From: Candidatus Villigracilaceae bacterium
GTDB taxonomy: Bacteria > Chloroflexota > Anaerolineae > Anaerolineales > Villigracilaceae
Direction: 5' to 3'
NCBI GenBank assembly: GCA_026645935.1
Contig: JAPKMP010000019.1
Span: 1 to 64,000, forward strand
Length of the DNA: 64,000 nt
A program made the translations under genes and the position numbers. Within the stretch, counting starts at the first letter, position 1. Each line of letters opens with the position of its first letter. Shown in pieces: positions 1 through 64,000 of this stretch. A model generated the notes under the pieces. It was not told where the DNA came from and did not search any database. It saw only the letters and a list, made by a program, of their open reading frames with translations.

Positions 1-1
1 G

Positions 2-1099
2 GCTGAGGAAAGAGCGCAAAAAACCCTGCTCCAACAAGCTGCAATCCTGAACAATATCCCGGACATGGCATGGTTGAAAGACCTGGACAACCGGTATATT
101 GCTGTCAATGAGCAGTTTCTAACTATCAGCGGTAAAACTGAGGAGGAAGTCATTGGGAAAACAGATAACGATGTCTGGGAGCAGCCCTATGCAGATTATT
201 ACCGGATGGATGATCTCGAGGTCATCCACACCGGCAAACGGAAGACCGTCGAAGAAAGACAGAGAGACAAATATGGCAGGGAATATTGGGTGGAAACGAC
301 AAAGACCCCGATCCGCAACGATCACGGCGAAGTGGTCGGCACGACAGGGATCGCGCGCGATATCACGGAAAGAAAACGGGCGGAATTGGAACGCGAACGG
401 TTGATCTCAGAACTCGGCGCCAAAAATGCCGAATTGGAACGGTTTACCTATACGGTATCGCATGACCTAAAAGCGCCGCTTGTAACGATTAACGGATTTA
501 TCGGTTACATCGAACGGGATGGGCTGGCCGGCAATTTCGAATCGTTTCGAAACGACCTGGCGCGCATCCGTCAAGCCGTGAAAAAAATGCAAACCCTGCT
601 TAACGACCTGCTTGAGTTATCCCGCATCGGGCGGATGATGAACGAGCCGGTGGAGGCGGAGTTTGCCGCCATCGTCCGCGACGCTCTTTCCATGCTCGAC
701 GGCCCGATCTTAGCCCGAAAAGTGCAAATCGAATTCCATGACGAAGGTCATAAAGTGATCGGGGATCGCACCCGGTTATTGGAAGTTGTGCAAAATCTTG
801 TCGAGAATGCGATCAAATTCATGGGGAACCAACCCAATCCCGGCATCAAAATCGGTTCATTTCGCGATGAACACGAAAAACCGGTCTTTTTTGTGCAGGA
901 TAATGGCATGGGGATCGAACCTCAATACCAGGACCGCATCTTCGGTCTTTTCAACAAGCTGGATCCAAGCACCGAGGGCTCCGGGATCGGGCTCGCACTC
1001 GTAAAGCGCATTATCGAGGTCCATGATGGAGCGATATGGCTCGATTCGCAGCCCGGCAAGGGCACTACATTCTTTTTCACGCTCCCCGTCTCTGGATAA
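2..1099 (+). CDS. PAS-domain sensor histidine kinase, 5' truncated by window edge
   Basis: The reading frame is open from base 2, before the first ATG at 65, so the gene enters from the left. A PAS fold comes first (NNIPDMAWLKD, then the PAC-like end DITERKRAELERERL). The HisKA helix follows, with the phospho-acceptor in VSHDLKAPL. The HATPase_c domain shows the N box NLVENAIKF, the G1 box DNGMGIEP and the G2 box GSGIGLALV. There is no membrane segment in the visible part. It would autophosphorylate in response to a signal bound upstream; no response regulator is adjacent, so the partner and signal are unknown. The HK assignment is firm and the function open. The next gene follows after 16 bases. 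Confidence 0.93.
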   Translation, partial: AEERAQKTLLQQAAILNNIPDMAWLKDLDNRYIAVNEQFLTISGKTEEEVIGKTDNDVWEQPYADYYRMDDLEVIHTGKRKTVEERQRDKYGREYWVETTKTPIRNDHGEVVGTTGIARDITERKRAELERERLISELGAKNAELERFTYTVSHDLKAPLVTINGFIGYIERDGLAGNFESFRNDLARIRQAVKKMQTLLNDLLELSRIGRMMNEPVEAEFAAIVRDALSMLDGPILARKVQIEFHDEGHKVIGDRTRLLEVVQNLVENAIKFMGNQPNPGIKIGSFRDEHEKPVFFVQDNGMGIEPQYQDRIFGLFNKLDPSTEGSGIGLALVKRIIEVHDGAIWLDSQPGKGTTFFFTLPVSG

Positions 1100-1115
1100 A
1101 ATAAAAGGAGAAATC

Positions 1116-1784
1116 ATGTGCGGACGTTTTACTCTTACCGTCGACCCGGCTGAAATCCAGGATGCCTTTGGGGATTTCACCTTCCCCACCCAGTTTGCCT
1201 CCCGGTATAACATCGCCCCCACACAGCCTGTCCTCGCCATCCCAAATGACGCAAAGAATAAAGCGGATTTTTTCATTTGGGGATTGATCCCATCATGGGC
1301 GAAAGACCCATCCATCGGGAACAAGCATATCAATGCGCGCGGCGAAACGCTTGCGGAAAAACCGTCGTTTCGTGGCGGATTCAAATACAAACGCTGCCTC
1401 ATCCTTGCGGATGGATTTTATGAATGGAAATCCCCCGGCGGGGCGAAGACAAAAATCCCGTTCTTCATTCATATGAAGGATCGCAAACCGTTCGCGTTCG
1501 CCGGGTTATGGGATGAATGGCAGTCACCCGATGGCAGCCTGCGCACATGCACCATCATCACGACCGAGCCGAACGAGTTGATGTCCTCCTTGCATAACCG
1601 GATGCCCGTGATCCTGGATCCGAAGGATTACGACCTGTGGCTGGACCCGGCGCCTCAGACTCCCGATAAATTGACCCACCTCATCAAGCCCTTCCACGCC
1701 GACGCTATGTCCGCTTATCCTGTTTCAACGCTTGTCAATAAACCTATCAATGACCGCCCTGAATGCATCGTACCCGCATCGTAG
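1116..1784 (+). CDS. SRAP (HMCES/YedK-type) abasic-site DNA-protein crosslinking protein
   Basis: A 222-residue protein starting MCGRFTL. The start at 1116 is chosen over the in-frame ATG at 1023 because Cys2 must become N-terminal after Met removal and because AAGGAG sits 5 bases upstream. Family hallmarks are Cys2, RYNIAPTQ, NARGETLAEKPSFR, the ADGFYEW segment with the conserved Glu, and LHNRMPVIL with the active His. Known members form a thiazolidine crosslink to abasic sites in single-stranded DNA and so shield them during replication. It follows the kinase by 16 bases and precedes the MFS gene by 3 bases, suggesting cotranscription, although no functional link is apparent. Confidence 0.95.
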   Translation: MCGRFTLTVDPAEIQDAFGDFTFPTQFASRYNIAPTQPVLAIPNDAKNKADFFIWGLIPSWAKDPSIGNKHINARGETLAEKPSFRGGFKYKRCLILADGFYEWKSPGGAKTKIPFFIHMKDRKPFAFAGLWDEWQSPDGSLRTCTIITTEPNELMSSLHNRMPVILDPKDYDLWLDPAPQTPDKLTHLIKPFHADAMSAYPVSTLVNKPINDRPECIVPAS

Positions 1785-1787
1785 AAA

Positions 1788-3047
1788 ATGGATGCATTTC
1801 GATTTGCTCTCATCAGCCGCTTCCCTGCGCTTGGTTCACGAGATTATGTTTTATTCCTCATCGGTCAATTCGTATCCGTCATCGGCACATGGATGCAAGC
1901 GACAGCGCTCCCGTATCTTGCCTATCGCATCTCAGGCCGCCCGCTCGACCTGGGATTGATCGGTTTCGCAAACACCCTCCCCACATTGTTGTTCGCCCTT
2001 CCCGCTGGTGTCCTTGTCGAACGATTGGACAAGCGCAAGGCGGTTATTTTGCTCCAAGCCGTGATGTCGGTGCAGGCGTTTGGGTTGACCTTTCTTGCCT
2101 ACAGCGGCCAGATTCAAATCTGGCAAATCCTCATCCTCGCATTCATCTACGGCTCCGCCATTGCGGTGGAAGTGACTGCGCGCCAAGCCATGCTGATAGA
2201 ACTCGCCGGGAAGGAAGCCCTCCCGAGCGCGATCGCACTTCAAACCACGGCTTTCAATCTAGGCAGGGTGATCGGTCCATTATGCTCTGCCTGGCTGATC
2301 ACCACTTTCAAAAATGAAGGCGCAGTCTTTCTTTCAAATGGCATTAGCTACATTTTCGTGATCATAGGGTTGTTCTTCGCGCGAACCCGTTATAAATTCG
2401 AAAAAGGCGCAGAAGCATCACAGGGGATGGGCAGGGAGTTCAGGGAAGGATTGCGATATATCCGATCCAATGCCGTGGTCATGTCCGCCATCTTGATGTC
2501 CGCCTTGCTGGGCTTCTTCGGCATTCCGCTCGTTCAACAACTCCCTGCCATTGCACGCGACATTCTTCAACCCATATTGACTACCGAAGCGGCGATCGCG
2601 GCTCGTACGAGCAACCTTTACACCGCCCAAGGCATAGGCGCGGTGGCCGCGGCATTCATGATGGCGTATTTTGCCACAGCCAACAAAGGGACCACCCTCC
2701 TGTGGGGACAGATATCATTCATCCTGCCAATCATCGCTCTTGGGCTCGTCACCGATAATTCACTGGCTTTCTTCCTGTTGATCTTTATCGGATGGGGGAC
2801 CGTGGTGCAGCTCATCAGCATGAACACAATGATCCAGGTGCGCGTGCCGAACGAACTGCGCGGGCGCGTGTTCAGCGTCTATTTTTGGGGATTGCAGGGC
2901 GTGGCTCCCTTCGGCAGCCTCCTGATCGGGTGGATCGCCCAAACCTGGACGGTGCAAAACGCCATCATAACGGGTGGAATTGCCTGCCTGTTCGGGGTTG
3001 CTCTCGTCCAATTGATCTTTATGCGAAAAAACAATCCCGCGGATTAG
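1788..3047 (+). CDS. MFS transporter, MFS_3/EntS-like exporter
   Basis: A 419-residue polytopic protein with about 12 hydrophobic segments. It has the loop motif VLVERLDKRKAVILL between TM2 and TM3, a variant of the MFS G-x-L-(A/S)-D-R signature, and the sequence ELRGRVFSVYFWGLQGVAPFGSLLIG typical of the MFS_3 (enterobactin exporter-like) group. The start at 1788 lies three bases after the preceding stop. Substrate cannot be told from sequence; relatives export siderophores, macrolides or metabolites. The ORF is complete, with no frameshift. Confidence 0.88.
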   Translation: MDAFRFALISRFPALGSRDYVLFLIGQFVSVIGTWMQATALPYLAYRISGRPLDLGLIGFANTLPTLLFALPAGVLVERLDKRKAVILLQAVMSVQAFGLTFLAYSGQIQIWQILILAFIYGSAIAVEVTARQAMLIELAGKEALPSAIALQTTAFNLGRVIGPLCSAWLITTFKNEGAVFLSNGISYIFVIIGLFFARTRYKFEKGAEASQGMGREFREGLRYIRSNAVVMSAILMSALLGFFGIPLVQQLPAIARDILQPILTTEAAIAARTSNLYTAQGIGAVAAAFMMAYFATANKGTTLLWGQISFILPIIALGLVTDNSLAFFLLIFIGWGTVVQLISMNTMIQVRVPNELRGRVFSVYFWGLQGVAPFGSLLIGWIAQTWTVQNAIITGGIACLFGVALVQLIFMRKNNPAD

Positions 3048-3074
3048 GGATAACTAAGGGAATTCACAGCCCGC

Positions 3075-3104
3075 TTGACCGCGATTTTTTTGCCGTGATA
3101 TTAT
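3075..3104 (+). promoter_or_regulatory. Promoter giving a leaderless M23 peptidase mRNA
   Basis: TTGACC at 3075-3080, an 18-base spacer and TATTAT at 3099-3104 preceded by TG (extended -10). Transcription would begin at about 3111-3112, which is the A of ATG at 3112. Confidence 0.6.
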
Positions 3105-3111
3105 GATAAAT

Positions 3112-4290
3112 ATGCAAAACGAATTCAAGGAAGACCCGCAGATTCCATCGAAGGAAACCCCCGCCCCGCAGCGCCGATCCGTTATTGCCAGGTGGATCGT
3201 CAATCTCATGGATATCGGGCTGGGCGAACCCCTAGTCAAACTTGGCACGAACCTGTTTTCGATCGTCGTGATCGTCTCGGTTGTTCTCCTGGCGCGGACG
3301 TTTTATCGTCAGGCGCAGGTAACATCCAATGAGGCCGACCAGCCGCCGGTCTCGATCGAAGCGGTGGTGCAGGAGAGTCCAGCCATTGATTCGGAGTCGC
3401 CTACTGGGGTGGGAATCAACCGCTCTGCGCAACTGCATACGAATATCCCAAGCCGGCCTCGAAACGAATTGACGATCTATACGGTTCAGGATGGCGATAC
3501 TGTTTTCGGTATCGCGGAAAAATTCGGCTTGAAACCCGAGACGATTCTTTGGGGCAACTACAATACTTTGCTGGACGATCCGCACTCGCTGCAACCCGGC
3601 CAGGAGTTGAACATCCTGCCAGTGAATGGCGTGTATTGGGAATGGCTGGGCGGAATTCCATTTGGAGAGTGGGCACGTTTTTATGGCGTTTCGGCGGCGG
3701 ACGTGATCGAATATCCCGGCAACAATATCGATCCAAATACGGTCGGCGATTATGAAAACGCAAATATCAAACCCGGCACATGGCTGATCATTCCCGGCGG
3801 GAAACGCGATTTTGTAAGTTGGAGCGCCCCCCTCGGTGTGACGCGGGAAAACCCCGCTTCGGCGCGCGTCCTTGGGGCGGGCGCCTGCGACCCGATCAGC
3901 GGCGGCGCGGTGGGATACGGGTATTTCATCTACCCGACCAACAAGCATTACTTATCCGGGTTCGATTTTTCGCCGCAGACCAACCATAATGGCCTGGATT
4001 TCGCCGGTCAGACAGGCGAGGCCGTTTACGCTTCGGATGCGGGCGTGATCGTCTATTCAGGATGGAACGATTACGGTTACGGCAACATGGCGATGATCGA
4101 CCATGGCAACGGATTTCAATCCCTGTATGCCCACCTGAGCGCGATCAATGTGGGATGCGGCCAAAGCGTTGGGCAGGGCGAGGTGATCGGCGCCATCGGT
4201 TCGACGGGTCGATCGTCCGGTTCGCATTTGCATTTTGAGATCATGGCAGGTGTAAAAGTCAACCCCTGGGATTACCTCCCGCCGCCGTAA
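3112..4290 (+). CDS. LysM and M23-family peptidoglycan endopeptidase, membrane-anchored
   Basis: A 392-residue protein with a cytoplasmic N-terminus, one membrane span near residues 43-62 (LFSIVVIVSVVLLARTFY), a linker, a LysM at roughly 118-173 (YTVQDGDTVFGIAEKFGL) and a degenerate second LysM ending WLIIPGG. The C-terminal M23 domain has the zinc ligands HNGLD and HLHFE and the conserved SLYAHLS segment. The family cleaves peptide bonds in peptidoglycan or, when inactive, activates amidases; here the metal ligands are complete. The start at 3112 is preferred over 3103 because the promoter's transcription start falls on it. The monoderm-like architecture fits Chloroflexota. Confidence 0.92.
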   Translation: MQNEFKEDPQIPSKETPAPQRRSVIARWIVNLMDIGLGEPLVKLGTNLFSIVVIVSVVLLARTFYRQAQVTSNEADQPPVSIEAVVQESPAIDSESPTGVGINRSAQLHTNIPSRPRNELTIYTVQDGDTVFGIAEKFGLKPETILWGNYNTLLDDPHSLQPGQELNILPVNGVYWEWLGGIPFGEWARFYGVSAADVIEYPGNNIDPNTVGDYENANIKPGTWLIIPGGKRDFVSWSAPLGVTRENPASARVLGAGACDPISGGAVGYGYFIYPTNKHYLSGFDFSPQTNHNGLDFAGQTGEAVYASDAGVIVYSGWNDYGYGNMAMIDHGNGFQSLYAHLSAINVGCGQSVGQGEVIGAIGSTGRSSGSHLHFEIMAGVKVNPWDYLPPP

Positions 4291-4365
4291 GGTTGATCCG
4301 GTTTTTCATCATGATGGAATTAATCTGAGGCCGTTTTATCCACAACTCTGAAGCCAATCTGCCAG

Positions 4366-4394
4366 TTGACAACGCCCTTTAAATTCGCTAAACT
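4366..4394 (+). promoter_or_regulatory. Sigma70-type promoter of the recombinase-like gene
   Basis: TTGACA (4366-4371), a 17-base spacer and TAAACT (4389-4394) lie about 30 bases upstream of the ATG at 4424. AAGGG precedes the ATG as a weak ribosome site. Confidence 0.65.
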
Positions 4395-4423
4395 ATACGC
4401 AAGACTACACGCAAGGGCAAACC

Positions 4424-5323
4424 ATGGCAAAATCCTCTGTTCCCGCTCATATCAACGCTAAAACGTTGCTGCCAGCAGCCATCAACGGGTGGGAAATGTT
4501 CCTGCTCGACCAGGGACGCTCCCCCAATACCATCAAGGCTTTTCTCTCGGATGTGCGCCTGCTGACCAAATTTCTTCCACCCGATCAATCGATCGGCGCG
4601 GTAACAACCGAAGACCTAAATAGATTCTTCGAATGGATGGAAAAGGGTCGCGGCGTGGCTTGCAGTCCGAAGACACTCTCACGCCGGATCACCTCGGTAA
4701 AATCATTCTTTCGCTGGTTACATCAGCATGGCACGTTGAGTATCGACCCGGCTGAGAAAGTTTTGCAGCGCTCGGCCATCAGCCCGCTTCCGCAGGTCCT
4801 GACCGACGACGAATATGAAGCCGTGCTATTGGCAGCCGACCGTCAACGCCGCAACAAAAAGCCCGATGCGCGCCCCTATACGCTGGTGGCGCTTCTACTG
4901 AACACCGCCATCAAAAAAAGCGAGTGTCTTGGCATTCATGTCAATCATATCGAACTGAACAGCAAAAATGGCACTTTTTTATTCGTCCGCTATGCCAGCC
5001 CAGCAAACCGCTACAAGGAACGCAAGATCGAATTGAACGATGATTGGGTCGCCTCCTATAATGAGTATCTCACCCAATACCAGCCTGTCGATCAGGCATT
5101 CCCCTGGTCTCCGCGCCGCCTGGAATATTTGCTGGAAGATATCGGCGAAGAAGCAGGGTTGGAAAAACATCTCTCCTTCGACATGTGCCGGTGGACATCA
5201 GCCCTGCGTGATTACCAGAGCGGCATCGAGCCGGATAAGATCCGCCAGAAACTGGGCGTTTCAAAGATCCAATGGCGCGAGTTGTTCATCAAACTAAAAC
5301 AATTGAACGGCGAAATAAAGTAA
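4424..5323 (+). CDS. Tyrosine-recombinase family protein with degenerate active site
   Basis: A 299-residue protein with a SAM-like core-binding domain (residues 17-105, GRSPNTIKAFLSDVRLL) and a C-terminal phage-integrase fold. Aligning by eye to XerC/D: the first catalytic Arg is Lys164 (TAIKKSE), the H-x-x-R box reads D253-M-C-R256, the following His is Trp257, the LGH motif is LGV (279), and the nucleophilic Tyr position is Phe288. Only one Arg and the beta-hairpin Lys remain. It therefore probably binds DNA without cutting it. No att sites, phage or transposon genes flank it, so it is more likely a resident chromosomal protein than a mobile-element integrase. Confidence 0.85.
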   Translation: MAKSSVPAHINAKTLLPAAINGWEMFLLDQGRSPNTIKAFLSDVRLLTKFLPPDQSIGAVTTEDLNRFFEWMEKGRGVACSPKTLSRRITSVKSFFRWLHQHGTLSIDPAEKVLQRSAISPLPQVLTDDEYEAVLLAADRQRRNKKPDARPYTLVALLLNTAIKKSECLGIHVNHIELNSKNGTFLFVRYASPANRYKERKIELNDDWVASYNEYLTQYQPVDQAFPWSPRRLEYLLEDIGEEAGLEKHLSFDMCRWTSALRDYQSGIEPDKIRQKLGVSKIQWRELFIKLKQLNGEIK

Positions 5324-5326
5324 ATC

Positions 5327-5358
5327 AAAATCCCCAGTTGATCACGACTGGGGATTTT
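5327..5358. terminator. Bidirectional intrinsic terminator between convergent genes
   Basis: A perfect 12-bp inverted repeat, AAAATCCCCAGT / ACTGGGGATTTT, with an 8-base loop. It has A-tracts on one side and T-tracts on the other, so it can serve the recombinase-like gene (+) and tilS (-). It overlaps the last codons of tilS. Confidence 0.85.
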
Positions 5359-6799
5359 CGTCCGCTTTCTCATGCGAGTGCTGAATGGAAAAATACAGCA
5401 CATCACTCGTCGTATCTTTCAAACGGTGACGGTGTGCGGGGCGAAACCCAGGCACCCACACGATCTCGTCCCCGGCGCACACGAGGGGCCAGTGATCCCT
5501 CGCGCGCTGGGGTAATTTCTCATTAACAAAAAAGTCGGAGAGTTTTTGAGAATGCCCATCCATGCCCAACGGGGAAAATTGATCGCCTGGCTGGCGTGCC
5601 CGTATTTGAAACGCTGCGGGAAGTTTCGCCGCATCCAACCAGACCTGGAACTGGTCTTCGTTTTCTTCAGCCTGTTCCTTCGCCAGAGCCGGGAGTCTCC
5701 AACGTTCACAACTTACTTTCCAACCGCCCGCCAAAGAGATTTGCTCACCCAGCCCTATGGAAATTGGATTCTCATCCTGTAGTTGGGGCCACCTGTCGGA
5801 AGGCAGTTCAGCATGCGGCGCACAGATATGGATCAACCCCGCTTCACGGAACATTCGCAAACCCGCCTTCAGGTCGATCCGCGGGATGGTTGCTTCGGGT
5901 GAATTGACGAAGGCGCATGCCCGTTTCAGGGTTTGATAACCGATATCCACGCCCGGATGGAGGACCTGCATGGCGTGGCGAATCAAATTGCGTTGGAGTC
6001 CGATCGGCATGGAGGTCAGGCGAAGGATGTCGAAGGCAACGATCTCATCGTTTGCAGAAACTACAACATTTCCCCAGGCGTGCTCCAGCGTTTCCATCAA
6101 AAAGGCATAGTCGCCTTTCAAGGAATGGGACATCCTCAAAACGGTTTCCCGGAATTTTGGATTGTAGGTTTCAAGATTGGGAATCAGCAGATGGCGAATG
6201 CGATTGCGCTGAAAGTTCAACGACTCGTTGCTGGAGTCGTAACGCGGGCGCAAACCGTTCACTGCGCAAAACAAAACCGTCTCTTCACGCCACATATCGA
6301 GCAGTGGACGTACCACGGGAATATCAGGGTCGAACGATTTGATGACCGAGCGGTACGACATGCCCTTCAGCCCGGAAATCCCGCTCCCGCGCAGGAAGTG
6401 CATGAGAACCGTTTCGATCTGGTCATCGGCAGTATGACCGGTCGCAACTGCCTGTGCTTTTTGTTTGCGCGCCAGGTCGAAAAGAAAACGGTAACGAAGG
6501 GTCCGCGCGGCATCTTCGATGGATAATTTTTTCTCGTCTGCATACTTGCGTACGTCACCCGCCCCCATTTCAACAACGATACCAATCTTGGAAGCGGTCT
6601 TCTCAACCATGCTCGCATCATCGGCAGATTCCGGGCGGAGCTGATGGTCGAAATACGCAACAATCAGATGATAACCCGCCCGCCGCATCGTCTCCATGAG
6701 GCAAAGACTGTCCGGTCCGCCGGAAACGCCCGCAATGACGGGTCGATCTTTTACAAGACCGCATTCCTCCGTCAGAATCGATTCGATATTTGCAGGCAT
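5342..6799 (-). CDS. tilS: tRNA(Ile)-lysidine synthase
   Basis: A 485-residue PP-loop ATPase with the signature SGGPDS at residues 26-31, followed by the TilS N-domain motifs GHTADDQIETVLMHFLRGSG and RNRIRH. The C-terminal TilS substrate-binding region is present (RARQPGDQFSPLGMDG, KLSDFFVNEKLP). It modifies C34 of tRNA-Ile(CAU) to lysidine, making it read AUA; the gene is normally essential. Its ATG immediately follows the stop of mce (TAAATG), so the two are cotranscribed. Length matches the long form of the family. Confidence 0.96.
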   Translation of the reverse strand: MPANIESILTEECGLVKDRPVIAGVSGGPDSLCLMETMRRAGYHLIVAYFDHQLRPESADDASMVEKTASKIGIVVEMGAGDVRKYADEKKLSIEDAARTLRYRFLFDLARKQKAQAVATGHTADDQIETVLMHFLRGSGISGLKGMSYRSVIKSFDPDIPVVRPLLDMWREETVLFCAVNGLRPRYDSSNESLNFQRNRIRHLLIPNLETYNPKFRETVLRMSHSLKGDYAFLMETLEHAWGNVVVSANDEIVAFDILRLTSMPIGLQRNLIRHAMQVLHPGVDIGYQTLKRACAFVNSPEATIPRIDLKAGLRMFREAGLIHICAPHAELPSDRWPQLQDENPISIGLGEQISLAGGWKVSCERWRLPALAKEQAEENEDQFQVWLDAAKLPAAFQIRARQPGDQFSPLGMDGHSQKLSDFFVNEKLPQRARDHWPLVCAGDEIVWVPGFRPAHRHRLKDTTSDVLYFSIQHSHEKADENPQS

Positions 6800-7204
6800 T
6801 TAGATTTGATAGAGTTCGACTAATACCCCGCCGGAGGATTCGGGATGAATGAAGGCATATTTCTTTCCATCTGCCGCCGTTCGTGCTTCTTCATTGATGA
6901 GGCGGATATTTTTGCCCTTCAGATGCACCATCATGGCTTCGATATCGTCCACTTCAAGACAGAGATGGTGCATGCCTTGTCCGCGTTTGGCGAGGTACTT
7001 GGCGATACCGGAATCATCGGTGGTCGGCATGACCAGTTCCACTTCGGCTCCAGCCAGGGGTAAAAACGCCACCTGCGATTTCTCCGCTGGCACATCCCGC
7101 AGTTCATGCAGCTCAATACCCAACGCATCGCGCCAGAATGCTAGCGACTTTTCCATATCTTCCACGACAACGGCTACATGGTTGATGGCTTTGATCTGAG
7201 GCAT
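6800..7204 (-). CDS. mce: Methylmalonyl-CoA epimerase
   Basis: A 134-residue glyoxalase/VOC-fold protein (MPQIKAINHVAVVVEDMEKSLAFWRDALG). Metal ligands of the family are visible: His at INHVAVVV, Gln in the central strand, His in GMHHLCLEVDD and Glu in GVLVELYQI. It interconverts (R)- and (S)-methylmalonyl-CoA between propionyl-CoA carboxylase and the AdoCbl-dependent mutase. Those partners are not in the window. It is the first gene of a pair with tilS, a coupling that has no obvious metabolic meaning. Confidence 0.93.
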   Translation of the reverse strand: MPQIKAINHVAVVVEDMEKSLAFWRDALGIELHELRDVPAEKSQVAFLPLAGAEVELVMPTTDDSGIAKYLAKRGQGMHHLCLEVDDIEAMMVHLKGKNIRLINEEARTAADGKKYAFIHPESSGGVLVELYQI

Positions 7205-7235
7205 TCGCTCTCCAATTTTGATTTATGAAAGGATT

Positions 7236-7913
7236 CTACTTCGAGATACCTAACGCAATCGGCAAAGCGGACTTCGCCCACTCCGCATACATTTTGCCGG
7301 AAGGATGCAAACCATCTCCGGCCACCAGGGTTGGGTCTTCTTCTGCCATGCGTGAAACAGGCGTCACATCGACATAATGCGCGCCTGCTATTTGTGATTC
7401 CTCCAAATTGACCTGATTGAAAGCGTCGATTTCGCTGGCAATTTGCGTGGTATTTCGCCCAGCTGCAAAGGGCGTCACGCCCCAATCGGGGATGGAAAAG
7501 ACGATAACGCGTTTTACGTCCCCCCCGGCATATTCGATGGCTTTATTAAGTAGAAAGACAAAGCCTTCACGATATTCTTCGATATCCCGTCCGCGATATT
7601 GGTTGTTGACCCCGATCAGCAACGAGACCATATCGTACGGCGGGGTGACATTCTCTGCTTGAATGCCTTGCCAGAGTTCGTCGGTCGTCCAGCCGGTGCG
7701 GGCGATGATCTTCACCTCGACGGTCAAGCCTTCATTGGCAAGCAATGCCGCAAGTTGATTTGGGAACCGTTCGGCTTCCTCCACACTTTCACCGATGGTA
7801 TAGGAATCGCCCAACGCTAAATATCGAAGGTTCATCGAATTCTCCGGTACGGGAACTGGTTTGGTGGAACAACTGATGAGAAGCAGACAAAACAAGATCG
7901 CGAATTTCTTCAC
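7236..7913 (-). CDS. SGNH/GDSL-family hydrolase, lipoprotein
   Basis: A 225-residue protein with a lipoprotein signal (MKKFAILFCLLLISC, Cys15). The GDSL block LALGDSYTIGE supplies the Ser nucleophile (about residue 36). The block III Gly/Asn occur around GVNNQYRG, and the C-terminal Asp-His pair is in DGLHPSG. All four SGNH blocks appear intact, so it is probably an active extracytoplasmic esterase or lipase; substrate unknown. It lies upstream of mce-tilS on the same strand with a 31-base gap, and may be cotranscribed with them. Confidence 0.88.
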   Translation of the reverse strand: MKKFAILFCLLLISCSTKPVPVPENSMNLRYLALGDSYTIGESVEEAERFPNQLAALLANEGLTVEVKIIARTGWTTDELWQGIQAENVTPPYDMVSLLIGVNNQYRGRDIEEYREGFVFLLNKAIEYAGGDVKRVIVFSIPDWGVTPFAAGRNTTQIASEIDAFNQVNLEESQIAGAHYVDVTPVSRMAEEDPTLVAGDGLHPSGKMYAEWAKSALPIALGISK

Positions 7914-7957
7914 GAGCGCAAGTATATCAAAAGAAGATGGACGATGGTCTTAAATAG

Positions 7958-7987
7958 GCAAGGGCATGACTGTTGTCACGCCCTTGC
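7958..7987. terminator. Terminator-like hairpin between tspO-like gene and SGNH gene
   Basis: GCAAGGGC and GCCCTTGC form an 8-bp stem extended by TGAC/GTCA around a TGTT loop. It lies just downstream of the tspO-like gene stop (minus strand). The flanking T-tract is weak on both strands, so termination is likely but not certain. Confidence 0.5.
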
Positions 7988-8028
7988 TTTCAAAAGGAGG
8001 AGATATTGACCGATAAACGGTTTTTTTA

Positions 8029-8784
8029 TCACCCAGAGCGGGTGCGGCGAATAAGACTATAAACGATCAATCCAGCCATAAGCGCAGCGGCTATCCATGC
8101 GGTGTTCACGACCATCGGGGCGGAAGTTTGCTTCACCGCGATTCCAATGAACGCCCAGACCATCACAGAGAGGTAACCCGCATCCCGGCGGGTGATCGCC
8201 ATTGCCACACCCAGCACGGAGGCCACCACAAGCATGATGACAGCCCAGGCAGGGTCGGAAATGCCAAAGCCATTCCATTCGATGAGATACAGCCAGGCTG
8301 TGATGTTGGCAACGGTTGCAACCGTGATCCAGCCGAGATAAACGCTGATCGGAATATCCACAGACCAGCGCTCGGCTGCAGAGACTGGGAGCCGGTTCAC
8401 ATCCAAACGCAGGTAACTGGCGATGAGTAGTCCCAAAAGCAAAAGCATGACCAGCACACTCAGACCGAACTGGTTGTAGTGCCAGCAAAAAAGCCAGCCC
8501 GCATTGGCAAGCCCGCTCAGGGCGAAAAGGTAACCCAACCGCCGCAGCCTCGGGCTTTCCTTTTGGGAGGGTTGAAACTGATATATGGCGAACGCGATCC
8601 AGCCAATGAAAATCACACTCCAAATTGCGAAGACATACCCGGTAGGTACGAAATACACTGGAAAGCGGTCTGAAATCTCACCGGTGTTTTGCCCGTTGAG
8701 CGGCAGGGTTGAGGCAAGGACATTGACCGCCAAAGCGATCAGGACGGAAAACAAATTTGCGGATTGACGCAGAGTATCTTTCAT
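8029..8784 (-). CDS. TspO/MBR-family tryptophan-rich membrane protein
   Basis: A 251-residue membrane protein with about eight hydrophobic segments. The segment FVPTGYVFAIWSVIFIGWIAFAIYQF matches the TspO/MBR signature P-x-x-x-F-x-x-x-W-x-x-I-Y, and Trp is enriched. It is longer than the classic 160-residue TspO and belongs to the long form commonly annotated tryptophan-rich sensory protein. Classic TspO proteins bind porphyrins and tune pigment gene expression in Rhodobacter; transferring that role here is inference. The gene points the same way as crtB and ends 130 bases beyond the crtB stop, so it is possibly in its transcript. Confidence 0.75.
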   Translation of the reverse strand: MKDTLRQSANLFSVLIALAVNVLASTLPLNGQNTGEISDRFPVYFVPTGYVFAIWSVIFIGWIAFAIYQFQPSQKESPRLRRLGYLFALSGLANAGWLFCWHYNQFGLSVLVMLLLLGLLIASYLRLDVNRLPVSAAERWSVDIPISVYLGWITVATVANITAWLYLIEWNGFGISDPAWAVIMLVVASVLGVAMAITRRDAGYLSVMVWAFIGIAVKQTSAPMVVNTAWIAAALMAGLIVYSLIRRTRSG

Positions 8785-8914
8785 GGAGAGATTCCTATCA
8801 TTAACTGATGATACGCACCGTCCCGAAGGATTTGATCGAAGGCACGTTTATTTTGAGGGAACCTTCGGGATGTTCCCGTGAGTCATTAAGTGGTGCTGGA
8901 CATGTTATGGAGAG

Positions 8915-9862
8915 TTACAGAGAGCGGACTTTCATCCAGAGCGCGGGCAGTTTGGCAACCTTGCCCAGGGCACTCAGGGAAGCACGACGGGAGAAGACGT
9001 CGTAATCGTTCTTTTCGATCTCATCGAGGATGCCGCAATAGAAGGTCGAGGCGGCGCCAATGGCAAGCTGCCCTTCGCGCTCGAGGAATTTCACGCCAGC
9101 CCAAGATTCGGCATACAGTTGGCGCGTCCGTTCAATTTGGAATTTCATGAACTGACGCCAATTATCGGTGACGCGACCTTCGGCGATGTCTTCTTCGCGG
9201 ATGCCGTAGGTGATGAGTTCTTCGCGCGGCAGGTAAAGGCGACCGTTGAGATAATCCTCCCCCACATCGCGCAGGATGTTTGTCATTTGCAGAGCCACGC
9301 CTAGTTTGATGGCATAGGGTACGGCATCGTTGTTCTTGAAACCGACGATGTACATGCTCATCAACCCGACCGTGGAGGCGACGCCGTAACAATAGGTCGC
9401 GAGGTCGTCGAAGGTTTGATAACGACTCTGGGAAAGGTCGCGGGCGACGCCATCGATCAACTGCAAGGCGTAATGACGCGGGATATGGTATCGGGTGAGG
9501 GTATCTGCCCAGGCGGAGGCAACCAGGTCATCGGTCGAAGCGGAGGCGGTTTCGACCACTTTCCGCCAGTAATCCAGTTCAAAGTCGCGGTCTTTCTTCA
9601 ATTCCACTTCATCCACAATATCATCCACGGTACGACAGAAGGCGTACAAGGCGCGGACGGCGGAGCGCTTTTCTTCCGGGAGCAAACCAGAGGCGAAATG
9701 AAATGATTTGCTATGCGCAGCCGTAATGACCTCTGCCTGCTTGTAGGCGGCACGCAGAGAAGCGTCTCCTGCCCAGTAGGAAAAGAAAGGTCGCGTGGAC
9801 GGATGTGGAATATGCCCCGCGAGTGATAATAGTAGATTTTCCCAATTCGCATTTGCTTGCAT
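8915..9862 (-). CDS. crtB: Phytoene synthase (squalene/phytoene synthase family)
   Basis: A 315-residue trans-prenyl condensing enzyme. The two Asp-rich motifs that bind Mg-diphosphate are present: RTVDDIVDE in the first third and NILRDVGEDYLNGRLYLP in the second. The start at 9862 (MQANANWEN) is preferred to the ATG at 9955 because AGGAGAG lies just upstream and the longer version reads through the promoter. It condenses two GGPP to phytoene, the committed step of C40 carotenoid synthesis. It is divergently transcribed from crtI. No GGPP synthase gene is in this window. Confidence 0.95.
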   Translation of the reverse strand: MQANANWENLLLSLAGHIPHPSTRPFFSYWAGDASLRAAYKQAEVITAAHSKSFHFASGLLPEEKRSAVRALYAFCRTVDDIVDEVELKKDRDFELDYWRKVVETASASTDDLVASAWADTLTRYHIPRHYALQLIDGVARDLSQSRYQTFDDLATYCYGVASTVGLMSMYIVGFKNNDAVPYAIKLGVALQMTNILRDVGEDYLNGRLYLPREELITYGIREEDIAEGRVTDNWRQFMKFQIERTRQLYAESWAGVKFLEREGQLAIGAASTFYCGILDEIEKNDYDVFSRRASLSALGKVAKLPALWMKVRSL

Positions 9863-9894
9863 GTTCTCTCTCCTTTTCATCGGCTGATATGAGC

Positions 9895-9976
9895 ATTTTA
9901 CAGAAAAAATCCGTTTTGTCAAGGTTTTGCAAATATATATTTTAAACCTTGACAAATATTAGACAACGTGTACAAT
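9895..9976. promoter_or_regulatory. Divergent crtB/crtI promoter with shared operator
   Basis: Two mirror-image promoters. Toward crtI: TTGACA 9949-9954, 16-base spacer, TACAAT 9971-9976. Toward crtB: TTGACA (complement of 9917-9922), 16 bases, TAAAAT (complement of 9895-9900). Both -35 boxes lie in an 11-bp perfect inverted repeat, TGTCAAGGTTT (9917-9927) and AAACCTTGACA (9944-9954). On the crtI side TTGACA recurs as TAGACA exactly 11 bases later (9960-9965), resembling the 11-bp direct repeats bound by Thermus CarH. A repressor bound here would occlude both promoters. The likely ligand is the MerR-B12 protein at 11544. Confidence 0.85.
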
Positions 9977-10006
9977 ACAGCCACTGACCCAAAAAGGAGA
10001 AAGTCT

Positions 10007-11533
10007 ATGAAACCTACCGCTCTCGTGATCGGCGCTGGAATCGGTGGAATTGCCACCGCCGCCCGTCTTGCAAAAAATGGATATGACGTGACCGTGCTGG
10101 AAAAGGAATCCACCCCGGGCGGACGCTGTAATCAGATCGTTCGGGACGGGCACCGCTTCGACATTGGCCCGACCCTGTTTCTCATGCCCGAAATTTGGGA
10201 GGAAACCTTTGCCTCTCTCGGCGAAAAAATGAGCGACCACCTCGATTTGAAGCGCATCGACCCGACCTATAAAGTCCACTTCGACGACGGTCTGCGCCTT
10301 GAATTAACCTCAGACATCGGCAAGATGCAAACCCAGCTTGAAGCCGTGGACAAGACCGCCTTTACCGGTTTCCTCGGCTACATTGCTGAAGGTTCGAAGC
10401 ATTACAAAATATCGGTTGAAAAATTCGTCGGTCGCAACTTCTACAATATCTTCGAATATTTCAGCCTCAAGAATTTACCGTTGATCTTTAACCTCAAAGC
10501 CTTGCAGAAGCACTACACCAACACCAGCCGCTTCTTCAAGGATGAACGCTTGAAGGCTGCCTTCACATTCCAGAATATGTATCTGGGACTCAGCCCTTAC
10601 GACGCTCCCGCCACCTACTCCCTCTTGCAATACACCGAGTTGGCAGAAGGCGTGTGGTATCCCATGGGCGGGATGTACGCTGGTATTCAAGCATTGACCA
10701 AGGTTGCTGAAAAGCTCGGCGTGAAGTTTGTATATAACTCGCCGGTAAAAAAGATCAACGCTGGAAAGTTGAAAGTGGAAAGTGTCATCACCGCCGATGA
10801 CAAGACTTACACCGCAGACATCTTTGTCGGCAACGCAGACCTGCCATACATCTACAAAGAACTTTTGCCCGATGCAAAAGAAGCCAAGAAGCTCGACGAA
10901 AAACTCTACACCTGCTCCACCATCATGTTCTACTGGGGCGTGGACAAGCAATATCCGCAGATCGCGCATCACAACGTTTTCCTCGGCGGTGATTACAAGG
11001 CTTCGTTCGACCAGATCTTCGAAGACCACACTCTGCCGGAAGTGCCTTCGTTCTACGTCCATGCGCCCGCCCGCACCGACGCTGCCGCCGCGCCCGAAGG
11101 ACAGGAAACGTTGTACGTCCTCGTTCCTGTCGGTCACCTGGATGCCCGCAGTGAACAAGATTGGGACGCATTGGTGAACCGCGCGCGCGAAACCGTCTTC
11201 ACCCGCATCGAAAAAGAGATGGGCATCACCGACCTCAAAGAGCATATCAAGTTCGAGATCGTGTACCAGCCCAAAGTCTGGAAGGAGCGCTTCAACCTCG
11301 AAAAGGGAGCCGCGTTCGGGCTCAGTCACAACTTCTGGCAGGTCGGTTATCTCCGCCCGCAGAATCGTCACGCCAAATACAAGAACATGTATTTCGCTGG
11401 CGCATCCACCCACCCCGGCACCGGACTGCCGATCGTCCTACTTTCGGCTCGTCTGACAACTGAGCGAATCCTCAAAGAAAAGGGTACAATAGCTGTGCAA
11501 AAAGTGGTTAAGCCAACTTTAAACCCTGCATAA
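10007..11533 (+). CDS. crtI: Phytoene desaturase
   Basis: A 508-residue flavoprotein. The N-terminal dinucleotide-binding motif is ALVIGAGIGGIATAARLAKNGYDVTVLEKE, followed by PGGRC and the FDIGPTLF block. The C-terminal carotenoid-desaturase signature is represented by MYFAGASTHPGTGLPIVLLSA. The start at 10007 has AAAAAGGAGA upstream; the ATG at 9968 lies in the promoter and is rejected. The enzyme desaturates phytoene, usually in several steps to neurosporene or lycopene; the end product cannot be read from sequence. It is followed after 10 bases by the CarH-type regulator. Confidence 0.95.
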   Translation: MKPTALVIGAGIGGIATAARLAKNGYDVTVLEKESTPGGRCNQIVRDGHRFDIGPTLFLMPEIWEETFASLGEKMSDHLDLKRIDPTYKVHFDDGLRLELTSDIGKMQTQLEAVDKTAFTGFLGYIAEGSKHYKISVEKFVGRNFYNIFEYFSLKNLPLIFNLKALQKHYTNTSRFFKDERLKAAFTFQNMYLGLSPYDAPATYSLLQYTELAEGVWYPMGGMYAGIQALTKVAEKLGVKFVYNSPVKKINAGKLKVESVITADDKTYTADIFVGNADLPYIYKELLPDAKEAKKLDEKLYTCSTIMFYWGVDKQYPQIAHHNVFLGGDYKASFDQIFEDHTLPEVPSFYVHAPARTDAAAAPEGQETLYVLVPVGHLDARSEQDWDALVNRARETVFTRIEKEMGITDLKEHIKFEIVYQPKVWKERFNLEKGAAFGLSHNFWQVGYLRPQNRHAKYKNMYFAGASTHPGTGLPIVLLSARLTTERILKEKGTIAVQKVVKPTLNPA

Positions 11534-11543
11534 CGAGGAAAAA

Positions 11544-12860
11544 ATGCTCAGCAAATCCCCTGCCTTCAACCTGAAAGCCGTATTGCACGAAACCGGTCTC
11601 GCTGCAGACACTCTCCGTGCCTGGGAACGCCGTTATGGACTCCCTGCCCCGCAACGCACGGCAGGCGGACACCGCTTGTACTCACAATACGACATCGAGA
11701 CCATCAAATGGTTGATCGCACGCCAGACAGAAGGACTATCCATCTCCCGCGCCGTGGATCTGTGGAACGAACAAATCGCCTCCGGCTCGGACCCGCTGGC
11801 TGGCGCGGCCTCATCAGGGATTTTCCCCGCCCAAGCCGCCGCCCCCGACTCAAACCTCGAAGCCTTGCGTGACCAGTGGCTCGACGCCTGCCTGCGCTTC
11901 GATGAACCCCGCGCCGAGCAAACTCTCAATCAGGCGTTTTCAATGTATCCTGTCGAACTTGTTTGCACTGACCTGCTCCAGCGTGGAGTGGTGGAGATCG
12001 GCGCGAAGTGGTACGGGAACAGCGCCAGTGTACAGCAGGAGCATTTCGCATCCGCCCTCGCCATGCGCAGACTCGACTCACTCCTCTCCGCTGCCCCCGC
12101 TCCCACGCGAAATGGCACCGCGCTCATCGGCTGCGTCGCGGACGAGTGGCACGCCTTCACTCCCCTGCTTCTTTCTTTGCTTCTGCGCCGCCGCGGCTGG
12201 AATGTTGTCTATCTCGGTGCGAACGTTCCCAATGACCGCTTCGCTGAAACCGCCCAAGCCGTCAAAGCCGACCTCGTCATCCTCGTGGCGCAGACGCTTG
12301 TCGCTGCTGCTTCGCTCCAACTCGCCGCCCAGGGTCTCGCCGTGCAAAACGTCCGTGTAGCATACGGCGGACGCATCTTCAACCTGCATCCCTCACTCGC
12401 GGTGAAAATCCCCGCGCGGTTCCTGGGCGAAAGTATCGAAGTCTCGCTCCTCGAAGCGGAACGGTTGATTCAACATAAAAACATAAAGGTCTCTGAGACC
12501 ATAAAAGCTCCCTCCCAGGAACATCTCGCCGCGCATCAGTCCTTCACCAGCAAACGCGCCGAGATCGAACTCACGCTCAAACAACTCGTCCCGTCGCTCA
12601 CCGTCAGCCCAGGCGGATTGGAAACGGGCATCCAACATCTCGGAGACAACATCGCCGCCGCCCTGCAGCTTGGCGATGTAAGCTACGTCTCCGGAGAGAT
12701 GGATTGGCTCAAAACCCTTCTTCAATCCCATAACCGCCCCGCCTCCGAACTGATCCACTTCATGCGGAGTTACGCACAAGCGGTGGATCGTCACATCAAC
12801 GGCTCAGGCGGACCGATCAAGCGCTGGCTTGCAGATGAAGTTGTAAAACTCAGCGCATAG
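11544..12860 (+). CDS. CarH-type MerR/B12-binding photoreceptor repressor with C-terminal extension
   Basis: A 438-residue protein. The N-terminal MerR helix-turn-helix (residues 7-75) contains LRAWERRYGLPAPQRTAGGHRLY. A helical cap follows with Trp156-x9-Glu166-His167, the W-x9-EH motif of light-sensing CarH proteins. The Rossmann B12 domain has ADEWHAF, in which His203 is the likely lower axial cobalt ligand, then GWNVVYLGANVP. Known CarH tetramers bind AdoCbl in the dark, repress crt genes at their -35 boxes and dissociate on illumination. About 100 extra residues (340-438), which CarH of Thermus lacks, form a helical domain of unknown role. It lies directly in the crt operon, consistent with autoregulation. 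Confidence 0.9.
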   Translation: MLSKSPAFNLKAVLHETGLAADTLRAWERRYGLPAPQRTAGGHRLYSQYDIETIKWLIARQTEGLSISRAVDLWNEQIASGSDPLAGAASSGIFPAQAAAPDSNLEALRDQWLDACLRFDEPRAEQTLNQAFSMYPVELVCTDLLQRGVVEIGAKWYGNSASVQQEHFASALAMRRLDSLLSAAPAPTRNGTALIGCVADEWHAFTPLLLSLLLRRRGWNVVYLGANVPNDRFAETAQAVKADLVILVAQTLVAAASLQLAAQGLAVQNVRVAYGGRIFNLHPSLAVKIPARFLGESIEVSLLEAERLIQHKNIKVSETIKAPSQEHLAAHQSFTSKRAEIELTLKQLVPSLTVSPGGLETGIQHLGDNIAAALQLGDVSYVSGEMDWLKTLLQSHNRPASELIHFMRSYAQAVDRHINGSGGPIKRWLADEVVKLSA

Positions 12861-12886
12861 TAGTCATTGCGCCAAACAAGGAAAAC

Positions 12887-13768
12887 ATGAAATCAACAGA
12901 CCGCACCTCGCTCGTCATATTCCCAATTTTGATCCTGATCGGCTGGCTTGTCGCGCTGGCAGGGAGTCAGGGAAGCGTCGCCCTTGGCGGCGTTCCCGTC
13001 TTCGCCATCGCGGTCGGACTGGCATTCCTAATTCAGTGGCTGGTGTTCATTCCCGCCTTCATCTTCCAGACCGAAAAATACTTCGACCTGACGGGAAGCA
13101 TCACCTACATTACCGTAACTGGCGTCGCGCTTTGTTATAGCCGCTACAGCGTTCCGTTGGATGCGCGTTCGATTCTGCTTGCGGTGTTGGTCGTCGTTTG
13201 GGCGATCCGGCTTGGGACATTCCTCTTCAGCCGCATTCAAAAAGCGGGCAAGGACGACCGCTTCGACGAGTTGAAACCCTCCTTCTTCCGCTTCCTCAAC
13301 GTGTGGACGATCCAAGGCTTGTGGGTCACGTTCACCCTTGCAGCCGCGCTGGTCGCCATCACCACCACAACACACAAAGATTTGGATATCTTCGCCTTCG
13401 TCGGTGTTATGGTCTGGCTCCTCGGCTTCATCATCGAGGTCGTTGCCGACGCGCAGAAAAGCCGCTTCAACGCCGACCCAGCCAACAAAGGCAAATTCAT
13501 TCAAACCGGGTTGTGGTCCCGTTCGCGTCATCCCAACTACTTCGGCGAGATCGTTTTATGGATCGGCATCGCCATCATCGCATTGCCCGTCCTGCAAGGC
13601 TGGGCGTGGATCGCGCTGATCTCGCCGCTCTTCGTCGCGATCCTGCTTACGCGCATCAGCGGCATTCCCCTGCTCCAAAAGAAAGCCGACAGGAATTGGG
13701 GCGGTCAGGCGGATTATGAATCCTACAAAAAGAACACACCTGTGTTGATTCCCAAATTGTGGAAGTGA
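12887..13768 (+). CDS. DUF1295-family membrane protein (steroid 5-alpha-reductase/ICMT-like fold)
   Basis: A 293-residue protein with about eight hydrophobic segments and the C-terminal signature GLWSRSRHPNYFGEIVLW, which in this superfamily forms the NADPH or SAM site. The DUF1295 group includes predicted reductases and methyltransferases of lipids. Its position between the photoreceptor and the photolyase, 26 bases after the former, implies expression under light control. A role in modifying a carotenoid or membrane lipid is inference only. Confidence 0.85.
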   Translation: MKSTDRTSLVIFPILILIGWLVALAGSQGSVALGGVPVFAIAVGLAFLIQWLVFIPAFIFQTEKYFDLTGSITYITVTGVALCYSRYSVPLDARSILLAVLVVVWAIRLGTFLFSRIQKAGKDDRFDELKPSFFRFLNVWTIQGLWVTFTLAAALVAITTTTHKDLDIFAFVGVMVWLLGFIIEVVADAQKSRFNADPANKGKFIQTGLWSRSRHPNYFGEIVLWIGIAIIALPVLQGWAWIALISPLFVAILLTRISGIPLLQKKADRNWGGQADYESYKKNTPVLIPKLWK

Positions 13769-13776
13769 GGGAAGCC

Positions 13777-14121
13777 ATGAACATCCTCAAGATCCTTCAA
13801 GTTGCCGCTGTCGTCCTCACCATCGTAACGGGACTTATCTCCCTGATCGCGCCGCGCAGTGTCTTTGGTTTTACGGGGCTTGAAGCCCCGGGTCCGCGCG
13901 GCATTTCTGAAATCCGCTCCATCCTTGGCGGAGTCTTTATCGGTCTTGGCATTGCGGTCTTCATCCTCGGCACTCAGCAAACCTACCAGATGCTCGGCAT
14001 CACCTACCTCGCCATCGCTGTCGTGCGGCTCGTTTCGATATTTGTGGATAAAGCCTCCGAACGATCCAACTGGATCAGCCTCGCCGTTGAGATCGTCTTC
14101 GGCATACTGCTTATCCTTTAG
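13777..14121 (+). CDS. Small four-helix membrane protein of unknown function
   Basis: A 114-residue protein with four predicted membrane segments (LQVAAVVLTIVTGLISLI, LGGVFIGLGIAVFIL, YLAIAVVRLVSIFVD, ISLAVEIVFGILLIL). The start at 13777 has GAGGG nearby and avoids overlap with the upstream stop. The segment GGVFIGLGIAVFILG resembles DUF4345-like proteins, but I am not sure. It is cotranscribed with the DUF1295 gene (8-base gap). Confidence 0.75.
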   Translation: MNILKILQVAAVVLTIVTGLISLIAPRSVFGFTGLEAPGPRGISEIRSILGGVFIGLGIAVFILGTQQTYQMLGITYLAIAVVRLVSIFVDKASERSNWISLAVEIVFGILLIL

Positions 14122-14148
14122 TTTTCCCCACATAATTAAGGAACCGCC

Positions 14149-14817
14149 ATGTTAATGGACACCCTGCGCTACGAATTACCGCCCGAAGGCATCACGCTAT
14201 TGGGATACATCGTCCGGCGAATGCACAAGACCGAGTGGCTGGTCAAAGCCGCGAAAATGCTCGAAGCGAACGAGACCGCCAACACTCTCGAAGCGGTTGC
14301 AATGTATGCCGTCGCTTCCGCCACCTCGTTCGGACGCGCCTATTACCAGCCGAACTTCAACAATGTCGGCGAAGCTGTCAGCGAGCGCGACCCGTTCACA
14401 GGCGCAACCGTCTCGGCAAAATTGATCAGCAGTTCGCCCGCCTACCGTATCACATACTCCGCCGAAATGAGCAATAACGACATCTTCGAAGGCGCTGAAA
14501 CCATCCTCGGAACCACCATCGGCTTGCGCGGTTTGGGTATGCCGGCCCCTTCCAACTTCACCTTCCGATCAAAAGCCTATGAAGCCGAATTGAAAGGCAC
14601 ACTCACCAGCGAACTGGCTCTTTCGCTTTTCGGCAATACCAAGATCCGCGCGTACGGCTCGCTCGATTTCAGCGACTCGGCTGGCAACAATGGTCATCTC
14701 GACCTGAACCGTCAGGGATATGTCACACTGCGCGTCAACGACAAGCCCGCCGTCACAAACGCCCTCGTCCGTGTGATATGGCTGGATGAACCGAAACCCG
14801 CTCCGCAAACGATATGA
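14149..14817 (+). CDS. Unknown protein in the carotenoid/photolyase operon
   Basis: A 222-residue soluble protein that I do not recognise. It begins [30 protein letters not shown]; the middle is rich in Asn, Ser and Thr and alternates like beta strands ([25 protein letters not shown]). No signal peptide or membrane segment is seen, and no metal or nucleotide motif. AAGGAAC precedes the ATG. It overlaps the photolyase start by ATGA, so translation is coupled. The fixed position inside a light-response operon suggests a related job, which cannot be named. Confidence 0.75.
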
Positions 14818-16157
14818 CCGCGATCTGGTGGATTCGGCGCGACTTGCGGCTCGCGGATAACCCTGCGCTTCAAGCTGCGCTCGCAAAGGGTCCAGCGCTT
14901 CCGGTCTTTATCCTCGACCCGGCATTCGATGACTCATCTCCTCGCCGAAAGAGTTTCCTGTACGAAGGCTTATCTGCATTGGGGGGGGAACTGCGAAAGC
15001 GCAATTCATATCTCGTAATTCGTAAAGGAAAGCCAATTGACGCGCTGCGCGATCTCTTTGATGAAGTCAAAGCCGAGGCCATTTACGCCGAGGAGGATTT
15101 CACGCCCTACGCCCGCAAACGCGATGCACTGATCCAAAAACTCCTGCCGCTGAATCTGATTCAAGGTCAGACCGTACATCACCCCAAAAACATACTCAAG
15201 CAGGATGGCAGGCCCTACACAGTGTACACGCCATATTCCAAAGTGTGGAAGGCGCAGTTTGCGATGATAAAACTGCATCCTGCACCGGAGAATATCAACA
15301 CACCCAGGGGAATCCGCTCAGAGCCGCTACCCGATTTCACACACAATCTGCTTTTTCCAGCAGGCGAAGCAGAGGCAATGCAACGCCTCGACCAGTTTAC
15401 CAATTTACCAATCAGCAATTACTCAGACCACCGCAACCGCCTTGACCTCGACGGCACCTCCTCCCTCTCGCCGTACATCCGCTTTGGCATGGTTGGCTTG
15501 CGTCAAGCTGTCCACGCCTCACATGTTACGCATCACGCAGATTCTAAAGGCGCAGAAATCTGGCTCAACGAACTCATCTGGCGCGAGTTTTACATTCAAA
15601 TTTTGCATCACTTCCCGCAGGTCGCAAAGACCGCCTTCAACCGCTCGCTGGCGAACATTCCGTGGCGGAACAAAACGTCAGAGTTCGAAGCGTGGAAGAG
15701 GGGCGAAACAGGCGTCCCGGTGGTGGATGCGGCGATGCGTCAACTCAAAGAGTCTGGTTGGATGCACAACCGCGCCCGCATGATCGTCGCATCCTTTCTC
15801 GTCAAAGATTTACTGATCGACTGGCGCTGGGGCGAAGCATGGTTCATGGAGAATTTACTCGACGGCGACATTGCTCCCAATAACGGCGGCTGGCAATGGA
15901 CGGCGGGAACGGGAACCGACGCCGCGCCGTACTTCCGTATCTTCAATCCCGTGCTGCAATCGCAAAAGTTCGACCCGAACGGCGATTACATCCGCAAATG
16001 GGTGCCGGAACTGCGCGGATTGAACGCAAAACAAATCCATGCGCCGTGGGAATTCGATCTGAAGATTGCAGGATATCCAACCAGTCCGATCGTGAACCGG
16101 GACATTGTAAAAGAACAAACGTTGACGGCGTACAGCATTTCAAAAGGCAAGGCATGA
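14814..16157 (+). CDS. phr: Deoxyribodipyrimidine photolyase, class I/cryptochrome family
   Basis: A 447-residue protein. The N-terminal antenna domain starts [18 protein letters not shown]. The FAD domain contains [39 protein letters not shown], the [20 protein letters not shown] block and RIFNP, followed by [15 protein letters not shown]. These are the flavin and CPD contacts of class I photolyases. It repairs UV pyrimidine dimers using blue light. Start and stop overlap both neighbours by ATGA, making a tightly coupled trio with the unknown gene upstream and the P450 downstream. Confidence 0.95.
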
Positions 16158-17422
16158 AGCAAAACATTTCCCCCGAACTCGGTCGCGCCGCACTGCGCTC
16201 ATTGATACAGGAAGGCTCGCCACTTGGTCCGCTAAAGGTGATGGCAAAATACGTTGGGCGTTTCTTCCAAATTCCGATTCCCGGCTTTCGCCCGTATGTG
16301 GTCTTCGGTCCCGAAGCGGCGCGAAAAGTGTTGGTGACCGATAGAAACAAATTGTTGTGGCGCAACACCGACCCGGTGACCGACCTGCTACGGCGCGGCG
16401 TGCTGGTGACCGACGGCGAAGAGCACGATCGCTACCGCAGTTTGATGGAAACTCCGTTTCATCCATCGCAGTTATCGAAATACAATGAGATGATGATTCA
16501 ACAGACCGAACGCGTTATATCCACCTGGCAGGACGGTCAGACCGTGGATATGCTGGTCGAAGGGCGTAAGATCGCCCTGCTCATCATCATGCAGACTTTA
16601 TTCAATAAAGACGCGTGGAATGACATTTCAAAGATATGGAATCCGATCCTCAAGACCATTCAATACATCTCACCGGGGGCATGGATCCTTTGGCGAAAGA
16701 TGCCGAGGTTGGGATATGGAAGGTCGTTGAAGGTGATCGATAATTATATGTATGGAATCATTGATGAAAGAAGGAAAGACGAAAGAAAGACAAACGATTT
16801 TCTACAACATTTGATCGACGCCGGGTTGAGCGATGACAACATCCGCGACCAGATGTTGACCATGCTCATCGCCGGGCACGATACATCCACCGCTTTGTTC
16901 GCATGGACATTTGCCCTGCTCGGTCAACACCCTGAAATCCATGAAAAAGTGATACAGGAAATTGACCGTGCAGAAGGTAAATATCAATTGCTGGATAACG
17001 TCATCAAAGAGTCGCTGCGGTTGTATCCGCCCATTCACATTGGCAACCGCCGGGTGGCAGAGGAAATTGAATTTGCGGAGGGCAAAATCCCTGCCGAAGA
17101 GCGCATGTTCTACTCCATCTACCTCACCCATCGCGACCCGGAAATTTGGGAGAATGCTGAGCAGTTCTGCCCGGAACGTTTCGCCCACGGACGGAAAACT
17201 CCGCCAATGAGCTATATTCCGTTCGGTGGTGGTCCGCGGGCATGCATCGGCGCGGCGTTCGGTCAGGTCGAAGCGCGACTCGTCCTCGCTCACCTGCTCA
17301 AGAACTTTCGCTTTGAATTTACCGGTCACCCCATCCACGCGCACATGGGCGCAACATTGGAACCCAGACCGGGCGTACTGATGAAGGTTTTCCGTAGGTC
17401 GCGCTCGGAGCGTGATGAATAA
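16154..17422 (+). CDS. Cytochrome P450, probable carotenoid hydroxylase (CYP175-like context)
   Basis: A 422-residue P450. The I-helix oxygen-activation motif is AGHDTST (240-246), the K-helix ExxR is ESLR (286-289) and the heme loop [10 protein letters not shown] has Cys364 as thiolate ligand. The start at 16154 overlaps the photolyase stop (ATGA). In Thermus the carotenoid cluster carries CYP175A1, a beta-carotene 3-hydroxylase, next to photolyase and crtB. The same neighbours and a co-located lycopene cyclase here make ring hydroxylation the best guess. Redox partner genes are not nearby. Confidence 0.9.
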
Positions 17423-17469
17423 ACGGAATAACACACATGGCACGCTGTAAGCGTGCTCTTTAAACCATC

Positions 17470-18267
17470 ATGACTTACTTTGGTTTTCTCTTACGCTTTC
17501 TCGTAATCCCCATCCTTGTCTTTCTCGCCATCGCATGGTGGGACAATAAAAACAACCGCCCGACATTAGGCTTCAAGAATGGCAAAGCGGTATGGATTGG
17601 TATTCTCATTCACATCATCCTTGCGGTGGCATACACAACACCGTGGGACAACTATCTGGTTGCCACCGGTGTTTGGTATTACAACCCAGACCTCGTGACC
17701 GGCATCGTGATCGGTTATGTGCCCATCGAAGAATATACCTTCTTTGTGCTGGAAACAATCCTTGCCGGTTTATGGTGGTGGTTCCTCGCACGGCGCATCC
17801 CCGAACCGACAAACGAGTTCAAGCCCAGTAAAACCGGACGCATAATTTCGTTTGGTGTTCTGTTCGTCCTCTGGGTCATCTTCACCTACCTGTTCTTCTT
17901 TGGTGGCGTCGATCTGACCTATCTCTCCATCATTCTGTTCTGGGCGCTGCCTGCCATCTTCCCGCAAATGCTTTTTGGCGCTGATATCCTTTGGCATTAT
18001 CGCAAGCTGGTCTTCACTGCGATCTTTGTCCCTGGGTTATATCTGTCGTTTATGGATATCATCGCGCTCACAGACACCACCTGGTCAATCTCCAGGCAAC
18101 AGACCACCGGTATCCTCTCCTTCAATATCCTGCCATTGGAAGAAGTCCTTTTCTTTTTCATCACCAACGTACTTATCGGTTTTGGAATGACGCTGTTGCT
18201 ATCAATAATTGGCGTAAAACGCTTCGATGATTGGAAAACAAACAAATTCCGGGGCTTTCCTGCATAG
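17470..18267 (+). CDS. crtYcd: Fused lycopene cyclase-domain protein (CrtYc-CrtYd type)
   Basis: A 265-residue protein with about seven membrane segments and two tandem lycopene cyclase domains. The first has TPWDNYLVATGVWYY and PIEEYTFF (85-92); the second, after a linker, has PLEEVLFFF (222-230). In actinobacteria the halves are separate genes (crtYc, crtYd); in fungi and archaea they are fused, as here. The paired Glu residues are considered catalytic. It would cyclise the ends of lycopene, giving substrate for the P450. The second TPWD equivalent is degenerate (LTDT). It lies 47 bases after the P450 and is likely the last crt gene. Confidence 0.92.
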   Translation: MTYFGFLLRFLVIPILVFLAIAWWDNKNNRPTLGFKNGKAVWIGILIHIILAVAYTTPWDNYLVATGVWYYNPDLVTGIVIGYVPIEEYTFFVLETILAGLWWWFLARRIPEPTNEFKPSKTGRIISFGVLFVLWVIFTYLFFFGGVDLTYLSIILFWALPAIFPQMLFGADILWHYRKLVFTAIFVPGLYLSFMDIIALTDTTWSISRQQTTGILSFNILPLEEVLFFFITNVLIGFGMTLLLSIIGVKRFDDWKTNKFRGFPA

Positions 18268-18346
18268 CACTGATACAACAACCAGCATATAATGGAACAT
18301 CTTTCCCGTAAAACATCATTGTCCAAAATGCAAAAGCGAGGATGTT

Positions 18347-19189
18347 ATGAACGAGCAGGCGAAAAAAGCTCAAACCCTTCTTTCACTCCATAACAACGGA
18401 AGACTGTTGATACTACCCAATGTCTGGAATCCCATCGGCGCACGAATGCTTCAGGCGAAAGGTTATTCCCCCGTTGCGACGGCCAGCGCAGCCATCGCCA
18501 AGTCTCTTGGCTATGGCGATGGAGAACAGATCAAATTGAGCACGATGCTGGAAATGGTCGCCCGCATAGTCCGCAGCGTTGAAATTCCCGTCACTGCGGA
18601 TTTTGAGGCGGGATATTCCAGTTCCATTGAAGGTCTTCAGCAGAATATATCCCTGCTTCTCGATACCGGCGCTGTGGGCATCAATTTCGAAGACAGCTTC
18701 GATCACAGCTCGCGGCTCCGCCCCGTCCCTGAACAAGTGGAGCGCATCAAAGCTGTCCGCGAAGCAGCGTCTCGGAAGGGAATCCACCTCGTCGTCAACG
18801 CCAGAGCCGATAGCTTCTTCGCCGAAGGGTTCTCCACCGACGAAGAACGAATCGAAGATGTCATCACCCGTTCGAATGCCTACATCCAGGCTGGGGCGGA
18901 TTGCGTTTACCCCATCGGGCGCGGCGACAGGGAAACACTCTCCATCTTACGGAATCGCATCTCCGCTCCAATCAATGTGTTGGCTTCAACAAAGACAGCC
19001 AGCCTGAAAGAGCTGCAAGAACTCGGCATTAATCGCGTAAGTTATGGTCCGTCCGTCTTTCGATCCCTGCTTGCAAAAATGTCGGATATGTATGATGAAA
19101 TAAAGGGCATGGGGAGCAACGATATCGTCATGAACGGGCTTTGGAGCGGCGCAGACGTCAAACCTTTCCTGATCCCTGGAAGGGAATGA
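18347..19189 (+). CDS. Isocitrate lyase/PEP mutase superfamily protein
   Basis: A 280-residue TIM barrel of the ICL/PEPM superfamily. Visible motifs are ILPNVWNPIGARMLQAKGYSPVATAS, the metal-binding strand VTADFEAGYSS, GINFEDS and VVNARADSF. It lacks the KKCGH loop of true isocitrate lyase, so it is more likely a C-C or P-C lyase such as an oxaloacetate decarboxylase or carboxyvinyl-carboxyphosphonate mutase relative. The gap of 79 bases to the cyclase and the different function suggest it is outside the crt regulon. Confidence 0.85.
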   Translation: MNEQAKKAQTLLSLHNNGRLLILPNVWNPIGARMLQAKGYSPVATASAAIAKSLGYGDGEQIKLSTMLEMVARIVRSVEIPVTADFEAGYSSSIEGLQQNISLLLDTGAVGINFEDSFDHSSRLRPVPEQVERIKAVREAASRKGIHLVVNARADSFFAEGFSTDEERIEDVITRSNAYIQAGADCVYPIGRGDRETLSILRNRISAPINVLASTKTASLKELQELGINRVSYGPSVFRSLLAKMSDMYDEIKGMGSNDIVMNGLWSGADVKPFLIPGRE

Positions 19190-19481
19190 GGAACTTATCA
19201 CCGAATCTTGGTGTTATTTGGAGCACAGGAGTCGGGGATTGATTATTTAGGTAATTAAAATTTCGAATTATAGGGGACAGTGCGTCAATAAACGCATACA
19301 TTCTCGTTGTTTTCATATTTACCCCAAAGGTCATATATCAGGGCAATGTTCTTTTTCAGAGTGAATTGCCACAAAATCAGAAACCTGGTTCGATGCCGCT
19401 GAGGCAGATCAATTGCAGCTTTTGTTGATTCCAATGTAACTTTTTCGGTTGATATGTGTAATGTTGATTAGAGATAGGCAG

Positions 19482-19994
19482 ATGCTTACATTCCACAAGA
19501 TCTATGAGCGATATTCCAGGGATGTCTATCGCTATTCCTTCTGGCTTTCAGGAAGCGCGGAGGATGCCGACGATATTACCTCTGAAACCTTCATTCGCGC
19601 CTGGGTGGGGCGCGATAAAATCCGCACGGAAACGGTCAAGGCATTTCTCCTGGCAATCGCCCGGAACTTGTATTTGAACCAAAGACGACGCGAGAAACGC
19701 CACGTGGATTTAAGTTCCGAGCATGTCGATCCGCATCCCGGTCCCGACCATCAAGTTGAATCCCGTCAGGAGTTGGAGCGCGCCATGAATACCTTGCGGT
19801 CGTTGAATGAGGTCGACCGGACAGCGTTCCTGTTACGGGTACAACACGAATTGCCCTATGAAGAGATCGCCCGCATCCTGCAATTACCACCAACTACAGT
19901 CAAAGTGAAGATACATCGAACAAGATTGAAACTGGCCGCCCGAGAGATTGGAGAAACAAATGAAGGAAAAAATTCCCCAACACCTGATTCTTGA
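19482..19994 (+). CDS. ECF-family RNA polymerase sigma factor
   Basis: A 170-residue sigma-70 family protein. Region 2 is represented by IYERYSRDVYRYSFWLSGSAEDADDITSETFIRAW and region 4 by RVQHELPYEEIARILQLPPTTVKVKIHRTRLKL. The start at 19482 is chosen because GATAGG lies upstream; TTG 19449 or ATG 19461 are possible. The stop lies inside the next gene, the usual coupling of ECF sigma and anti-sigma. TGTAAC about 40 bases upstream could be its own -35 element, but this is weak. Confidence 0.9.
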   Translation: MLTFHKIYERYSRDVYRYSFWLSGSAEDADDITSETFIRAWVGRDKIRTETVKAFLLAIARNLYLNQRRREKRHVDLSSEHVDPHPGPDHQVESRQELERAMNTLRSLNEVDRTAFLLRVQHELPYEEIARILQLPPTTVKVKIHRTRLKLAAREIGETNEGKNSPTPDS

Positions 19995-20355
19995 CTTATT
20001 GCCTCTTTATCTTTCTGATGAAGTGAGCGACGAGACTCGGAATCTGATCGAAGAATATCTAAAGACGGACCCCCAATTGGCAACTCTCGCAAAGCAGGCG
20101 AAGATTGCGACATCCTTGCAGGAGATCCCTGCGCCAACCAATAAGGAGACTGAAATGGAAGCGTTCAAGAAGGCAAGAAAACTCATGATCCAACACAATG
20201 TTTTTCTGGGACTGGCTGTATTTTCCACGTTATTCGCAGTTCCGGGCACAATCTCACTACGAGATGAAGATCCACTCGCACCGTTTCTGTTTTTCGGTGT
20301 GGCGATCATTTTCTGGATCGCTTTCTTCATCGTGAACAGGAAACTCGGCGAATAA
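19960..20355 (+). CDS. Putative anti-sigma factor, zinc-finger-less
   Basis: A 131-residue protein overlapping the sigma gene by 35 bases. The N-terminus (HLILDLLPLYLSDEVSDETRNLIEEYLKTDP) resembles the anti-sigma zf-HC2 helical domain but lacks the His-x3-Cys-x2-Cys zinc ligands. Two membrane segments follow (NVFLGLAVFSTLFAVPGTIS, LFFGVAIIFWIAFFIV). It would hold the ECF factor at the membrane. The start at 19960 has GGAGA upstream. Confidence 0.8.
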   Translation: MKEKIPQHLILDLLPLYLSDEVSDETRNLIEEYLKTDPQLATLAKQAKIATSLQEIPAPTNKETEMEAFKKARKLMIQHNVFLGLAVFSTLFAVPGTISLRDEDPLAPFLFFGVAIIFWIAFFIVNRKLGE

Positions 20356-20369
20356 CGACTCAAGGATAA

Positions 20370-20401
20370 AAAGGCGGCTGCCTGAAGCAGCCGCCTTTTT
20401 G
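20370..20401 (+). terminator. Intrinsic terminator after the sigma/anti-sigma pair
   Basis: An 11-bp perfect stem AAGGCGGCTGC / GCAGCCGCCTT with a 5-base loop followed by TTT. It ends the ECF operon. Confidence 0.88.
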
Positions 20402-20480
20402 TGGAGCCATTCCTATTGACAATAATAATCCTATATAGTACCATTCCTATTATATACTATAAATTAGCGATATATAAAAA

Positions 20481-20933
20481 ATGCTCTATACAATTCTCAA
20501 ATACGTTCACATCGTTTCAGCCATTGCGGCACTTGGGGTAAATATCACCTACCCTTTATGGTTTTTCCGCACCCGAAATCAAAGAGAAGCACTTGTCTTC
20601 ACGCTCCGGACGATAAAAATCATCGACGAATGGATCGCAGTACCTGCTTACGTCCTTCTTTTACCATCCGGGTGGTGGCTTGCCGCCATTGCGGGCTGGC
20701 CATTGACCACACCCTGGATATTCATCTCGCTCGTTTTATATACCCTTCTTTCTATTGTCGGGCTGGCAATCTTCACCCCTGCCCTCAAAAAACAAATAAA
20801 AACTGCTGAAATTGAAGGGTGTGACACAGCCAATTACAAAAAAATCGCACATCGCACAAATACCATAAGCATTGCCTTAAACATCGTGGTTCTGGTAATT
20901 ATCTTCTTGATGATCGCCAAACCTGCGTTTTAA
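20481..20933 (+). CDS. DUF2269-family integral membrane protein
   Basis: A 150-residue protein with four membrane segments. The N-terminus LYTILKYVHIVSAIAALGVNITYPLWFF matches the DUF2269 family, in which a conserved His in the first helix could bind heme. No function is established. The preceding 100 bases are AT-rich (TATATAGTA, TATATACTATAA) and may hold the promoter. Confidence 0.8.
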   Translation: MLYTILKYVHIVSAIAALGVNITYPLWFFRTRNQREALVFTLRTIKIIDEWIAVPAYVLLLPSGWWLAAIAGWPLTTPWIFISLVLYTLLSIVGLAIFTPALKKQIKTAEIEGCDTANYKKIAHRTNTISIALNIVVLVIIFLMIAKPAF

Positions 20934-20999
20934 TTTTTGGGATCGTCCCTCGGCACGATTTGCTTAAACCTCCACCATTGATTTGCCCCAGGTAATTTC

Positions 21000-21569
21000 A
21001 TGCAAAACAACCAAACTCGGAAAGCACGCCGTCCACGAAGGATCATTTCCGTCCTTTCGGGCAACGCGATTCAGATTGTCGGGACTGTTCTAGGCTCTTT
21101 ATTGTTGTGGTTCAGTATGCAACCGGTCGATACGGGTGTGCGCACGCCTGCAATGGTTGGAGGTTATCTGCTAATATATTTTAATTCACATTCCTTGACG
21201 CACTTTATAATCGGAAGACTGATCGGCATAGACTTCAAACACTATTCGATCGGGGGTTCATCTCACGCTTCATCTTATCTCCCCGTCCTAAGAAGCATAT
21301 TTGAACGTCTTCCATTTTTTTCAGCACATACCGACCCTTCATCCATGAAAAAAGCGTCGCGATATGCGAAAGCATTGATGTTTGCCGCAGGTATCGCAGG
21401 CACTGTCACTTTCTGCACTTTTGCATCGTTTTTGGCATACCGCGCGGAAGTACCGGGTGGATCCACGTTGTTGATCTTCAACATGATCTGGCAATTAAGT
21501 TCGATCATCGCTGAAACGCGGCCATCCGGTGATCTCGGAAAAGCGTACCAAGCCATTCGGAATGAATAG
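21000..21569 (+). CDS. Unknown membrane protein
   Basis: A 189-residue protein with a basic N-terminus (RKARRPRR) and about four hydrophobic segments (GNAIQIVGTVLGSLLLWFSM, GGYLLIYFNSHSLTHFIIG, ALMFAAGIAGTVTFCTFASFLAY, LLIFNMIWQLSSIIA). The His residues in NSHSLTHFIIGRLIGIDFKHY are notable and could be a metal or heme site. I do not recognise the family. It lies 11 bases ahead of the PadR gene and is probably its partner. Confidence 0.75.
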   Translation: MQNNQTRKARRPRRIISVLSGNAIQIVGTVLGSLLLWFSMQPVDTGVRTPAMVGGYLLIYFNSHSLTHFIIGRLIGIDFKHYSIGGSSHASSYLPVLRSIFERLPFFSAHTDPSSMKKASRYAKALMFAAGIAGTVTFCTFASFLAYRAEVPGGSTLLIFNMIWQLSSIIAETRPSGDLGKAYQAIRNE

Positions 21570-21580
21570 GAGTGTTAGCC

Positions 21581-22132
21581 ATGCCGCTCTCGCACGCAAT
21601 TCTCGGTTTTTTAGAATTTCGCCCGCTGACCGGATACGACCTCAAAAAATACTTCGACCAATCCATTGCGCATTTTTGGTCTGCTACAAAAAGTCATATC
21701 TACCAGGCACTCGAAAAACTCGAGAAGGATGGACTGGTCTCATCACAAATAATCCCCCAGGAAGGCAAACCAAATCGAAGGGAATATCAAATTACCGAAA
21801 CAGGGCGCGCCGAACTGCGCCGCTGGCTGACCTCGCCATTGCCACCTGGACAACTCCGTGAAGGCTGGTTGATTCAGGTGTTCTTTTCCCATAAAAGTTC
21901 AAATGAAGAAATCGTGACACTGCTGGAAGCGCGGAGGAAAACGATAGGCGAAAGATTGGATATCTATCGCACCGTCGTGCAGGATGTTATCACCCAGAAC
22001 GCAGAAAGGGTTGGGGTCGAACGCGCCAAACAATTGTGGCAGATCACTCTCGATCATGGAATTGACTATTACGAGTTTGAAATCGACTGGCTCGAAAAAG
22101 TGATCGATCGTGTAAACACGCTGCCGCATTGA
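21581..22132 (+). CDS. PadR-family transcriptional regulator
   Basis: A 183-residue protein with the PadR winged helix (SHAILGFLEFRPLTGYDLKKYF, then SHIYQALEKLEKDGLVSSQ and the wing EYQITETGRAEL) and the C-terminal Vir_act_alpha_C helical dimerisation region. AATAGGAG lies upstream of ATG 21581; the GTG at 21572 is less likely. PadR proteins often repress the neighbouring membrane gene, here the one at 21000. Confidence 0.92.
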   Translation: MPLSHAILGFLEFRPLTGYDLKKYFDQSIAHFWSATKSHIYQALEKLEKDGLVSSQIIPQEGKPNRREYQITETGRAELRRWLTSPLPPGQLREGWLIQVFFSHKSSNEEIVTLLEARRKTIGERLDIYRTVVQDVITQNAERVGVERAKQLWQITLDHGIDYYEFEIDWLEKVIDRVNTLPH

Positions 22133-22237
22133 TATAAGATCCTATCGATTACATCAGCAGGACCATCATAGGGTTGCCAGTCGCTGAATACCCAACCATG
22201 ATTGATAATAGCGTAACTTTTCAAAAGGACATTCACA

Positions 22238-22864
22238 ATGCCACAAATCGATAAATTGAGTGCCCGTGAACAGGAAGTGGTAAAACTACTTCTGCAAGGC
22301 AAAAGCAACAAGTTGATTGCCTGGTCTCTCGGCATTTCAGACCGCACGGTTGAATTTCATCTGAAGAATATTTACGCCAAGTTTCAAGTAAGCTCCAGGG
22401 TTGAGTTGATTTTAGAACTGGGCAAAGCCGCAGGTGAGCTGGAATCCAAAAACCTAGGGTATTCCACAGTTGTTGACATCATGGAAAGCGCCGAAAATGG
22501 AGGTAGGCTCGATTCACAGATGGGTCTAGCCGCATCTCTCAGAGCAACCGTCTCTATAATAGTTAAGGAGCTATTCATGAAAATACTAATGAAAAATCCC
22601 AGCGCTTTTCTTCCACCGGTACTGTCGTTTGCCGCTCTTGTCACTTTAATTGCCCATGTGGCTATCTCCGGATTTGCCCCCCAGGCAGATGAAGGAACTG
22701 CCGCACATATATGGCAAATCTTAATGGCTGCACAGTTACCAATTATTGCAATATTCATTTTTAAATGGTTGCCCAAAAAGCCAATACAGGCTTTGGCAGT
22801 ATTGGCTTTACAAGGTGGTGCCGCCCTTGCGGCGCTTGCTCCGGTTGTTTTGCTCAAATTTTAG
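22238..22864 (+). CDS. LuxR-type helix-turn-helix protein with C-terminal membrane anchor
   Basis: A 208-residue protein. The GerE/LuxR DNA-binding domain is at residues 3-65 (LSAREQEVVKLLLQGKSNKLIAWSLGISDRTVEFHLKNIYAKF). A linker and then three membrane helices follow (FLPPVLSFAALVTLIAHVAIS, IWQILMAAQLPIIAIFIF, ALAVLALQGGAALAALAPVVL). There is no receiver or autoinducer domain. A DNA-binding domain tethered at the membrane suggests a one-component sensor like ToxR/CadC but with the LuxR fold. AAAGGAC precedes the ATG. Confidence 0.88.
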   Translation: MPQIDKLSAREQEVVKLLLQGKSNKLIAWSLGISDRTVEFHLKNIYAKFQVSSRVELILELGKAAGELESKNLGYSTVVDIMESAENGGRLDSQMGLAASLRATVSIIVKELFMKILMKNPSAFLPPVLSFAALVTLIAHVAISGFAPQADEGTAAHIWQILMAAQLPIIAIFIFKWLPKKPIQALAVLALQGGAALAALAPVVLLKF

Positions 22865-23027
22865 AATGATTTCCTGATAGAAGCGCACCCTATCAGCTAT
22901 CCAAAGAAATTGGAATGGGCTCAAGTGCATATCAGACCCAACCTTTTGTGATTTCCGCGCTGATACGGAAGTCTAACTATGATATCAGAAGATTCATTGA
23001 TGGGTTTTCCATAACCAAATATTAACC

Positions 23028-23058
23028 TTGACTCTCCCATTGTGGGAGAGTTTATGAT
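23028..23058 (+). promoter_or_regulatory. MerR-type promoter with 19-base spacer
   Basis: TTGACT (23028-23033), exactly 19 bases, TATGAT (23053-23058). The spacer carries the palindrome ACTCTCCCA-TTG-TGGGAGAGT (23031-23051). This is the geometry of promoters that MerR-family activators untwist (BmrR, Mta, CueR). No intact gene starts below it until 23400. The MerR protein at 11544 is of the CarH class, whose sites look different, so the cognate regulator is probably elsewhere. Confidence 0.75.
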
Positions 23059-23105
23059 TGGCGGTGAAAGTCACTAGATTCAAGGTCTTGAAATAGGAAG
23101 AAAAT

Positions 23106-23303
23106 ATGAATTACTGAATCTCGGTGGTTCCAGCGGATTTCAGACCCAACCTTTTGACCCTGATTCGGGCATTAATTCAAGGAGAAGAATACCAGACGAT
23201 GGCAATTGATCGTTCCCTCAATAGACTCGGTCGACAGGGCTTTAATCGAGCCGAGACCGATGGGAAGTCATGTAATGTGCTGCTGATGACCGGTTGGCAT
23301 TGA
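23106..23303 (+). pseudogene. Possible broken small gene behind the MerR-type promoter
   Basis: AGGAAG is followed by ATG at 23106, but the fourth codon is TGA. The same frame is then open to 23303, reading VPADFRPNLLTLIRAL at its start and ending LLMTGWH. This is the only thing the MerR-type promoter could serve before the TPR gene. Low information; the region may simply be non-coding. The 535-base gap 22865-23399 otherwise shows only a 17-base direct repeat (22932-22948 and 23140-23156). Confidence 0.3.
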
Positions 23304-23399
23304 AACCTGATTCTCTCTTGAGATTGAGCCAGCCGGATACAGACCGGTTGATTGCTGAAATCTGATTTGTTAACCAAGATAAATATCGAAAGGGAAATC

Positions 23400-24269
23400 A
23401 TGACGATATCCGAAGATAACCTTGATATTGATGAATTCTGGGAGTATTCCGATCCTGCCGTGAGTGAGGAACGTTTTCGCGCCGCGTTGGATGCAACGCA
23501 GGGAGATCTACGGTTGGAATTGCTCACGCAAATTGCACGCACCTTCTCCCTCCGTGGGCGATTTGATGAAGCCCACGAGGTCTTGAACGATGTGGAGAAA
23601 CAACTCTCAAATGCGGGAGCGCGTCCAAAGGTGCGCTATCTGCTTGAGCGCGGCCGGACCTTCAACTCAAACGGCGAAAAGGAAAAGGCGCGTGACCTCT
23701 TCATCGGGGCATGGGTGCAGGCGCGGAAAGCGCAGTTGGAAGGTCTTGCCGTGGACGCGGCGCACATGGTTGCCATCACATATTCGGGCAGCGCCGAAGC
23801 CGTTGATTGGAATCAACGCGGATTGACGATCGCGCGCGGCTCGCGGGACCCGAAAGCCAAAGGCTTGATCCCTGCCATGCTCAATAACAGCGCGTGGGAT
23901 TTGCACCAAATGGGACGCTTTGAAGAAGCCCTGTCGTTATTCGAGGAGGCGCAGGTTGAATGGACCTCGCGCGGCAAGCCTGAACGAATCCAAATTGCAA
24001 AATGGTCGGTAGCGCGCTGCCTGCGTTCTCTAAAGCGGTATGACGAAGCGTTGGCTATCCAGCGCGCCCTCGAAACTGAGCATAAAGAGGCAGGCACCAC
24101 GGATGGATACGTTTTTGAGGAAATTGCGGAAAACCTTGCCTTGCTGGGTAGGAACGAGGAAGCAATATCATACTTTGAACTGGCATATTTGGAACTCGGC
24201 AAGGATGAATGGTTCGTAAAGAACGAACCGGAACGACTCGCAAATTTGAAAATGCGCGCCGGTCATTAG
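23400..24269 (+). CDS. Tetratricopeptide-repeat protein
   Basis: A 289-residue cytoplasmic protein made of helical TPR-like repeats: TQIARTFSLRGRFDEAHEVLNDVEKQL, ERGRTFNSNGEKEKARDLFIGAW, NNSAWDLHQMGRFEEALSLFEEA, ARCLRSLKRYDEALAIQRAL and ENLALLGRNEEAISYFELAYLEL. The start at 23400 has AAAGGGAAATC upstream; the ATG at 23352 is less likely. TPR proteins are scaffolds; no partner is evident. Confidence 0.85.
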   Translation: MTISEDNLDIDEFWEYSDPAVSEERFRAALDATQGDLRLELLTQIARTFSLRGRFDEAHEVLNDVEKQLSNAGARPKVRYLLERGRTFNSNGEKEKARDLFIGAWVQARKAQLEGLAVDAAHMVAITYSGSAEAVDWNQRGLTIARGSRDPKAKGLIPAMLNNSAWDLHQMGRFEEALSLFEEAQVEWTSRGKPERIQIAKWSVARCLRSLKRYDEALAIQRALETEHKEAGTTDGYVFEEIAENLALLGRNEEAISYFELAYLELGKDEWFVKNEPERLANLKMRAGH

Positions 24270-24458
24270 CGCATCGGCATCAGCGTGTGGCTGCTTTTTC
24301 GGAGGGTGAAACAGCCTCGAACGGGGACTCGAGGCGGGTTTGACGTGTCGGCATCCCTTTGTTTGGATGTCAGTTCTCCTCCCGGAACCAAAACCCGGAT
24401 CAATTCGTATTTGAGGACTGCAAAGTAACTACCTTTTCAATCTCATGGACACTTGTAA

Positions 24459-26138
24459 ATGAAAGGTTCAGTGATTAGGATGAAGATGGACCTCCTGCCT
24501 ATTATTGTGCTCGCCATTTTTCTGTCGTCCTGTGTGCCTGGATCGGATCAATCTGCACAGGTGGTAACGATTGTATCGGACACATTGACTCAAACCGCTT
24601 CTCCCGCCGGTGCGACTGCTGTTTCCACACCCTTGGGTTTTCCCATCGCTCTGGCTACTTACAAAAGCTCTAGCTTGGGCATCCAGTTCAGTTACCCTGA
24701 AGTCTGGTATTTGAATGAATTCGCCGACAGCAAGGATATTTTTGGCGTGCCAACGCTGGTTCCGTCCATCCTGTTGACCTCCTTCGAGCCTGCCAATCCT
24801 CCCCACAAATTGGAATGGACCGAACAAACCATCAGCATGCAATTTCGCGGTCAGCCCATTGGGACGCGCCCCAATTCATTTGAAAATTGGCTGGAAATCC
24901 ACAAGCAGGCTGCCCTTGCCAATCAATTGACAATTTCTTTGGAAGAACGTTTCTTGATCGCAAATCAGCCAGCCGTGCATCTAATCCTTGTTTCTGGAGC
25001 AGGCGGCATCATCCACCAGGTATTGACCATTTTGAACAATACCGAATTCGAAATAAACGTCGAGGGGAATTATGACCTGGCGAAACCTGTTTTAGACTCG
25101 TTACAGCCTATTTCGTCTGGCGCTCTCAAACCGCCCGATAGTGAGTTTCCCGCCGCGGGGATCTGCGGGGACGCACAGGGCGATCCTGTAAATATTGTGC
25201 TGGGAGTCGCCGCGGACGGCTTGCCGAAGGCAGGACGTTGTATTGCAATCAATCCTACACTGCGAATCAAATTGATCAACCAGTCCGACGGTCCGCTTAA
25301 CACAGAATTCGCGGAATTTAATATCGACCTGTCAGTGGGCGGAGAAGTGTTGTTGGATAAACCTGTGGGTGATTATCTGGCATTGGGCGTTCATCATCTG
25401 CCTTTTGGACCTGAACTGTGGGTGAAGATAATCCCGATACCCACAGTTACACCAATCCCTCCTGTTGCCACCATGCCGGGGCCTTTCAGGAACTATTCCA
25501 ATACCGAAGCGGGCTATTCGCTCACAATCCCGCCTGGTTGGAATGTGGATGAACACGGGCTTTCCAACCCGAACAGGGAGGTCATATTTTACCCGGGCTA
25601 TGCCGAATCCTTCGTTACATACTTAAGCATCAGCCTGGATTTTCGAACAAAAAACGAGATAGAAGATTTTTACGCCCAAAACGTGCCGGATGCTTTTCTT
25701 GAAAATACCGTACTCAACGGTTATCCCGGAATCAAATACACCTACAACTGGGGGCGCGTGGAGTATTTCATCCCATATCAGGATCGGCTCTTCCTGATCT
25801 TTACCGACAGACCCGGCGACGGAAACGTTCAGCAGATGTTGGGGAGTATCAAATTTACACCTGTCGCCATTACCATCGAAGCCACCATGGCGGACAATGG
25901 CAAGACCTTTGTCATGAATGTAGGGGATAGCCTCAGACTCAACCTTGATTTGAGCTATGGCTGGTCCGCATTTTCGATCAGTAACCCTGCTGTACTCGCA
26001 GGCGCACAGGATCGTCTTTTTGCTTTGGAAGCCGGAACCGCCACTTTGACCACGACTGGCAATCCTGAATGCCTGAACTTCACGCCTCCATGTGGAATGC
26101 CGTCGATTCTTTATTCGATCATAGTAATCGTTCAGTAG
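24459..26138 (+). CDS. Large lipoprotein with two PsbP-like modules and a chagasin-like tail
   Basis: A 559-residue exported lipoprotein (IIVLAIFLSSC lipobox). The first module begins at about residue 66 (YKSSSLGIQFSYPEVWYLNE) and the second at about 345 (YSNTEAGYSLTIPPGWNVDEHG). Both resemble the PsbP/DUF1795 fold common in Chloroflexota lipoproteins. The last 90 residues (VGDSLRLNLDLSYGW, then FALEAGTATLTTTG) look like a chagasin-type protease-inhibitor/Ig fold. A PTVTPIPPVATMP linker separates the halves. Function unknown. The start could be 24480. The gap 24270-24458 ahead of it contains only small GC-rich palindromes. Confidence 0.8.
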   Translation: MKGSVIRMKMDLLPIIVLAIFLSSCVPGSDQSAQVVTIVSDTLTQTASPAGATAVSTPLGFPIALATYKSSSLGIQFSYPEVWYLNEFADSKDIFGVPTLVPSILLTSFEPANPPHKLEWTEQTISMQFRGQPIGTRPNSFENWLEIHKQAALANQLTISLEERFLIANQPAVHLILVSGAGGIIHQVLTILNNTEFEINVEGNYDLAKPVLDSLQPISSGALKPPDSEFPAAGICGDAQGDPVNIVLGVAADGLPKAGRCIAINPTLRIKLINQSDGPLNTEFAEFNIDLSVGGEVLLDKPVGDYLALGVHHLPFGPELWVKIIPIPTVTPIPPVATMPGPFRNYSNTEAGYSLTIPPGWNVDEHGLSNPNREVIFYPGYAESFVTYLSISLDFRTKNEIEDFYAQNVPDAFLENTVLNGYPGIKYTYNWGRVEYFIPYQDRLFLIFTDRPGDGNVQQMLGSIKFTPVAITIEATMADNGKTFVMNVGDSLRLNLDLSYGWSAFSISNPAVLAGAQDRLFALEAGTATLTTTGNPECLNFTPPCGMPSILYSIIVIVQ

Positions 26139-26218
26139 ATGTTATGGCAACGACGGGAAATAGCCATTGCTGAAAAGGCTGGCATGTAATATCCATATGA
26201 CCGAAAGGAAAATTAACT

Positions 26219-26899
26219 ATGATTGGTCAACAAAAATCATCGAAGGAATTCCCTGATAACAACTTTCCAAGACACTTCTCGAATCCGATCATGGGTGGGG
26301 CGATTGGCTTCGGTGTTGGCTTCATTGTTGTAGGATTGATCTCAATATTGATAACTTTCGTAGAATCCCAGAGTGAATACGCGGGATATTCCCTTGTCTC
26401 TTTGCACTCGGCAATTGCCATCTCTCTGCAAAGCGCAGTCGGCGGCGGGATTGGCGGCGCGTTTTTGGGTTGGAGTCTGCCATTGCGGCAAAGGCTCTCG
26501 GCAGCCCTGGCAACTGCGTTGGGAATCGGGCTGGGAGAATTACTTACAATATATCTATCTGTCAGGATCGGAAAACAATTTTTCGCGGGCGATATGCTTT
26601 TGGGAAGTCTTGTAATACGCTCCATATTAGTTGGCGCGCTGGTGGGAACGTTTATTTGCCTGGTTGGGAAAAGGTGGAAATTTATGGGCCAATTTGCCTT
26701 TTTTGGCATAACAGGCTTCACAATCTACCATCTCTTTATCTACTGGCTTACTCTCACCATCCCGATTTCTACATTCGGCGGGAATTTAGCCATACAAGCC
26801 CTTATGATGAGCGTGGCAAATGGGATAGGCGGCATGATCGTAGGCGCATGTATCGGTATTCCCTTCATAAAAAGCATAGTTTCTGAACAGAGAATATGA
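26219..26899 (+). CDS. Unknown polytopic membrane protein with Gly-rich helices
   Basis: A 226-residue protein with about six hydrophobic segments, several with small-residue zippers (MGGAIGFGVGFIVVGLIS, SAVGGGIGGAFLGWSL, GIGGMIVGACIGIPFI). It shows no enzyme motif. AAAGGA precedes the ATG. I do not recognise the family. The 214-base gap after it (26900-27113) shows no recognisable feature. Confidence 0.7.
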   Translation: MIGQQKSSKEFPDNNFPRHFSNPIMGGAIGFGVGFIVVGLISILITFVESQSEYAGYSLVSLHSAIAISLQSAVGGGIGGAFLGWSLPLRQRLSAALATALGIGLGELLTIYLSVRIGKQFFAGDMLLGSLVIRSILVGALVGTFICLVGKRWKFMGQFAFFGITGFTIYHLFIYWLTLTIPISTFGGNLAIQALMMSVANGIGGMIVGACIGIPFIKSIVSEQRI

Positions 26900-27113
26900 T
26901 CAGTAATTTTATTTCCGCACATTCGTATTTTGGATTTTTGTGAAGCACAAACTGCATAAGTAGATTTTGCGAAAATTGCTAATCGTTGCCGTCCCTGTAT
27001 TTTGATCGTAGCGCACCGATCATGCGGCCTGCAAAATGCGATTGATCACGAGCTATTAAGAACCAGCGACAAATCAAAGAATTAATCATTGTCATTTTCA
27101 CTCAGGAGACATC

Positions 27114-27938
27114 ATGTCCGACTTGAAATCTTCAACCGAACTTCCCATGACTTCAGGCTTCATGGAAGCAAGCGGTGCGCAAATCTATTACGAATGGACC
27201 GGATCGGGAAATCCGCTCGTCTTTCTCCACGCTGGCGGATTAGACCTGCGAATGTGGGATGAACATTTCAAGTTTTTTTCATCCTCATATCGTGTCGTTC
27301 GATACGATATCCCCGCTTGCGGGCGATCCACAGTCCCTACCGAGCCTTTCACCGACGCAGGTGTGCTTCGAGCGCTTCTTATCCACTTGGGTATTGAAAA
27401 GACTTGCCTGATAGGAGAATCACTCGGCGGGCGGATCGCGATCGACTTTGCTCTTGAATATCCCGAGATGGCCAAAGGATTGATTCTCTCTGGTCCCGGG
27501 CTGGGCGGTTACGAATGGTCCAAAGAGTACACAGATCAAATCGGAAAAATCTTTTCCTTTGCCGAGAAGGGCGATGCGCTCGGAGCAACGGAAGAATGGT
27601 TGAAACACCCTCACCTGCTTCCTGCCATGAGCAATCCAAGCCTTCGGGATCGGATTCGGCAGATGAATTTGGATAACGCCAAACTTTGGGTGCAGAGGCT
27701 GCCTGAACGTCCACTCGAGCCGCCTGCGATTAAGAGATTGAAGGAAATATCCATCCCAACACAAATCATTGTAGGCGCTCTGGACGTGCCGGATATTCAT
27801 ACAATATGCGATCTCCTGGCATCAAATATTTCCGGCGCGGAGAAGGTCGTAATTCAAGATGCTGGACACCTGGCAAGCATGGAAAAACCCGAAAAATTCA
27901 GCGAACGGGCACATCAGTTTCTGAGAAGGATTTTCTGA
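27114..27938 (+). CDS. Alpha/beta hydrolase
   Basis: A 274-residue alpha/beta hydrolase fold protein. The oxyanion region is VFLHAGGLDLRMWD, the nucleophile elbow is GESLGG, the acid lies near IVGALDVPD and the catalytic His is in DAGHLASMEKP. The triad is complete. It resembles 3-oxoadipate enol-lactonase-type or general esterases; substrate unknown. CAGGAG lies upstream. It ends 18 bases before the CPBP protease gene. Confidence 0.9.
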   Translation: MSDLKSSTELPMTSGFMEASGAQIYYEWTGSGNPLVFLHAGGLDLRMWDEHFKFFSSSYRVVRYDIPACGRSTVPTEPFTDAGVLRALLIHLGIEKTCLIGESLGGRIAIDFALEYPEMAKGLILSGPGLGGYEWSKEYTDQIGKIFSFAEKGDALGATEEWLKHPHLLPAMSNPSLRDRIRQMNLDNAKLWVQRLPERPLEPPAIKRLKEISIPTQIIVGALDVPDIHTICDLLASNISGAEKVVIQDAGHLASMEKPEKFSERAHQFLRRIF

Positions 27939-27956
27939 TCGAAGGAGAAAGGGAAA

Positions 27957-29411
27957 ATGTTGATCAAAGATTTTATTAACTACCTGCTTAGACCCGAATA
28001 TATTCATGACAAAGATCCGAACGGAAGATTACAGAGCGCCTGGGACACCTTTCGCATCTGGTCTCTCACTTTCTTGATAAGCTTATTCGGAGTTCCAATT
28101 AGCTTATTGATCTCGAACCTGTTTGGCGTCTCATTCGCGGACCACGCCGGTTACGAGTATGCGGCTGATCGCACCATGCTGCAGGTCATTTGGGGAGCGA
28201 TATTATTTTTCCCCATCTGGGAGGAAATGGTTTTCCGAATCGGTCTTCGAATCAGTCGAATCAACTTGAGCGTTGGGGTGGCTTTCGCCGCAATATATTT
28301 TGCCAGGCTGATTATGATTGTATTGGAAATTCCCCGCCCTTCATGGTTGTTTTCTCCGGGTACCATAGTTGGAATAATTTCGATCGTCGTCCCTGCGCTC
28401 GTGGCAACCATGATCATCTGGCGGTTCCTATCTTTGATTGGCGATGAGCGACTGGCATCCTTTTATCAGCGGAGGTTTGGTATTGTCTTCTACCTGCCTT
28501 TGTTGACGTTCGCATTATTACACGCCTTGAATTACGAGAAGGAACTCTGGATCCTTGCCCCATTGATCACAATTCCGCAATTATTCCTGGCTGCCGGGTT
28601 TGGCTATATAAGAATGAAATATGGACTGCGGTGGAGCGTCTTTATGCACATTCTCAATAATGCCTTTTCATTCCTGCCAGCCTTGATCCTCGAAGAACTT
28701 TCGTCTGCCATATTGAATCGATTTGTTCAAGGAGATTTCACAGCCATCAGTGAATTGTCAGGCAGCGATGCAGTTCTTTACTTTGTCTTCACTGTTGTGT
28801 GGTCGATATTGTTGATGGTCATATTCCTGAGTCTGGTCAGCCTGATCTGGGAGTGGGCGCGTGCAGGGAGTGAACGTAATAAATATGCCCTTATCTCTTC
28901 AACTCTCAACTGCCTCCTGCCAGGGCTGGGACAGTTGTACAACCATCAGGAACAGAAAGGCAAGACTCTGGTTGGCTCATTTTTGATCCTATCGTTGACG
29001 GTTTCTGCTGTTTTCTCCGTTCCCGCCAGTTACTCTTCGATGGAACGTATTCTGGCATTGGGAACTGTAACTTTTGCGCTTTATTTGGTAATGTACCTTT
29101 ATGCCGTCATAGATTCATGGATTGTCGGATTACGACTGGACAAAGCCGCGATGGGAAGAAAAAATCGCGGAGACTTCATTACCTCCGCACTAAGGGAGCC
29201 GGTTAATGTGAGTTCCCAATCCAAATCCATTCGTGATCCGGCTCAACTGACCGGAGCTGTCATTGGCTTGCTCCTCGGGTGGGGAATCGCGCTGACTATC
29301 ATCTCGAATGGGCTTTTATACAAACCATTTGCGATTGCTGCCGGTGTAATTGGCGGTATGCTGATCGGTTGGTTGATCTGGTTTGCTCTGGTTAGGCGTC
29401 CAATCCGGTAG
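27957..29411 (+). CDS. CPBP-family intramembrane protease fused to a TM2-like domain
   Basis: A 484-residue membrane protein. The first 260 residues carry CPBP (Abi/Rce1-like) motifs: EEMVFR in motif 1, FALLHALNY in motif 2 and HILNNAFSF in motif 3. Downstream is LISSTLNCLLPGLGQLYNHQEQKGKTL, the TM2/DUF5683 signature, with two or three helices. The end has two more glycine-zipper helices (GAVIGLLLGWGIALTIIS). CPBP enzymes are glutamate-type intramembrane endopeptidases for prenylated proteins or bacteriocin peptides. The joined architecture is unusual. It is probably cotranscribed with the hydrolase upstream. Confidence 0.82.
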   Translation: MLIKDFINYLLRPEYIHDKDPNGRLQSAWDTFRIWSLTFLISLFGVPISLLISNLFGVSFADHAGYEYAADRTMLQVIWGAILFFPIWEEMVFRIGLRISRINLSVGVAFAAIYFARLIMIVLEIPRPSWLFSPGTIVGIISIVVPALVATMIIWRFLSLIGDERLASFYQRRFGIVFYLPLLTFALLHALNYEKELWILAPLITIPQLFLAAGFGYIRMKYGLRWSVFMHILNNAFSFLPALILEELSSAILNRFVQGDFTAISELSGSDAVLYFVFTVVWSILLMVIFLSLVSLIWEWARAGSERNKYALISSTLNCLLPGLGQLYNHQEQKGKTLVGSFLILSLTVSAVFSVPASYSSMERILALGTVTFALYLVMYLYAVIDSWIVGLRLDKAAMGRKNRGDFITSALREPVNVSSQSKSIRDPAQLTGAVIGLLLGWGIALTIISNGLLYKPFAIAAGVIGGMLIGWLIWFALVRRPIR

Positions 29412-29464
29412 CGATTTTCTGAGACCGGTTTCAGCATAGGATAAGTACGAAAGGAGAATCGACC

Positions 29465-29830
29465 GTGAAAATCTATGACTTCGGACCGGATCGCGGTGTA
29501 AGGATCGAAAAGTTCGATAGCGAATTCATTTTCTCGAAGATCGTCCGCTTCAATGCGGAGACAAAAGTGAGCTGCTTTTACCTCAACCCAAATGGAATTG
29601 TTGGATATCACCAGGCTGTCACTCCGCAACTCTTTTTGGTGGTACAGGGAAATGGTTGGGTGAGAGGCGATATTTCCGGGAGAATTCCGATTGTTCAATA
29701 TCAAGCTGCGTTCTGGGAGGAAAATGAATGGCATGAGGCTGGCACAGAAACAGGAATTACGGCAATTGTGGTCGAGGGCGAGACGCTGAATCCCTCCGAG
29801 TATATGCAAATCAACCAGGATGGTTCGTGA
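29465..29830 (+). CDS. Small cupin-domain protein, GTG start
   Basis: A 121-residue single-cupin protein. GTG at 29465 is preceded by AAAGGAG at good spacing. The first cupin box is degenerate (GIVGYHQAVTPQLFLVVQGNGWVRG) with one His, and the second reads EENEWHEAGTETGITAIVVEG with another His. Two of the usual four metal ligands remain. Likely a ligand-binding or sensory cupin. The 147-base gap to the next gene has only a 19-codon ORF (29876-29935) with a GAAGGAAGG site, not convincingly real. Confidence 0.8.
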   Translation: MKIYDFGPDRGVRIEKFDSEFIFSKIVRFNAETKVSCFYLNPNGIVGYHQAVTPQLFLVVQGNGWVRGDISGRIPIVQYQAAFWEENEWHEAGTETGITAIVVEGETLNPSEYMQINQDGS

Positions 29831-29977
29831 CCCCATTGTTGGGTGCTTCTTCGTTCAACACGAAGGAAGGTAATCATGAAAATTCAAGGTGATCAAGATA
29901 ATGCAGAAATCCGTTTTCAGCGGCTACAAGGATGACCCGGTCACTACCCTTGTTGAGGAGACAAGGATCATGGATCT

Positions 29978-31093
29978 ATGAAAAAAATAATTTTGACGCT
30001 GGTTATGATTCTGCTGACTGTCGCATGTTCATCAAATGCGACTGACCAGCAGTTGAACGAAAACGATCCACGGACTTTTTTAGCAGGTACAATCGAGGCA
30101 TTGTCGCAGCAACCGCCCGCCACTATTACGCAACCATCTCCCATTGTCTTAGGCACAGAAGTTGTAACATTGACATCAACGGCGCCATCCGCGTTCCCAA
30201 CCACGTTGCCGATACCAACGCCCCTGTCCTCCGACATTTTTTCAAGTCCAATTCAATTTGACGCCAATGGAACCTACAAGGATATTTTGGTTGACGATAT
30301 CCCTGCGGGGGGTACCAAGGCGTTCTCCATCAATGCGATGAAGGGGCAGATTATGTCTGTCTCAACTTGGCGGCAGGACGGGACGGAAAACTACCTTCCT
30401 CAGATCCGAATCCTGGGAGTGAGTGGAAGCACCTTATGTCCCACTGCCAACCGGCAATGCTTGTTCTGGCGGGGCGTTTTACCCTCCACACAGAATTATT
30501 TTGTGATCTTTACCGCCGACCCAAACTGGGGAGCGGCAGGCTTTATGATGCGGGTCGCCGTCAATGCGCCTGGAACAGACAGGCAATACTTCCAATACAG
30601 GAACAAAACAACCGGCGTTTTACTGACATACAACGACGCTTTTGCTCCAACGGGTGGTTTTCTTGACGGGTATATTTCGACAGGCGCATATAAAATTCGA
30701 CCCGAATTAATTTTACACCTGATAGATACAAAGACATTCGAGAATACAAATCTCAGCGCGGTTTACTTGACCATTGGCTCAACAAAGGACGCTCAGGTTG
30801 TCAGCGCATGTTTGAACACGGATTGGGATGGCATGGCAGAACAGGTTGTAGGAAAAGAAGTCATAAATGGCTATGAATTCTTTCATACAGAAAGGGACGG
30901 CATCGCTTCAGGTCATTATGGTGAGCAGGAGAATTATCGCATGGTATATGGCGGCTTCTGCTATGAAGTGATCTACCATATCCATTCTGTAAATATCGGA
31001 AACTTTTCCCCTGGCGCAATGGTCGTTGAATTCGATCGGAAAACCATCCTTCAAGAACTGAACGAAATTTTTTCTTCATTCAGAATCGATTGA
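29978..31093 (+). CDS. Unknown lipoprotein
   Basis: A 371-residue protein with a lipoprotein signal (LVMILLTVACSS), a Thr/Pro-rich linker (VLGTEVVTLTSTAPSAFPTT) and a mature domain starting ILVDDIPAGGTKAFSINAMKGQIMSV. That block resembles the pre-peptidase C-terminal-like fold seen in other Chloroflexota lipoproteins. No catalytic motif is seen. It has its own upstream GGAGA. Confidence 0.75.
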   Translation: MKKIILTLVMILLTVACSSNATDQQLNENDPRTFLAGTIEALSQQPPATITQPSPIVLGTEVVTLTSTAPSAFPTTLPIPTPLSSDIFSSPIQFDANGTYKDILVDDIPAGGTKAFSINAMKGQIMSVSTWRQDGTENYLPQIRILGVSGSTLCPTANRQCLFWRGVLPSTQNYFVIFTADPNWGAAGFMMRVAVNAPGTDRQYFQYRNKTTGVLLTYNDAFAPTGGFLDGYISTGAYKIRPELILHLIDTKTFENTNLSAVYLTIGSTKDAQVVSACLNTDWDGMAEQVVGKEVINGYEFFHTERDGIASGHYGEQENYRMVYGGFCYEVIYHIHSVNIGNFSPGAMVVEFDRKTILQELNEIFSSFRID

Positions 31094-31271
31094 CTCTGAT
31101 GAAAGAAAGAATGAGTCAGATTTGGGCGGAAACTCCCAGGGGTTTCCGGTTCAAAAAGATGATTTGGCAAACCTTGAAAACAGTATGAAGTGATTCAGCA
31201 CGAAATTGCATAAGCGCTGAAAGAGCAAAAACGACACGCAATAGATTTTTCAAACCCAAGTCTGCCCCATC

Positions 31272-31976
31272 ATGATCACATATTTCCACGTAATAAAGGC
31301 TTTGGAATATCTGCTGGATCAAGCGGGAGAACTTCAATGGCGAGACTGGCTCCGCGCGGATATTGAGTTATGGCAGTCGGAAAACGATGCCTCTCATCAC
31401 CTGAATGCCTATGGAGGAATGGGCTCCTTGAACGATCTCTGGATCAGTACCTGGAATGGTCGCGTCCTTTCAGAATCACAGAAGTCATGGATAAACGAAA
31501 CACTGTCTCTCTTCAGACATCTGGCATTTCAAACGGCGCAATGCCTGAAAAAGAAAAATGGGGGTGTTTTCAGCCGTATCGCAGTCAACAAAGTTTTGCG
31601 AACCGCGCGGGGGAATTTACATCTGGATGGGTGGCGTTGCCTGAATTGCGGTTATCTTGAAACGCAGGTTGACGGAGTTGAAAGGTTTCTGGCAAAAGAA
31701 GTATTGCCGGGAGAAATTTCCCGGGCAAAGACCGAAAGCGATTTGATCTCCATCGTGGAGATGGGCTTTTCAAGCCAACTTTCGGAGATTCAGAAAATGC
31801 GGGAGCAGGTCAATGCTCAGGTTGTAGAAAGCGGAATCACGGTTACAGAACGCAATGTCTGGATGCGTCCCTGCCCCCACTGCGGCAGCAACAATACGGA
31901 AGTATGCCATTGGCTAAGGATAAGGCGCCGATTCGCCCTCGTGGTAAAACCATTAGGTATTCGTTTTCCCGGCTAG
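31272..31976 (+). CDS. Unknown protein with C-terminal zinc ribbons
   Basis: A 234-residue protein. The N-terminal 70 residues (VIKALEYLLDQAGELQWRDWL, then GGMGSLNDLWIS) look like a DUF6966-type helical domain. Two Cys pairs follow, WRCLNCGY and RPCPHCGSNN, the latter with a further Cys-His in EVCHWLRIRRR. These could be two half zinc ribbons meeting in the fold. No strong ribosome site precedes the ATG. Possibly nucleic-acid binding; uncertain. Confidence 0.65.
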   Translation: MITYFHVIKALEYLLDQAGELQWRDWLRADIELWQSENDASHHLNAYGGMGSLNDLWISTWNGRVLSESQKSWINETLSLFRHLAFQTAQCLKKKNGGVFSRIAVNKVLRTARGNLHLDGWRCLNCGYLETQVDGVERFLAKEVLPGEISRAKTESDLISIVEMGFSSQLSEIQKMREQVNAQVVESGITVTERNVWMRPCPHCGSNNTEVCHWLRIRRRFALVVKPLGIRFPG

Positions 31977-32030
31977 ATTATTGTAATAATAAATAGTACA
32001 ATTAATCACAAGGGTTGCTGGGAGGGCACC

Positions 32031-33596
32031 ATGAAACTTAGAAACTGCGCCTTCATAATGGCCACCGTTCTGTTTGGCATCGGTCTGGTCGCCGCTGCAC
32101 CTTATGCGCCCATACCACAGGTACCAGACCCAACACCGCCCGATAACACAGTCAAACTCATCTTCATCCATCATTCCACCGGGAGAAATTGGCTTGCTGA
32201 CGAGTACGGCGGCCTCGGAAAAACTCTTGCCCAGAATAACTATTTTGTGAGCGATGCGAACTACGGTTGGGGTCCCGATGCCATCGGCGACCGCACCGAC
32301 ATTCCCGATTGGCCGGAATGGTTCGCCAGTAATAACTCGCCCATCTACATGGACGCCTTGTTCAATGAAAGTAACCAACATGTCCCCTACTCTCGCACGC
32401 TGGCAGATCCGGGCGGCGAGAATGAGATCATCATGTTCAAGTCCTGCTTCCCGAACTCCGCGCTCGAAGGCAGTCCGAACGACCCGCCCGGAACCTATGA
32501 AGAATTATCGGTTTCAGGCGCGAAATATGTCTACAACACCATCCTTCAATTCTTTGCCACGCGCCCTGATAAACTCTTCATCGTCATCACCGCCCCCCCA
32601 CTTTCGGATGACACCAACGCCGAAAACGCACGCGCCTTCAACAACTGGCTGGTGAATGATTGGCTGGATGAAAACAATTACACCCTAAATAACATCGCAG
32701 TCTTCGATTTCTATAATATCCTAACCGACCCAAACGCACATCACCGCTTCCACAACGGACAGGTCGAACACATCGCTGCTTCGAGCAACACACTGTATTA
32801 TCCCTCCGGCGATGACCATCCCTCCGAAGAAGGCAGCCGCAAAGCCACCGAAGAATTCGTCCCGTTACTGAATATCTACTATCATCACTGGAAGGAAAAC
32901 GCACCAGCCGGACCCATCCAGCCGATTCAACCAGACTCAGCGCCTCTATCACCGACCTTGAGCCTGATCGCCGGATTCGAAAGCGGAGAGCCGCCTTGGG
33001 AAGCCTTCCACGACGAGACCACTTCTTCAACGATGGTCTGTCAGTTCGAAGCAGATACGGGGCGAAATGGTAATTCCCTCCTTCTGAATTTCAATCTCAC
33101 GCCCAACAGTTGGGGAACTTGTGCCCGCTTTTTTGAAACTTCACAAAACTGGAGCGCCGCGGAGGGCATCTCATTCTATGCCAGCGCAGGAGCGGCGGGC
33201 TCAACCTTCGATATTGACCTATATGCAGGTCCGAACGAAAACCGCGAAACTTATCTTGCCACCCTCACAGCCTCCAGCGAATGGACACGCTTCGATCTGC
33301 GCTGGGACGACTTCCAGCGCGCATCCTGGGAAGAGAATGCAGGCACCCCATTCGCAAAGCAGGGCGAAGTCGCGGGAATCGCCTTCGGCTTTGGCGCGCC
33401 AGCCGATACGCTCAATGCTGGAACCCTGCGCGTGGATGATCTCAGCCTGTTAAGCACTGAACCGGAGCTGCCACCCGAACCGGTATCAGAGGATCCGGAA
33501 CCGGCCGCAAAGAATCCTTTTTTCTGCTTTGGAGTATTGATCCTGCCGCTGGCGGCAGTATTACCGTCATTGAAAAAGATAAAAAGACCCACATAA
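32031..33596 (+). CDS. Secreted SGNH-like hydrolase with carbohydrate-binding-like domain and C-terminal anchor
   Basis: A 521-residue exported protein (signal peptide FIMATVLFGIGLVAAAPY). The N-terminal domain begins KLIFIHHSTGRNW, a Ser-containing strand end, and closes with YPSGDDHPSEEGSRKA, an Asp-x-His pair as in SGNH hydrolases. Residues about 310-470 (IAGFESGEPPWEAFHDE, then FDLRWDDFQRASWEE) resemble a CBM11/CIA30 jelly roll. The end is a Pro/Glu linker, a hydrophobic stretch with Cys (FFCFGVLILPLAAVL) and a basic tail (KKIKRPT), a cell-surface sorting-signal design. First gene of a four-gene operon; GGGAGGG site. Confidence 0.75.
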   Translation: MKLRNCAFIMATVLFGIGLVAAAPYAPIPQVPDPTPPDNTVKLIFIHHSTGRNWLADEYGGLGKTLAQNNYFVSDANYGWGPDAIGDRTDIPDWPEWFASNNSPIYMDALFNESNQHVPYSRTLADPGGENEIIMFKSCFPNSALEGSPNDPPGTYEELSVSGAKYVYNTILQFFATRPDKLFIVITAPPLSDDTNAENARAFNNWLVNDWLDENNYTLNNIAVFDFYNILTDPNAHHRFHNGQVEHIAASSNTLYYPSGDDHPSEEGSRKATEEFVPLLNIYYHHWKENAPAGPIQPIQPDSAPLSPTLSLIAGFESGEPPWEAFHDETTSSTMVCQFEADTGRNGNSLLLNFNLTPNSWGTCARFFETSQNWSAAEGISFYASAGAAGSTFDIDLYAGPNENRETYLATLTASSEWTRFDLRWDDFQRASWEENAGTPFAKQGEVAGIAFGFGAPADTLNAGTLRVDDLSLLSTEPELPPEPVSEDPEPAAKNPFFCFGVLILPLAAVLPSLKKIKRPT

Positions 33597-33675
33597 ATCT
33601 TTAGTGTCGCGACACGCCGCACCAATATCATTTCACGTCTGCCGAATCCCGGCGTGAAAGCAAGGAGGCAGTAAG

Positions 33676-34734
33676 ATGAAGAGACCTCATTGGTTTAAGG
33701 CACTATCGTACATCACGGCTTTGCTCATTCTCGCAACGGGGACGGGTTCATGCACACAGCAACTTGAAAGCTCACCCAATATCTGGATCGATTCGCCTGT
33801 GGATGGCGCTCCCATTCCATCCGGCACGACTGTCACTGTCGCCTCACATGCTTATGCGCGTCAGGGAATTGCGGAAGTCGTCCTCTCCATTAACGGTGAA
33901 GCCTATCGGCGCGACGTACCACAATCGCCGGGAGAAACATACGTGCAGCTCAACCAGGATTGGCAGCCACCCGCAGATGGCGCATATGCCATTCAAGTGC
34001 AAGCCTACGACAGCACAGGGCAGACAAGCAACATCGCATCGATCACCGTCCGTGTGGGAGAAGCGCAAACTGATATTACTCCCGTCCCGGTCACTGGCGA
34101 AGAAACCCTGACCCTCGCACCCACTACTACAGCAACGCCGACCCCGCCTCAGGGGGCTGTCATTCAATTCTGGGCAGATCCGGTTCAAATCGCGGCAGGA
34201 ACATGCACGACGATCCGTTGGCATGTGGAAAACGCGTCGCGAGTCATGTTCGGCGGCATCGATCAGGACTTCGATGGTTCCTATCAAGATTGCCTGTGCG
34301 AAAGTACGCGCTACACGCTGACCGTCGTTCAATTGGACGGCACAGAAATCAAACAGCGCGTGGACATCACTGTGACGGGCGTGTGCGAGACACCCACCTC
34401 ACCGCCACCCGCACAAGATACCACTCCACCGCCAGTCCCCTCCCCCGCTGTCCCTGCGAATGGATTGGCGTTATCGTGTCGATCAAACCTAAATCTAGCA
34501 TGGCAGCCGGCAAGCGACCCAAGTGGTATCTCAGCCTATTACGTCAAGTTGGAAATGCAGGTCACGCAAAACAATTGGCAATCGGCTGGCGGTTACGGTC
34601 CGCTCACCGATAAGCAGGTGGATGTCAGCGTGCAATGCGGCGTGCAATATCGCTGGATGGTACGCGCACAGGACGGAGCCGGAAATACCGGCGATTGGTC
34701 TGCGCCTTCATATTTTTCTATCAACATCAATTGA
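33676..34734 (+). CDS. Lipoprotein with Ig-like and fibronectin type III domains
   Basis: A 352-residue protein with lipobox TGTGSC. The first Ig-like domain is SPNIWIDSPVDGAPIPSGTT to SITVRVG. A Thr/Pro-rich linker leads to a second Ig-like domain (VIQFWADPVQIAAGTCTTIRW) with a paired Cys set (CLCES). The C-terminal domain (PPVPSPAVPANG, then YRWMVRAQDGAGNTGDWSAP) is FnIII-like with two Cys. No enzyme motif; an adhesive or ligand-binding surface protein. AAGGAGG site. Confidence 0.78.
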   Translation: MKRPHWFKALSYITALLILATGTGSCTQQLESSPNIWIDSPVDGAPIPSGTTVTVASHAYARQGIAEVVLSINGEAYRRDVPQSPGETYVQLNQDWQPPADGAYAIQVQAYDSTGQTSNIASITVRVGEAQTDITPVPVTGEETLTLAPTTTATPTPPQGAVIQFWADPVQIAAGTCTTIRWHVENASRVMFGGIDQDFDGSYQDCLCESTRYTLTVVQLDGTEIKQRVDITVTGVCETPTSPPPAQDTTPPPVPSPAVPANGLALSCRSNLNLAWQPASDPSGISAYYVKLEMQVTQNNWQSAGGYGPLTDKQVDVSVQCGVQYRWMVRAQDGAGNTGDWSAPSYFSININ

Positions 34735-34749
34735 GAGGCGGAGGCAGTC

Positions 34750-36996
34750 ATGAACAATAGATCTTCTCAAGATGCCACGGTCGTTTCACATCATGGACAT
34801 GGCGGGAAGAAATTCCCGACCCTGCTCGGTTGTCTTGCGTCGTTGGGTTTGTGTGTCATCCTCGTCTTTGCATCGCTTGGCGGGTATTATGTTGTAACTT
34901 CCACCGGCGAAGCAGGGATACTGGTCTTGATCCATGAGCCGCAAAATGGAGAGACGATTGAAATGAGTCAACCCGTCACAGTACAGGCTGTGGCAAGTGA
35001 CTCGCGCAATATCACGCGCATCGAATTCTGGGTGGATGGTGTCTTGCTAGAATCAGAAACCAGCAGTGTGCCCGATGGTATCTCTTCATTCCCGTTGCTC
35101 ACAGAATGGCAGGCAGAATCGCCAGGCTCGCATACCATCACCGTGCGCGCTTTCAACTCGCTCGGTTTTCGCGCGCAGGCATCCGTTTATGTGGAAGCAA
35201 GCGAATTGACTGACAGCGACAATGACGGCGTCGCAGATGAAAACGACGCATGTCCCGCCGAGTTCGGCATGGACCTTTCAAGCGGCTGTCCGGACCACGA
35301 CTTCGATGGTGTTCCTGATTCCACTGATGCCTGCCCCGATACTGCAGGTCTGCAAGATGCCAGCGGATGCCCAACTGTAACGGATACCGACCTTGACGGT
35401 GACGGCACACCCGATACCGATGACCTTTGCCCCGTAGAACCCGGCTCCTCCTTAACCGATGGCTGCCCGGACACCGACGGCGATCTCGTCGCTGATGCCG
35501 ATGATCTTTGCCCCATAGAACCCGGCCTGGATGAAAGCGGCTGTCCTGTCCCGGAGGGGGTCATCGGCGATGATTTGCCGCCGGTTGAGGAATCAAGCGT
35601 CGCACCGGAAAGAGGCGTAAATGACCGCGACGGCGACGGCGCATCGGATGATGTCGATCCCTGTCCCGATGAAGCGGGCACACTCGAAAACGATTTCTGC
35701 CCACCACCAGCGGGCGATCCCGCTCCTGCCGATGCCGGTCCGATGCTCGAAATTCCGGATTTTCTTTTTGGCGAAGCGATCATTCCCGCCTTTGTGGAGT
35801 TCGAAGCGATGCACTTTGAAGTGACATCTGACTTCCGCCGCATCTGGTGTTATGCCCAACTGGCGGGCGGGGATGTGGAACGCTATGAGTTCGACCCCGG
35901 CGAGGAATATGCCTGGGATATAGAAGCCGTTTTAGGTGGAGGGAACAGCGTTCATTTGCTCGTTCCGCATGCAGAACCTTTGGCCGTCTTTGTGGAATGT
36001 TATGGTCTAACCAGCCTCTTTGGTCCGCGTGTCTTTTACCTTGGATCGGTCACCCGCGGCCATGTACCTGAAGAATGGGACGGACATGTCATCCAAGCCG
36101 AATCAACAGGTGAAGAAATCGAAGGGCACAATTTCAACGTTCGTTATCATCTATGCTCCCCCACTTGCGAAGCGACCGAGTTCGCGCCTCCCGTCATCAC
36201 CCGTCATACCATCGACAGAGATCGTATCCATTTGTATTGGGATTGGGAAGGCGAGATTCGCTCGATACAGGGTTTCAAGTTATATCTCAACGGCAACTTC
36301 ATCGGTTATTACCCTCCCGAGGTGCGCGATACGACCTGGCGGCACAGCGGCGTCTATTGCGTGCATGAATGGGAATTCTCCCTGACGGCATTTGGTGGAC
36401 CCGACCCCTTTGCGCCTGATGTTGAATCACCGCAAAGCAACAGCGTCATTTGGGATAGCGTGCCATGCCAGATGCAAATCCGAGTGCAGTTTGAAACGAT
36501 CAATCTTCACAGCCCGCCCGCCGATGAGGGCGGCGAGCGCAAACCGGGTCCACTTTCTGGTTCATTCGTTGCCGCATCTGGTGCGAACCTTGAAGCCGTC
36601 AACTTCGATGCCATTCACTGTCCGCGCTTCCCCTTCCCACCCTTCGAAGATTGTTTTGGCTTCAAACTTTCAGCGGGTGAATATCCCATTCAACGGATTC
36701 TCGACCGCGTCCACGAAGTGCAGGATGATTGCCGCACCGGACTGCCATGCCATGGGCATTACTTCCACGCCTCCTCCTCGGATACCGTTACCATCTTCGT
36801 AAATCCCGGCGATGACCTGACCCTGCGCGCCCGCATCGTCGACGCTGACGCGCGCGACGAAGACGATATCCTCTTCCAGGGGATATACCCAGTGGACACA
36901 ACCCTGCTTTCACCCGAGGAGATTTCAGCGATCACCATTCCGGGGACATATTTGGACGTCATCGTCAAACTTGACCTGTTCCCGTTCGCCCCATGA
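34750..36996 (+). CDS. Surface protein with Ig-like domain and thrombospondin type 3 calcium-binding repeats
   Basis: A 748-residue protein with an N-terminal signal anchor (LGCLASLGLCVILVFASLGG), one Ig-like domain (ILVLIHEPQNGETIEMSQPV, paralogous to the preceding gene) and at least five TSP3 repeats of pattern DxDxDGxxDxxDxCP at about residues 155-320. The C-terminal 400 residues are Cys-containing beta-rich domains that I do not recognise (for example CAQLAGGDVERYEFDPGEEYAW). TSP3 repeats bind Ca2+ and rigidify extracellular stalks. GGAGG site; 15 bases after the previous stop. Confidence 0.8.
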   Translation: MNNRSSQDATVVSHHGHGGKKFPTLLGCLASLGLCVILVFASLGGYYVVTSTGEAGILVLIHEPQNGETIEMSQPVTVQAVASDSRNITRIEFWVDGVLLESETSSVPDGISSFPLLTEWQAESPGSHTITVRAFNSLGFRAQASVYVEASELTDSDNDGVADENDACPAEFGMDLSSGCPDHDFDGVPDSTDACPDTAGLQDASGCPTVTDTDLDGDGTPDTDDLCPVEPGSSLTDGCPDTDGDLVADADDLCPIEPGLDESGCPVPEGVIGDDLPPVEESSVAPERGVNDRDGDGASDDVDPCPDEAGTLENDFCPPPAGDPAPADAGPMLEIPDFLFGEAIIPAFVEFEAMHFEVTSDFRRIWCYAQLAGGDVERYEFDPGEEYAWDIEAVLGGGNSVHLLVPHAEPLAVFVECYGLTSLFGPRVFYLGSVTRGHVPEEWDGHVIQAESTGEEIEGHNFNVRYHLCSPTCEATEFAPPVITRHTIDRDRIHLYWDWEGEIRSIQGFKLYLNGNFIGYYPPEVRDTTWRHSGVYCVHEWEFSLTAFGGPDPFAPDVESPQSNSVIWDSVPCQMQIRVQFETINLHSPPADEGGERKPGPLSGSFVAASGANLEAVNFDAIHCPRFPFPPFEDCFGFKLSAGEYPIQRILDRVHEVQDDCRTGLPCHGHYFHASSSDTVTIFVNPGDDLTLRARIVDADARDEDDILFQGIYPVDTTLLSPEEISAITIPGTYLDVIVKLDLFPFAP

Positions 36997-37005
36997 GAAG
37001 ATACC

Positions 37006-38424
37006 ATGCGCAAGTCGACCCTGCTCCTGACGATTGTACTGATAACCCTTGCCTGTACTTTCGGACAAACCCCTCCGCCTCAACCCGACTTTGAGTCTGC
37101 ACCTACCTCCCTTGCAGAATCTAAGCCTGAACCTCTCCCGCCCACCGACGCCGTAAGCCCAAACGACCTCGAATACATTGGGGCATTTCGCCTGCCGGGC
37201 GGCGACGAACCTCCTCAGACCTTTGCCTACGGTGGCAACGCGATGACCTACAATCCCGACCATGGAACCCTGTTCATCACAGGGCATGACCGCGTTGCGT
37301 ATGGCGGCGTTCCAGATGGAGACCAGGTTGCAGAAGTCGGCATCCCAACGCCGATCATCTCAAGAAATATCGCAGACCTGAACACGGCTGAATTCGTTCA
37401 AGACTTTGCGGACGTCACATCCGGATATTTCACCGAACTGGAAGAGATTCCCAAAGTTGGCATCCAATATCTCAACCGCCTCGAAACTGGTCCTAAAATT
37501 CATATCGCCTGGGGGCAGCATCTTCAGCCGCAGGACATTCCATCACATGGCTGGTTTAATCCCGATCTTTCCAATCCCGACCTTCAAGGCACATGGTTCA
37601 TCGGAAATCAGGACCTATACAGCGTTAATGGATACATGCTGGAGATTCCTCAAGAGTGGGCGGATGCGTATACAGGCGGACGTCCACTTGCCACCGGGCG
37701 AATGCGCGACGGCGGACAAGGCGGCATGGGGCCAACACTCTTTGCTTATCGTCCCTGGCTTGAAGATGGCTCTTCCCCGCCTTCAGGCACACGGCTCGAA
37801 GAAGTCACCCTCCTGCTTTACGAGAATGCTTACAATACCGAAGAGATCGTCCGCGCCATGAATGGGTATCAACATCCAGACTCATGGGAAGGCGGCGCAT
37901 GGATTACAACCCCATCCGGTAAAAGTGCCGTTCTATTTGCCGGGACCAAAAGCACCGGCGATAAATACTGGTATGGATACCTGCATCCCGATGGCGCACA
38001 AACCGTCTGTGTCGATGCCAATGTTACAGATTTTCCCACCTGCCGGAATGCAGATGGCTCGATCTGCCCGCAGAAAGATCTTGCCGGTTGCTGTAACGAA
38101 GCAACCGATGCCTGCATTTCCAACCGCGGCTGGTGGTCCACCCGATTTGACGCGCAGTTCATCCTATACGATCCAAATGATCTGGCGAAAGTGGCAACTG
38201 GCCAGTTTGAATCCTGGCAGCCGCAGCCTTATGCCGTCATCGACATCGACGAATATCTCTATCTCGATCCGCCTGAATGGGATATCCTCGAACTGGGTTC
38301 GGGTGACCAACGCCGCAACCGTATCGGTGATGTCGCCTTCGACCGGGCGAATGGTCTCCTCTTCGTCCTGGAGTTATATGCCGACAGCGCAAAACCCGTC
38401 GTGCATATCTGGAAAGTCCGGTAG
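37006..38424 (+). CDS. Secreted lipoprotein, unknown, beta-propeller-like
   Basis: A 472-residue lipoprotein (LITLACTF lipobox) with a Pro-rich linker, then repeated motifs such as GGNAMTYNPDHGTLFITGHD, VAEVGIPTP and DVAFDRANGLLFVLELY that recall propeller blades. Several Cys pairs occur in the middle (CVDANVTDFPTCRNADGSIC and CCNEATDAC). No catalytic motif is recognised. The 9-base gap to the previous gene and the strong terminator after it mark it as the operon end. Confidence 0.75.
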   Translation: MRKSTLLLTIVLITLACTFGQTPPPQPDFESAPTSLAESKPEPLPPTDAVSPNDLEYIGAFRLPGGDEPPQTFAYGGNAMTYNPDHGTLFITGHDRVAYGGVPDGDQVAEVGIPTPIISRNIADLNTAEFVQDFADVTSGYFTELEEIPKVGIQYLNRLETGPKIHIAWGQHLQPQDIPSHGWFNPDLSNPDLQGTWFIGNQDLYSVNGYMLEIPQEWADAYTGGRPLATGRMRDGGQGGMGPTLFAYRPWLEDGSSPPSGTRLEEVTLLLYENAYNTEEIVRAMNGYQHPDSWEGGAWITTPSGKSAVLFAGTKSTGDKYWYGYLHPDGAQTVCVDANVTDFPTCRNADGSICPQKDLAGCCNEATDACISNRGWWSTRFDAQFILYDPNDLAKVATGQFESWQPQPYAVIDIDEYLYLDPPEWDILELGSGDQRRNRIGDVAFDRANGLLFVLELYADSAKPVVHIWKVR

Positions 38425-38431
38425 GGGAATC

Positions 38432-38467
38432 AAAGAAGAGCCAACGATGGATTGGCTCTTCTTTTTT
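38432..38467 (+). terminator. Intrinsic terminator closing the secreted-protein operon
   Basis: A 13-bp perfect stem AAAGAAGAGCCAA / TTGGCTCTTCTTT with a 7-base loop, followed by more T residues. Confidence 0.92.
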
Positions 38468-38479
38468 CATTTGCCCAGG

Positions 38480-38977
38480 CTACGGGTTGGTCTGCTGATT
38501 CCGCCAGCCGCGACCCCCGTTTATCATGCCGCGCCCACCACTGCCAGCCTGTCCCTGCGGACCGGTTCCATCGCAGTTGCCATTGCCGCGATTGCCGCGC
38601 ATCCCGCCGTGACCAAAGCCATGTGACTTCATCCAGTCCGCCTGCTCCTGTGTGATGACGTTCGCTGCCACAGCCGCATCCAGCGCTGCACCGCGGACTT
38701 CCTCCATGAGTGCGGGGAATTCTTCGGCGGTCACCCTGGTCGAGAGGGCGATGTCGTACATCGTCTCTCCAGATGCGAGGCGGGTGTTGATGTCGTTCAC
38801 GTTCAAGTCGAGCTTCTTCGCCCACTCAATCACCATAAAGGTGTGCAGGGGACCCTGTCCGTCCCTCATGCCATGACCGCCAAATGGGGGTGTCTCATCC
38901 TGCGCATACACAACCCCCGCCCCCACAAACACAAGCGCTGTTAGTGCCATAGCTACGATCAAAATTGTTTTTTTCAT
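38480..38977 (-). CDS. Small secreted His/Met/Gly-rich protein (DUF2680-like)
   Basis: A 165-residue protein with a cleavable signal peptide ending GVVYAQDE. The mature part contains a helical repeat (WAKKLDLNVNDINTRLASGETMYDIAL, then ITQEQADWMKSHG) like DUF2680 proteins and a Gly/Met/His-rich C-terminus (HGFGHGGMRGNRGNG). A metal-binding role is possible from the composition only. It is convergent with the operon above, and AAGGAGC lies upstream. Confidence 0.75.
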   Translation of the reverse strand: MKKTILIVAMALTALVFVGAGVVYAQDETPPFGGHGMRDGQGPLHTFMVIEWAKKLDLNVNDINTRLASGETMYDIALSTRVTAEEFPALMEEVRGAALDAAVAANVITQEQADWMKSHGFGHGGMRGNRGNGNCDGTGPQGQAGSGGRGMINGGRGWRNQQTNP

Positions 38978-39127
38978 TGGTGCTCCTTGTCTGGTCGCGG
39001 AAAGTAGCTCCTTTCATCGCGCAAACTTAATGTACAACAAGGAGGCAATTTTCCTGTCAAGAAATTGTGTTTTTTAAGTGGGGATATTCATGAGATGAGA
39101 AGTGACATCCGAACTTCTCAAAGAGGC

Positions 39128-39191
39128 TTGACTTTCATTAAAACCCATGTATAATCTCGTCTGTGACTATTATTACATTTTTAGTCACAGA
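39128..39191 (+). promoter_or_regulatory. TetR-type operator and promoter of the ABC exporter operon
   Basis: TTGACT (39128-39133), a 16-base spacer and TATAAT (39150-39155) form a consensus promoter. Just after it, TCTGTGACTA (39160-39169) and TAGTCACAGA (39182-39191) form a perfect 10-bp inverted repeat with a 12-base spacer, located between the transcription start and the first codon. This is a natural site for the TetR-family product to repress its own operon. Confidence 0.82.
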
Positions 39192-39203
39192 AAGGAATAC
39201 CAC

Positions 39204-39803
39204 TTGCCAAAAGCATTTTCCCAAACTGAAAAGGAGACCATCCGCGCACAAATGCGCGAGAAGGGCAAAAAGCTCTTCGAAGGGCATGGTTTGAAAAAGA
39301 CCAGCGTGGATGAAATCACCGAAGCGGTTGGGATTTCCAAAGGCGCGTTCTATTTGTTCTATGAATCCAAGGAAGAGCTGTTCCTCGAAATTGCGGAACA
39401 AATTGAGAAAGAAATCCAAGCGTCCATCCTGGAGTTTGTTACCCAGCCCAATGCAAAAGCGCGTGAAAACGTTAGCGCCATGCTCAAGGATCTACTCTTC
39501 ACCTGGGACGCCTATCCCCTCCTGAAGAATTTCAACAAAGCCGATTTCGACTATCTCGTGCGCAAGATCCCTGCCGAACGTGCCTTACAGCACGCAAGAA
39601 GTGATGAAGAATTTACCAGGCAACTCATCAACAAAATTAAACGCGAAGTTATCGCTGCTAAAGTGTCGCCAGGGGTCACTGGAAACCTGATCAAAAGCCT
39701 TTTCTTCCTCAGCCTGCACCGCGAAGACATGGGCGACACCGCCTATGAAGAATCCATGAATGTACTCATAAACCTGGTTGCCGGGTATATCGTCGGAGAG
39801 TAA
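39204..39803 (+). CDS. TetR-family transcriptional regulator, TTG start
   Basis: A 199-residue protein. The N-terminal TetR helix-turn-helix reads LFEGHGLKKTSVDEITEAVGISKGAFYLFYESKEELF. The start is best placed at TTG 39204 with AAAGGA seven bases upstream: the ATG at 39147 would lie within the -10 region. The C-terminal ligand domain shows no diagnostic motif. It lies 3 bases ahead of the ABC ATPase, so it presumably controls this exporter; the inducer is unknown. Confidence 0.9.
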   Translation: MPKAFSQTEKETIRAQMREKGKKLFEGHGLKKTSVDEITEAVGISKGAFYLFYESKEELFLEIAEQIEKEIQASILEFVTQPNAKARENVSAMLKDLLFTWDAYPLLKNFNKADFDYLVRKIPAERALQHARSDEEFTRQLINKIKREVIAAKVSPGVTGNLIKSLFFLSLHREDMGDTAYEESMNVLINLVAGYIVGE

Positions 39804-39806
39804 GAA

Positions 39807-40703
39807 ATGAATTACGCAATCGAAACAAACAATTTATCGAAATTCTACGGCAAGGTGCGCGCTTTGCACAAAGTCAACCTGCGGGTCAGGCATGGCGAGG
39901 TCTATGGTTTTCTCGGGCTCAACGGCGCCGGCAAGACCACCGCCATCCGCACGATGTTGGGAATGATCCGCCCGAGCATGGGAAATGTCAAAGTGCTGGA
40001 TCAAGTTATCAGTCCGGGTGGAGGCGGACCGTGGGCTAAGATCGGGCATTTGGTGGAAAGTCCAGCCGCGTATCCTGAACTGACCGTCAAAGAAAATCTG
40101 GAGATTGCAAGACGGATGCACAAAATTCAAAATCACAAAGCTGTGGATGATGTCATCGAAAAGCTCTCCCTCTCTTTTTACGCGGACCGGAAGGCGGGTA
40201 CGCTTTCGAGCGGGAATTTCCAACGTCTTGGGCTGGCGCGGGCGCTCCTCCATAAACCTGAGTTATTGATTTTAGATGAGCCAGCAAACGCGTTAGACCC
40301 GGCGGGAATCGTTGAAATCCGCGAGTTACTGCTCTCGCTCGCCCGCGAACACGGCGTGACTGTTTTCATGTCCAGCCACATTCTCGCCGAAGTAGATTTG
40401 CTCGCGGATCGTATCGGGATCATCCACAAAGGCGAGTTGATCGAAGAACTGGACGCGGCGCGGCTGGAGGGGCTGCGGTCTACTCAACTTGTCATCGAAG
40501 CGCGCGATCCGGCAAAAGCGCTGGCGGCGCTACGGGATTTTGAACCCGCCGCGGTTAACAGCCATATCACAATCAAAGATCGACGCGCCGTGAGGCAGCC
40601 CGAAATGATCGCGACACTATTGGTGAATGCGGGCACCCCTCCCACTCACCTGGCAGTGGAGCAGGAGAACCTGGAAGAATATTTTTTGAGGTTGACGAAA
40701 TGA
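39807..40703 (+). CDS. ABC transporter ATP-binding protein
   Basis: A 298-residue ATPase. Walker A is GLNGAGKTT, the Q loop follows near HLVESPAAYPELTV, the signature is LSSGNFQRLG (S-S-G-N replaces S-G-G-Q), Walker B is LLILDEPANALDP and the H-switch is SSHILAE. This is the DrrA/CcmA-type subfamily, whose exporters move drugs, lipids or peptides. It overlaps the permease by ATGA. Confidence 0.94.
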   Translation: MNYAIETNNLSKFYGKVRALHKVNLRVRHGEVYGFLGLNGAGKTTAIRTMLGMIRPSMGNVKVLDQVISPGGGGPWAKIGHLVESPAAYPELTVKENLEIARRMHKIQNHKAVDDVIEKLSLSFYADRKAGTLSSGNFQRLGLARALLHKPELLILDEPANALDPAGIVEIRELLLSLAREHGVTVFMSSHILAEVDLLADRIGIIHKGELIEELDAARLEGLRSTQLVIEARDPAKALAALRDFEPAAVNSHITIKDRRAVRQPEMIATLLVNAGTPPTHLAVEQENLEEYFLRLTK

Positions 40704-41488
40704 AAAACTTTACAGCCGCCCTTTGGGCGGAGATACTAAAAATGCGCCGCTCAAAAGTCCCGCTTGTTTCAGCCATTGGTTTTTGCATGGCACCGCTGGC
40801 AGGCGGATTATTCATGATCATCCTGAAAAATCCCGAAGCAGCAAAATCCTTTGGCTTGATCACGGCGAAGGCGCAATTGTTGACCGGCACAGCCGACTGG
40901 CCCTCTCTTTTTGGTTTCCTAGCGCAAGCAGTCGCCGCCGGTGGGATGATCCTGTTTTCCATTGTCACGATCTGGGTATTTGGGCGTGAATTTTCAGATC
41001 ACACCGTCAAAGAACTGCTGGCGCTGCCCACTTCACGCGAAGCGATCGTTACTGCCAAGTTCGTCGTTATCACCATATGGGCAGTCCTAGCCACGATCCT
41101 AATCTTTGGGGTCGAGGTGGCTATTGGTAAATTGATCGTCATCCCCGGCTGGTCAAATGAATTGTTACGCACTTCATTTATCAATATACTTGGCACAGCG
41201 ATCCTGACCATTCCATTGATGTCTTTGGTGGCGTTGATCGCCTGTGCCGGGCGCGGCTATTTAGCCCCATTCGGTTGGGCGATCCTGACGCTCTTCATCG
41301 CAAACTTATCGGTGATCCTTGGCTGGGGAGATTGGGTGCCTTGGGCAATTCCCGGTCTGTTCAGCGGAGCCGCAGGCCCACGCAGTGAAGTGCTTGGTAC
41401 ACACAGTTATATTGGTTTGATGATCACCAGCCTCATGGGCATTCTCGCACTATACCATTGGTGGCGGTTTGCAGACCAGACAAAATAA
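40700..41488 (+). CDS. ABC transporter permease (ABC-2 type)
   Basis: A 262-residue protein with six membrane segments. Start ATG 40700 overlaps the ATPase stop. It contains the FGREFSDHTVKELLALPTSREAIVTAKF block between TM2 and TM3 that is characteristic of ABC-2 permeases of the NatB/bacitracin type. With the ATPase it forms an exporter of undetermined substrate. Confidence 0.9.
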   Translation: MKNFTAALWAEILKMRRSKVPLVSAIGFCMAPLAGGLFMIILKNPEAAKSFGLITAKAQLLTGTADWPSLFGFLAQAVAAGGMILFSIVTIWVFGREFSDHTVKELLALPTSREAIVTAKFVVITIWAVLATILIFGVEVAIGKLIVIPGWSNELLRTSFINILGTAILTIPLMSLVALIACAGRGYLAPFGWAILTLFIANLSVILGWGDWVPWAIPGLFSGAAGPRSEVLGTHSYIGLMITSLMGILALYHWWRFADQTK

Positions 41489-41523
41489 TCGGTCGGAATT
41501 GACCGCCTATTTCCTTTTCGAAA

Positions 41524-41784
41524 TCAAATCCCGGCATTGCTCAGGATCGTGGAGACCTCCGAAAGCAGGGCGGTGAGGGTCGGGTGCTCGATTTCAAAGC
41601 GGTCCATCGCTTTGCGGATGCGCGCAAGGATCGACGGAGTTTCCACCTCGGACCTTTTCAGCAGAGCCTGGACATCCTGTTCGAGGTCCTGCAGCAGTCT
41701 TAGATTTTCGGCATCGACCTTCTCCACCTTTTGGAGCTCGCTATGGACTTTTTCCAACAGTGCATCAAGTTTCCTGTCGTTCAT
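41524..41784 (-). CDS. DUF4404-family small coiled-coil protein
   Basis: An 86-residue protein, MNDRKLDALLEKVHSELQKVEKVDAEN, with a helical heptad pattern typical of DUF4404. ATG 41784 has AAAGGA upstream; the longer reading to 41856 is not supported. Function unknown. A second small helical gene lies just upstream on the same strand. Confidence 0.78.
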   Translation of the reverse strand: MNDRKLDALLEKVHSELQKVEKVDAENLRLLQDLEQDVQALLKRSEVETPSILARIRKAMDRFEIEHPTLTALLSEVSTILSNAGI

Positions 41785-41868
41785 GGATGGTCCTTTCGAT
41801 TCGGAAGTTCTCTTTATTTTATTGTACAACTTAATCCGTCGCCGAAAGGGCGACATCCATCACGAAAT

Positions 41869-42129
41869 TTAGGAAAGAATATCCTTTTCCGCTGCCTCGA
41901 TCTCAGCGAATATCTTTTTCACCTCCTCCTTCATTTCCGCGGAGACCCCCGCCCTTTGTGGAATCAATTTCACCAAATCCTTTGCCTGCCTGAGAAGATC
42001 GCGCACGTTGGCAATATAGGAAAAATCGTTTTTGCCGAGTCCCTCCGTCGGGACGGGAAGGTCGCGGGCTTGTTGGATCAACTTGCGGGCGCGGACGAGG
42101 CGGTCGGCAGCGGGAATCAATTTCGACAT
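41869..42129 (-). CDS. Small helical protein of unknown function
   Basis: An 86-residue charged protein (MSKLIPAADRLVRARKLIQQARDLPVP), wholly helical in appearance, with no signal peptide. The intact ORF and the neighbouring DUF4404 gene 84 bases downstream on the same strand support a real gene. Family not recognised. Confidence 0.65.
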   Translation of the reverse strand: MSKLIPAADRLVRARKLIQQARDLPVPTEGLGKNDFSYIANVRDLLRQAKDLVKLIPQRAGVSAEMKEEVKKIFAEIEAAEKDILS

Positions 42130-42243
42130 GGCGGAATCAAATCTCCAAAAGGGATGCTTGCATCGAGGATGATTATAACCAATGGCTGGAGCCTGTAATC
42201 CGAGGATGGATGCGGCGATTCATATCCCGCTATTATTATTGTG

Positions 42244-42948
42244 ATGAGCACGGCGTATTTTTTCTTTCACGGCAGGCTGAACGATTTTCTCGAGCGCGAC
42301 AAACGCGGGCAAATTGTGAGCGTCGATTTTCAGGGCGAACAATCGGTGAAGCATCTGGCAGAGTCGCTCGGGGCGCCGCACCCGGAGATCGGCGAGGTGC
42401 GGGTCAATGGTCGGATTGAGGCGCTGAACTTCATCACACAGGACGGCGACTCGGTCGATCTGTTCCCCATCCCGAACGGATTCGACTCCGAGCCGCGCTT
42501 CCTGCTGGACTGTCACCTGGGACGCCTCACCGCGCATCTACGCGCCCTCGGCTTCGACTGTCTCTACGAAAACGACTTCGACGACCCGGACATGGCGGAG
42601 ATCGTTGCAGCTGAAGGGCGGATATTACTGACGCGCGACCGGCGGCTGTTGATGCGTAAAAAAGTGGAGCACGGCTATTGCCTGCGCTCGCTCGATTCGA
42701 TGGGACAACTCAAGGAGTGCATCCTGCGCTTCGATCTGGCGCGGCGAATTCGACCATTTCACCGCTGTTTGAAATGCAACCATCCGCTCGAGCCGGTGGA
42801 GAAGGAGAAGGTCCTGCACCTGCTGGAGCCGCTTACCAAAAAATACTATGATGAATTTCATCAATGCCCCGCCTGCGGACAGGTTTACTGGAAAGGCTCG
42901 CACTACGTCCGGATGAAGCAGGCGGCTGAGGAATTGCGGGGTGGGTAA
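42244..42948 (+). CDS. Mut7-C RNase-domain protein with N-terminal ubiquitin-like domain
   Basis: A 234-residue protein. Residues 1-78 form a ThiS/MoaD-like beta-grasp (TAYFFFHGRLNDFLERD to GDSVDLFPI). Residues 85-150 form the PIN-like Mut7-C nuclease (FLLDCHLGRLTAHLRALGFDCLYEN, ILLTRDRRLL). The end has a zinc ribbon with CLKC and CPAC pairs. The three Asp residues of the PIN core (DCH, NDFDD, TRD) are present. Mut7-C proteins are predicted RNases, possibly toxins or RNA quality-control factors. GTG 42241 is an alternative start. Confidence 0.88.
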   Translation: MSTAYFFFHGRLNDFLERDKRGQIVSVDFQGEQSVKHLAESLGAPHPEIGEVRVNGRIEALNFITQDGDSVDLFPIPNGFDSEPRFLLDCHLGRLTAHLRALGFDCLYENDFDDPDMAEIVAAEGRILLTRDRRLLMRKKVEHGYCLRSLDSMGQLKECILRFDLARRIRPFHRCLKCNHPLEPVEKEKVLHLLEPLTKKYYDEFHQCPACGQVYWKGSHYVRMKQAAEELRGG

Positions 42949-42954
42949 ACCCTA

Positions 42955-42983
42955 TTGAATTTCGACCGCAAGGGGTCTACAAT
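42955..42983 (+). promoter_or_regulatory. Promoter of the SRPBCC gene
   Basis: TTGAAT (42955-42960), 17 bases and TACAAT (42978-42983); the mRNA would have a leader of about 70 bases with a strong GGAGGTG ribosome site before ATG 43060. Confidence 0.62.
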
Positions 42984-43059
42984 GGAATCGACGCGGCGGG
43001 ACTCTTAATTTCGGAGAATTGCCGTCCTTCACTTTGGAGACGAAAGGAGGTGAAACGTC

Positions 43060-43509
43060 ATGGCAAGAATCGACCAGACCATCATCATCCACGCGCCGTT
43101 GGAAAAGATATACAAATTCCTGTCGAACCCGCTTAACCTGCCGGAGATCTGGCCCGCGATGATGGAGGTGCGCAATGTGAACCCGAACATCCTCGGCGGC
43201 ATGGACTTCGAATGGGAATACAAAATGGCGGGTGTAAAATTCGAAGGGGCATCCGAAGTGACCGAATTGATTCCCAACAAACGCATTATCACGCGCAGCA
43301 AGAAGGGCATCGAATGCACTTTCTGCTGGGAGTTCGAGAATATTGCCGAAGGCGCGCGCGTGCATCTCGAGGTCGCCTATAAAATTCCATTACCCCTGAT
43401 CGGGAAACTGGCGGAGACGGTCGTTTACAAACAGAACGAACACGAAGCCTACACCCTGCTGCACAACCTCAAGGACCGCCTGGAAATTCAAGTGCCGATC
43501 ACGATTTAG
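43060..43509 (+). CDS. SRPBCC (START-like) family protein
   Basis: A 149-residue Bet v 1/START-fold protein. It begins ARIDQTIIIHAPLEKIYKFLSNPLNLPEIWPAMMEVRNV, the usual SRPBCC opening, and ends with the long C-terminal helix. These proteins bind hydrophobic ligands in a deep pocket and may act as cyclases or carriers. The very strong GGAGGTG site suggests high expression. Confidence 0.88.
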   Translation: MARIDQTIIIHAPLEKIYKFLSNPLNLPEIWPAMMEVRNVNPNILGGMDFEWEYKMAGVKFEGASEVTELIPNKRIITRSKKGIECTFCWEFENIAEGARVHLEVAYKIPLPLIGKLAETVVYKQNEHEAYTLLHNLKDRLEIQVPITI

Positions 43510-43623
43510 AGCAGCCTGTCCGGATGCGCACTGCCGTTGGTTAATCTTCTTCCGCCGGGGGCGGCAATTTTGGGAACGGAGGGGTAAAATCAGTGCGTAG
43601 ATTTTAGATTTAAGGAGAATGGA

Positions 43624-44061
43624 ATGAAAAGCAGATCATCGGTATTATTCGCGCTTGCCCTGCTGATCGCGACATCGTTGGCTTGCAAATTGTTGAGCGG
43701 GGACCAGTCAACCCCAGCCGTAGTCTCGCCCATATCGAACGTCTACCTGGCAAACGACCCGGAAGGGATTAACAAGATGAACGTCTTCGCTCCGAAGGAA
43801 GCGATCTACATCTTTTTCGATGCGGATGCGGCGGAGATCGGAACGTACTTCGAAGCCCGCTGGTATGTTTTGGATAAGCCCGATCTAATGGATCCGACTG
43901 TGCCCTTTACCACCAGCAATTACACGTACAACGGCGGCAGCAAGACAGTGCATGCCTTCATTCAGAGTTCTCATCCAGACGGTTTCCCTTCGACCCAATG
44001 CAAGGTGGAAATCTACATGGACGGCGTGAAGGTTGCCGAACAGTTATTTACCATTCGATAA
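43624..44061 (+). CDS. Small lipoprotein of unknown function
   Basis: A 145-residue lipoprotein (LALLIATSLACKLL). The mature domain has alternating hydrophobic positions and a pattern IYIFFDADAAEIGTYFEARWYVLD consistent with an Ig-like beta sandwich. AAGGAGA lies upstream. No catalytic motif. Confidence 0.72.
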   Translation: MKSRSSVLFALALLIATSLACKLLSGDQSTPAVVSPISNVYLANDPEGINKMNVFAPKEAIYIFFDADAAEIGTYFEARWYVLDKPDLMDPTVPFTTSNYTYNGGSKTVHAFIQSSHPDGFPSTQCKVEIYMDGVKVAEQLFTIR

Positions 44062-44327
44062 GATCATGAAAATGCGAACATGACTAACCACGAAATCAGG
44101 GATTCGCGGGTGTGTAGATTCTTTAAAGCAAAAGGGGCGCGGATTGGCGCGAAACACGAAGATTCTTGATTCCTTTTTCGCGTCCATCTGCGCTCGTCAG
44201 CGTCCCGATCAAATTTGGAGATAATAATATTTGGATCAAAGCACTCAAGCGGAGGGGCGGGAGAGACGCGTAATAACTGACCCGGAGAATACGTCTACAC
44301 AAAAATCAGATTTGCGGAGTTTTATCC
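44062..44327. other. 266-base gap with degenerate repeat words
   Basis: No gene is convincing here. The words GGCGCGGATTGGCGCGAAACACGAAG and CGCGTCCATCTGCGCTCGTCAGCG read, on the opposite strand, like the dispersed 'oligo word' intergenic repeats that many uncultured bacterial genomes carry. The tail TTTGGAGATAATAATATT could hold a promoter for the gene at 44328. Confidence 0.35.
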
Positions 44328-44699
44328 ATGAGATTTTATTACTGGCATTATGGCATCGTTGCATTCAGCCTTGCCACAGCCACTTTACACATCATGTGCT
44401 ACCCGCACTTTGGCTGGCTGGATTCGATCGTTCTAAACGGCTTCGGGACGCTGGCATTGCTGGGAATGTATTTTCTCCCCATCCCTTTTTTTCAAAAAAG
44501 ACGTTCCATCGTTTATTGGACCTTCGCCGGGTACATCCTATTGACGATCATGCTATGGATCTTCCTCGGCGACAAAGCCTTCAATTTCGCCACCACGTCG
44601 TGGATCGGGTACTTTGCCAAGGTGGCGGAAATCTTTCTGCTGCTCTTTCTGGGGTTCGAGATCCAAAAGCACCTGCCCGCACAGGCAAAAAAATCTTAA
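44328..44699 (+). CDS. Small membrane protein of unknown function
   Basis: A 123-residue protein with four membrane segments (HYGIVAFSLATATLHIMCY, LNGFGTLALLGMYFLPI, IVYWTFAGYILLTIMLWIFLG, KVAEIFLLLFLGFEIQ). Three His and a Cys cluster in the first helix. No family recognised. Confidence 0.7.
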   Translation: MRFYYWHYGIVAFSLATATLHIMCYPHFGWLDSIVLNGFGTLALLGMYFLPIPFFQKRRSIVYWTFAGYILLTIMLWIFLGDKAFNFATTSWIGYFAKVAEIFLLLFLGFEIQKHLPAQAKKS

Positions 44700-44778
44700 C
44701 TCACCTCCCCTTCGGCCCGCCCGCCATCCTCTACACCTTTCCGCCAAGCAAAGTCCATGCTTTCGGTTAAGTAAATAA

Positions 44779-44801
44779 GGGCGGATGGAACTCATCCGCC
44801 C
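44779..44801 (-). terminator. Hairpin terminator after nrdJ
   Basis: A 9-bp stem GGGCGGATG / CATCCGCCC, followed on the minus strand by TTATTTACTT. It lies 25 bases past the nrdJ stop. Confidence 0.68.
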
Positions 44802-44825
44802 CTACAACCTACAACCTTCAACTCT

Positions 44826-47402
44826 CTAACATTCACTATACCCACATGCATAGCACTTGCGGCAGCCTTCCTCGTTCACTACGGCAGCTTCTCCGCACTC
44901 GGGGCACAGGTCGCCGATCTTCATCACCGCAGGCTCGCCCGCACCAGGCTGCGGGTCGTGATGGACTCCGCCGTTGCCGTTTCCGTTACCTTTCACTTCG
45001 TCGGTAACGGTCCCGTCCTTCTCGCGCAAATACTGGTCGAAGATCTGACCGATCCCATCCGGCAGGGACTTGACCCGGTTCGCGCCAAAACCAAGCGAAC
45101 GCCCGCCGCCGATCCCGATCAACTGCACGACTACCTCGCGCATCCTGTCCAATGGCGCGATGGGCGACGCCATGCGCAAAATATACGAGACCAAGCGCCC
45201 GATCGCTTCAGAGACCGCCGCCGTTTCCGAACCAGCCTTGGCAGTATTCACAAAAGTTTCAAAAGGCTGTTCACCGCCATTCTCGTTGATCGTGATGAAC
45301 GTTTTGCCAACGGGCGTATCGATGTTGTAGGTTCTCCCGGTCAACGCTTTGGGGCGCTGCTTTTTGCTTGCATGCCATATGGCGGGAGACGTCTTCGGTT
45401 CGGATGCAGCCGGGACTTTTTTCTCGGCAGTTGCATTCGTTTCAAGGACGACCGTTTCGCGCGAGCCGGTCACATACACGGTGATGCCTTTGCATCCGAG
45501 CTCCCAGGCGAGCATGTACGCGGTTGCCACATCATCTTCCGTTGCGCTTTCCGGGAAGTTAACCGTCTTCGACAATGAGTTATCCACGAAGGCTTGCAAA
45601 GCCGATTGCATCCACACATGTTCCTCGGCAGACACATCCGCCGAGACCACGAACGTATCGCGGATCTTCTGCGGAAGTTCGGCAATATGCTGGCACGTCC
45701 CTTCGCGCATCACCTGCTCGACGATCTCCTGCCGCTTCTCCTCTCCCAAACCCAATTTCTTGAGCGCCTCATCGAAGCGCGGGCTGGCGTATGTCAACTT
45801 CAAATCCCTGCCGTTATCGTTGACGTGGCGTATGTATGCCAGCGCAAAGACGGGTTCACAACCGTAGCCTTCACATCCGGCGACGGTGGCGATGGTTCCA
45901 GTCGGCGCGACGGTGGTCTGGGCGGCGTTGCGGATGCCGTGCTGCTTGATGCCATCCATCACCGCCTCCCACTGGACTGGAGGTCTGCCCCAGTTATTCT
46001 GATAGTTTGTCAACGCTTTGGGCGCTTCCCACTTCATATCGTCCATGTCGTAGATCGAGCCCTGGATGGCAGGGAACGGTCCGCGCTCTTCGGCGAGGTC
46101 GATGCTGGTCATCATCGCGTGGTAACGGACGAATTCCATCACCTGCGCACCGAACTCCTGACCTTCCTTCGAGCCATAGCGCACGCCCACGTGATACATC
46201 AAATCGGCGAGACCCATGATGCCAAGTCCGATGCGACGGGCGCGATGAGCCGCTTCCTTCAACTGCGGCACCGCCGGCACATACGCGTTCGCCTCGACCA
46301 CGTCATCGAGGAAGCGGGTGGCGGTCACAACACTCTTGCGCAGAGTCTCCCAATCCACTGTTCCATCTGGTCCGCAGTGTTCGTTGAGGTTCACCGAACC
46401 GAGACAGCAGTTTTCATAAGGTCCCAACCATTGCTCGCCGCAAGGGTTTGTCGCTTCGAGCGGATACAAATGCGGGACGGGGTTGCTTCGATTTGAAGCA
46501 TCGAGGAATAATACCCCCGGTTCGCCGTTGTGATGCGCCTGTTTTACGATCTTGCCGAACAACTCGCGCGCATTGACCTTCCTGTACGTATGAATCTTGA
46601 TCCCGGCTGCTTCCGCCTGTTCGAGTGTGCCGCTGAATCCTTTTTGCTTCATCTCGATCAGGTCCGGGAAGCGCAATTCCCATTCCCTGTCTTCCTTCAC
46701 CGCTTTCATGAACGCATCCGTGATGCCGACGGAAATATTGAAATTGGTAATGTGATTTTCGTTGATCTTGCAGGTGATGAAATCTTCCACATCGGGGTGG
46801 TCCACGCGCAGGACAGCCATATTGGCGCCGCGCCTCGTGCCGCCCTGCGCGATCTCACCGAAGGCATGGTCATAGACACGCAGGAAACCGACTGGTCCCG
46901 TAGCCTGCCCCGCCGAAGTTTGCACCATCGCCCCCTTGGGCCGCAAACGCGAAAAGGAAAAACCATTGCCGCCGCCTGTCTGCTGAATCAGTGCGGCGTC
47001 CCGCAGGGTTTGAAAAATGCCCGCGCTGTCGCGTCCCATGTCGTCCGTGATCGGCAAAACGAAACAGGCCGCCAACTGCCCAAGCGGAGTCCCTGCACCG
47101 GTGAAGGTCGGCGAATTCGGAAAGAATTTCTTGCTCGAAAGTAAATGGTAATACTCCACGGTGCGCTCCTGCACATCCGCGCCCCATTGCTCCTCCACTT
47201 TGGCGACATGATATGCCACACGCCAGAACATTTCTTCGACGTTCTCGGCAGGCTTGCCGTCATCGCCGCGGCGGACGTAGCGCTTCATCAAAACCTGGCG
47301 GGCGTTGTCCGTCAGTGCGGCTTTCGGCAGTCCCTTCGCCATCGATGGTGTGGGCAATAAGCCATTCTTGACCATTTTATTTTCAGCAGATTTTGTGACC
47401 AT
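44826..47402 (-). CDS. nrdJ: Adenosylcobalamin-dependent (class II) ribonucleotide reductase
   Basis: An 858-residue protein. The start at 47402 ([14 protein letters not shown]) has AGGAG upstream; the ATG at 47507 is rejected. Visible core motifs: [78 protein letters not shown], and a C-terminal Cys-rich tail CPECGEAA and [12 protein letters not shown] that carries the redox-active Cys. The enzyme makes dNTPs using AdoCbl as radical source and works with or without oxygen. It is the second gene of an operon with nrdR (132-base gap containing two GC-rich hairpins). Confidence 0.95.
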
Positions 47403-47534
47403 GTTGGAGTCTCCTGTAAAGATTTTGAACCGTTGTTCCTGCCGCCGTCCCCGGCGGCGGGGAGCCACCAGGAGCGGAGGGGATGAGATACGAAAAGGCA
47501 AAGACACTCCCCCCTTGAGGGTCCTTGCCCGGGA

Positions 47535-47984
47535 TTAGTCGACGAGAAGGTGGTCTATTTCTTTTCGAATGGACTGGAGATCGTCCAGCCCTAGGTAAAC
47601 GATCGCATAGCGGATGTAGGCGATCTGGTCCACTTCCTTAAGTGTTTCCATCACGAGGTCGCCGACTACACGCGAAGAAACTTCAGCCTTGCCCATTTTG
47701 GTCAACTTCACTTCCACCTGCCCGATCATGCGCTCGATATCGGCGGCGGAAACGGGTCGCTTCGCGCAGGATATGCGGATGCCGCGCGCCATCTTCTCGC
47801 GGTCGAACTCTTCGCGATTGCCGTCCTGTTTGATGATGAGCGGTGTGGCAAGGATTGGGCGTTCATAACTGCTGAAACGCTGGCGGCATTTCAGGCATTC
47901 GCGGCGGCGGCGGATCCCCCCGTGACTGTCGTGAGAGGTGTCCAGCACCTTCGAGTCATGATGTTTGCAATACGGGCAACGCAT
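47535..47984 (-). CDS. nrdR: Transcriptional repressor NrdR
   Basis: A 149-residue protein. The zinc ribbon has Cys3, Cys6, Cys30 and Cys33 (MRCPYCKHH, ECLKCRQRF), followed by an ATP-cone (ILATPLIIKQDGNREEFDREKMARGI). It represses ribonucleotide reductase genes when dATP is high. Gene order nrdR-nrdJ gives direct feedback control of the reductase, and the two putative boxes upstream would also autoregulate nrdR. Confidence 0.96.
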   Translation of the reverse strand: MRCPYCKHHDSKVLDTSHDSHGGIRRRRECLKCRQRFSSYERPILATPLIIKQDGNREEFDREKMARGIRISCAKRPVSAADIERMIGQVEVKLTKMGKAEVSSRVVGDLVMETLKEVDQIAYIRYAIVYLGLDDLQSIRKEIDHLLVD

Positions 47985-48016
47985 CTGAAACTGGCTCCAT
48001 TATTAGAACAAATGAA

Positions 48017-48065
48017 TTAGCCAGATATGGGCGTTCCAGCACTGCATCCCCGTATATATGGCTAA
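48017..48065 (-). promoter_or_regulatory. Paired putative NrdR boxes upstream of nrdR
   Basis: TTAGCCAGATATGGGC (48017-48032) and CCCCGTATATATGGCTAA (48048-48065) form an imperfect inverted pair, each with an ATAT core. Their centres are about 31 bases apart, close to three helical turns, as in known tandem NrdR box pairs. They lie about 35-80 bases upstream of the nrdR ATG. Confidence 0.6.
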
Positions 48066-48182
48066 ATGTGGCGGCATTTTAGCACCGAGCCCCGCCATTT
48101 GCAAGTGGTACTTATGTTTTTGCAATCTTAAAAAATCGACTCAATTCCCCTGTTAACATTCGCCCTTGGGAGACATCCACCG

Positions 48183-49037
48183 TCAGACCTGGCGCAAAAA
48201 CTCCATGACCACCGGGTTAAGTTCGCCCGGGTGGCATTGATGCGGGACATGGCCACATATGGGAAACTGTTTTGCCTTCACCACATTCGGCAATTCCTCC
48301 GCCAATTTCGGAAACGATGCAGGCGCAAGCGTTTGATCGCGTCCACCCCACAAGAGGAGGGTCGGTTGATGGATGCTTGAAAGGCCTGCGTCTGAGGAGG
48401 GAAGCGTGCGCGGCATGTTGTAAATCCCGGAAGAAGCGCGTTTGTAATCCAACGCGGTTTGATATCGGATATGTTCCGGCAGGATGTGAGTCTCGCGATG
48501 GCCAAGATAAAAATTGAAACTCGTCATATCCACAAAAAAGCGAAAAACCCGATATGGCGTGCGGTCGATCAAAGCGGTGTTGATGAGCTGCTTGCGAAAG
48601 ACCCTCTGCAAGACCGGGGGCAGCTGCTTCATCGAATAGAATGGATTGACGATCACCAGCGCGCGCACCCGCTCCGGGTTTCGCTGCGCGTACATCATCG
48701 ATATACCTGCACCGAGAGAATGACCGATCAGGATCAACGGATCGCGAAAGTCCAGCATATCCAGCCATTCGGCAAAATCGGCGTACGCATTTTCGACGGA
48801 GTAATCACGGGTGCGGACGGGCTTTTCGCTCTCGCCGTGACCGAGAAGGTCGAGGGCATAACCGGCATAACCGGCCCGCTCCAACTCGGGCAGCAGATCG
48901 TCCCAATCGTGCAATGACGCCGCCAGTCCGTGGATCAGGATCACGGGTTCCCCATTCCCTTGATGCACATAATTCACCTTGTTCCCGTTCGGGAGCGGCA
49001 TTTTTCTATATTCAACACTGGTTATTTTTACATTCAT
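48183..49037 (-). CDS. Alpha/beta hydrolase
   Basis: A 284-residue alpha/beta hydrolase. The oxyanion strand is VILIHGLAASLHDWDDLL, the nucleophile elbow is GHSLGAG (Ser near 108), the acid is near LLWGGRDQTLAP and the His is in ICGHVPHQCHPGELNPV. The triad looks complete. It lies 95 bases downstream of the fusion gene on the same strand, so the two may act on the same lipid, but this is speculation. Confidence 0.9.
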   Translation of the reverse strand: MNVKITSVEYRKMPLPNGNKVNYVHQGNGEPVILIHGLAASLHDWDDLLPELERAGYAGYALDLLGHGESEKPVRTRDYSVENAYADFAEWLDMLDFRDPLILIGHSLGAGISMMYAQRNPERVRALVIVNPFYSMKQLPPVLQRVFRKQLINTALIDRTPYRVFRFFVDMTSFNFYLGHRETHILPEHIRYQTALDYKRASSGIYNMPRTLPSSDAGLSSIHQPTLLLWGGRDQTLAPASFPKLAEELPNVVKAKQFPICGHVPHQCHPGELNPVVMEFLRQV

Positions 49038-49132
49038 GCTTTGCTCGTCTTATTACCTGAAAAGATGCCGCGCTTCCCGATTTGCGGCATCCGGAGATTC
49101 ATCATACCGTGATTAAATTAATGAAGGGTGAA

Positions 49133-51604
49133 TCATTCGCTGGCGATCTGTTTGCCGTACCGTTTTGCCAGTTCACGCCGCAACACTTTGCCGATGAACG
49201 TGCGCGGAAATTCTTCCATAAAGATGACGAAGCGCGGAACGAGGTGCGGGGGCAGGCGCCTCTTGCAATAGGCGATCACAGACTCGGCGCTCGGCTTTTC
49301 CCTGCCCGCAATGACAAATGCAAAGGGATGCCCCGCCACCGCCACGACCACCGTTTCCTTCACCTGCGGGATTTCGTAGATCACTTCCTCCACGTCGCGC
49401 GGGAAGGCGGGTTCCTTGCCGGCTTTTTCGGGGTACCACATATCGGCTTTGCGGGCGATGATCCGGCAAAAACCATCCTCGTCCATTTGCGCCACATCGC
49501 CGGTCAACAACCAGCCGTCGTCCATGATGACTTCCTTCGTGGCTGACTCGTTCTTCCAATAGCCCATCATCACCTGCGGACCCCGCACGGCGAGTTCGCC
49601 GATCTGTCCCTGTTCCACTTCTTTGCGTCCGGACCTTAGATCGACGATAGCCGCCTCGGTGGATGGCAATGGAACCCCGATCGTGCCGAGCCTGCGTTTT
49701 TTTCCCATGGGGTTGGCGTGCGTGACGGGCGAAGCCTCGGTCAAGCCATATCCTTCCACCAGCTTGCCTTTGGTAAGTTTTTCGAATGCTTCCTGCACTT
49801 CGACAGGCAATGGTGCGGAACCGCTGATGCAGGCTTTTATCGAAGCGATGCCGTATTTGCGCACGCCTGGGAAGTTATTGATGGCAACATACATGCTCGG
49901 CGAACCGGGAAAGATCGTAGGTTTGTATTTCTTGATGGATTTCAACACGTCCAGCGTTTTGAACTGAGGCTTAAGGATCAGCGCCGCCCCCAGCGAGACC
50001 GGCACGTTCATGGCTGTGGTCAAGCCGTAACTATGAAAGAACGGCACGACGCACAGCAACCGTTCCCTTCCCTCTTTTGCATCCGGAAGCCAGTGGCGTG
50101 TCTGCAACGCGTTCGCGACGAGGTTGCGATGGGACAGCATCACGCCTTTCGATTGAGCCGTGGTCCCGCCGGTATATATGATCACCGCCATGTCGTCTGG
50201 CCGGACGTCCACCATCGGCGATTTCGTATCCTGTTGTGAAAGCCAGCGGTTCCAGTGCAGCGCGTTGACAAGGTCCAAACCGCGATTGCGCCAGCGCGAG
50301 ATAAGATACTTCGGCAGGGATAGATATTGTCCGGGGTCGGTCAACACGAGATGCGGAACGCCCGCCCCATCTCGAATCTGCTTCGCCAGCCCCGCCCATA
50401 TGGACATGGTCACCAAAACACTCGCATCCGACTCTTTGACCTGACGGATCAACTCCTCCGGCTCGGTCATGGGCGGGATCAAGACCGCCGCGCAGCCCGC
50501 TTTGAGCGTTCCATAAAAAGCGATGACCATCTGCGGGATGTTCGGCATAAGCAGGACAACTCTTGCGCCTTTTCCGATTCCCAGGGACAGCAACGCATTC
50601 GCAAAACGATTGACCTCATGATTCAATGCGCGATAGGTCAATTTCGCGCCTTCAAAAAAGACCGCCGGATTGTTCGGGAAACGCCTCACGGCAGAGCGCA
50701 GAAGATGCTGCACGGGAATCCGTGGCACATCCACTGTGTAGGGCACGCCCTCCTCGTAATTCGCAAGCCACTTCCGCTCGCTCTTTAGATCGTCGCGCTG
50801 TGTCGTTGGGAGGATAAAGGATTTATCCCGCCACGATTTTTTCGACTCACCTTTGAGAAAGGTCACGATCGCCCGGTCCACTGCCTCGCGCCTCTCGAGC
50901 ATGACCATATGACCGGATACTCCAATATCGACATCGTCTGCGCCTGGAATGGACCCGGCCACTTTTTCGAACAACGGACGGTCGAAGACGATGTCGCGAT
51001 GCCCGCGGATGACAAGGGTTGGTACGGTTATTTTTGTGAATTTATCCCATCCGCGCCAGCCGGACATGTTGTTATTATAGAACTCGCGCAAAGCGTGCGG
51101 CGGGGCATGCAGCCACTTCCGCGTAATGGGACCGATCAACCGAAGAATTATCGATGGCAGCGCCAGCCCCAATCGGAAAAGCGGACTCAGCTTGAACTCG
51201 CCCGCCGTGGCGATGAGAATCAACCTTTCGATGTGATCCGGATGATTGAGCGCATAATCGGTGACGATCGCACCGCCGAAGGAGTGGCCGACCAAAACAA
51301 AAGGCGGGGATACTTTCAACTGGGTCAGGACAGTTTCCAGGTCCAGCTGGATGCGCGGCATATCGTAGCCGGTCGAGGGCTTGTCGGAGAGTCCATGTCC
51401 GCGCAGATCGAAAGTGACCACGCGGTTATCCATCGCGAATTTCTGCATCTGGTAATGCCACTGCTCCGCCTTGCCGCCAAAGCCGTGGATGAAAACAATG
51501 GTCCGTTTGGGCCGTTCCGGCGAAACATCGATGGCGGACAACCGCACAAGCGGGTCTGAGGAAATGCGAACTTCGTATCGGTAGAGGTCGAAGTCTATGT
51601 CCAT
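49133..51604 (-). CDS. Alpha/beta hydrolase-acyl-CoA ligase fusion
   Basis: An 823-residue two-domain protein. Residues 1-255 are a hydrolase with GHSFGG (Ser108), Asp204 (RGHRDIVF) and His232 (SGHMV). Residues 295-820 are an AMP-forming ligase of the FadD type: YTGGTTAQSKG (477-487), GYGLTE (618-623), WLLTGDVA and the C-terminal Lys in RTFIGKVLRREL. The hydrolase may release free fatty acid that the ligase then activates. OleBC fusions share this order, but the ligase motifs look like ordinary acyl-CoA synthetases and no oleA/oleD is present. Confidence 0.93.
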   Translation of the reverse strand: MDIDFDLYRYEVRISSDPLVRLSAIDVSPERPKRTIVFIHGFGGKAEQWHYQMQKFAMDNRVVTFDLRGHGLSDKPSTGYDMPRIQLDLETVLTQLKVSPPFVLVGHSFGGAIVTDYALNHPDHIERLILIATAGEFKLSPLFRLGLALPSIILRLIGPITRKWLHAPPHALREFYNNNMSGWRGWDKFTKITVPTLVIRGHRDIVFDRPLFEKVAGSIPGADDVDIGVSGHMVMLERREAVDRAIVTFLKGESKKSWRDKSFILPTTQRDDLKSERKWLANYEEGVPYTVDVPRIPVQHLLRSAVRRFPNNPAVFFEGAKLTYRALNHEVNRFANALLSLGIGKGARVVLLMPNIPQMVIAFYGTLKAGCAAVLIPPMTEPEELIRQVKESDASVLVTMSIWAGLAKQIRDGAGVPHLVLTDPGQYLSLPKYLISRWRNRGLDLVNALHWNRWLSQQDTKSPMVDVRPDDMAVIIYTGGTTAQSKGVMLSHRNLVANALQTRHWLPDAKEGRERLLCVVPFFHSYGLTTAMNVPVSLGAALILKPQFKTLDVLKSIKKYKPTIFPGSPSMYVAINNFPGVRKYGIASIKACISGSAPLPVEVQEAFEKLTKGKLVEGYGLTEASPVTHANPMGKKRRLGTIGVPLPSTEAAIVDLRSGRKEVEQGQIGELAVRGPQVMMGYWKNESATKEVIMDDGWLLTGDVAQMDEDGFCRIIARKADMWYPEKAGKEPAFPRDVEEVIYEIPQVKETVVVAVAGHPFAFVIAGREKPSAESVIAYCKRRLPPHLVPRFVIFMEEFPRTFIGKVLRRELAKRYGKQIASE

Positions 51605-51673
51605 CTGACGAGTTTATCAGGACAAGGCGAGGGTTGTCAATTTTGATTTACAAGCAGGGGTATAATGCTGCAT

Positions 51674-52000
51674 ATGAGCTTCGAAAAAGCCATTGAAGCC
51701 GCCATCAAAGAGGCGATGGAACGCGGCGAGTTCGATAATCTCAAAGGAAAAGGGAAGCCGATCGACCTTGACGCTTACTTCGAAACGCCGGAGGAACTGC
51801 GCCTTGCCTTCTCGGCGTTGAAAAATGCGGGCATCGCATCGCAGGAGGTGGAGTTATTGCAGGAGGTCGCAGTTCTAAAAGAAAAACTGAGACTTGAGGA
51901 AGATGAAGCCAAACGGGGTGAAATCAAAAAACTCATCCATGACAGGCAATTGCAATTCAACATCCTGATGGACAGGCTGAAACGTAAAACAAGTCTATAA
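51674..52000 (+). CDS. DUF1992 (DnaJ homologue subfamily C member 28-like) protein
   Basis: A 108-residue protein of the DUF1992 family: MSFEKAIEAAIKEAMERGEFDNLKGKGKPIDLDAYFETPEELRLAF. The core motif FDNLKGKGKP is exact. The ATG at 51665 lies inside a TATAAT element (51661-51666), so translation more likely begins at 51674 on a leaderless mRNA. Function unknown despite wide distribution. Confidence 0.88.
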   Translation: MSFEKAIEAAIKEAMERGEFDNLKGKGKPIDLDAYFETPEELRLAFSALKNAGIASQEVELLQEVAVLKEKLRLEEDEAKRGEIKKLIHDRQLQFNILMDRLKRKTSL

Positions 52001-52021
52001 ACTTGTTTTACGAATCTGCTT

Positions 52022-52050
52022 TTGACAAATCCCGCCCGCCCTGCTATACT
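52022..52050 (+). promoter_or_regulatory. RNase J gene promoter
   Basis: TTGACA (52022-52027), 17 bases and TATACT (52045-52050). The mRNA would have a leader of about 200 bases before the ATG at 52255. Confidence 0.75.
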
Positions 52051-52122
52051 TCCAGCCGTTGGTTGACTTTCCCGGCGCCGAGGCGCCGTTTGTTTGAGAA
52101 ACATCGTGTTTTGCCTGGGACC

Positions 52123-52215
52123 GATCTTCGCGAGCAAGTCAGCGAAGGTCTTTTTATTTGTTTGAGGGAAAGACCTTTCAACACCCAAACCCTGACTTTA
52201 ACCGCATAGGCGGTT
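52123..52215 (+). promoter_or_regulatory. Terminator/antiterminator-like RNA leader of RNase J
   Basis: GATCTTCGC (52123-52131) and GCGAAGGTC (52142-52150) pair in a 9-bp stem followed by TTTTTATTT, an intrinsic terminator within the 5' leader. The 3' arm can instead pair downstream: AGGTCTTT (52146-52153) with AAAGACCT (52169-52176). The two stems share bases 52146-52150 and are mutually exclusive. A further hairpin AACCGC/GCGGTT (about 52200-52215) precedes the ribosome site. Upstream, CGGCGC/GCGCCG forms another stem near 52073-52088. The layout suggests attenuation; the ligand or trigger is unknown. Confidence 0.55.
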
Positions 52216-52254
52216 TAATAAACTTACAGCTAGTGAGGTAAATAGAAAAACCAT

Positions 52255-53898
52255 ATGAGTAAAAAAAATAGATTAAGGATCATCCCGCTCGGGGGGCTGG
52301 GCGAAGTGGGAAAGAACATGATGGCGTATGAGTACGGCTCGGACATCATCGTGGTCGACGCCGGCATCATGTTCCCAAAGAACGACATGCTGGGTGTGGA
52401 TTACATCATCCCGGACTACGAGTATTTAAAGAAAAAATCCAACCACGTGCTGGGATTGTTCATCACGCATGGGCACGAAGACCACATCGGCGCGGTACAA
52501 CACTTCACCGAAGACATCCCCGTCCCGGTCTATGCCACCCCTCTCACCCGCGGATTGATCGAGGCGAAACTGCATCGCAATGGTGCTCAACACAAAGTGC
52601 AGATGAAGACCATCAACGCCGGGGATTCGACCCGCATCGGTCCGTTCACTTTGGAATATTTCCACGTCAACCACTCGATCCCCGACGCGGTCGGCATCGG
52701 CATCACCACCCCGGCGGGACTCGTCATCCACATGAGCGACTTCAAGTTCGACCAGACTCCCGTGGACGGCTGGCCCACCGATTTTGCCAAACTCTCCGAG
52801 TTCTCGAATCGAGGCGTGGACTTGTTACTTTCCGATTCGACGAATGCGGAGCGCCCCGGCTGGACTCCATCCGAGTCTGTCATCCGTCCAGCGTTCGAAA
52901 AAGTGCTCTCCGAAGCCGAAGGGCGTGTGATCGTTGCGACGTTCGCGTCGCTCATTTCGCGGGTTCAGCAGGTTGCCGATGCCGCCAAAGTAACCGGGCG
53001 CAAAATGGCTCTGGCTGGCACAAGCATGGTGGATAACGTCAAGATCGCGCGCAAGATGAAATATCTCGAAATCCCCGACGAAATGATCGTGCCGATCGAA
53101 CAGGCGCTGAACATGCAGGATCACAAAGTGGTCATCATGTGTACAGGCTCACAGGGCGAACCGTCGTCCATTGTCGGGAGGCTCTCGGCGGGGACGAACC
53201 GCCAGTTCGGTCTCAAGGACGGCGACACAGTCGTGCTTTCCTCGCATCCGATCCCCGGCAACGAAGAATCCATCAGCGCGACGATCAACCGCCTGCTGAG
53301 AAAAGGCGCGAAGGTCATCCACGACGGAATCGCCCCCATCCACGTTTCGGGTCACGCGGCGCAGGAGGAGCAAAAATTGCTCATCAACCTTGTGCGCCCC
53401 AAGCACTTCATGCCGATCCACGGCGAACTGCGACAACTCATCCGTCACGCAGAGATCGCGCAACAGATGGGCATCGAAGAGGAAAACACCATCGTCGCCG
53501 AGAACGGACAGGTGGTGGAACTGGTCGGCAAAAAGATTCTGCTCGGCGAGCGCATCCCCGGCGATTACGTCTTCGTCACCGGCGAATCCATCGGCGACAT
53601 CGACCACGACGTGATGAAGGAGCGCAGTCAACTTGCGCGAAGCGGCATCATGCTCATCGATATCAGCATCGACAGGAAGAACGGCCGCCTGCTCCACGAA
53701 CCCGAGATCGTCACGCGCGGCTTTGTCTCCCCCGAAGACGCCGAGTCCCTGATCCCCGATGTTCGCAGACTCATCATGCGCACTGTCCACGATGACGGCT
53801 TCGACGATGAAAAGGACATCATCAACACGGTCAAGAGTTACCTGCACCAGCAAACCAAACGCAGGCCGATGGTTTTCGTCACATTGAGCAAGTCATAG
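52255..53898 (+). CDS. rnj: Ribonuclease J
   Basis: A 547-residue metallo-beta-lactamase/beta-CASP RNase. The metal-binding motif HGHEDHIGA is at 72-80, followed by HSIPDAVG, the SDSTNAERPG block, the beta-CASP stretch CTGSQGEP and a final HVSGHAAQEE. The C-terminal domain (LARSGIMLIDISIDRKNGRLL) is typical. Bacterial RNase J is a 5'-3' exo- and endoribonuclease that replaces RNase E in turnover and processing. The length is normal. It has an unusually structured leader. Confidence 0.96.
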   Translation: MSKKNRLRIIPLGGLGEVGKNMMAYEYGSDIIVVDAGIMFPKNDMLGVDYIIPDYEYLKKKSNHVLGLFITHGHEDHIGAVQHFTEDIPVPVYATPLTRGLIEAKLHRNGAQHKVQMKTINAGDSTRIGPFTLEYFHVNHSIPDAVGIGITTPAGLVIHMSDFKFDQTPVDGWPTDFAKLSEFSNRGVDLLLSDSTNAERPGWTPSESVIRPAFEKVLSEAEGRVIVATFASLISRVQQVADAAKVTGRKMALAGTSMVDNVKIARKMKYLEIPDEMIVPIEQALNMQDHKVVIMCTGSQGEPSSIVGRLSAGTNRQFGLKDGDTVVLSSHPIPGNEESISATINRLLRKGAKVIHDGIAPIHVSGHAAQEEQKLLINLVRPKHFMPIHGELRQLIRHAEIAQQMGIEEENTIVAENGQVVELVGKKILLGERIPGDYVFVTGESIGDIDHDVMKERSQLARSGIMLIDISIDRKNGRLLHEPEIVTRGFVSPEDAESLIPDVRRLIMRTVHDDGFDDEKDIINTVKSYLHQQTKRRPMVFVTLSKS

Positions 53899-53902
53899 CA
53901 AA

Positions 53903-53937
53903 GTAGGACGGGCTTAAGCCTGTCCTACAATTTTTTT
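53903..53937. terminator. Bidirectional terminator between rnj and mutY
   Basis: GTAGGACGGGCTT and AAGCCTGTCCTAC form a 12- to 13-bp stem with a TTTTTTT tract on the + side (53931-53937). It overlaps the mutY stop codon. The core GTAGGACGGGCTTAAGCC also resembles a dispersed REP-like sequence. Confidence 0.85.
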
Positions 53938-54956
53938 GCAATTTGCCGATCCACTTTCCCCATCGGGTATTCTTCCAAATCTTTCAATTTGACCCACTTT
54001 AGGTTTTTATTTTTTGGAACCTCAACCTTCATACATAGGAATGGATGCGCTATCACTTTAAAGTGGCTATACGCATGTGATACTTGACCCAAACCTTCGC
54101 CTCTTTCCACCTGAATCCTGGTTGCCCTCTTCAAGGCTTTGACCAACTCCTTTCCTGGGTCACCAACCACCCTTACGTTTGGAAACTCCCACATCCCGCC
54201 CAATAAACCATCCCGTGGGCGTTGACTGAGCAGAACCCTCCCCCTCTCCACGATCACAGCCGCCGCATGGATGTAAGTTGGGATTTGCTTTTTCGGTTTC
54301 ATCACCGGGCGTAATTCCTGCGTGCCATTTTCCCGCGCCTTGCATAACGTCATCAACGGGCATAACAAACAGCGCGGATTCTTCGGCAGGCAGACCATCG
54401 CGCCCAAGTCCATCAACGCCTGGTTATAGTCGCCCGCCCTCCCTTCGGGTAAATTCTTCGCTGCAAGTTCCCAGAGAATTTTCTCGCCCGCTGGCGAATC
54501 GGCATATTCCTCCGCATCGAAGAGACGTGAAAAGACTCGCCGAATATTGCCATCCAGAGTCGCCTCGTCCATTTTGAAGGCAAGCGAAGCAATCGCGCCG
54601 ACGGTGTAACGACCGATCCCCGGCAGGCTTTTCAAATCGTCCAAATTGCGCGGGAGTTTCCCGCCGAATTTTTCAACGACGACTTTCGCGGCTTTATACA
54701 AGTTTCGCGCGCGGCTGTAGTAACCGAGACCTTCCCATGCATTGAGGATATCCCGCTCGGAAGCGGACGCCAACGCCTTTACGGTGGGAAATTGCTTCAT
54801 CCATATTTCGAAATACGGAATGACCGTCTCCACGCGGGTCTGCTGACACATGATCTCAGAGACCCAGACCGCATACGGATCGGGATGGTCACGCCAGGGG
54901 AGGGAGCGTTTGTTGGCTTTGTACCAAGCGAGGAGGAGGGTGGAGAGGCGGGGCAT
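53925..54956 (-). CDS. mutY: A/G-specific adenine glycosylase
   Basis: A 343-residue MutY. Catalytic Glu34 (SEIMCQQTRVETV), the helix-hairpin-helix LPGIGRYTVGAIASLAF, catalytic Asp135 (TLDGNIRRV) and the 4Fe-4S cluster Cys189-x6-Cys196-x2-Cys199-x5-Cys205 are all present. A C-terminal NUDIX-like domain (VIVERGRVLLSQRPRDGLLGGMWEFP) recognises 8-oxoG. It removes adenine mispaired with 8-oxoG. Confidence 0.96.
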   Translation of the reverse strand: MPRLSTLLLAWYKANKRSLPWRDHPDPYAVWVSEIMCQQTRVETVIPYFEIWMKQFPTVKALASASERDILNAWEGLGYYSRARNLYKAAKVVVEKFGGKLPRNLDDLKSLPGIGRYTVGAIASLAFKMDEATLDGNIRRVFSRLFDAEEYADSPAGEKILWELAAKNLPEGRAGDYNQALMDLGAMVCLPKNPRCLLCPLMTLCKARENGTQELRPVMKPKKQIPTYIHAAAVIVERGRVLLSQRPRDGLLGGMWEFPNVRVVGDPGKELVKALKRATRIQVERGEGLGQVSHAYSHFKVIAHPFLCMKVEVPKNKNLKWVKLKDLEEYPMGKVDRQIAKKL

Positions 54957-55193
54957 CGAGGGTTAGAGAATTAGAGAATTGGAGTATTGGAGATGAGTGA
55001 AGGAGGAAATAGGAAAGAAAGTGGGGCGTGGTAAGTGGAAAGTGGGCGGTAGAAAGTCGGAAGTGAAAAGTGGGTAGCGGGATGTGGGAAGAGGCCGGTT
55101 CGGTGAGGGGAAATTAATCAGCGATCAGTGAACAATGAGCGGTGATCGGTTTTATTGATTACTGTCAACTGCTCACTGATTACTTGCATCTAC
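54957..55193. repeat. 237-base gap of short degenerate repeat words
   Basis: Purine-rich words (AGAGAATTAGAGAATTGGAG, GTGGAAAGTGGGCGGTAGAAAG) are followed by a CAGTGAACAATGAGC / GCTCACTGATTACT pair in inverted orientation. Similar words recur inside the next gene (near 55684-55735 and 57040-57110). No gene is seen. Confidence 0.5.
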
Positions 55194-57698
55194 TCAAGGA
55201 CATGGTTCTGAAAGTGCGGCGCTTTGGTAGGTTGAATCGTCGAATGCAATGATGCGGACGGTGAGCAGGTCGTTATCGGAACACGCCAAAATGGTCGCAT
55301 CTGCGCCTTGTTTGAAATCGAGCATTTCCCTGGTGGGAAAGATCAAGTTCTGGTGACCGGAATTGATCAGCAAAAAGCCGATGCGTGGAAAATCCTTCGC
55401 TTCATATGCAGGCCAGGGATTCGCGGAGGAAAGACCTTCGCCCCTCGTATACTTGCGCGGATAGAGAAGCCTGCCTTCAAGCAAAACGGCATCTGGCTGG
55501 GTGAGGAAGGATTCGATTTCCGATCTGTTGTAATTGTTCGATTCGAGTCTGGCGATCAATTCACTTTGCGGGGACGTGTATCGCGGTTCCCTAAATCCTT
55601 TTGCCAGCCAGGGGAGAGAGCCGATGAAAATAAAAAGGGTGATTGGTAAAAGGTAAGTGGAAATCAGGCGCGCGGGCGGCGTAATGCGTGATCCGTGATT
55701 CGAGATTGGAGACTGGAGATGATCGTAGATTGGAGGTTTGCCCTGAGTGTAATCGAAGGATTGGTAATCGGTGATTGGCTGTGATCTCGCGCCGAATAAT
55801 TGGGCGACTGCACTAAAGATTTCGATGATGCCAATACCAAAGTAGAAATAAACCACCCAATCCACAGGGAGGTTGTAACGCCAGCTTGAGAAACGGGCTA
55901 TGCCGTTCGAGAGGGCATAGCCCAAATTGAAGGCAAGGGGAACGAGAGAGAGCCAGCCTAGCCTCTTCCATGCCGCACCCAAACCCAATGCAATCACAAG
56001 CAGGTAAATCAAAACGAGGATTACGTTATACCATTCGAGATTCCCATCCCATTCGACCCAGTAGAGATTGATCGGTTCCTGGAAACCGTTGAACGGTTTA
56101 ATGAGAGGCAGGGTCAGCAAGCCGCCGATCTCGGTATTGAGGAAGTGCGAGGCGATGAAATTCGCCACATAGCCGGGATTCTCGAGCGTGAAGGAGATGA
56201 TGCGTTCGCGGACGCTTTCCTTCGCGGGGTCGAAACCCGCCGGGGTGGCTTTGGCGTCGAACGAGTATTGGTTGAAGATGATGCCGACCTGATTGGGGTC
56301 GTCAAAGGAGAATTTACCGGCGACGGTATAGTTATGAGTCAACCACGGCATGACGGTCAGAAACATCGCCGCGGCGAAAATAATGCCGGACTTGACCCAC
56401 TCACCCCATTTGAACCTCATCACAAAGAGGACGAGCAGTAACAAGAACGGCAAAGTCAGCATGGATTGTGTGCGGAAAAGCAGGAACAACCCAAACGCCC
56501 CGCCAGCGATCATCGTCGAGCGGAGGCCGCGGCGCTCCAGCCACCAGAGCACGACGAGGCAGATCAAGACCATAGCGAATGCAGTCGGGAAATCGGTGGT
56601 GAAAGTCTTTGAATTTACCACACGGGTATTCGAAGCGATCCACAACGATGTATATTCACGGAAAATGGCGAAGAGGGCAATCGTCGCACCGGCGGCGTGC
56701 GAGTGGATTTTCTTGCCGAGGAAATACAAAGCGACAGGAAACAAAGCAAGAACGAGAACTTGTGCGGCGATGATGGCGGGATAATTCTGCCCGAAAAGAA
56801 AATGCATGATCGCAAGGAAGGTCACATAGAGCGGGCGCGGAGGGATCCCGCCAAAGTAGCCTGAACCGATCTGCAAACTTTGAGCCGTGAAGTCGTAAAA
56901 ACCGGCGTCGGAATATGGCAGGGGAAGGTTCGTCGGCGGGGAGATGGGAGAGTAGAAACTGCCGGCGAGGGTGGAAAGAGGGACGGAGAGCCAGAGGATG
57001 GATGCGAAGAGGTAGAGGAAAAACGGAAGGATGAAAGATGAAGGATGAAGAGTGAGAAGTAAGGAGTGACCAGTAAACAGTGAATAGCGAGTAGTGAGTA
57101 GTAAAACTGTAAGACCGATGAGCAGGGCGAGAATGAATTGCCAGCCCTGGATGGCAACGCCGGGTTCGCCCCAATAGGCGGTATCGGGAGTGATACCGAT
57201 TTTGGTAAATGAAATGAAAAGAAAGAGGAAAAGAAGAAAGACGAGAGGAGGAAGGGCGGCACGAAATGTCTGTGTGTGGTCTGATAATGTTTGCGGATGA
57301 AATCCGTTTTTGATGAGGAGGATGACGAGAATCGCTTCGAGGGTGATGAAGAAGAGAAGCCAGAGGAGAGGAGCGATCCGTTCGTAGTATGGCAGGAGCC
57401 GCTCGGGGTTGAGATAACGCAAGAGGAACAGAGTCAAGCCAAACGCGAAGGAAAGAAGCGCGGAAGATAAAATGACCGGCGTGGTGAAAAATCGCTCGAA
57501 GCGAATCAGGTTTCGGCGTGAATAAAGCCCCAATCCAATCCCTGAAAGAAAGACGACCGCCATAACCGCAAGCAGTGCAAGGCGCGCGAGCGAGATGCCC
57601 TCGGACGGCACGCGCAGGAGGGCGGCGATGGCGAGGAGAGACTGAAATGCCGCGGCGAAAAAATACCACGGCAGGAGGTTGGTGAATTTGGTTTGCAT
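55194..57698 (-). CDS. Large polytopic membrane glycosyltransferase-like protein (GT39/PMT-like)
   Basis: An 834-residue protein with at least a dozen membrane helices, starting MQTKFTNLLPWYFFAAAFQ at 57698 (the longer reading to 58019 crosses a repeat). A loop carries PLPYSDAGFYDFTAQSLQIG, reminiscent of the first luminal loop Asp of GT39-type lipid-linked sugar transferases. The segments YSLFTGHSLLLTLHPSSFIL and DYTQGKPPIYDHLQSPIS are encoded by short-repeat DNA and appear to be tolerated insertions. Likely uses a polyprenyl-phosphate sugar donor at the outer face; specificity unknown. Confidence 0.78.
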   Translation of the reverse strand: MQTKFTNLLPWYFFAAAFQSLLAIAALLRVPSEGISLARLALLAVMAVVFLSGIGLGLYSRRNLIRFERFFTTPVILSSALLSFAFGLTLFLLRYLNPERLLPYYERIAPLLWLLFFITLEAILVILLIKNGFHPQTLSDHTQTFRAALPPLVFLLFLFLFISFTKIGITPDTAYWGEPGVAIQGWQFILALLIGLTVLLLTTRYSLFTGHSLLLTLHPSSFILPFFLYLFASILWLSVPLSTLAGSFYSPISPPTNLPLPYSDAGFYDFTAQSLQIGSGYFGGIPPRPLYVTFLAIMHFLFGQNYPAIIAAQVLVLALFPVALYFLGKKIHSHAAGATIALFAIFREYTSLWIASNTRVVNSKTFTTDFPTAFAMVLICLVVLWWLERRGLRSTMIAGGAFGLFLLFRTQSMLTLPFLLLLVLFVMRFKWGEWVKSGIIFAAAMFLTVMPWLTHNYTVAGKFSFDDPNQVGIIFNQYSFDAKATPAGFDPAKESVRERIISFTLENPGYVANFIASHFLNTEIGGLLTLPLIKPFNGFQEPINLYWVEWDGNLEWYNVILVLIYLLVIALGLGAAWKRLGWLSLVPLAFNLGYALSNGIARFSSWRYNLPVDWVVYFYFGIGIIEIFSAVAQLFGARSQPITDYQSFDYTQGKPPIYDHLQSPISNHGSRITPPARLISTYLLPITLFIFIGSLPWLAKGFREPRYTSPQSELIARLESNNYNRSEIESFLTQPDAVLLEGRLLYPRKYTRGEGLSSANPWPAYEAKDFPRIGFLLINSGHQNLIFPTREMLDFKQGADATILACSDNDLLTVRIIAFDDSTYQSAALSEPCP

Positions 57699-57710
57699 GA
57701 TGCCATATCG

Positions 57711-57782
57711 TTGGTCTCGATACGGCGGCGATGGTCGAGTAGCGCGAAGCGCGTATCGAGACCCGCCGCCTACTCGACCAAC
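57711..57782. repeat. Palindromic dispersed repeat, copy 1
   Basis: About 72 bases with interleaved inverted pairs: GGTCTCGATACG / CGTATCGAGACC, GGTCGAGTAG / CTACTCGACC and the outer GTTGGTC / GACCAAC, around a GCGCGAAGCGC centre. It lies between the glycosyltransferase start and the next gene. A second copy is in a coding region at 60020-60094. Confidence 0.85.
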
Positions 57783-57789
57783 GGCAGAT

Positions 57790-58092
57790 TCAGAACTGAA
57801 ACCCCTGGCGGGCGGGAACGACTTTGTATGAGTAATTCTTGACGTAACCGAACAGGCGGTCTTGCAGCAAGCCCCACTCAGCCGAGGCAAGCACGCGGCG
57901 CGCTTCGGGCGCGTCACTGGCAAGCAAGCCGACCTGGATCTGCGGGTATGAACCGTAAAGAGTCGCCCATGCCTCAGCAGGCTGTAAGCCGAGCCTTTGC
58001 ACGCCCGGCACGAATTCACCGATGATGAACTCGAAATATTCCTGGTCGCGTTCGGCCGCGATGTCCCAGGTCATGATGACTTTGACTGACAT
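57790..58092 (-). CDS. Small dimeric alpha/beta-barrel (ABM-like) protein
   Basis: A 100-residue protein, MSVKVIMTWDIAAERDQEYFEFIIGE, with the alternating pattern of the antibiotic biosynthesis monooxygenase/dimeric alpha+beta barrel superfamily. Its ATG lies 1 base after the MBL gene stop on the same strand, so it is translationally coupled to it. Role unknown. Confidence 0.72.
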   Translation of the reverse strand: MSVKVIMTWDIAAERDQEYFEFIIGEFVPGVQRLGLQPAEAWATLYGSYPQIQVGLLASDAPEARRVLASAEWGLLQDRLFGYVKNYSYKVVPARQGFQF

Positions 58093-58093
58093 G

Positions 58094-58741
58094 TCAGCCC
58101 TGCTGATAATCGAGCACGACCACCTTCGTCTCTTCGGGCAGGGACGAGCGTGTGGCTTTCAAGGAAGGCTGCGGCTCGATCTTACCCAGCCCCATCTCCT
58201 TGAGAAATTTGCCCAGCGGTTCAAGTTTGATCTTTGTGTCGTTGGTGGAATAATGCATGGGCACAACGAGATTCGGCTCGATGACGCTGACGACCTCTGC
58301 GGCTTTGGCGGCGTTGAGGCTGCTCCCGCCTCCGACCGGGAGGAGGAGCACGTTGACCGTCCCCAGGGCTTCGACTTCGCTTTGAGTGGGGACCTCCTGC
58401 ATGTCGCCGAGGTGCGCAACGGTGATGCCTTCATAATCGAACACATAAAGCGTATTGCGGGATTTGTCCTTTACCTTTTTTCCTCCGCCCGCGGTCTGGA
58501 CCGCCGTGATAAAAACACCGCCGATCTCGAATTCGCCCGCGCCGTCGATGACGTGCTCGGTTCCCTTGACCGCATCCAAATTGGCGTGACCGGGCGCGTC
58601 GTGGCTGACGGTGACGATATCCGCCTTGAGTTTGAGCGCGTCGTATCCCACCGCTTTGTGATCGAACGGGTCGGTGACGACGGTCGCGTAATTGCGTTCT
58701 GTCAGCCGAAAACAGGAATGTCCGTACCAGGTGATTTCCAT
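58094..58741 (-). CDS. MBL-fold metal-dependent hydrolase (UlaG-like)
   Basis: A 215-residue metallo-beta-lactamase-fold protein. It opens MEITWYGHSCFRL, has VTVSHDAPGHANLD as variant metal motif (S-H-D-A-P-G-H for H-x-H-x-D-H), VAHLGDMQEVP and VVPMHYST. This is the UlaG/YtnP-like group that includes lactonases and phosphodiesterases; the incomplete first motif makes substrate prediction unsafe. Confidence 0.85.
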   Translation of the reverse strand: MEITWYGHSCFRLTERNYATVVTDPFDHKAVGYDALKLKADIVTVSHDAPGHANLDAVKGTEHVIDGAGEFEIGGVFITAVQTAGGGKKVKDKSRNTLYVFDYEGITVAHLGDMQEVPTQSEVEALGTVNVLLLPVGGGSSLNAAKAAEVVSVIEPNLVVPMHYSTNDTKIKLEPLGKFLKEMGLGKIEPQPSLKATRSSLPEETKVVVLDYQQG

Positions 58742-58779
58742 ACTGCGAGTGCCTCCGGGAAGGTATTATACCCGACTGA

Positions 58780-58785
58780 TATAAT
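58780..58785 (+). promoter_or_regulatory. Extended -10 of leaderless EamA gene
   Basis: TG-A-TATAAT (58777-58785) lies 7 bases before ATG 58793, so the mRNA probably starts at the start codon. No good -35 is visible. Confidence 0.55.
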
Positions 58786-58792
58786 CCGCCTC

Positions 58793-59683
58793 ATGCCCAA
58801 AACGAAAGCCCTCCCGTATCTCGAAGCGCTCTTTACCGTCATTGTTTGGGGCGCGACGTTTATCGCCACCAAGATCGCCCTGCGCGATGTCTCTCCCGCC
58901 ACCATCGTCTGGCTGAGATTCGCCATGGGCACACTTATCCTCGGCGCGACCGTCGCCCTCCGAAAACAATTCGCCCTGCCTGAAAAAAGCGAGTGGCTGT
59001 ACTTCGCCATGCTTGGTTTTCTGGGCGTGACCTTTCATCAAATCCTGCAAGCCACCGGTCTTCAAACCGCCAAAGCCACCACCACCGCATGGATCGTGGC
59101 GACCACGCCGGTCTTCATTGCAATTCTTGGCTGGCTGGCGCTCAAGGAACGATTGAACGGATTACAGATCATCGGAATCATTCTCGCCGCCTTTGGCGTC
59201 CTGCTGATCGTCGGCAAGGGGAATTTCAGTGCCCTCTTCACTGGCGAGGAAGGCACCTTCGGCGATCTGCTCATCCTGATCAGTTCGGTCAATTGGGCGG
59301 TCTACACCATCCTATCACGGCGCGAACTGGCGCGTCATCCCGCGGCGCGCATGATGTTCTTCGTCATGCTGCTCGGCTGGCTTTTCGTCAACATTTGGAT
59401 CTTCGGTTTCGGTCCCGGGTTAAGTGAAGTTGCGAATCTCACGTCATCGGGCTGGAGTGCGGTCATCGTGCTGGGCGTGTTCGGTTCCGGGCTGGCTTAC
59501 ATTGCATTCTACGACGCATTGCAGGAAATTCCCGCTTCGCAATTGGGCGTCTTCTTCAATGTCGAACCGCTGGTGACCACCCTCCTCGCCTCTTTCATGA
59601 TCAACGAAGCCATCACCCCCATTACGCTCATCGGCGGCGCGATCATTATCTTGGGTATCTGGCTGGTGAACAAAAAAGGTTGA
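58793..59683 (+). CDS. EamA/DMT-family transporter
   Basis: A 296-residue protein with ten membrane helices in two EamA repeats (PYLEALFTVIVWGATFIATKIAL and GDLLILISSVNWAVYTILSRREL). The start at 58793 follows a TATAAT; the long in-frame extension back to 58022 is the antisense of the MBL gene and is rejected. DMT proteins export amino acids, nucleobases or drugs; substrate unknown. Confidence 0.9.
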   Translation: MPKTKALPYLEALFTVIVWGATFIATKIALRDVSPATIVWLRFAMGTLILGATVALRKQFALPEKSEWLYFAMLGFLGVTFHQILQATGLQTAKATTTAWIVATTPVFIAILGWLALKERLNGLQIIGIILAAFGVLLIVGKGNFSALFTGEEGTFGDLLILISSVNWAVYTILSRRELARHPAARMMFFVMLLGWLFVNIWIFGFGPGLSEVANLTSSGWSAVIVLGVFGSGLAYIAFYDALQEIPASQLGVFFNVEPLVTTLLASFMINEAITPITLIGGAIIILGIWLVNKKG

Positions 59684-60484
59684 ATGATGAAATCGAGAAC
59701 GACTCCAGGCGCTTCGATTGAGAAAACAGAAAATGGATACGGGTTGAAGATTCCCGCCGGGGATTCATCTTCCTATCGATTCGCGCAGATCGATGACTAC
59801 TTTGGTCTGGCCCGGAGGAAATTCCCGCATCATTCCCTGACCTTGAGCCTGAGAGCCAGAGTCTCGAGCCTTTCCCTCCCCGGGACCTGGGGCTTCGGCT
59901 TGTGGAATGATCCCTTCGGCACGTCGCTCGGCTTTGGCGGCAATCGCTTTCGCCTGCCGACTCTCCCAAATGCAGTCTGGTTCTTCGGGGCGTCGAAGGA
60001 GAATTATCTTTCATTCCGCGGTGGTTACGATACGGCGGCTGATGGTCGAGCAGCGCAAAGCGCGTATCGAGACCAGCCGCCTACTCAACCACCGGTTCAT
60101 GCAAATGGATTTCTCGCGCAGACCTTTCGTTCGCCCAAGTTTCATCCACTGCTGATTCCCGCCGGAGCGGCGCTCCCCTTCTCGCCAAAAACGACAAGGA
60201 GATTACTAAGCAAAGTCATCGATGAAGATTCATCCGCTCTCGGGGTGGACGTCACTCAATGGCACAGCTATCGACTCGAGTGGAGTCAGAGGCGCGTCGC
60301 CTGGTATGTGGACGATGTTCAGGTGTTCGAGTCGCCTGTAAGTCCGCATCCTCCTCTGGGGCTTGTCATCTGGATCGACAACCAATTCGCAGCGTTTACG
60401 CCGAAAGGGAAAATCTCCTTTGGGGTTTTGGAAGGGAACGAGGAATGGCTGGAAATCGAAGAATTGGGTGTGGGTGATAAGTGA
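59684..60484 (+). CDS. Concanavalin-A-like (GH16-type) protein carrying an in-frame repeat insertion
   Basis: A 266-residue protein. WHSYRLEWSQRRVAWYVDDVQVF and LGLVIWIDNQFAAFTPKGK look like the jelly-roll of GH16-type or LamG proteins, but the E-x-D-x-x-E catalytic motif is not evident and no signal peptide is seen. A 75-base palindromic repeat (60020-60094) is inserted in frame, adding about 25 residues (GGYDTAADGRAAQSAYR and on). ATG 59684 abuts the EamA stop, so the two are coupled. Confidence 0.72.
   Translation: MMKSRTTPGASIEKTENGYGLKIPAGDSSSYRFAQIDDYFGLARRKFPHHSLTLSLRARVSSLSLPGTWGFGLWNDPFGTSLGFGGNRFRLPTLPNAVWFFGASKENYLSFRGGYDTAADGRAAQSAYRDQPPTQPPVHANGFLAQTFRSPKFHPLLIPAGAALPFSPKTTRRLLSKVIDEDSSALGVDVTQWHSYRLEWSQRRVAWYVDDVQVFESPVSPHPPLGLVIWIDNQFAAFTPKGKISFGVLEGNEEWLEIEELGVGDK
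60020..60094. repeat. Palindromic dispersed repeat, copy 2, inside a gene
   Basis: Same element as 57711-57782: the core CGATACGGCGGC, GATGGTCGAG, GCGCGTATCGAGACC and GCCGCCTACTC match, and CGGTGGTT / AACCACCG form the outer ends. It keeps the reading frame open. Confidence 0.85.
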
Positions 60485-60539
60485 AACGAAACGAGGCTCC
60501 GATTTGTAAGCCGATTTATTTCGAGGTACGAATTAAGGA

Positions 60540-61580
60540 CTAGAACAAGCCCGACCAGAAATTTGGCAGGAAGCCTTTCAACAATGCGTCGACGATGAGA
60601 CCCAGGATGAGATAGCCGCCAAACTTGCGATTGTGCTGGAAGGCAAAGCCGGAGAACCACACGGGCCAGGCGGGCCAGCCTTCGGGGGCTTGCGCCGGTT
60701 TGGGATTATTGAGAACTTTCAGGACCGCCAGCGCTTCCCTATAAGCCAGGAGGACGATCAACATGGCGGGTGTGAAATACCCATCGATCACGAGGTAAAG
60801 AATCACAATATAGATCAGGGCGATCGCGGCCTGGTCAACGCGGCGGGCTGCGGCCTCACCCACGCGGACGGGAAACGTGCCGACACCCCTGGCTTTATCG
60901 TCGTCGTGTTTGTCGATGTGCTTGGCAACATTGATACTGGCAACGCTCAACCCGAACGGAATACCCGCCAGGACAACATTCCAATTCCAAATGCCGGAAA
61001 GCACAAAGTACACGCCTGCGATCATTATCGGTCCCCAGATCAGGAAGATGGCAAACTCGCCCAGTCCCCAATATTTGAAAGGATAGGTATAGGCGAGCAA
61101 TACCACGGCGCCGAACGCGAAGAGCCCGATGGTGACAACACTGAAACCGGTGTAAAAAAGCGCGTACAGGCCCGCCAGCGAGGCGAGGATTCCGCTTGCA
61201 ACGAACCAGCGGATGGAGGTTCTGTTATCCCAGAATTTTTGGACGAGGGGATGCACACCATATTGGGTGCGGAAGTAGTTGTCCCGGTCGACCCCCCGAT
61301 TGAAGTCTGTGTAATCGTTGAGGAGGTTGTTCGTGCCGTGGGCGATGAACAGACCGAGGGTGACGATCAGGAAGGGCATCCATGAAGACAGCGAGAAGTA
61401 GCCGTCGCGGGCGGCGAGGATTCCCGCAATCACGCAGGAATAAACCGTGACCAGCGTCACGGCGGAACGGGTGGCAATCAACCATTTGGAAACGACGTCG
61501 AGGGCATCCCACTCCTTCTTGTCGTCCATTTTGATCAACTGCCAGGAGGCTTTACGCCACATGGCGAAATTGATGCGCAT
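60540..61580 (-). CDS. UbiA-family prenyltransferase
   Basis: A 346-residue membrane prenyltransferase. The Asp-rich motif NNLLNDYTDFNRGVDRDNY (N-x-x-x-D then D-x-x-x-D) is exact, and the second Asp motif lies near KHIDKHDDDKARGVGTFPVRVG. These bind the prenyl diphosphate through Mg2+. Candidates are MenA, digeranylgeranylglyceryl-phosphate synthase-like or (bacterio)chlorophyll synthase relatives; without neighbouring quinone or chlorophyll genes I cannot choose. Confidence 0.88.
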   Translation of the reverse strand: MRINFAMWRKASWQLIKMDDKKEWDALDVVSKWLIATRSAVTLVTVYSCVIAGILAARDGYFSLSSWMPFLIVTLGLFIAHGTNNLLNDYTDFNRGVDRDNYFRTQYGVHPLVQKFWDNRTSIRWFVASGILASLAGLYALFYTGFSVVTIGLFAFGAVVLLAYTYPFKYWGLGEFAIFLIWGPIMIAGVYFVLSGIWNWNVVLAGIPFGLSVASINVAKHIDKHDDDKARGVGTFPVRVGEAAARRVDQAAIALIYIVILYLVIDGYFTPAMLIVLLAYREALAVLKVLNNPKPAQAPEGWPAWPVWFSGFAFQHNRKFGGYLILGLIVDALLKGFLPNFWSGLF

Positions 61581-61674
61581 GATTCCTAACTCCTTGAGCT
61601 AACGAATGTCGTGCTGAATTCGACCAGGGCAGGATTATACAAAATTTTCGAAGAACAGACGCCCATTCACGGGA

Positions 61675-62784
61675 TTACAACTCCAACCGTTTGGCTTCAT
61701 TCCAATGGGAATCCATATCCTCCAGCGTCATATCCGAGAGATTCCTCCCCTGCGCCTTTGCGCCTTTTTCCACGTGGGCAAACCGGCGCTTGAATTTGGT
61801 GTTCGCCTCTCGCAGTGCCGACTCGGCATCCACATCCCGCCAGCGGGCTAGGTTCACCAGCACGAAGAACAGGTCGCCCAACTCCGATTTGACCTGTTCC
61901 GGGTTGTTTGCGGTTTTGATCTCTTCGATCTCCTCGCGGATCTTTTCCAGCACACCTTCTATCTCGGGCCAGTCGAATCCCACCCTAGCGGCGCGCTCCT
62001 GGTATTCCTGCGCCTGGGATAGTGCGGGCAACACGGTCGGAACTCCATCCAAAATACCTTTTTCCTCCCTCTTCCCCTTCCGCTCACTTTCCTTCAATTT
62101 CTCCCAGTTCTGTAAAACGCCGTCGACCCCGTCGAGTTTCAGATCCCCGAACACATGAGGATGGCGACGCACGATCTTATCGTAGATATGCTTGACAACT
62201 TCGGTGAAATTAAATTCCTTGGCTTCATAGGCGATCTGCGAGTTCAGGACGATCTGCAATAACAGGTCTCCGAATTCTTCACGCATAGCGTCCACATCGC
62301 TGGCATCCAACGCGGAGAGGGATTCATACGATTCTTCAAGCAGGTGTTTACGCAGAGTCTGGTGGGTCTGTTCCTTATCCCATGGGCAGCCATCCGGCGC
62401 GCGCAGGTGGGCGGTGATCTCTGCAAACGCCTCGAACGATGTCCCTTCGGGAAGTGCGGGAATGAAAAGTGTAACGGGAAATGAATCATCGCCAACAGCA
62501 AGATCGCCCAACTTTTCCCCTATCCACTTTTTACTTTTGCCCTGAGCGGCATCTAAAGGTCCCACAACTTTCACCGCATGCTCCGCAGGATACACCGCCC
62601 GCAACACCACCTTCACCTGTTCGAGCAATTCTCTCGAATCGATCTCCACGATCAACGTATCCACATCGGGCGGGGTGGGAGGATAATGACGCAGGGTAAA
62701 TTCCGCCCCAGCGAGCAGGGTCAACTTCGAGGGCGGGGTGAGGCGAAGCGTCTCAAATATGGCGGATACCTGGGTAAAGTCCAT
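61675..62784 (-). CDS. mazG: Nucleoside triphosphate pyrophosphohydrolase MazG with N-terminal extension
   Basis: A 369-residue protein. The MazG domain starts at about 115 (EAFAEITAHLRAPDGCPWDKEQTHQTL) with the Mg-binding acidic clusters EESYE (150-154) and EEFGD (169-173). A second all-helical half follows (GFDWPEIEGVLEKIREEIEEIKTA, ELGDLFFVLVNLARW). The first 110 residues are not catalytic MazG and could be a reduced YabN-type tetrapyrrole-methylase remnant. It hydrolyses aberrant NTPs. Confidence 0.92.
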   Translation of the reverse strand: MDFTQVSAIFETLRLTPPSKLTLLAGAEFTLRHYPPTPPDVDTLIVEIDSRELLEQVKVVLRAVYPAEHAVKVVGPLDAAQGKSKKWIGEKLGDLAVGDDSFPVTLFIPALPEGTSFEAFAEITAHLRAPDGCPWDKEQTHQTLRKHLLEESYESLSALDASDVDAMREEFGDLLLQIVLNSQIAYEAKEFNFTEVVKHIYDKIVRRHPHVFGDLKLDGVDGVLQNWEKLKESERKGKREEKGILDGVPTVLPALSQAQEYQERAARVGFDWPEIEGVLEKIREEIEEIKTANNPEQVKSELGDLFFVLVNLARWRDVDAESALREANTKFKRRFAHVEKGAKAQGRNLSDMTLEDMDSHWNEAKRLEL

Positions 62785-62804
62785 GCCGGCTCCTTAAAAA
62801 CGCA

Positions 62805-62834
62805 ATTGGTAATTCGTCGATGCGAATTACCAAT
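62805..62834 (-). terminator. Terminator of the rplM-rpsI operon
   Basis: ATTGGTAATTCG / CGAATTACCAAT form a perfect 12-bp stem with a 6-base loop. On the minus strand it is followed by TGCGTTTTT. Confidence 0.82.
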
Positions 62835-62866
62835 TACACCATTTCGTGTGTCTGAATGGAGATATT

Positions 62867-63259
62867 TTAACGCTTGGTGTAGGTCGGCGCCTTGCGGGCT
62901 TTCTTGAGACCCGGCTTCTTGCGTTCCTTGATGCGGGCGTCGCGGGTGAGCAGTCCTTTTTTACGCAGGGCGGCGGTCCAGTCTGTGTTCATTCCCTGCA
63001 GGGCGCGAGCCACGCCGAGGCGCACCGCTTCGGTCTGACCCGCCACGCCGCCGCCGCTGACCACCACGGTTACATCGTACTTGGCGGCTGCTTCGCCCAC
63101 CGCACCGAAGGGACGCAAAATATCCTGCACATCGCCGTAGCGGGAGAAGAATACATTGCCTTCCTTTTCGTTCACAGTGAACTTGCCGCTGCCAGCCGAA
63201 ACACGCACGCGGGCGGTGCTTTCCTTGCGGCGTCCGATACCTTCGAAATACTGTGCCAT
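62867..63259 (-). CDS. rpsI: 30S ribosomal protein S9
   Basis: A 130-residue S9. YFEGIGRRKESTARVRVSAGSGKFTVN at the start, GGGVAGQTEAVRLGVARALQ in the middle and the canonical basic tail ERKKPGLKKARKAPTYTKR at the end, which reaches the tRNA in the P site. It lies 17 bases after rplM. Confidence 0.98.
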   Translation of the reverse strand: MAQYFEGIGRRKESTARVRVSAGSGKFTVNEKEGNVFFSRYGDVQDILRPFGAVGEAAAKYDVTVVVSGGGVAGQTEAVRLGVARALQGMNTDWTAALRKKGLLTRDARIKERKKPGLKKARKAPTYTKR

Positions 63260-63276
63260 AATTTCTTCCTACCTTT

Positions 63277-63720
63277 TTATTCCAAAGCCTTGAGTTTTTG
63301 CGCGCTGTGCGGATGCTCCGCTCCGCCGTAAACCTTCAGGCGCTTGAGCACGGCGCGTCCCATGCGGTTATGCGGCAGCATGCCCCAGACCGCTTCACGC
63401 AAAGCGCGATCGGGATAAGTGGCGAGCTGGTCCCGCAGGGAGATGCTTTTAATTCCACCGGGGTAACCCGAAACGCGGTGATAATACTTGGAAACCAGGC
63501 GCGATTTTGTCTTGGTGCCGGTCACAGTCACATTCTGAGCGTTGACCACCACCACGTAATCGCCCATTTCCACGCCGGGCGTAAAGGATGGTTTGTGCTT
63601 TCCAAGCAGGATGTGCGCAATGCGTGCGGCAAGGCGCCCAAGGTTCTTACCCTGTGCGTCCACCAAAACCCATTCGCGCTGTATCTCAGCGGCTTTCGGA
63701 TAGTACGTCTTCTGTTGCAC
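63277..63720 (-). CDS. rplM: 50S ribosomal protein L13
   Basis: A 147-residue L13. WVLVDAQGKNLGRLAARIAHILLGKHKPSFTPGVEMGDYVVVVNA and the signature RMGRAVLKRLKVYGG are diagnostic. It precedes rpsI as in nearly all bacteria. Confidence 0.98.
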   Translation of the reverse strand: MQQKTYYPKAAEIQREWVLVDAQGKNLGRLAARIAHILLGKHKPSFTPGVEMGDYVVVVNAQNVTVTGTKTKSRLVSKYYHRVSGYPGGIKSISLRDQLATYPDRALREAVWGMLPHNRMGRAVLKRLKVYGGAEHPHSAQKLKALE

Positions 63721-63794
63721 TTTCGTCTCTCCGTTTCTTAATTCTTGAGTAGAATGCGCTCTCTTGCGCGTCCTCTGGCGTCAGTGAACGCCAG

Positions 63795-64000
63795 TTAAGC
63801 ATAATGTGATCCATATTCCACATTCACCAAAGTCAGTCCGTTCGCAGGAGCCAGCCCGGCCGGGAGTCTCGCCTGTCCTTTGAGGGCAAGTCGGATCTCC
63901 TTCACCGAACATCTCCCCTGCGATGCAGCGACCTGGACGAATACAAGTCTTCTTACCATGCGATACAGGAACGCATCCGCCCGGACCTCGTACTGCCACT
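63795..64000 (-). CDS. truA: tRNA pseudouridine synthase A, 3' end only (5' part beyond window)
   Basis: On the minus strand the frame ends with TAA at 63795-63797. The visible C-terminus reads EVRADAFLYRMVRRLVFVQ and LAPANGLTLVNVEYGSHYA, the closing motifs of TruA (ADAFLYRMVR and L-x-x-A-x-x-GL-x-L). It makes pseudouridine 38-40 in the tRNA anticodon arm. It sits upstream of rplM, the normal ribosomal-operon order. Confidence 0.93.
   Translation of the reverse strand, partial: WQYEVRADAFLYRMVRRLVFVQVAASQGRCSVKEIRLALKGQARLPAGLAPANGLTLVNVEYGSHYA

Follow-up and report, generated by a model that had tools for sequence, protein, structure and literature searches.

A predicted CarH-type operator with outward-facing repeats between divergent crtB and crtI promoters in Chloroflexota

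We have analysed a window of 64,000 nucleotides (the whole stretch of DNA under study) in which a gene of the phytoene synthase family, crtB (8915–9862, minus strand, start at 9862; Pfam SQS_PSY 4e-80), and one of the phytoene desaturase family, crtI (10007–11533, plus strand; TIGR02734 5.1e-149, above its cut-off), diverge from an intergenic region of 144 bp. This region very probably holds a CarH-type operator that overlays two back-to-back promoters of the sigma-70 type, one for each gene. Judged by comparison of sequences and by modelling, the operator would be well conserved and of a new layout, and its putative regulator would carry an extra domain predicted to be like that of bilin proteins. 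We propose that the predicted B12 light sensor, the carH product, would hold both pigment promoters off in the dark, and that at each promoter one 11-bp CarH repeat would coincide with the -35 box and another would adjoin it. Light would break the Co-C bond, the CarH-like protein would release the DNA and both operons would fire; since release of the crtI promoter would also drive carH, this gene would be negatively autoregulated. B12-based light control of carotenoids would thereby extend, through a predicted operator, to a mostly metagenome-assembled group of Chloroflexota, and the crtB/crtI site offers a cleanly testable operator.

The best NCBIfam models for crtB were PhytoSynCyanob and HpnD, both under their cut-offs, and the gene downstream of it on the same strand is tspO-like (8029–8784, minus; Pfam TspO_MBR 2.6e-6). 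On the other side, crtI is followed by the carH-like gene (11544–12860, plus), which codes for MerR and B12-binding domains and a C-terminal domain predicted to be globin-like. Next comes what is probably the remainder of the crtI operon (12887–17422, plus), with DUF1295, DUF4345, an orphan, a photolyase and a P450, its extent being judged from short gaps and overlaps. The short gaps between the genes make it probable that the crtI promoter also drives carH, which would hence control itself. Between the DUF4345 gene and the photolyase, positions 14149–14817 encode a 222-aa protein without a Pfam match that has a relative in another genome (G125, locus L055). Behind the P450, the frame at 17470–18267 has a weak lycopene cyclase match (24.7 bits vs. 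a cut-off of 27) and is perhaps a further member of the carotenoid operon.

The promoter scan found both of the diverging promoters that the first-pass annotation had described. On the plus strand TTGACA-16-TACAAT (9949–9976, -10 box at 9971–9976) would serve crtI and on the minus strand TTGACA-16-TAAAAT (9922–9895, -10 box at 9895–9900) would serve crtB; each has 11 of 12 matches to the sigma-70 consensus. They are the best two of 11 promoter-like sites across 11 kb, in which shuffled sequences average 6.6 sites of any quality. Classical activation by MerR acts on promoters with spacers of 19–20 bp, so the 16-bp spacers found here point to repression rather than to activation of that kind. 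The annotation had also described a perfect inverted repeat that takes in both -35 boxes and leaves 16 bases between its arms; this stands, except that the arms (9915–9927 and 9944–9956, 100 percent complementary) are 13 nt long and not 11 nt. Dinucleotide shuffles of the 144-bp region gave arms of at least 11 nt in 12 of 5000 cases and of at least 13 nt in two, and a TGTCAA...TTGACA pair with 2–54 bases between its halves occurs a single time in the window, which is the intergenic one.

Published CarH sites are described, in the accessible text of PMC9304148, as 11-bp repeats of the form nnnnTnnACAn with the -35 box inside one of them. The crtB/crtI region reads as two such repeats facing left and two facing right. 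On the crtI side, the repeat that contains the -35 box (9945–9955, plus; TTGACA at 9949–9954) is followed by a second one lying in the promoter spacer (9956–9966, plus; TAGACA at 9960–9965). TAGACA thus stands 11 bp after TTGACA as first reported, and the likening of this step to the spacing of CarH direct repeats agrees with the published sites, as far as the accessible text of PMC9304148 goes. On the crtB side, the repeat with the -35 box (9916–9926, minus; TTGACA at 9922–9917) is accompanied by an element absent from the earlier description, TTTGCA (9933–9928, within the repeat at 9927–9937, minus), which on the crtB strand precedes the -35 box by exactly 11 bp. Relative to the -35 box, then, the second repeat lies upstream on the crtB side and downstream on the crtI side. 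An A+T-rich centre (9938–9944) separates the two pairs, the innermost facing hexamers being 21 bp apart from start to start (9928 to 9949). Compared with the CarH consensus (relaxed form TnnRCR), the crtI side has two strict repeats and the crtB side one strict repeat and one TnnGCA. The array also shares with CarH operators the overlap with a -35 or -10 box, one repeat of each pair being a -35 box. In Thermus and B. megaterium the operators line up three or more contiguous repeats the same way; here there are two per direction, and for this reason we class the array as a variant of the CarH operator and not as one of the Thermus type. Rfam gave no match in the window at gathering thresholds.

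A comparison of this intergenic region across related genomes had been proposed as a check, and it came out in favour of the site. The search covered 151 genomes from the order and 152 from the family, and the crtB-crtI intergenic regions were then read. The comparison set consists of 61 divergent regions of at most 330 bp, 60 of them crtB/crtI and one crtB/carH (G228), from 59 genomes (G212 and G262 occur twice each, on two contigs), with 56 regions of the family and five of family f14. It was reduced from 72 crtB rows, the 11 others being left out for gene order, distance or second copy: G174 (1050 bp between the genes), a second copy in G237, three genomes with crtI more than 3 kb off (G036, G049, G009) and six with a different gene order (G223, G079, G197, G218, G196, G151). 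Pieces at contig edges (L147 of G255 and L173 of G221) were left out as well. Both TTGACA boxes are kept in 61 of the 61 divergent regions, with TAnnnT at the 16-bp spacing in 56 (crtI) and 58 (crtB), counts that come from related genomes and are thus non-independent. The second repeat, as TnnRCA, is found in 52 of the 61 on the crtI side and in 43 on the crtB side; in the strict form TnnACA the figures are 48 and merely 17. The columns tell the same positions apart. At +11 on the crtI side T reaches 0.98 and A, C and A reach 0.89, 0.91 and 0.91, and at -11 on the crtB side the values are 0.82 for T, 0.88 for G or A, 0.78 for C and 0.91 for A. These conserved columns are the T and ACA positions of the CarH repeat as the accessible part of PMC9304148 gives it. 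Family f14 retains the -35 boxes and the spacing class, and its second repeats are not kept (TnnRCA in 0 of 5 on either side). In three loci (L052, L056, L061) the crtB side has one more hexamer, TGTNNA, whose distance from the -35 box of crtB is 9 bp instead of 11.

TTGACA is also the plain -35 consensus, so its conservation alone says little about CarH, and the weight falls on the second repeats and on the 11-bp register. For the register we used as a control the loci around carH in the best 80 of 571 named relatives of this gene. There TTGACA and TnnRCA stand at the exact 11-bp step 31 times downstream and 43 times upstream, whereas any one of the 15 remaining steps between 6 and 21 bp gives 0–4 cases and each reversed pattern gives one. 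This control is the strongest evidence for an element of the CarH kind over a mere promoter.

The array also goes together with the regulator. The pattern TTGACA-N5-TnnACA-N5-TAnnAT was found in 50 of the family's 152 genomes, against two for its reversed form as a control, and in 43 of these 50 it lies beside crtB, crtI or carH. A carH gene is present in 48 of the 50 genomes with the pattern and in 41 of the 102 without it, and likewise in 62 of the 63 family genomes with crtB vs. 27 of the 89 without. Furthermore, four genomes (G252, G284, G175 and G234; loci L294, L303, L304 and L308) have the same back-to-back array between divergent tspO and carH, and no crtB was found in them at E 1e-60; the array therefore accompanies the regulator gene and not only the pigment genes. 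Counting against this, seven loci (L289, L291, L295, L297, L298, L299, L301) have carH without a back-to-back array upstream. Taken as comparative genomics, the earlier proposal of one CarH-type operator serving both promoters is well supported. The seven loci just named show repeats of the TGTGCA, TATGCA, TTTGCA or TGGACA type in 11-bp steps, adjoining a TACAAT or TAGAAT -10 box. In the other seven pattern-bearing genomes (G181, G184, G224, G226, G240, G262, G263) the pattern lies away from crtB and carH, and these could be further targets or chance. In the window's own genome the pattern occurs once, at the crtB/crtI site; AACCTTGACA with one mismatch is hardly enriched there (231 vs. 211 for the reversed pattern) and TNGACA-N5-TNGACA gives four matches, one being the crtB/crtI site, vs. 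three for the control. From this lack of enrichment in its own genome comes no evidence for a wider regulon of such form.

The geometry of the array is constrained. Over the 61 regions the -35 boxes are 22–26 or 32–37 bp apart from start to start, with singletons at 13 and 46 and none at 27–31. At a period of 10.5 the Rayleigh R reaches 0.75 for 33 combinations of genus and distance, and only 0.61 when all 61 rows are counted; the periodicity is broad (R is 0.77 at 11 and at 11.5), and the two leader lengths in these regions are hardly periodic, with R of 0.15 and 0.16. In a scan for facing pairs, with gaps allowed from -5 to 60, the innermost start-to-start gap was 12–15 (19 places) or 21–25 (29 places) in 48 of 48 arrays, with nothing at 16–20 or elsewhere and not a single convergent array; the arrays were counted as distinct on sequence and not on lineage, and some few loci had entered the scan through a paired pattern that allowed start distances of 13–43. 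This rule of two classes holds independently of which unit bears the -35 box. The classes are ca. one helical turn apart, the gap of 21 (12 arrays, including the one in the window) being ca. 3 bp off the class at 24–25. On a CrtI tree of 58 rows (G243, G228 and one row of G212 were left out, and 19 of the 55 inner branches are weak) short and long gaps switch at least 12 times. We read the constraint as keeping both pairs on about one face of the DNA, a reading of phase that is post hoc and made on related genomes. It suggests a single assembly spanning both promoters, so that one twofold-symmetric complex (a tetramer, or two touching dimers) may bridge them on one DNA face.

An alternative to such a bridge, which we consider rather unlikely, is that two CarH operators are simply neighbours and act independently; each pair would repress its own promoter, with no contact across the gap, and the gaps would reflect descent and packing. 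Each side alone has the tandem-repeat form that has been published, and the genomes compared are related. In addition, when up to 2.2 kb upstream of carH was scanned strictly at 78 named loci (of the best 80 of 571; some contigs are short), the 61 loci with a long CarH (>390 aa) gave facing pairs in nine cases, one-sided or widely separated pairs in 23 and none in 29. What two separate operators would leave unexplained is that all 48 facing arrays fall into two narrow gap classes, that no array is convergent, that the classes switch repeatedly on the CrtI tree, and that the leaders of the same regions vary with hardly any period. The same scan bears on how general the layout is. One long-CarH locus (L221) has a triple in one direction, and one genome (G079) combines a short CarH with the outward-facing layout, so that layout and CarH length are not strictly tied. 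By these comparisons the outward-facing layout is the rule at crtB/crtI in the window's family, and not in all lineages with a long CarH.

The perfect inverted repeat, rare by chance as the shuffles show, could alternatively be a classical palindrome for a dimer of an unrelated regulator or of a MerR protein, with the 11-bp repeats being incidental. This we consider very unlikely. Among the relatives the start-to-start distance between the two hexamers runs from 13 to 46, a spread that a rigid palindrome would not allow; the second repeats keep their step of exactly 11 bp, and the array recurs at another gene pair, tspO/carH. With its halves set at differing distances from one relative to the next, the inverted repeat is no rigid palindrome; what recurs, by sequence, is a set of two outward-facing pairs of 11-bp repeats whose gap is constrained. 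Least probable of all are ordinary strong housekeeping promoters without any operator, TTGACA and A+T-rich flanks being kept for strength, since this would suit the near-consensus match of both promoters and the five f14 regions that retain promoters only, but promoter strength leaves the TnnRCA in the spacer, the upstream repeat and the 11-bp register unexplained.

The candidate regulator for this CarH-type operator, the protein encoded from 11544, matches Pfam MerR_1, MerR, B12-binding_2 and B12-binding above their cut-offs, that is, the domain set of CarH/LitR. In a sequence search against solved structures Thermus CarH (5c8d, 2.4e-24) was second to 3whp alone. The AdoCbl residues of CarH are given, in the accessible text of PMC11796333 and PMC8156234, as Wx9EH, the lower axial His, GxxW and GxxxP. 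The corresponding residues of the regulator (G153, W156, E166-H167, H203, G225 and P229) are invariant and the CarH signature is present. Wx9EH and the lower-ligand His are invariant among 26 and 49 aligned proteins, and of the 80 loci all 78 examined have Wx9EH, L237 and L253 being left out. GxxH, part of the light-response signature of CarH (PMC11796333), reads DEWH in the window protein and GEWH in several relatives, the His being kept. The NCBIfam equivalog model for CarH, NF052513, scores 133.8 bits vs. a cut-off of 400; by sequence the regulator is a relative of this narrow model and not a member. Among the best 80 of 571 named relatives, those nearest to the regulator come from metagenome-assembled genomes labelled Anaerolineales, Anaerolineaceae, Anaerolineae or Chloroflexi, records very close to the window itself possibly falling outside this set; the window thus probably belongs to a member of the Anaerolineales in the Chloroflexota. 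The window's own genome has a corrinoid adenosyltransferase (PF02572), a supply of AdoCbl.

The C-terminal domain of the regulator (12477–12860, plus, about residues 312–438) is predicted to be globin-like, and 61 of the 78 CarH-like proteins exceed 390 aa and are long enough to contain it. An AlphaFold2 model of the regulator from 49 sequences has a pLDDT of 92, and the last 127 residues modelled alone one of 90. The best fold matches of the full model were photocobilins (8j2w, 8j2x and 8j2y, at ranks 1–4 and 6), then Thermus CarH. For the domain alone, the 50 best Foldseek rows were phycobiliproteins, the biliverdin-binding smURFP or one "bacterial fluorescent protein", all at weak E values (0.02–0.09) and with no photocobilin among them. 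Its VIA Z was 13.5 with allophycocyanin and 11.9 with the photocobilin 8j2w, and a Z of ca. 13 can be reached by helical bundles through arrangement alone. The whole-protein sequence profile aligns into the globin part of photocobilins, and a profile of the C-terminal domain alone found no phycobiliprotein or photocobilin. The call of a phycobiliprotein-like fold rests on the uniform family of the matches together with the matching order of domains, and on these grounds we predict for this domain the fold of phycobiliproteins, the light-harvesting proteins of cyanobacteria, and of the bilin domain in photocobilins. Binding of biliverdin by the modelled regulator is doubtful, since the own genome has no match to the heme oxygenase family PF01126 (the one family searched); the key biliverdin Asp of SasPcob has no secure position in the window protein. 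One may speculate that the TspO beside crtB or carH relates to the source of a bilin.

It is possible, and we put it forward only tentatively, that a repressor with MerR, AdoCbl and bilin-type globin parts binds the phased four-repeat operator as a single assembly and so clamps the two promoters. The globin domain of this three-part receptor would then widen the range of colours or set the oligomer. If true, such a receptor in a single assembly would add a mode of CarH action to those that the accessible parts of the sources cited here describe for Thermus, Bacillus and myxobacteria. As modelled, the regulator would connect the photocobilin fold with control by CarH, a link of interest for tuning the colour response and for optogenetic switches of two genes. 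Photocobilins (8j2w, 8j2x, 8j2y) have the same order of a B12 domain followed by a globin-like domain, according to the accessible text of PMC10979010. The modelled regulator differs from the proteins in that text by the addition of a MerR DNA-binding domain and by sitting with a predicted CarH operator.

CarH at divergent crt promoters has already been reported for Sorangium. According to the accessible text of PMC9304148, expression of both divergent crt gene pairs depends there on B12 and on light, a CarH chimera was shown to bind and to leave footprints between the divergent pairs, and control from a single site was proposed. The likeness to the crtB/crtI site, within that text, is that a CarH site is proposed for two divergent carotenoid promoters and that relaxed repeats are tolerated. 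The Sorangium footprint, though, covers three tandem repeats under overlapping promoters, as described in the same source, whereas here there are two outward pairs, each with its own -35 box. The operators of Thermus thermophilus and Bacillus megaterium share with ours the consensus, the 11-bp register and the -35 box within a repeat (PMC9304148 and PMC8156234, in their accessible parts). They differ, as far as these parts go, in having three or four repeats in one direction in place of two each way with a constrained gap. For operators running one way, the accessible text of PMC9304148 counts three repeats for Thermus and four for B. megaterium, with three to five, full or partial, for myxobacteria, and sites with fewer full repeats are reported there to work. 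Because the arrays described in these texts run one way, the outward layout with its constrained gap would be a new handle on how CarH assemblies are seated on DNA. The gene order recalls the Thermus litR/crtB cluster, in which CarH/LitR and a divergent crtB operon share an intergenic region; there, by the accessible text of PMC7662524, the litR operon starts at the shared region, whereas here crtI does, with carH behind it. A search of the open literature agrees with the first-pass annotation in finding, among the matches listed, no characterised CarH operator of Chloroflexota, most subscription papers lying outside its scope.

Within the same phylum, the predicted operators of the short CarH of Chloroflexales have TGTGCA or TACACA, TTGACA and TGTGCA in 11-bp steps upstream of carH. 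They differ from the crtB/crtI array by running as three tandem repeats in one direction and by a CarH of about 302–307 aa, without the C-terminal domain. Such a one-directional triple was found in six of eight loci of Chloroflexales, Chloroflexaceae, Roseiflexaceae or Oscillochloris (L238, L239, L241, L242, L248, L249), and those of the form TGTGCA-N5-TTGACA-N5-TGTGCA, for example, are predicted CarH operators of the Thermus type. Over 400 genomes of the phylum the paired pattern occurs in 28 genomes (vs. four for the reversed one), 10 of them in the window's family and 18 outside. These 18, like the non-universal layout and the share of pattern-bearing genomes (43 of 50) with the pattern at the expected loci, touch the generality of the arrangement and not the reading of the crtB/crtI site. 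One genome outside the family (G539) has a site that, by eye, resembles the same array.
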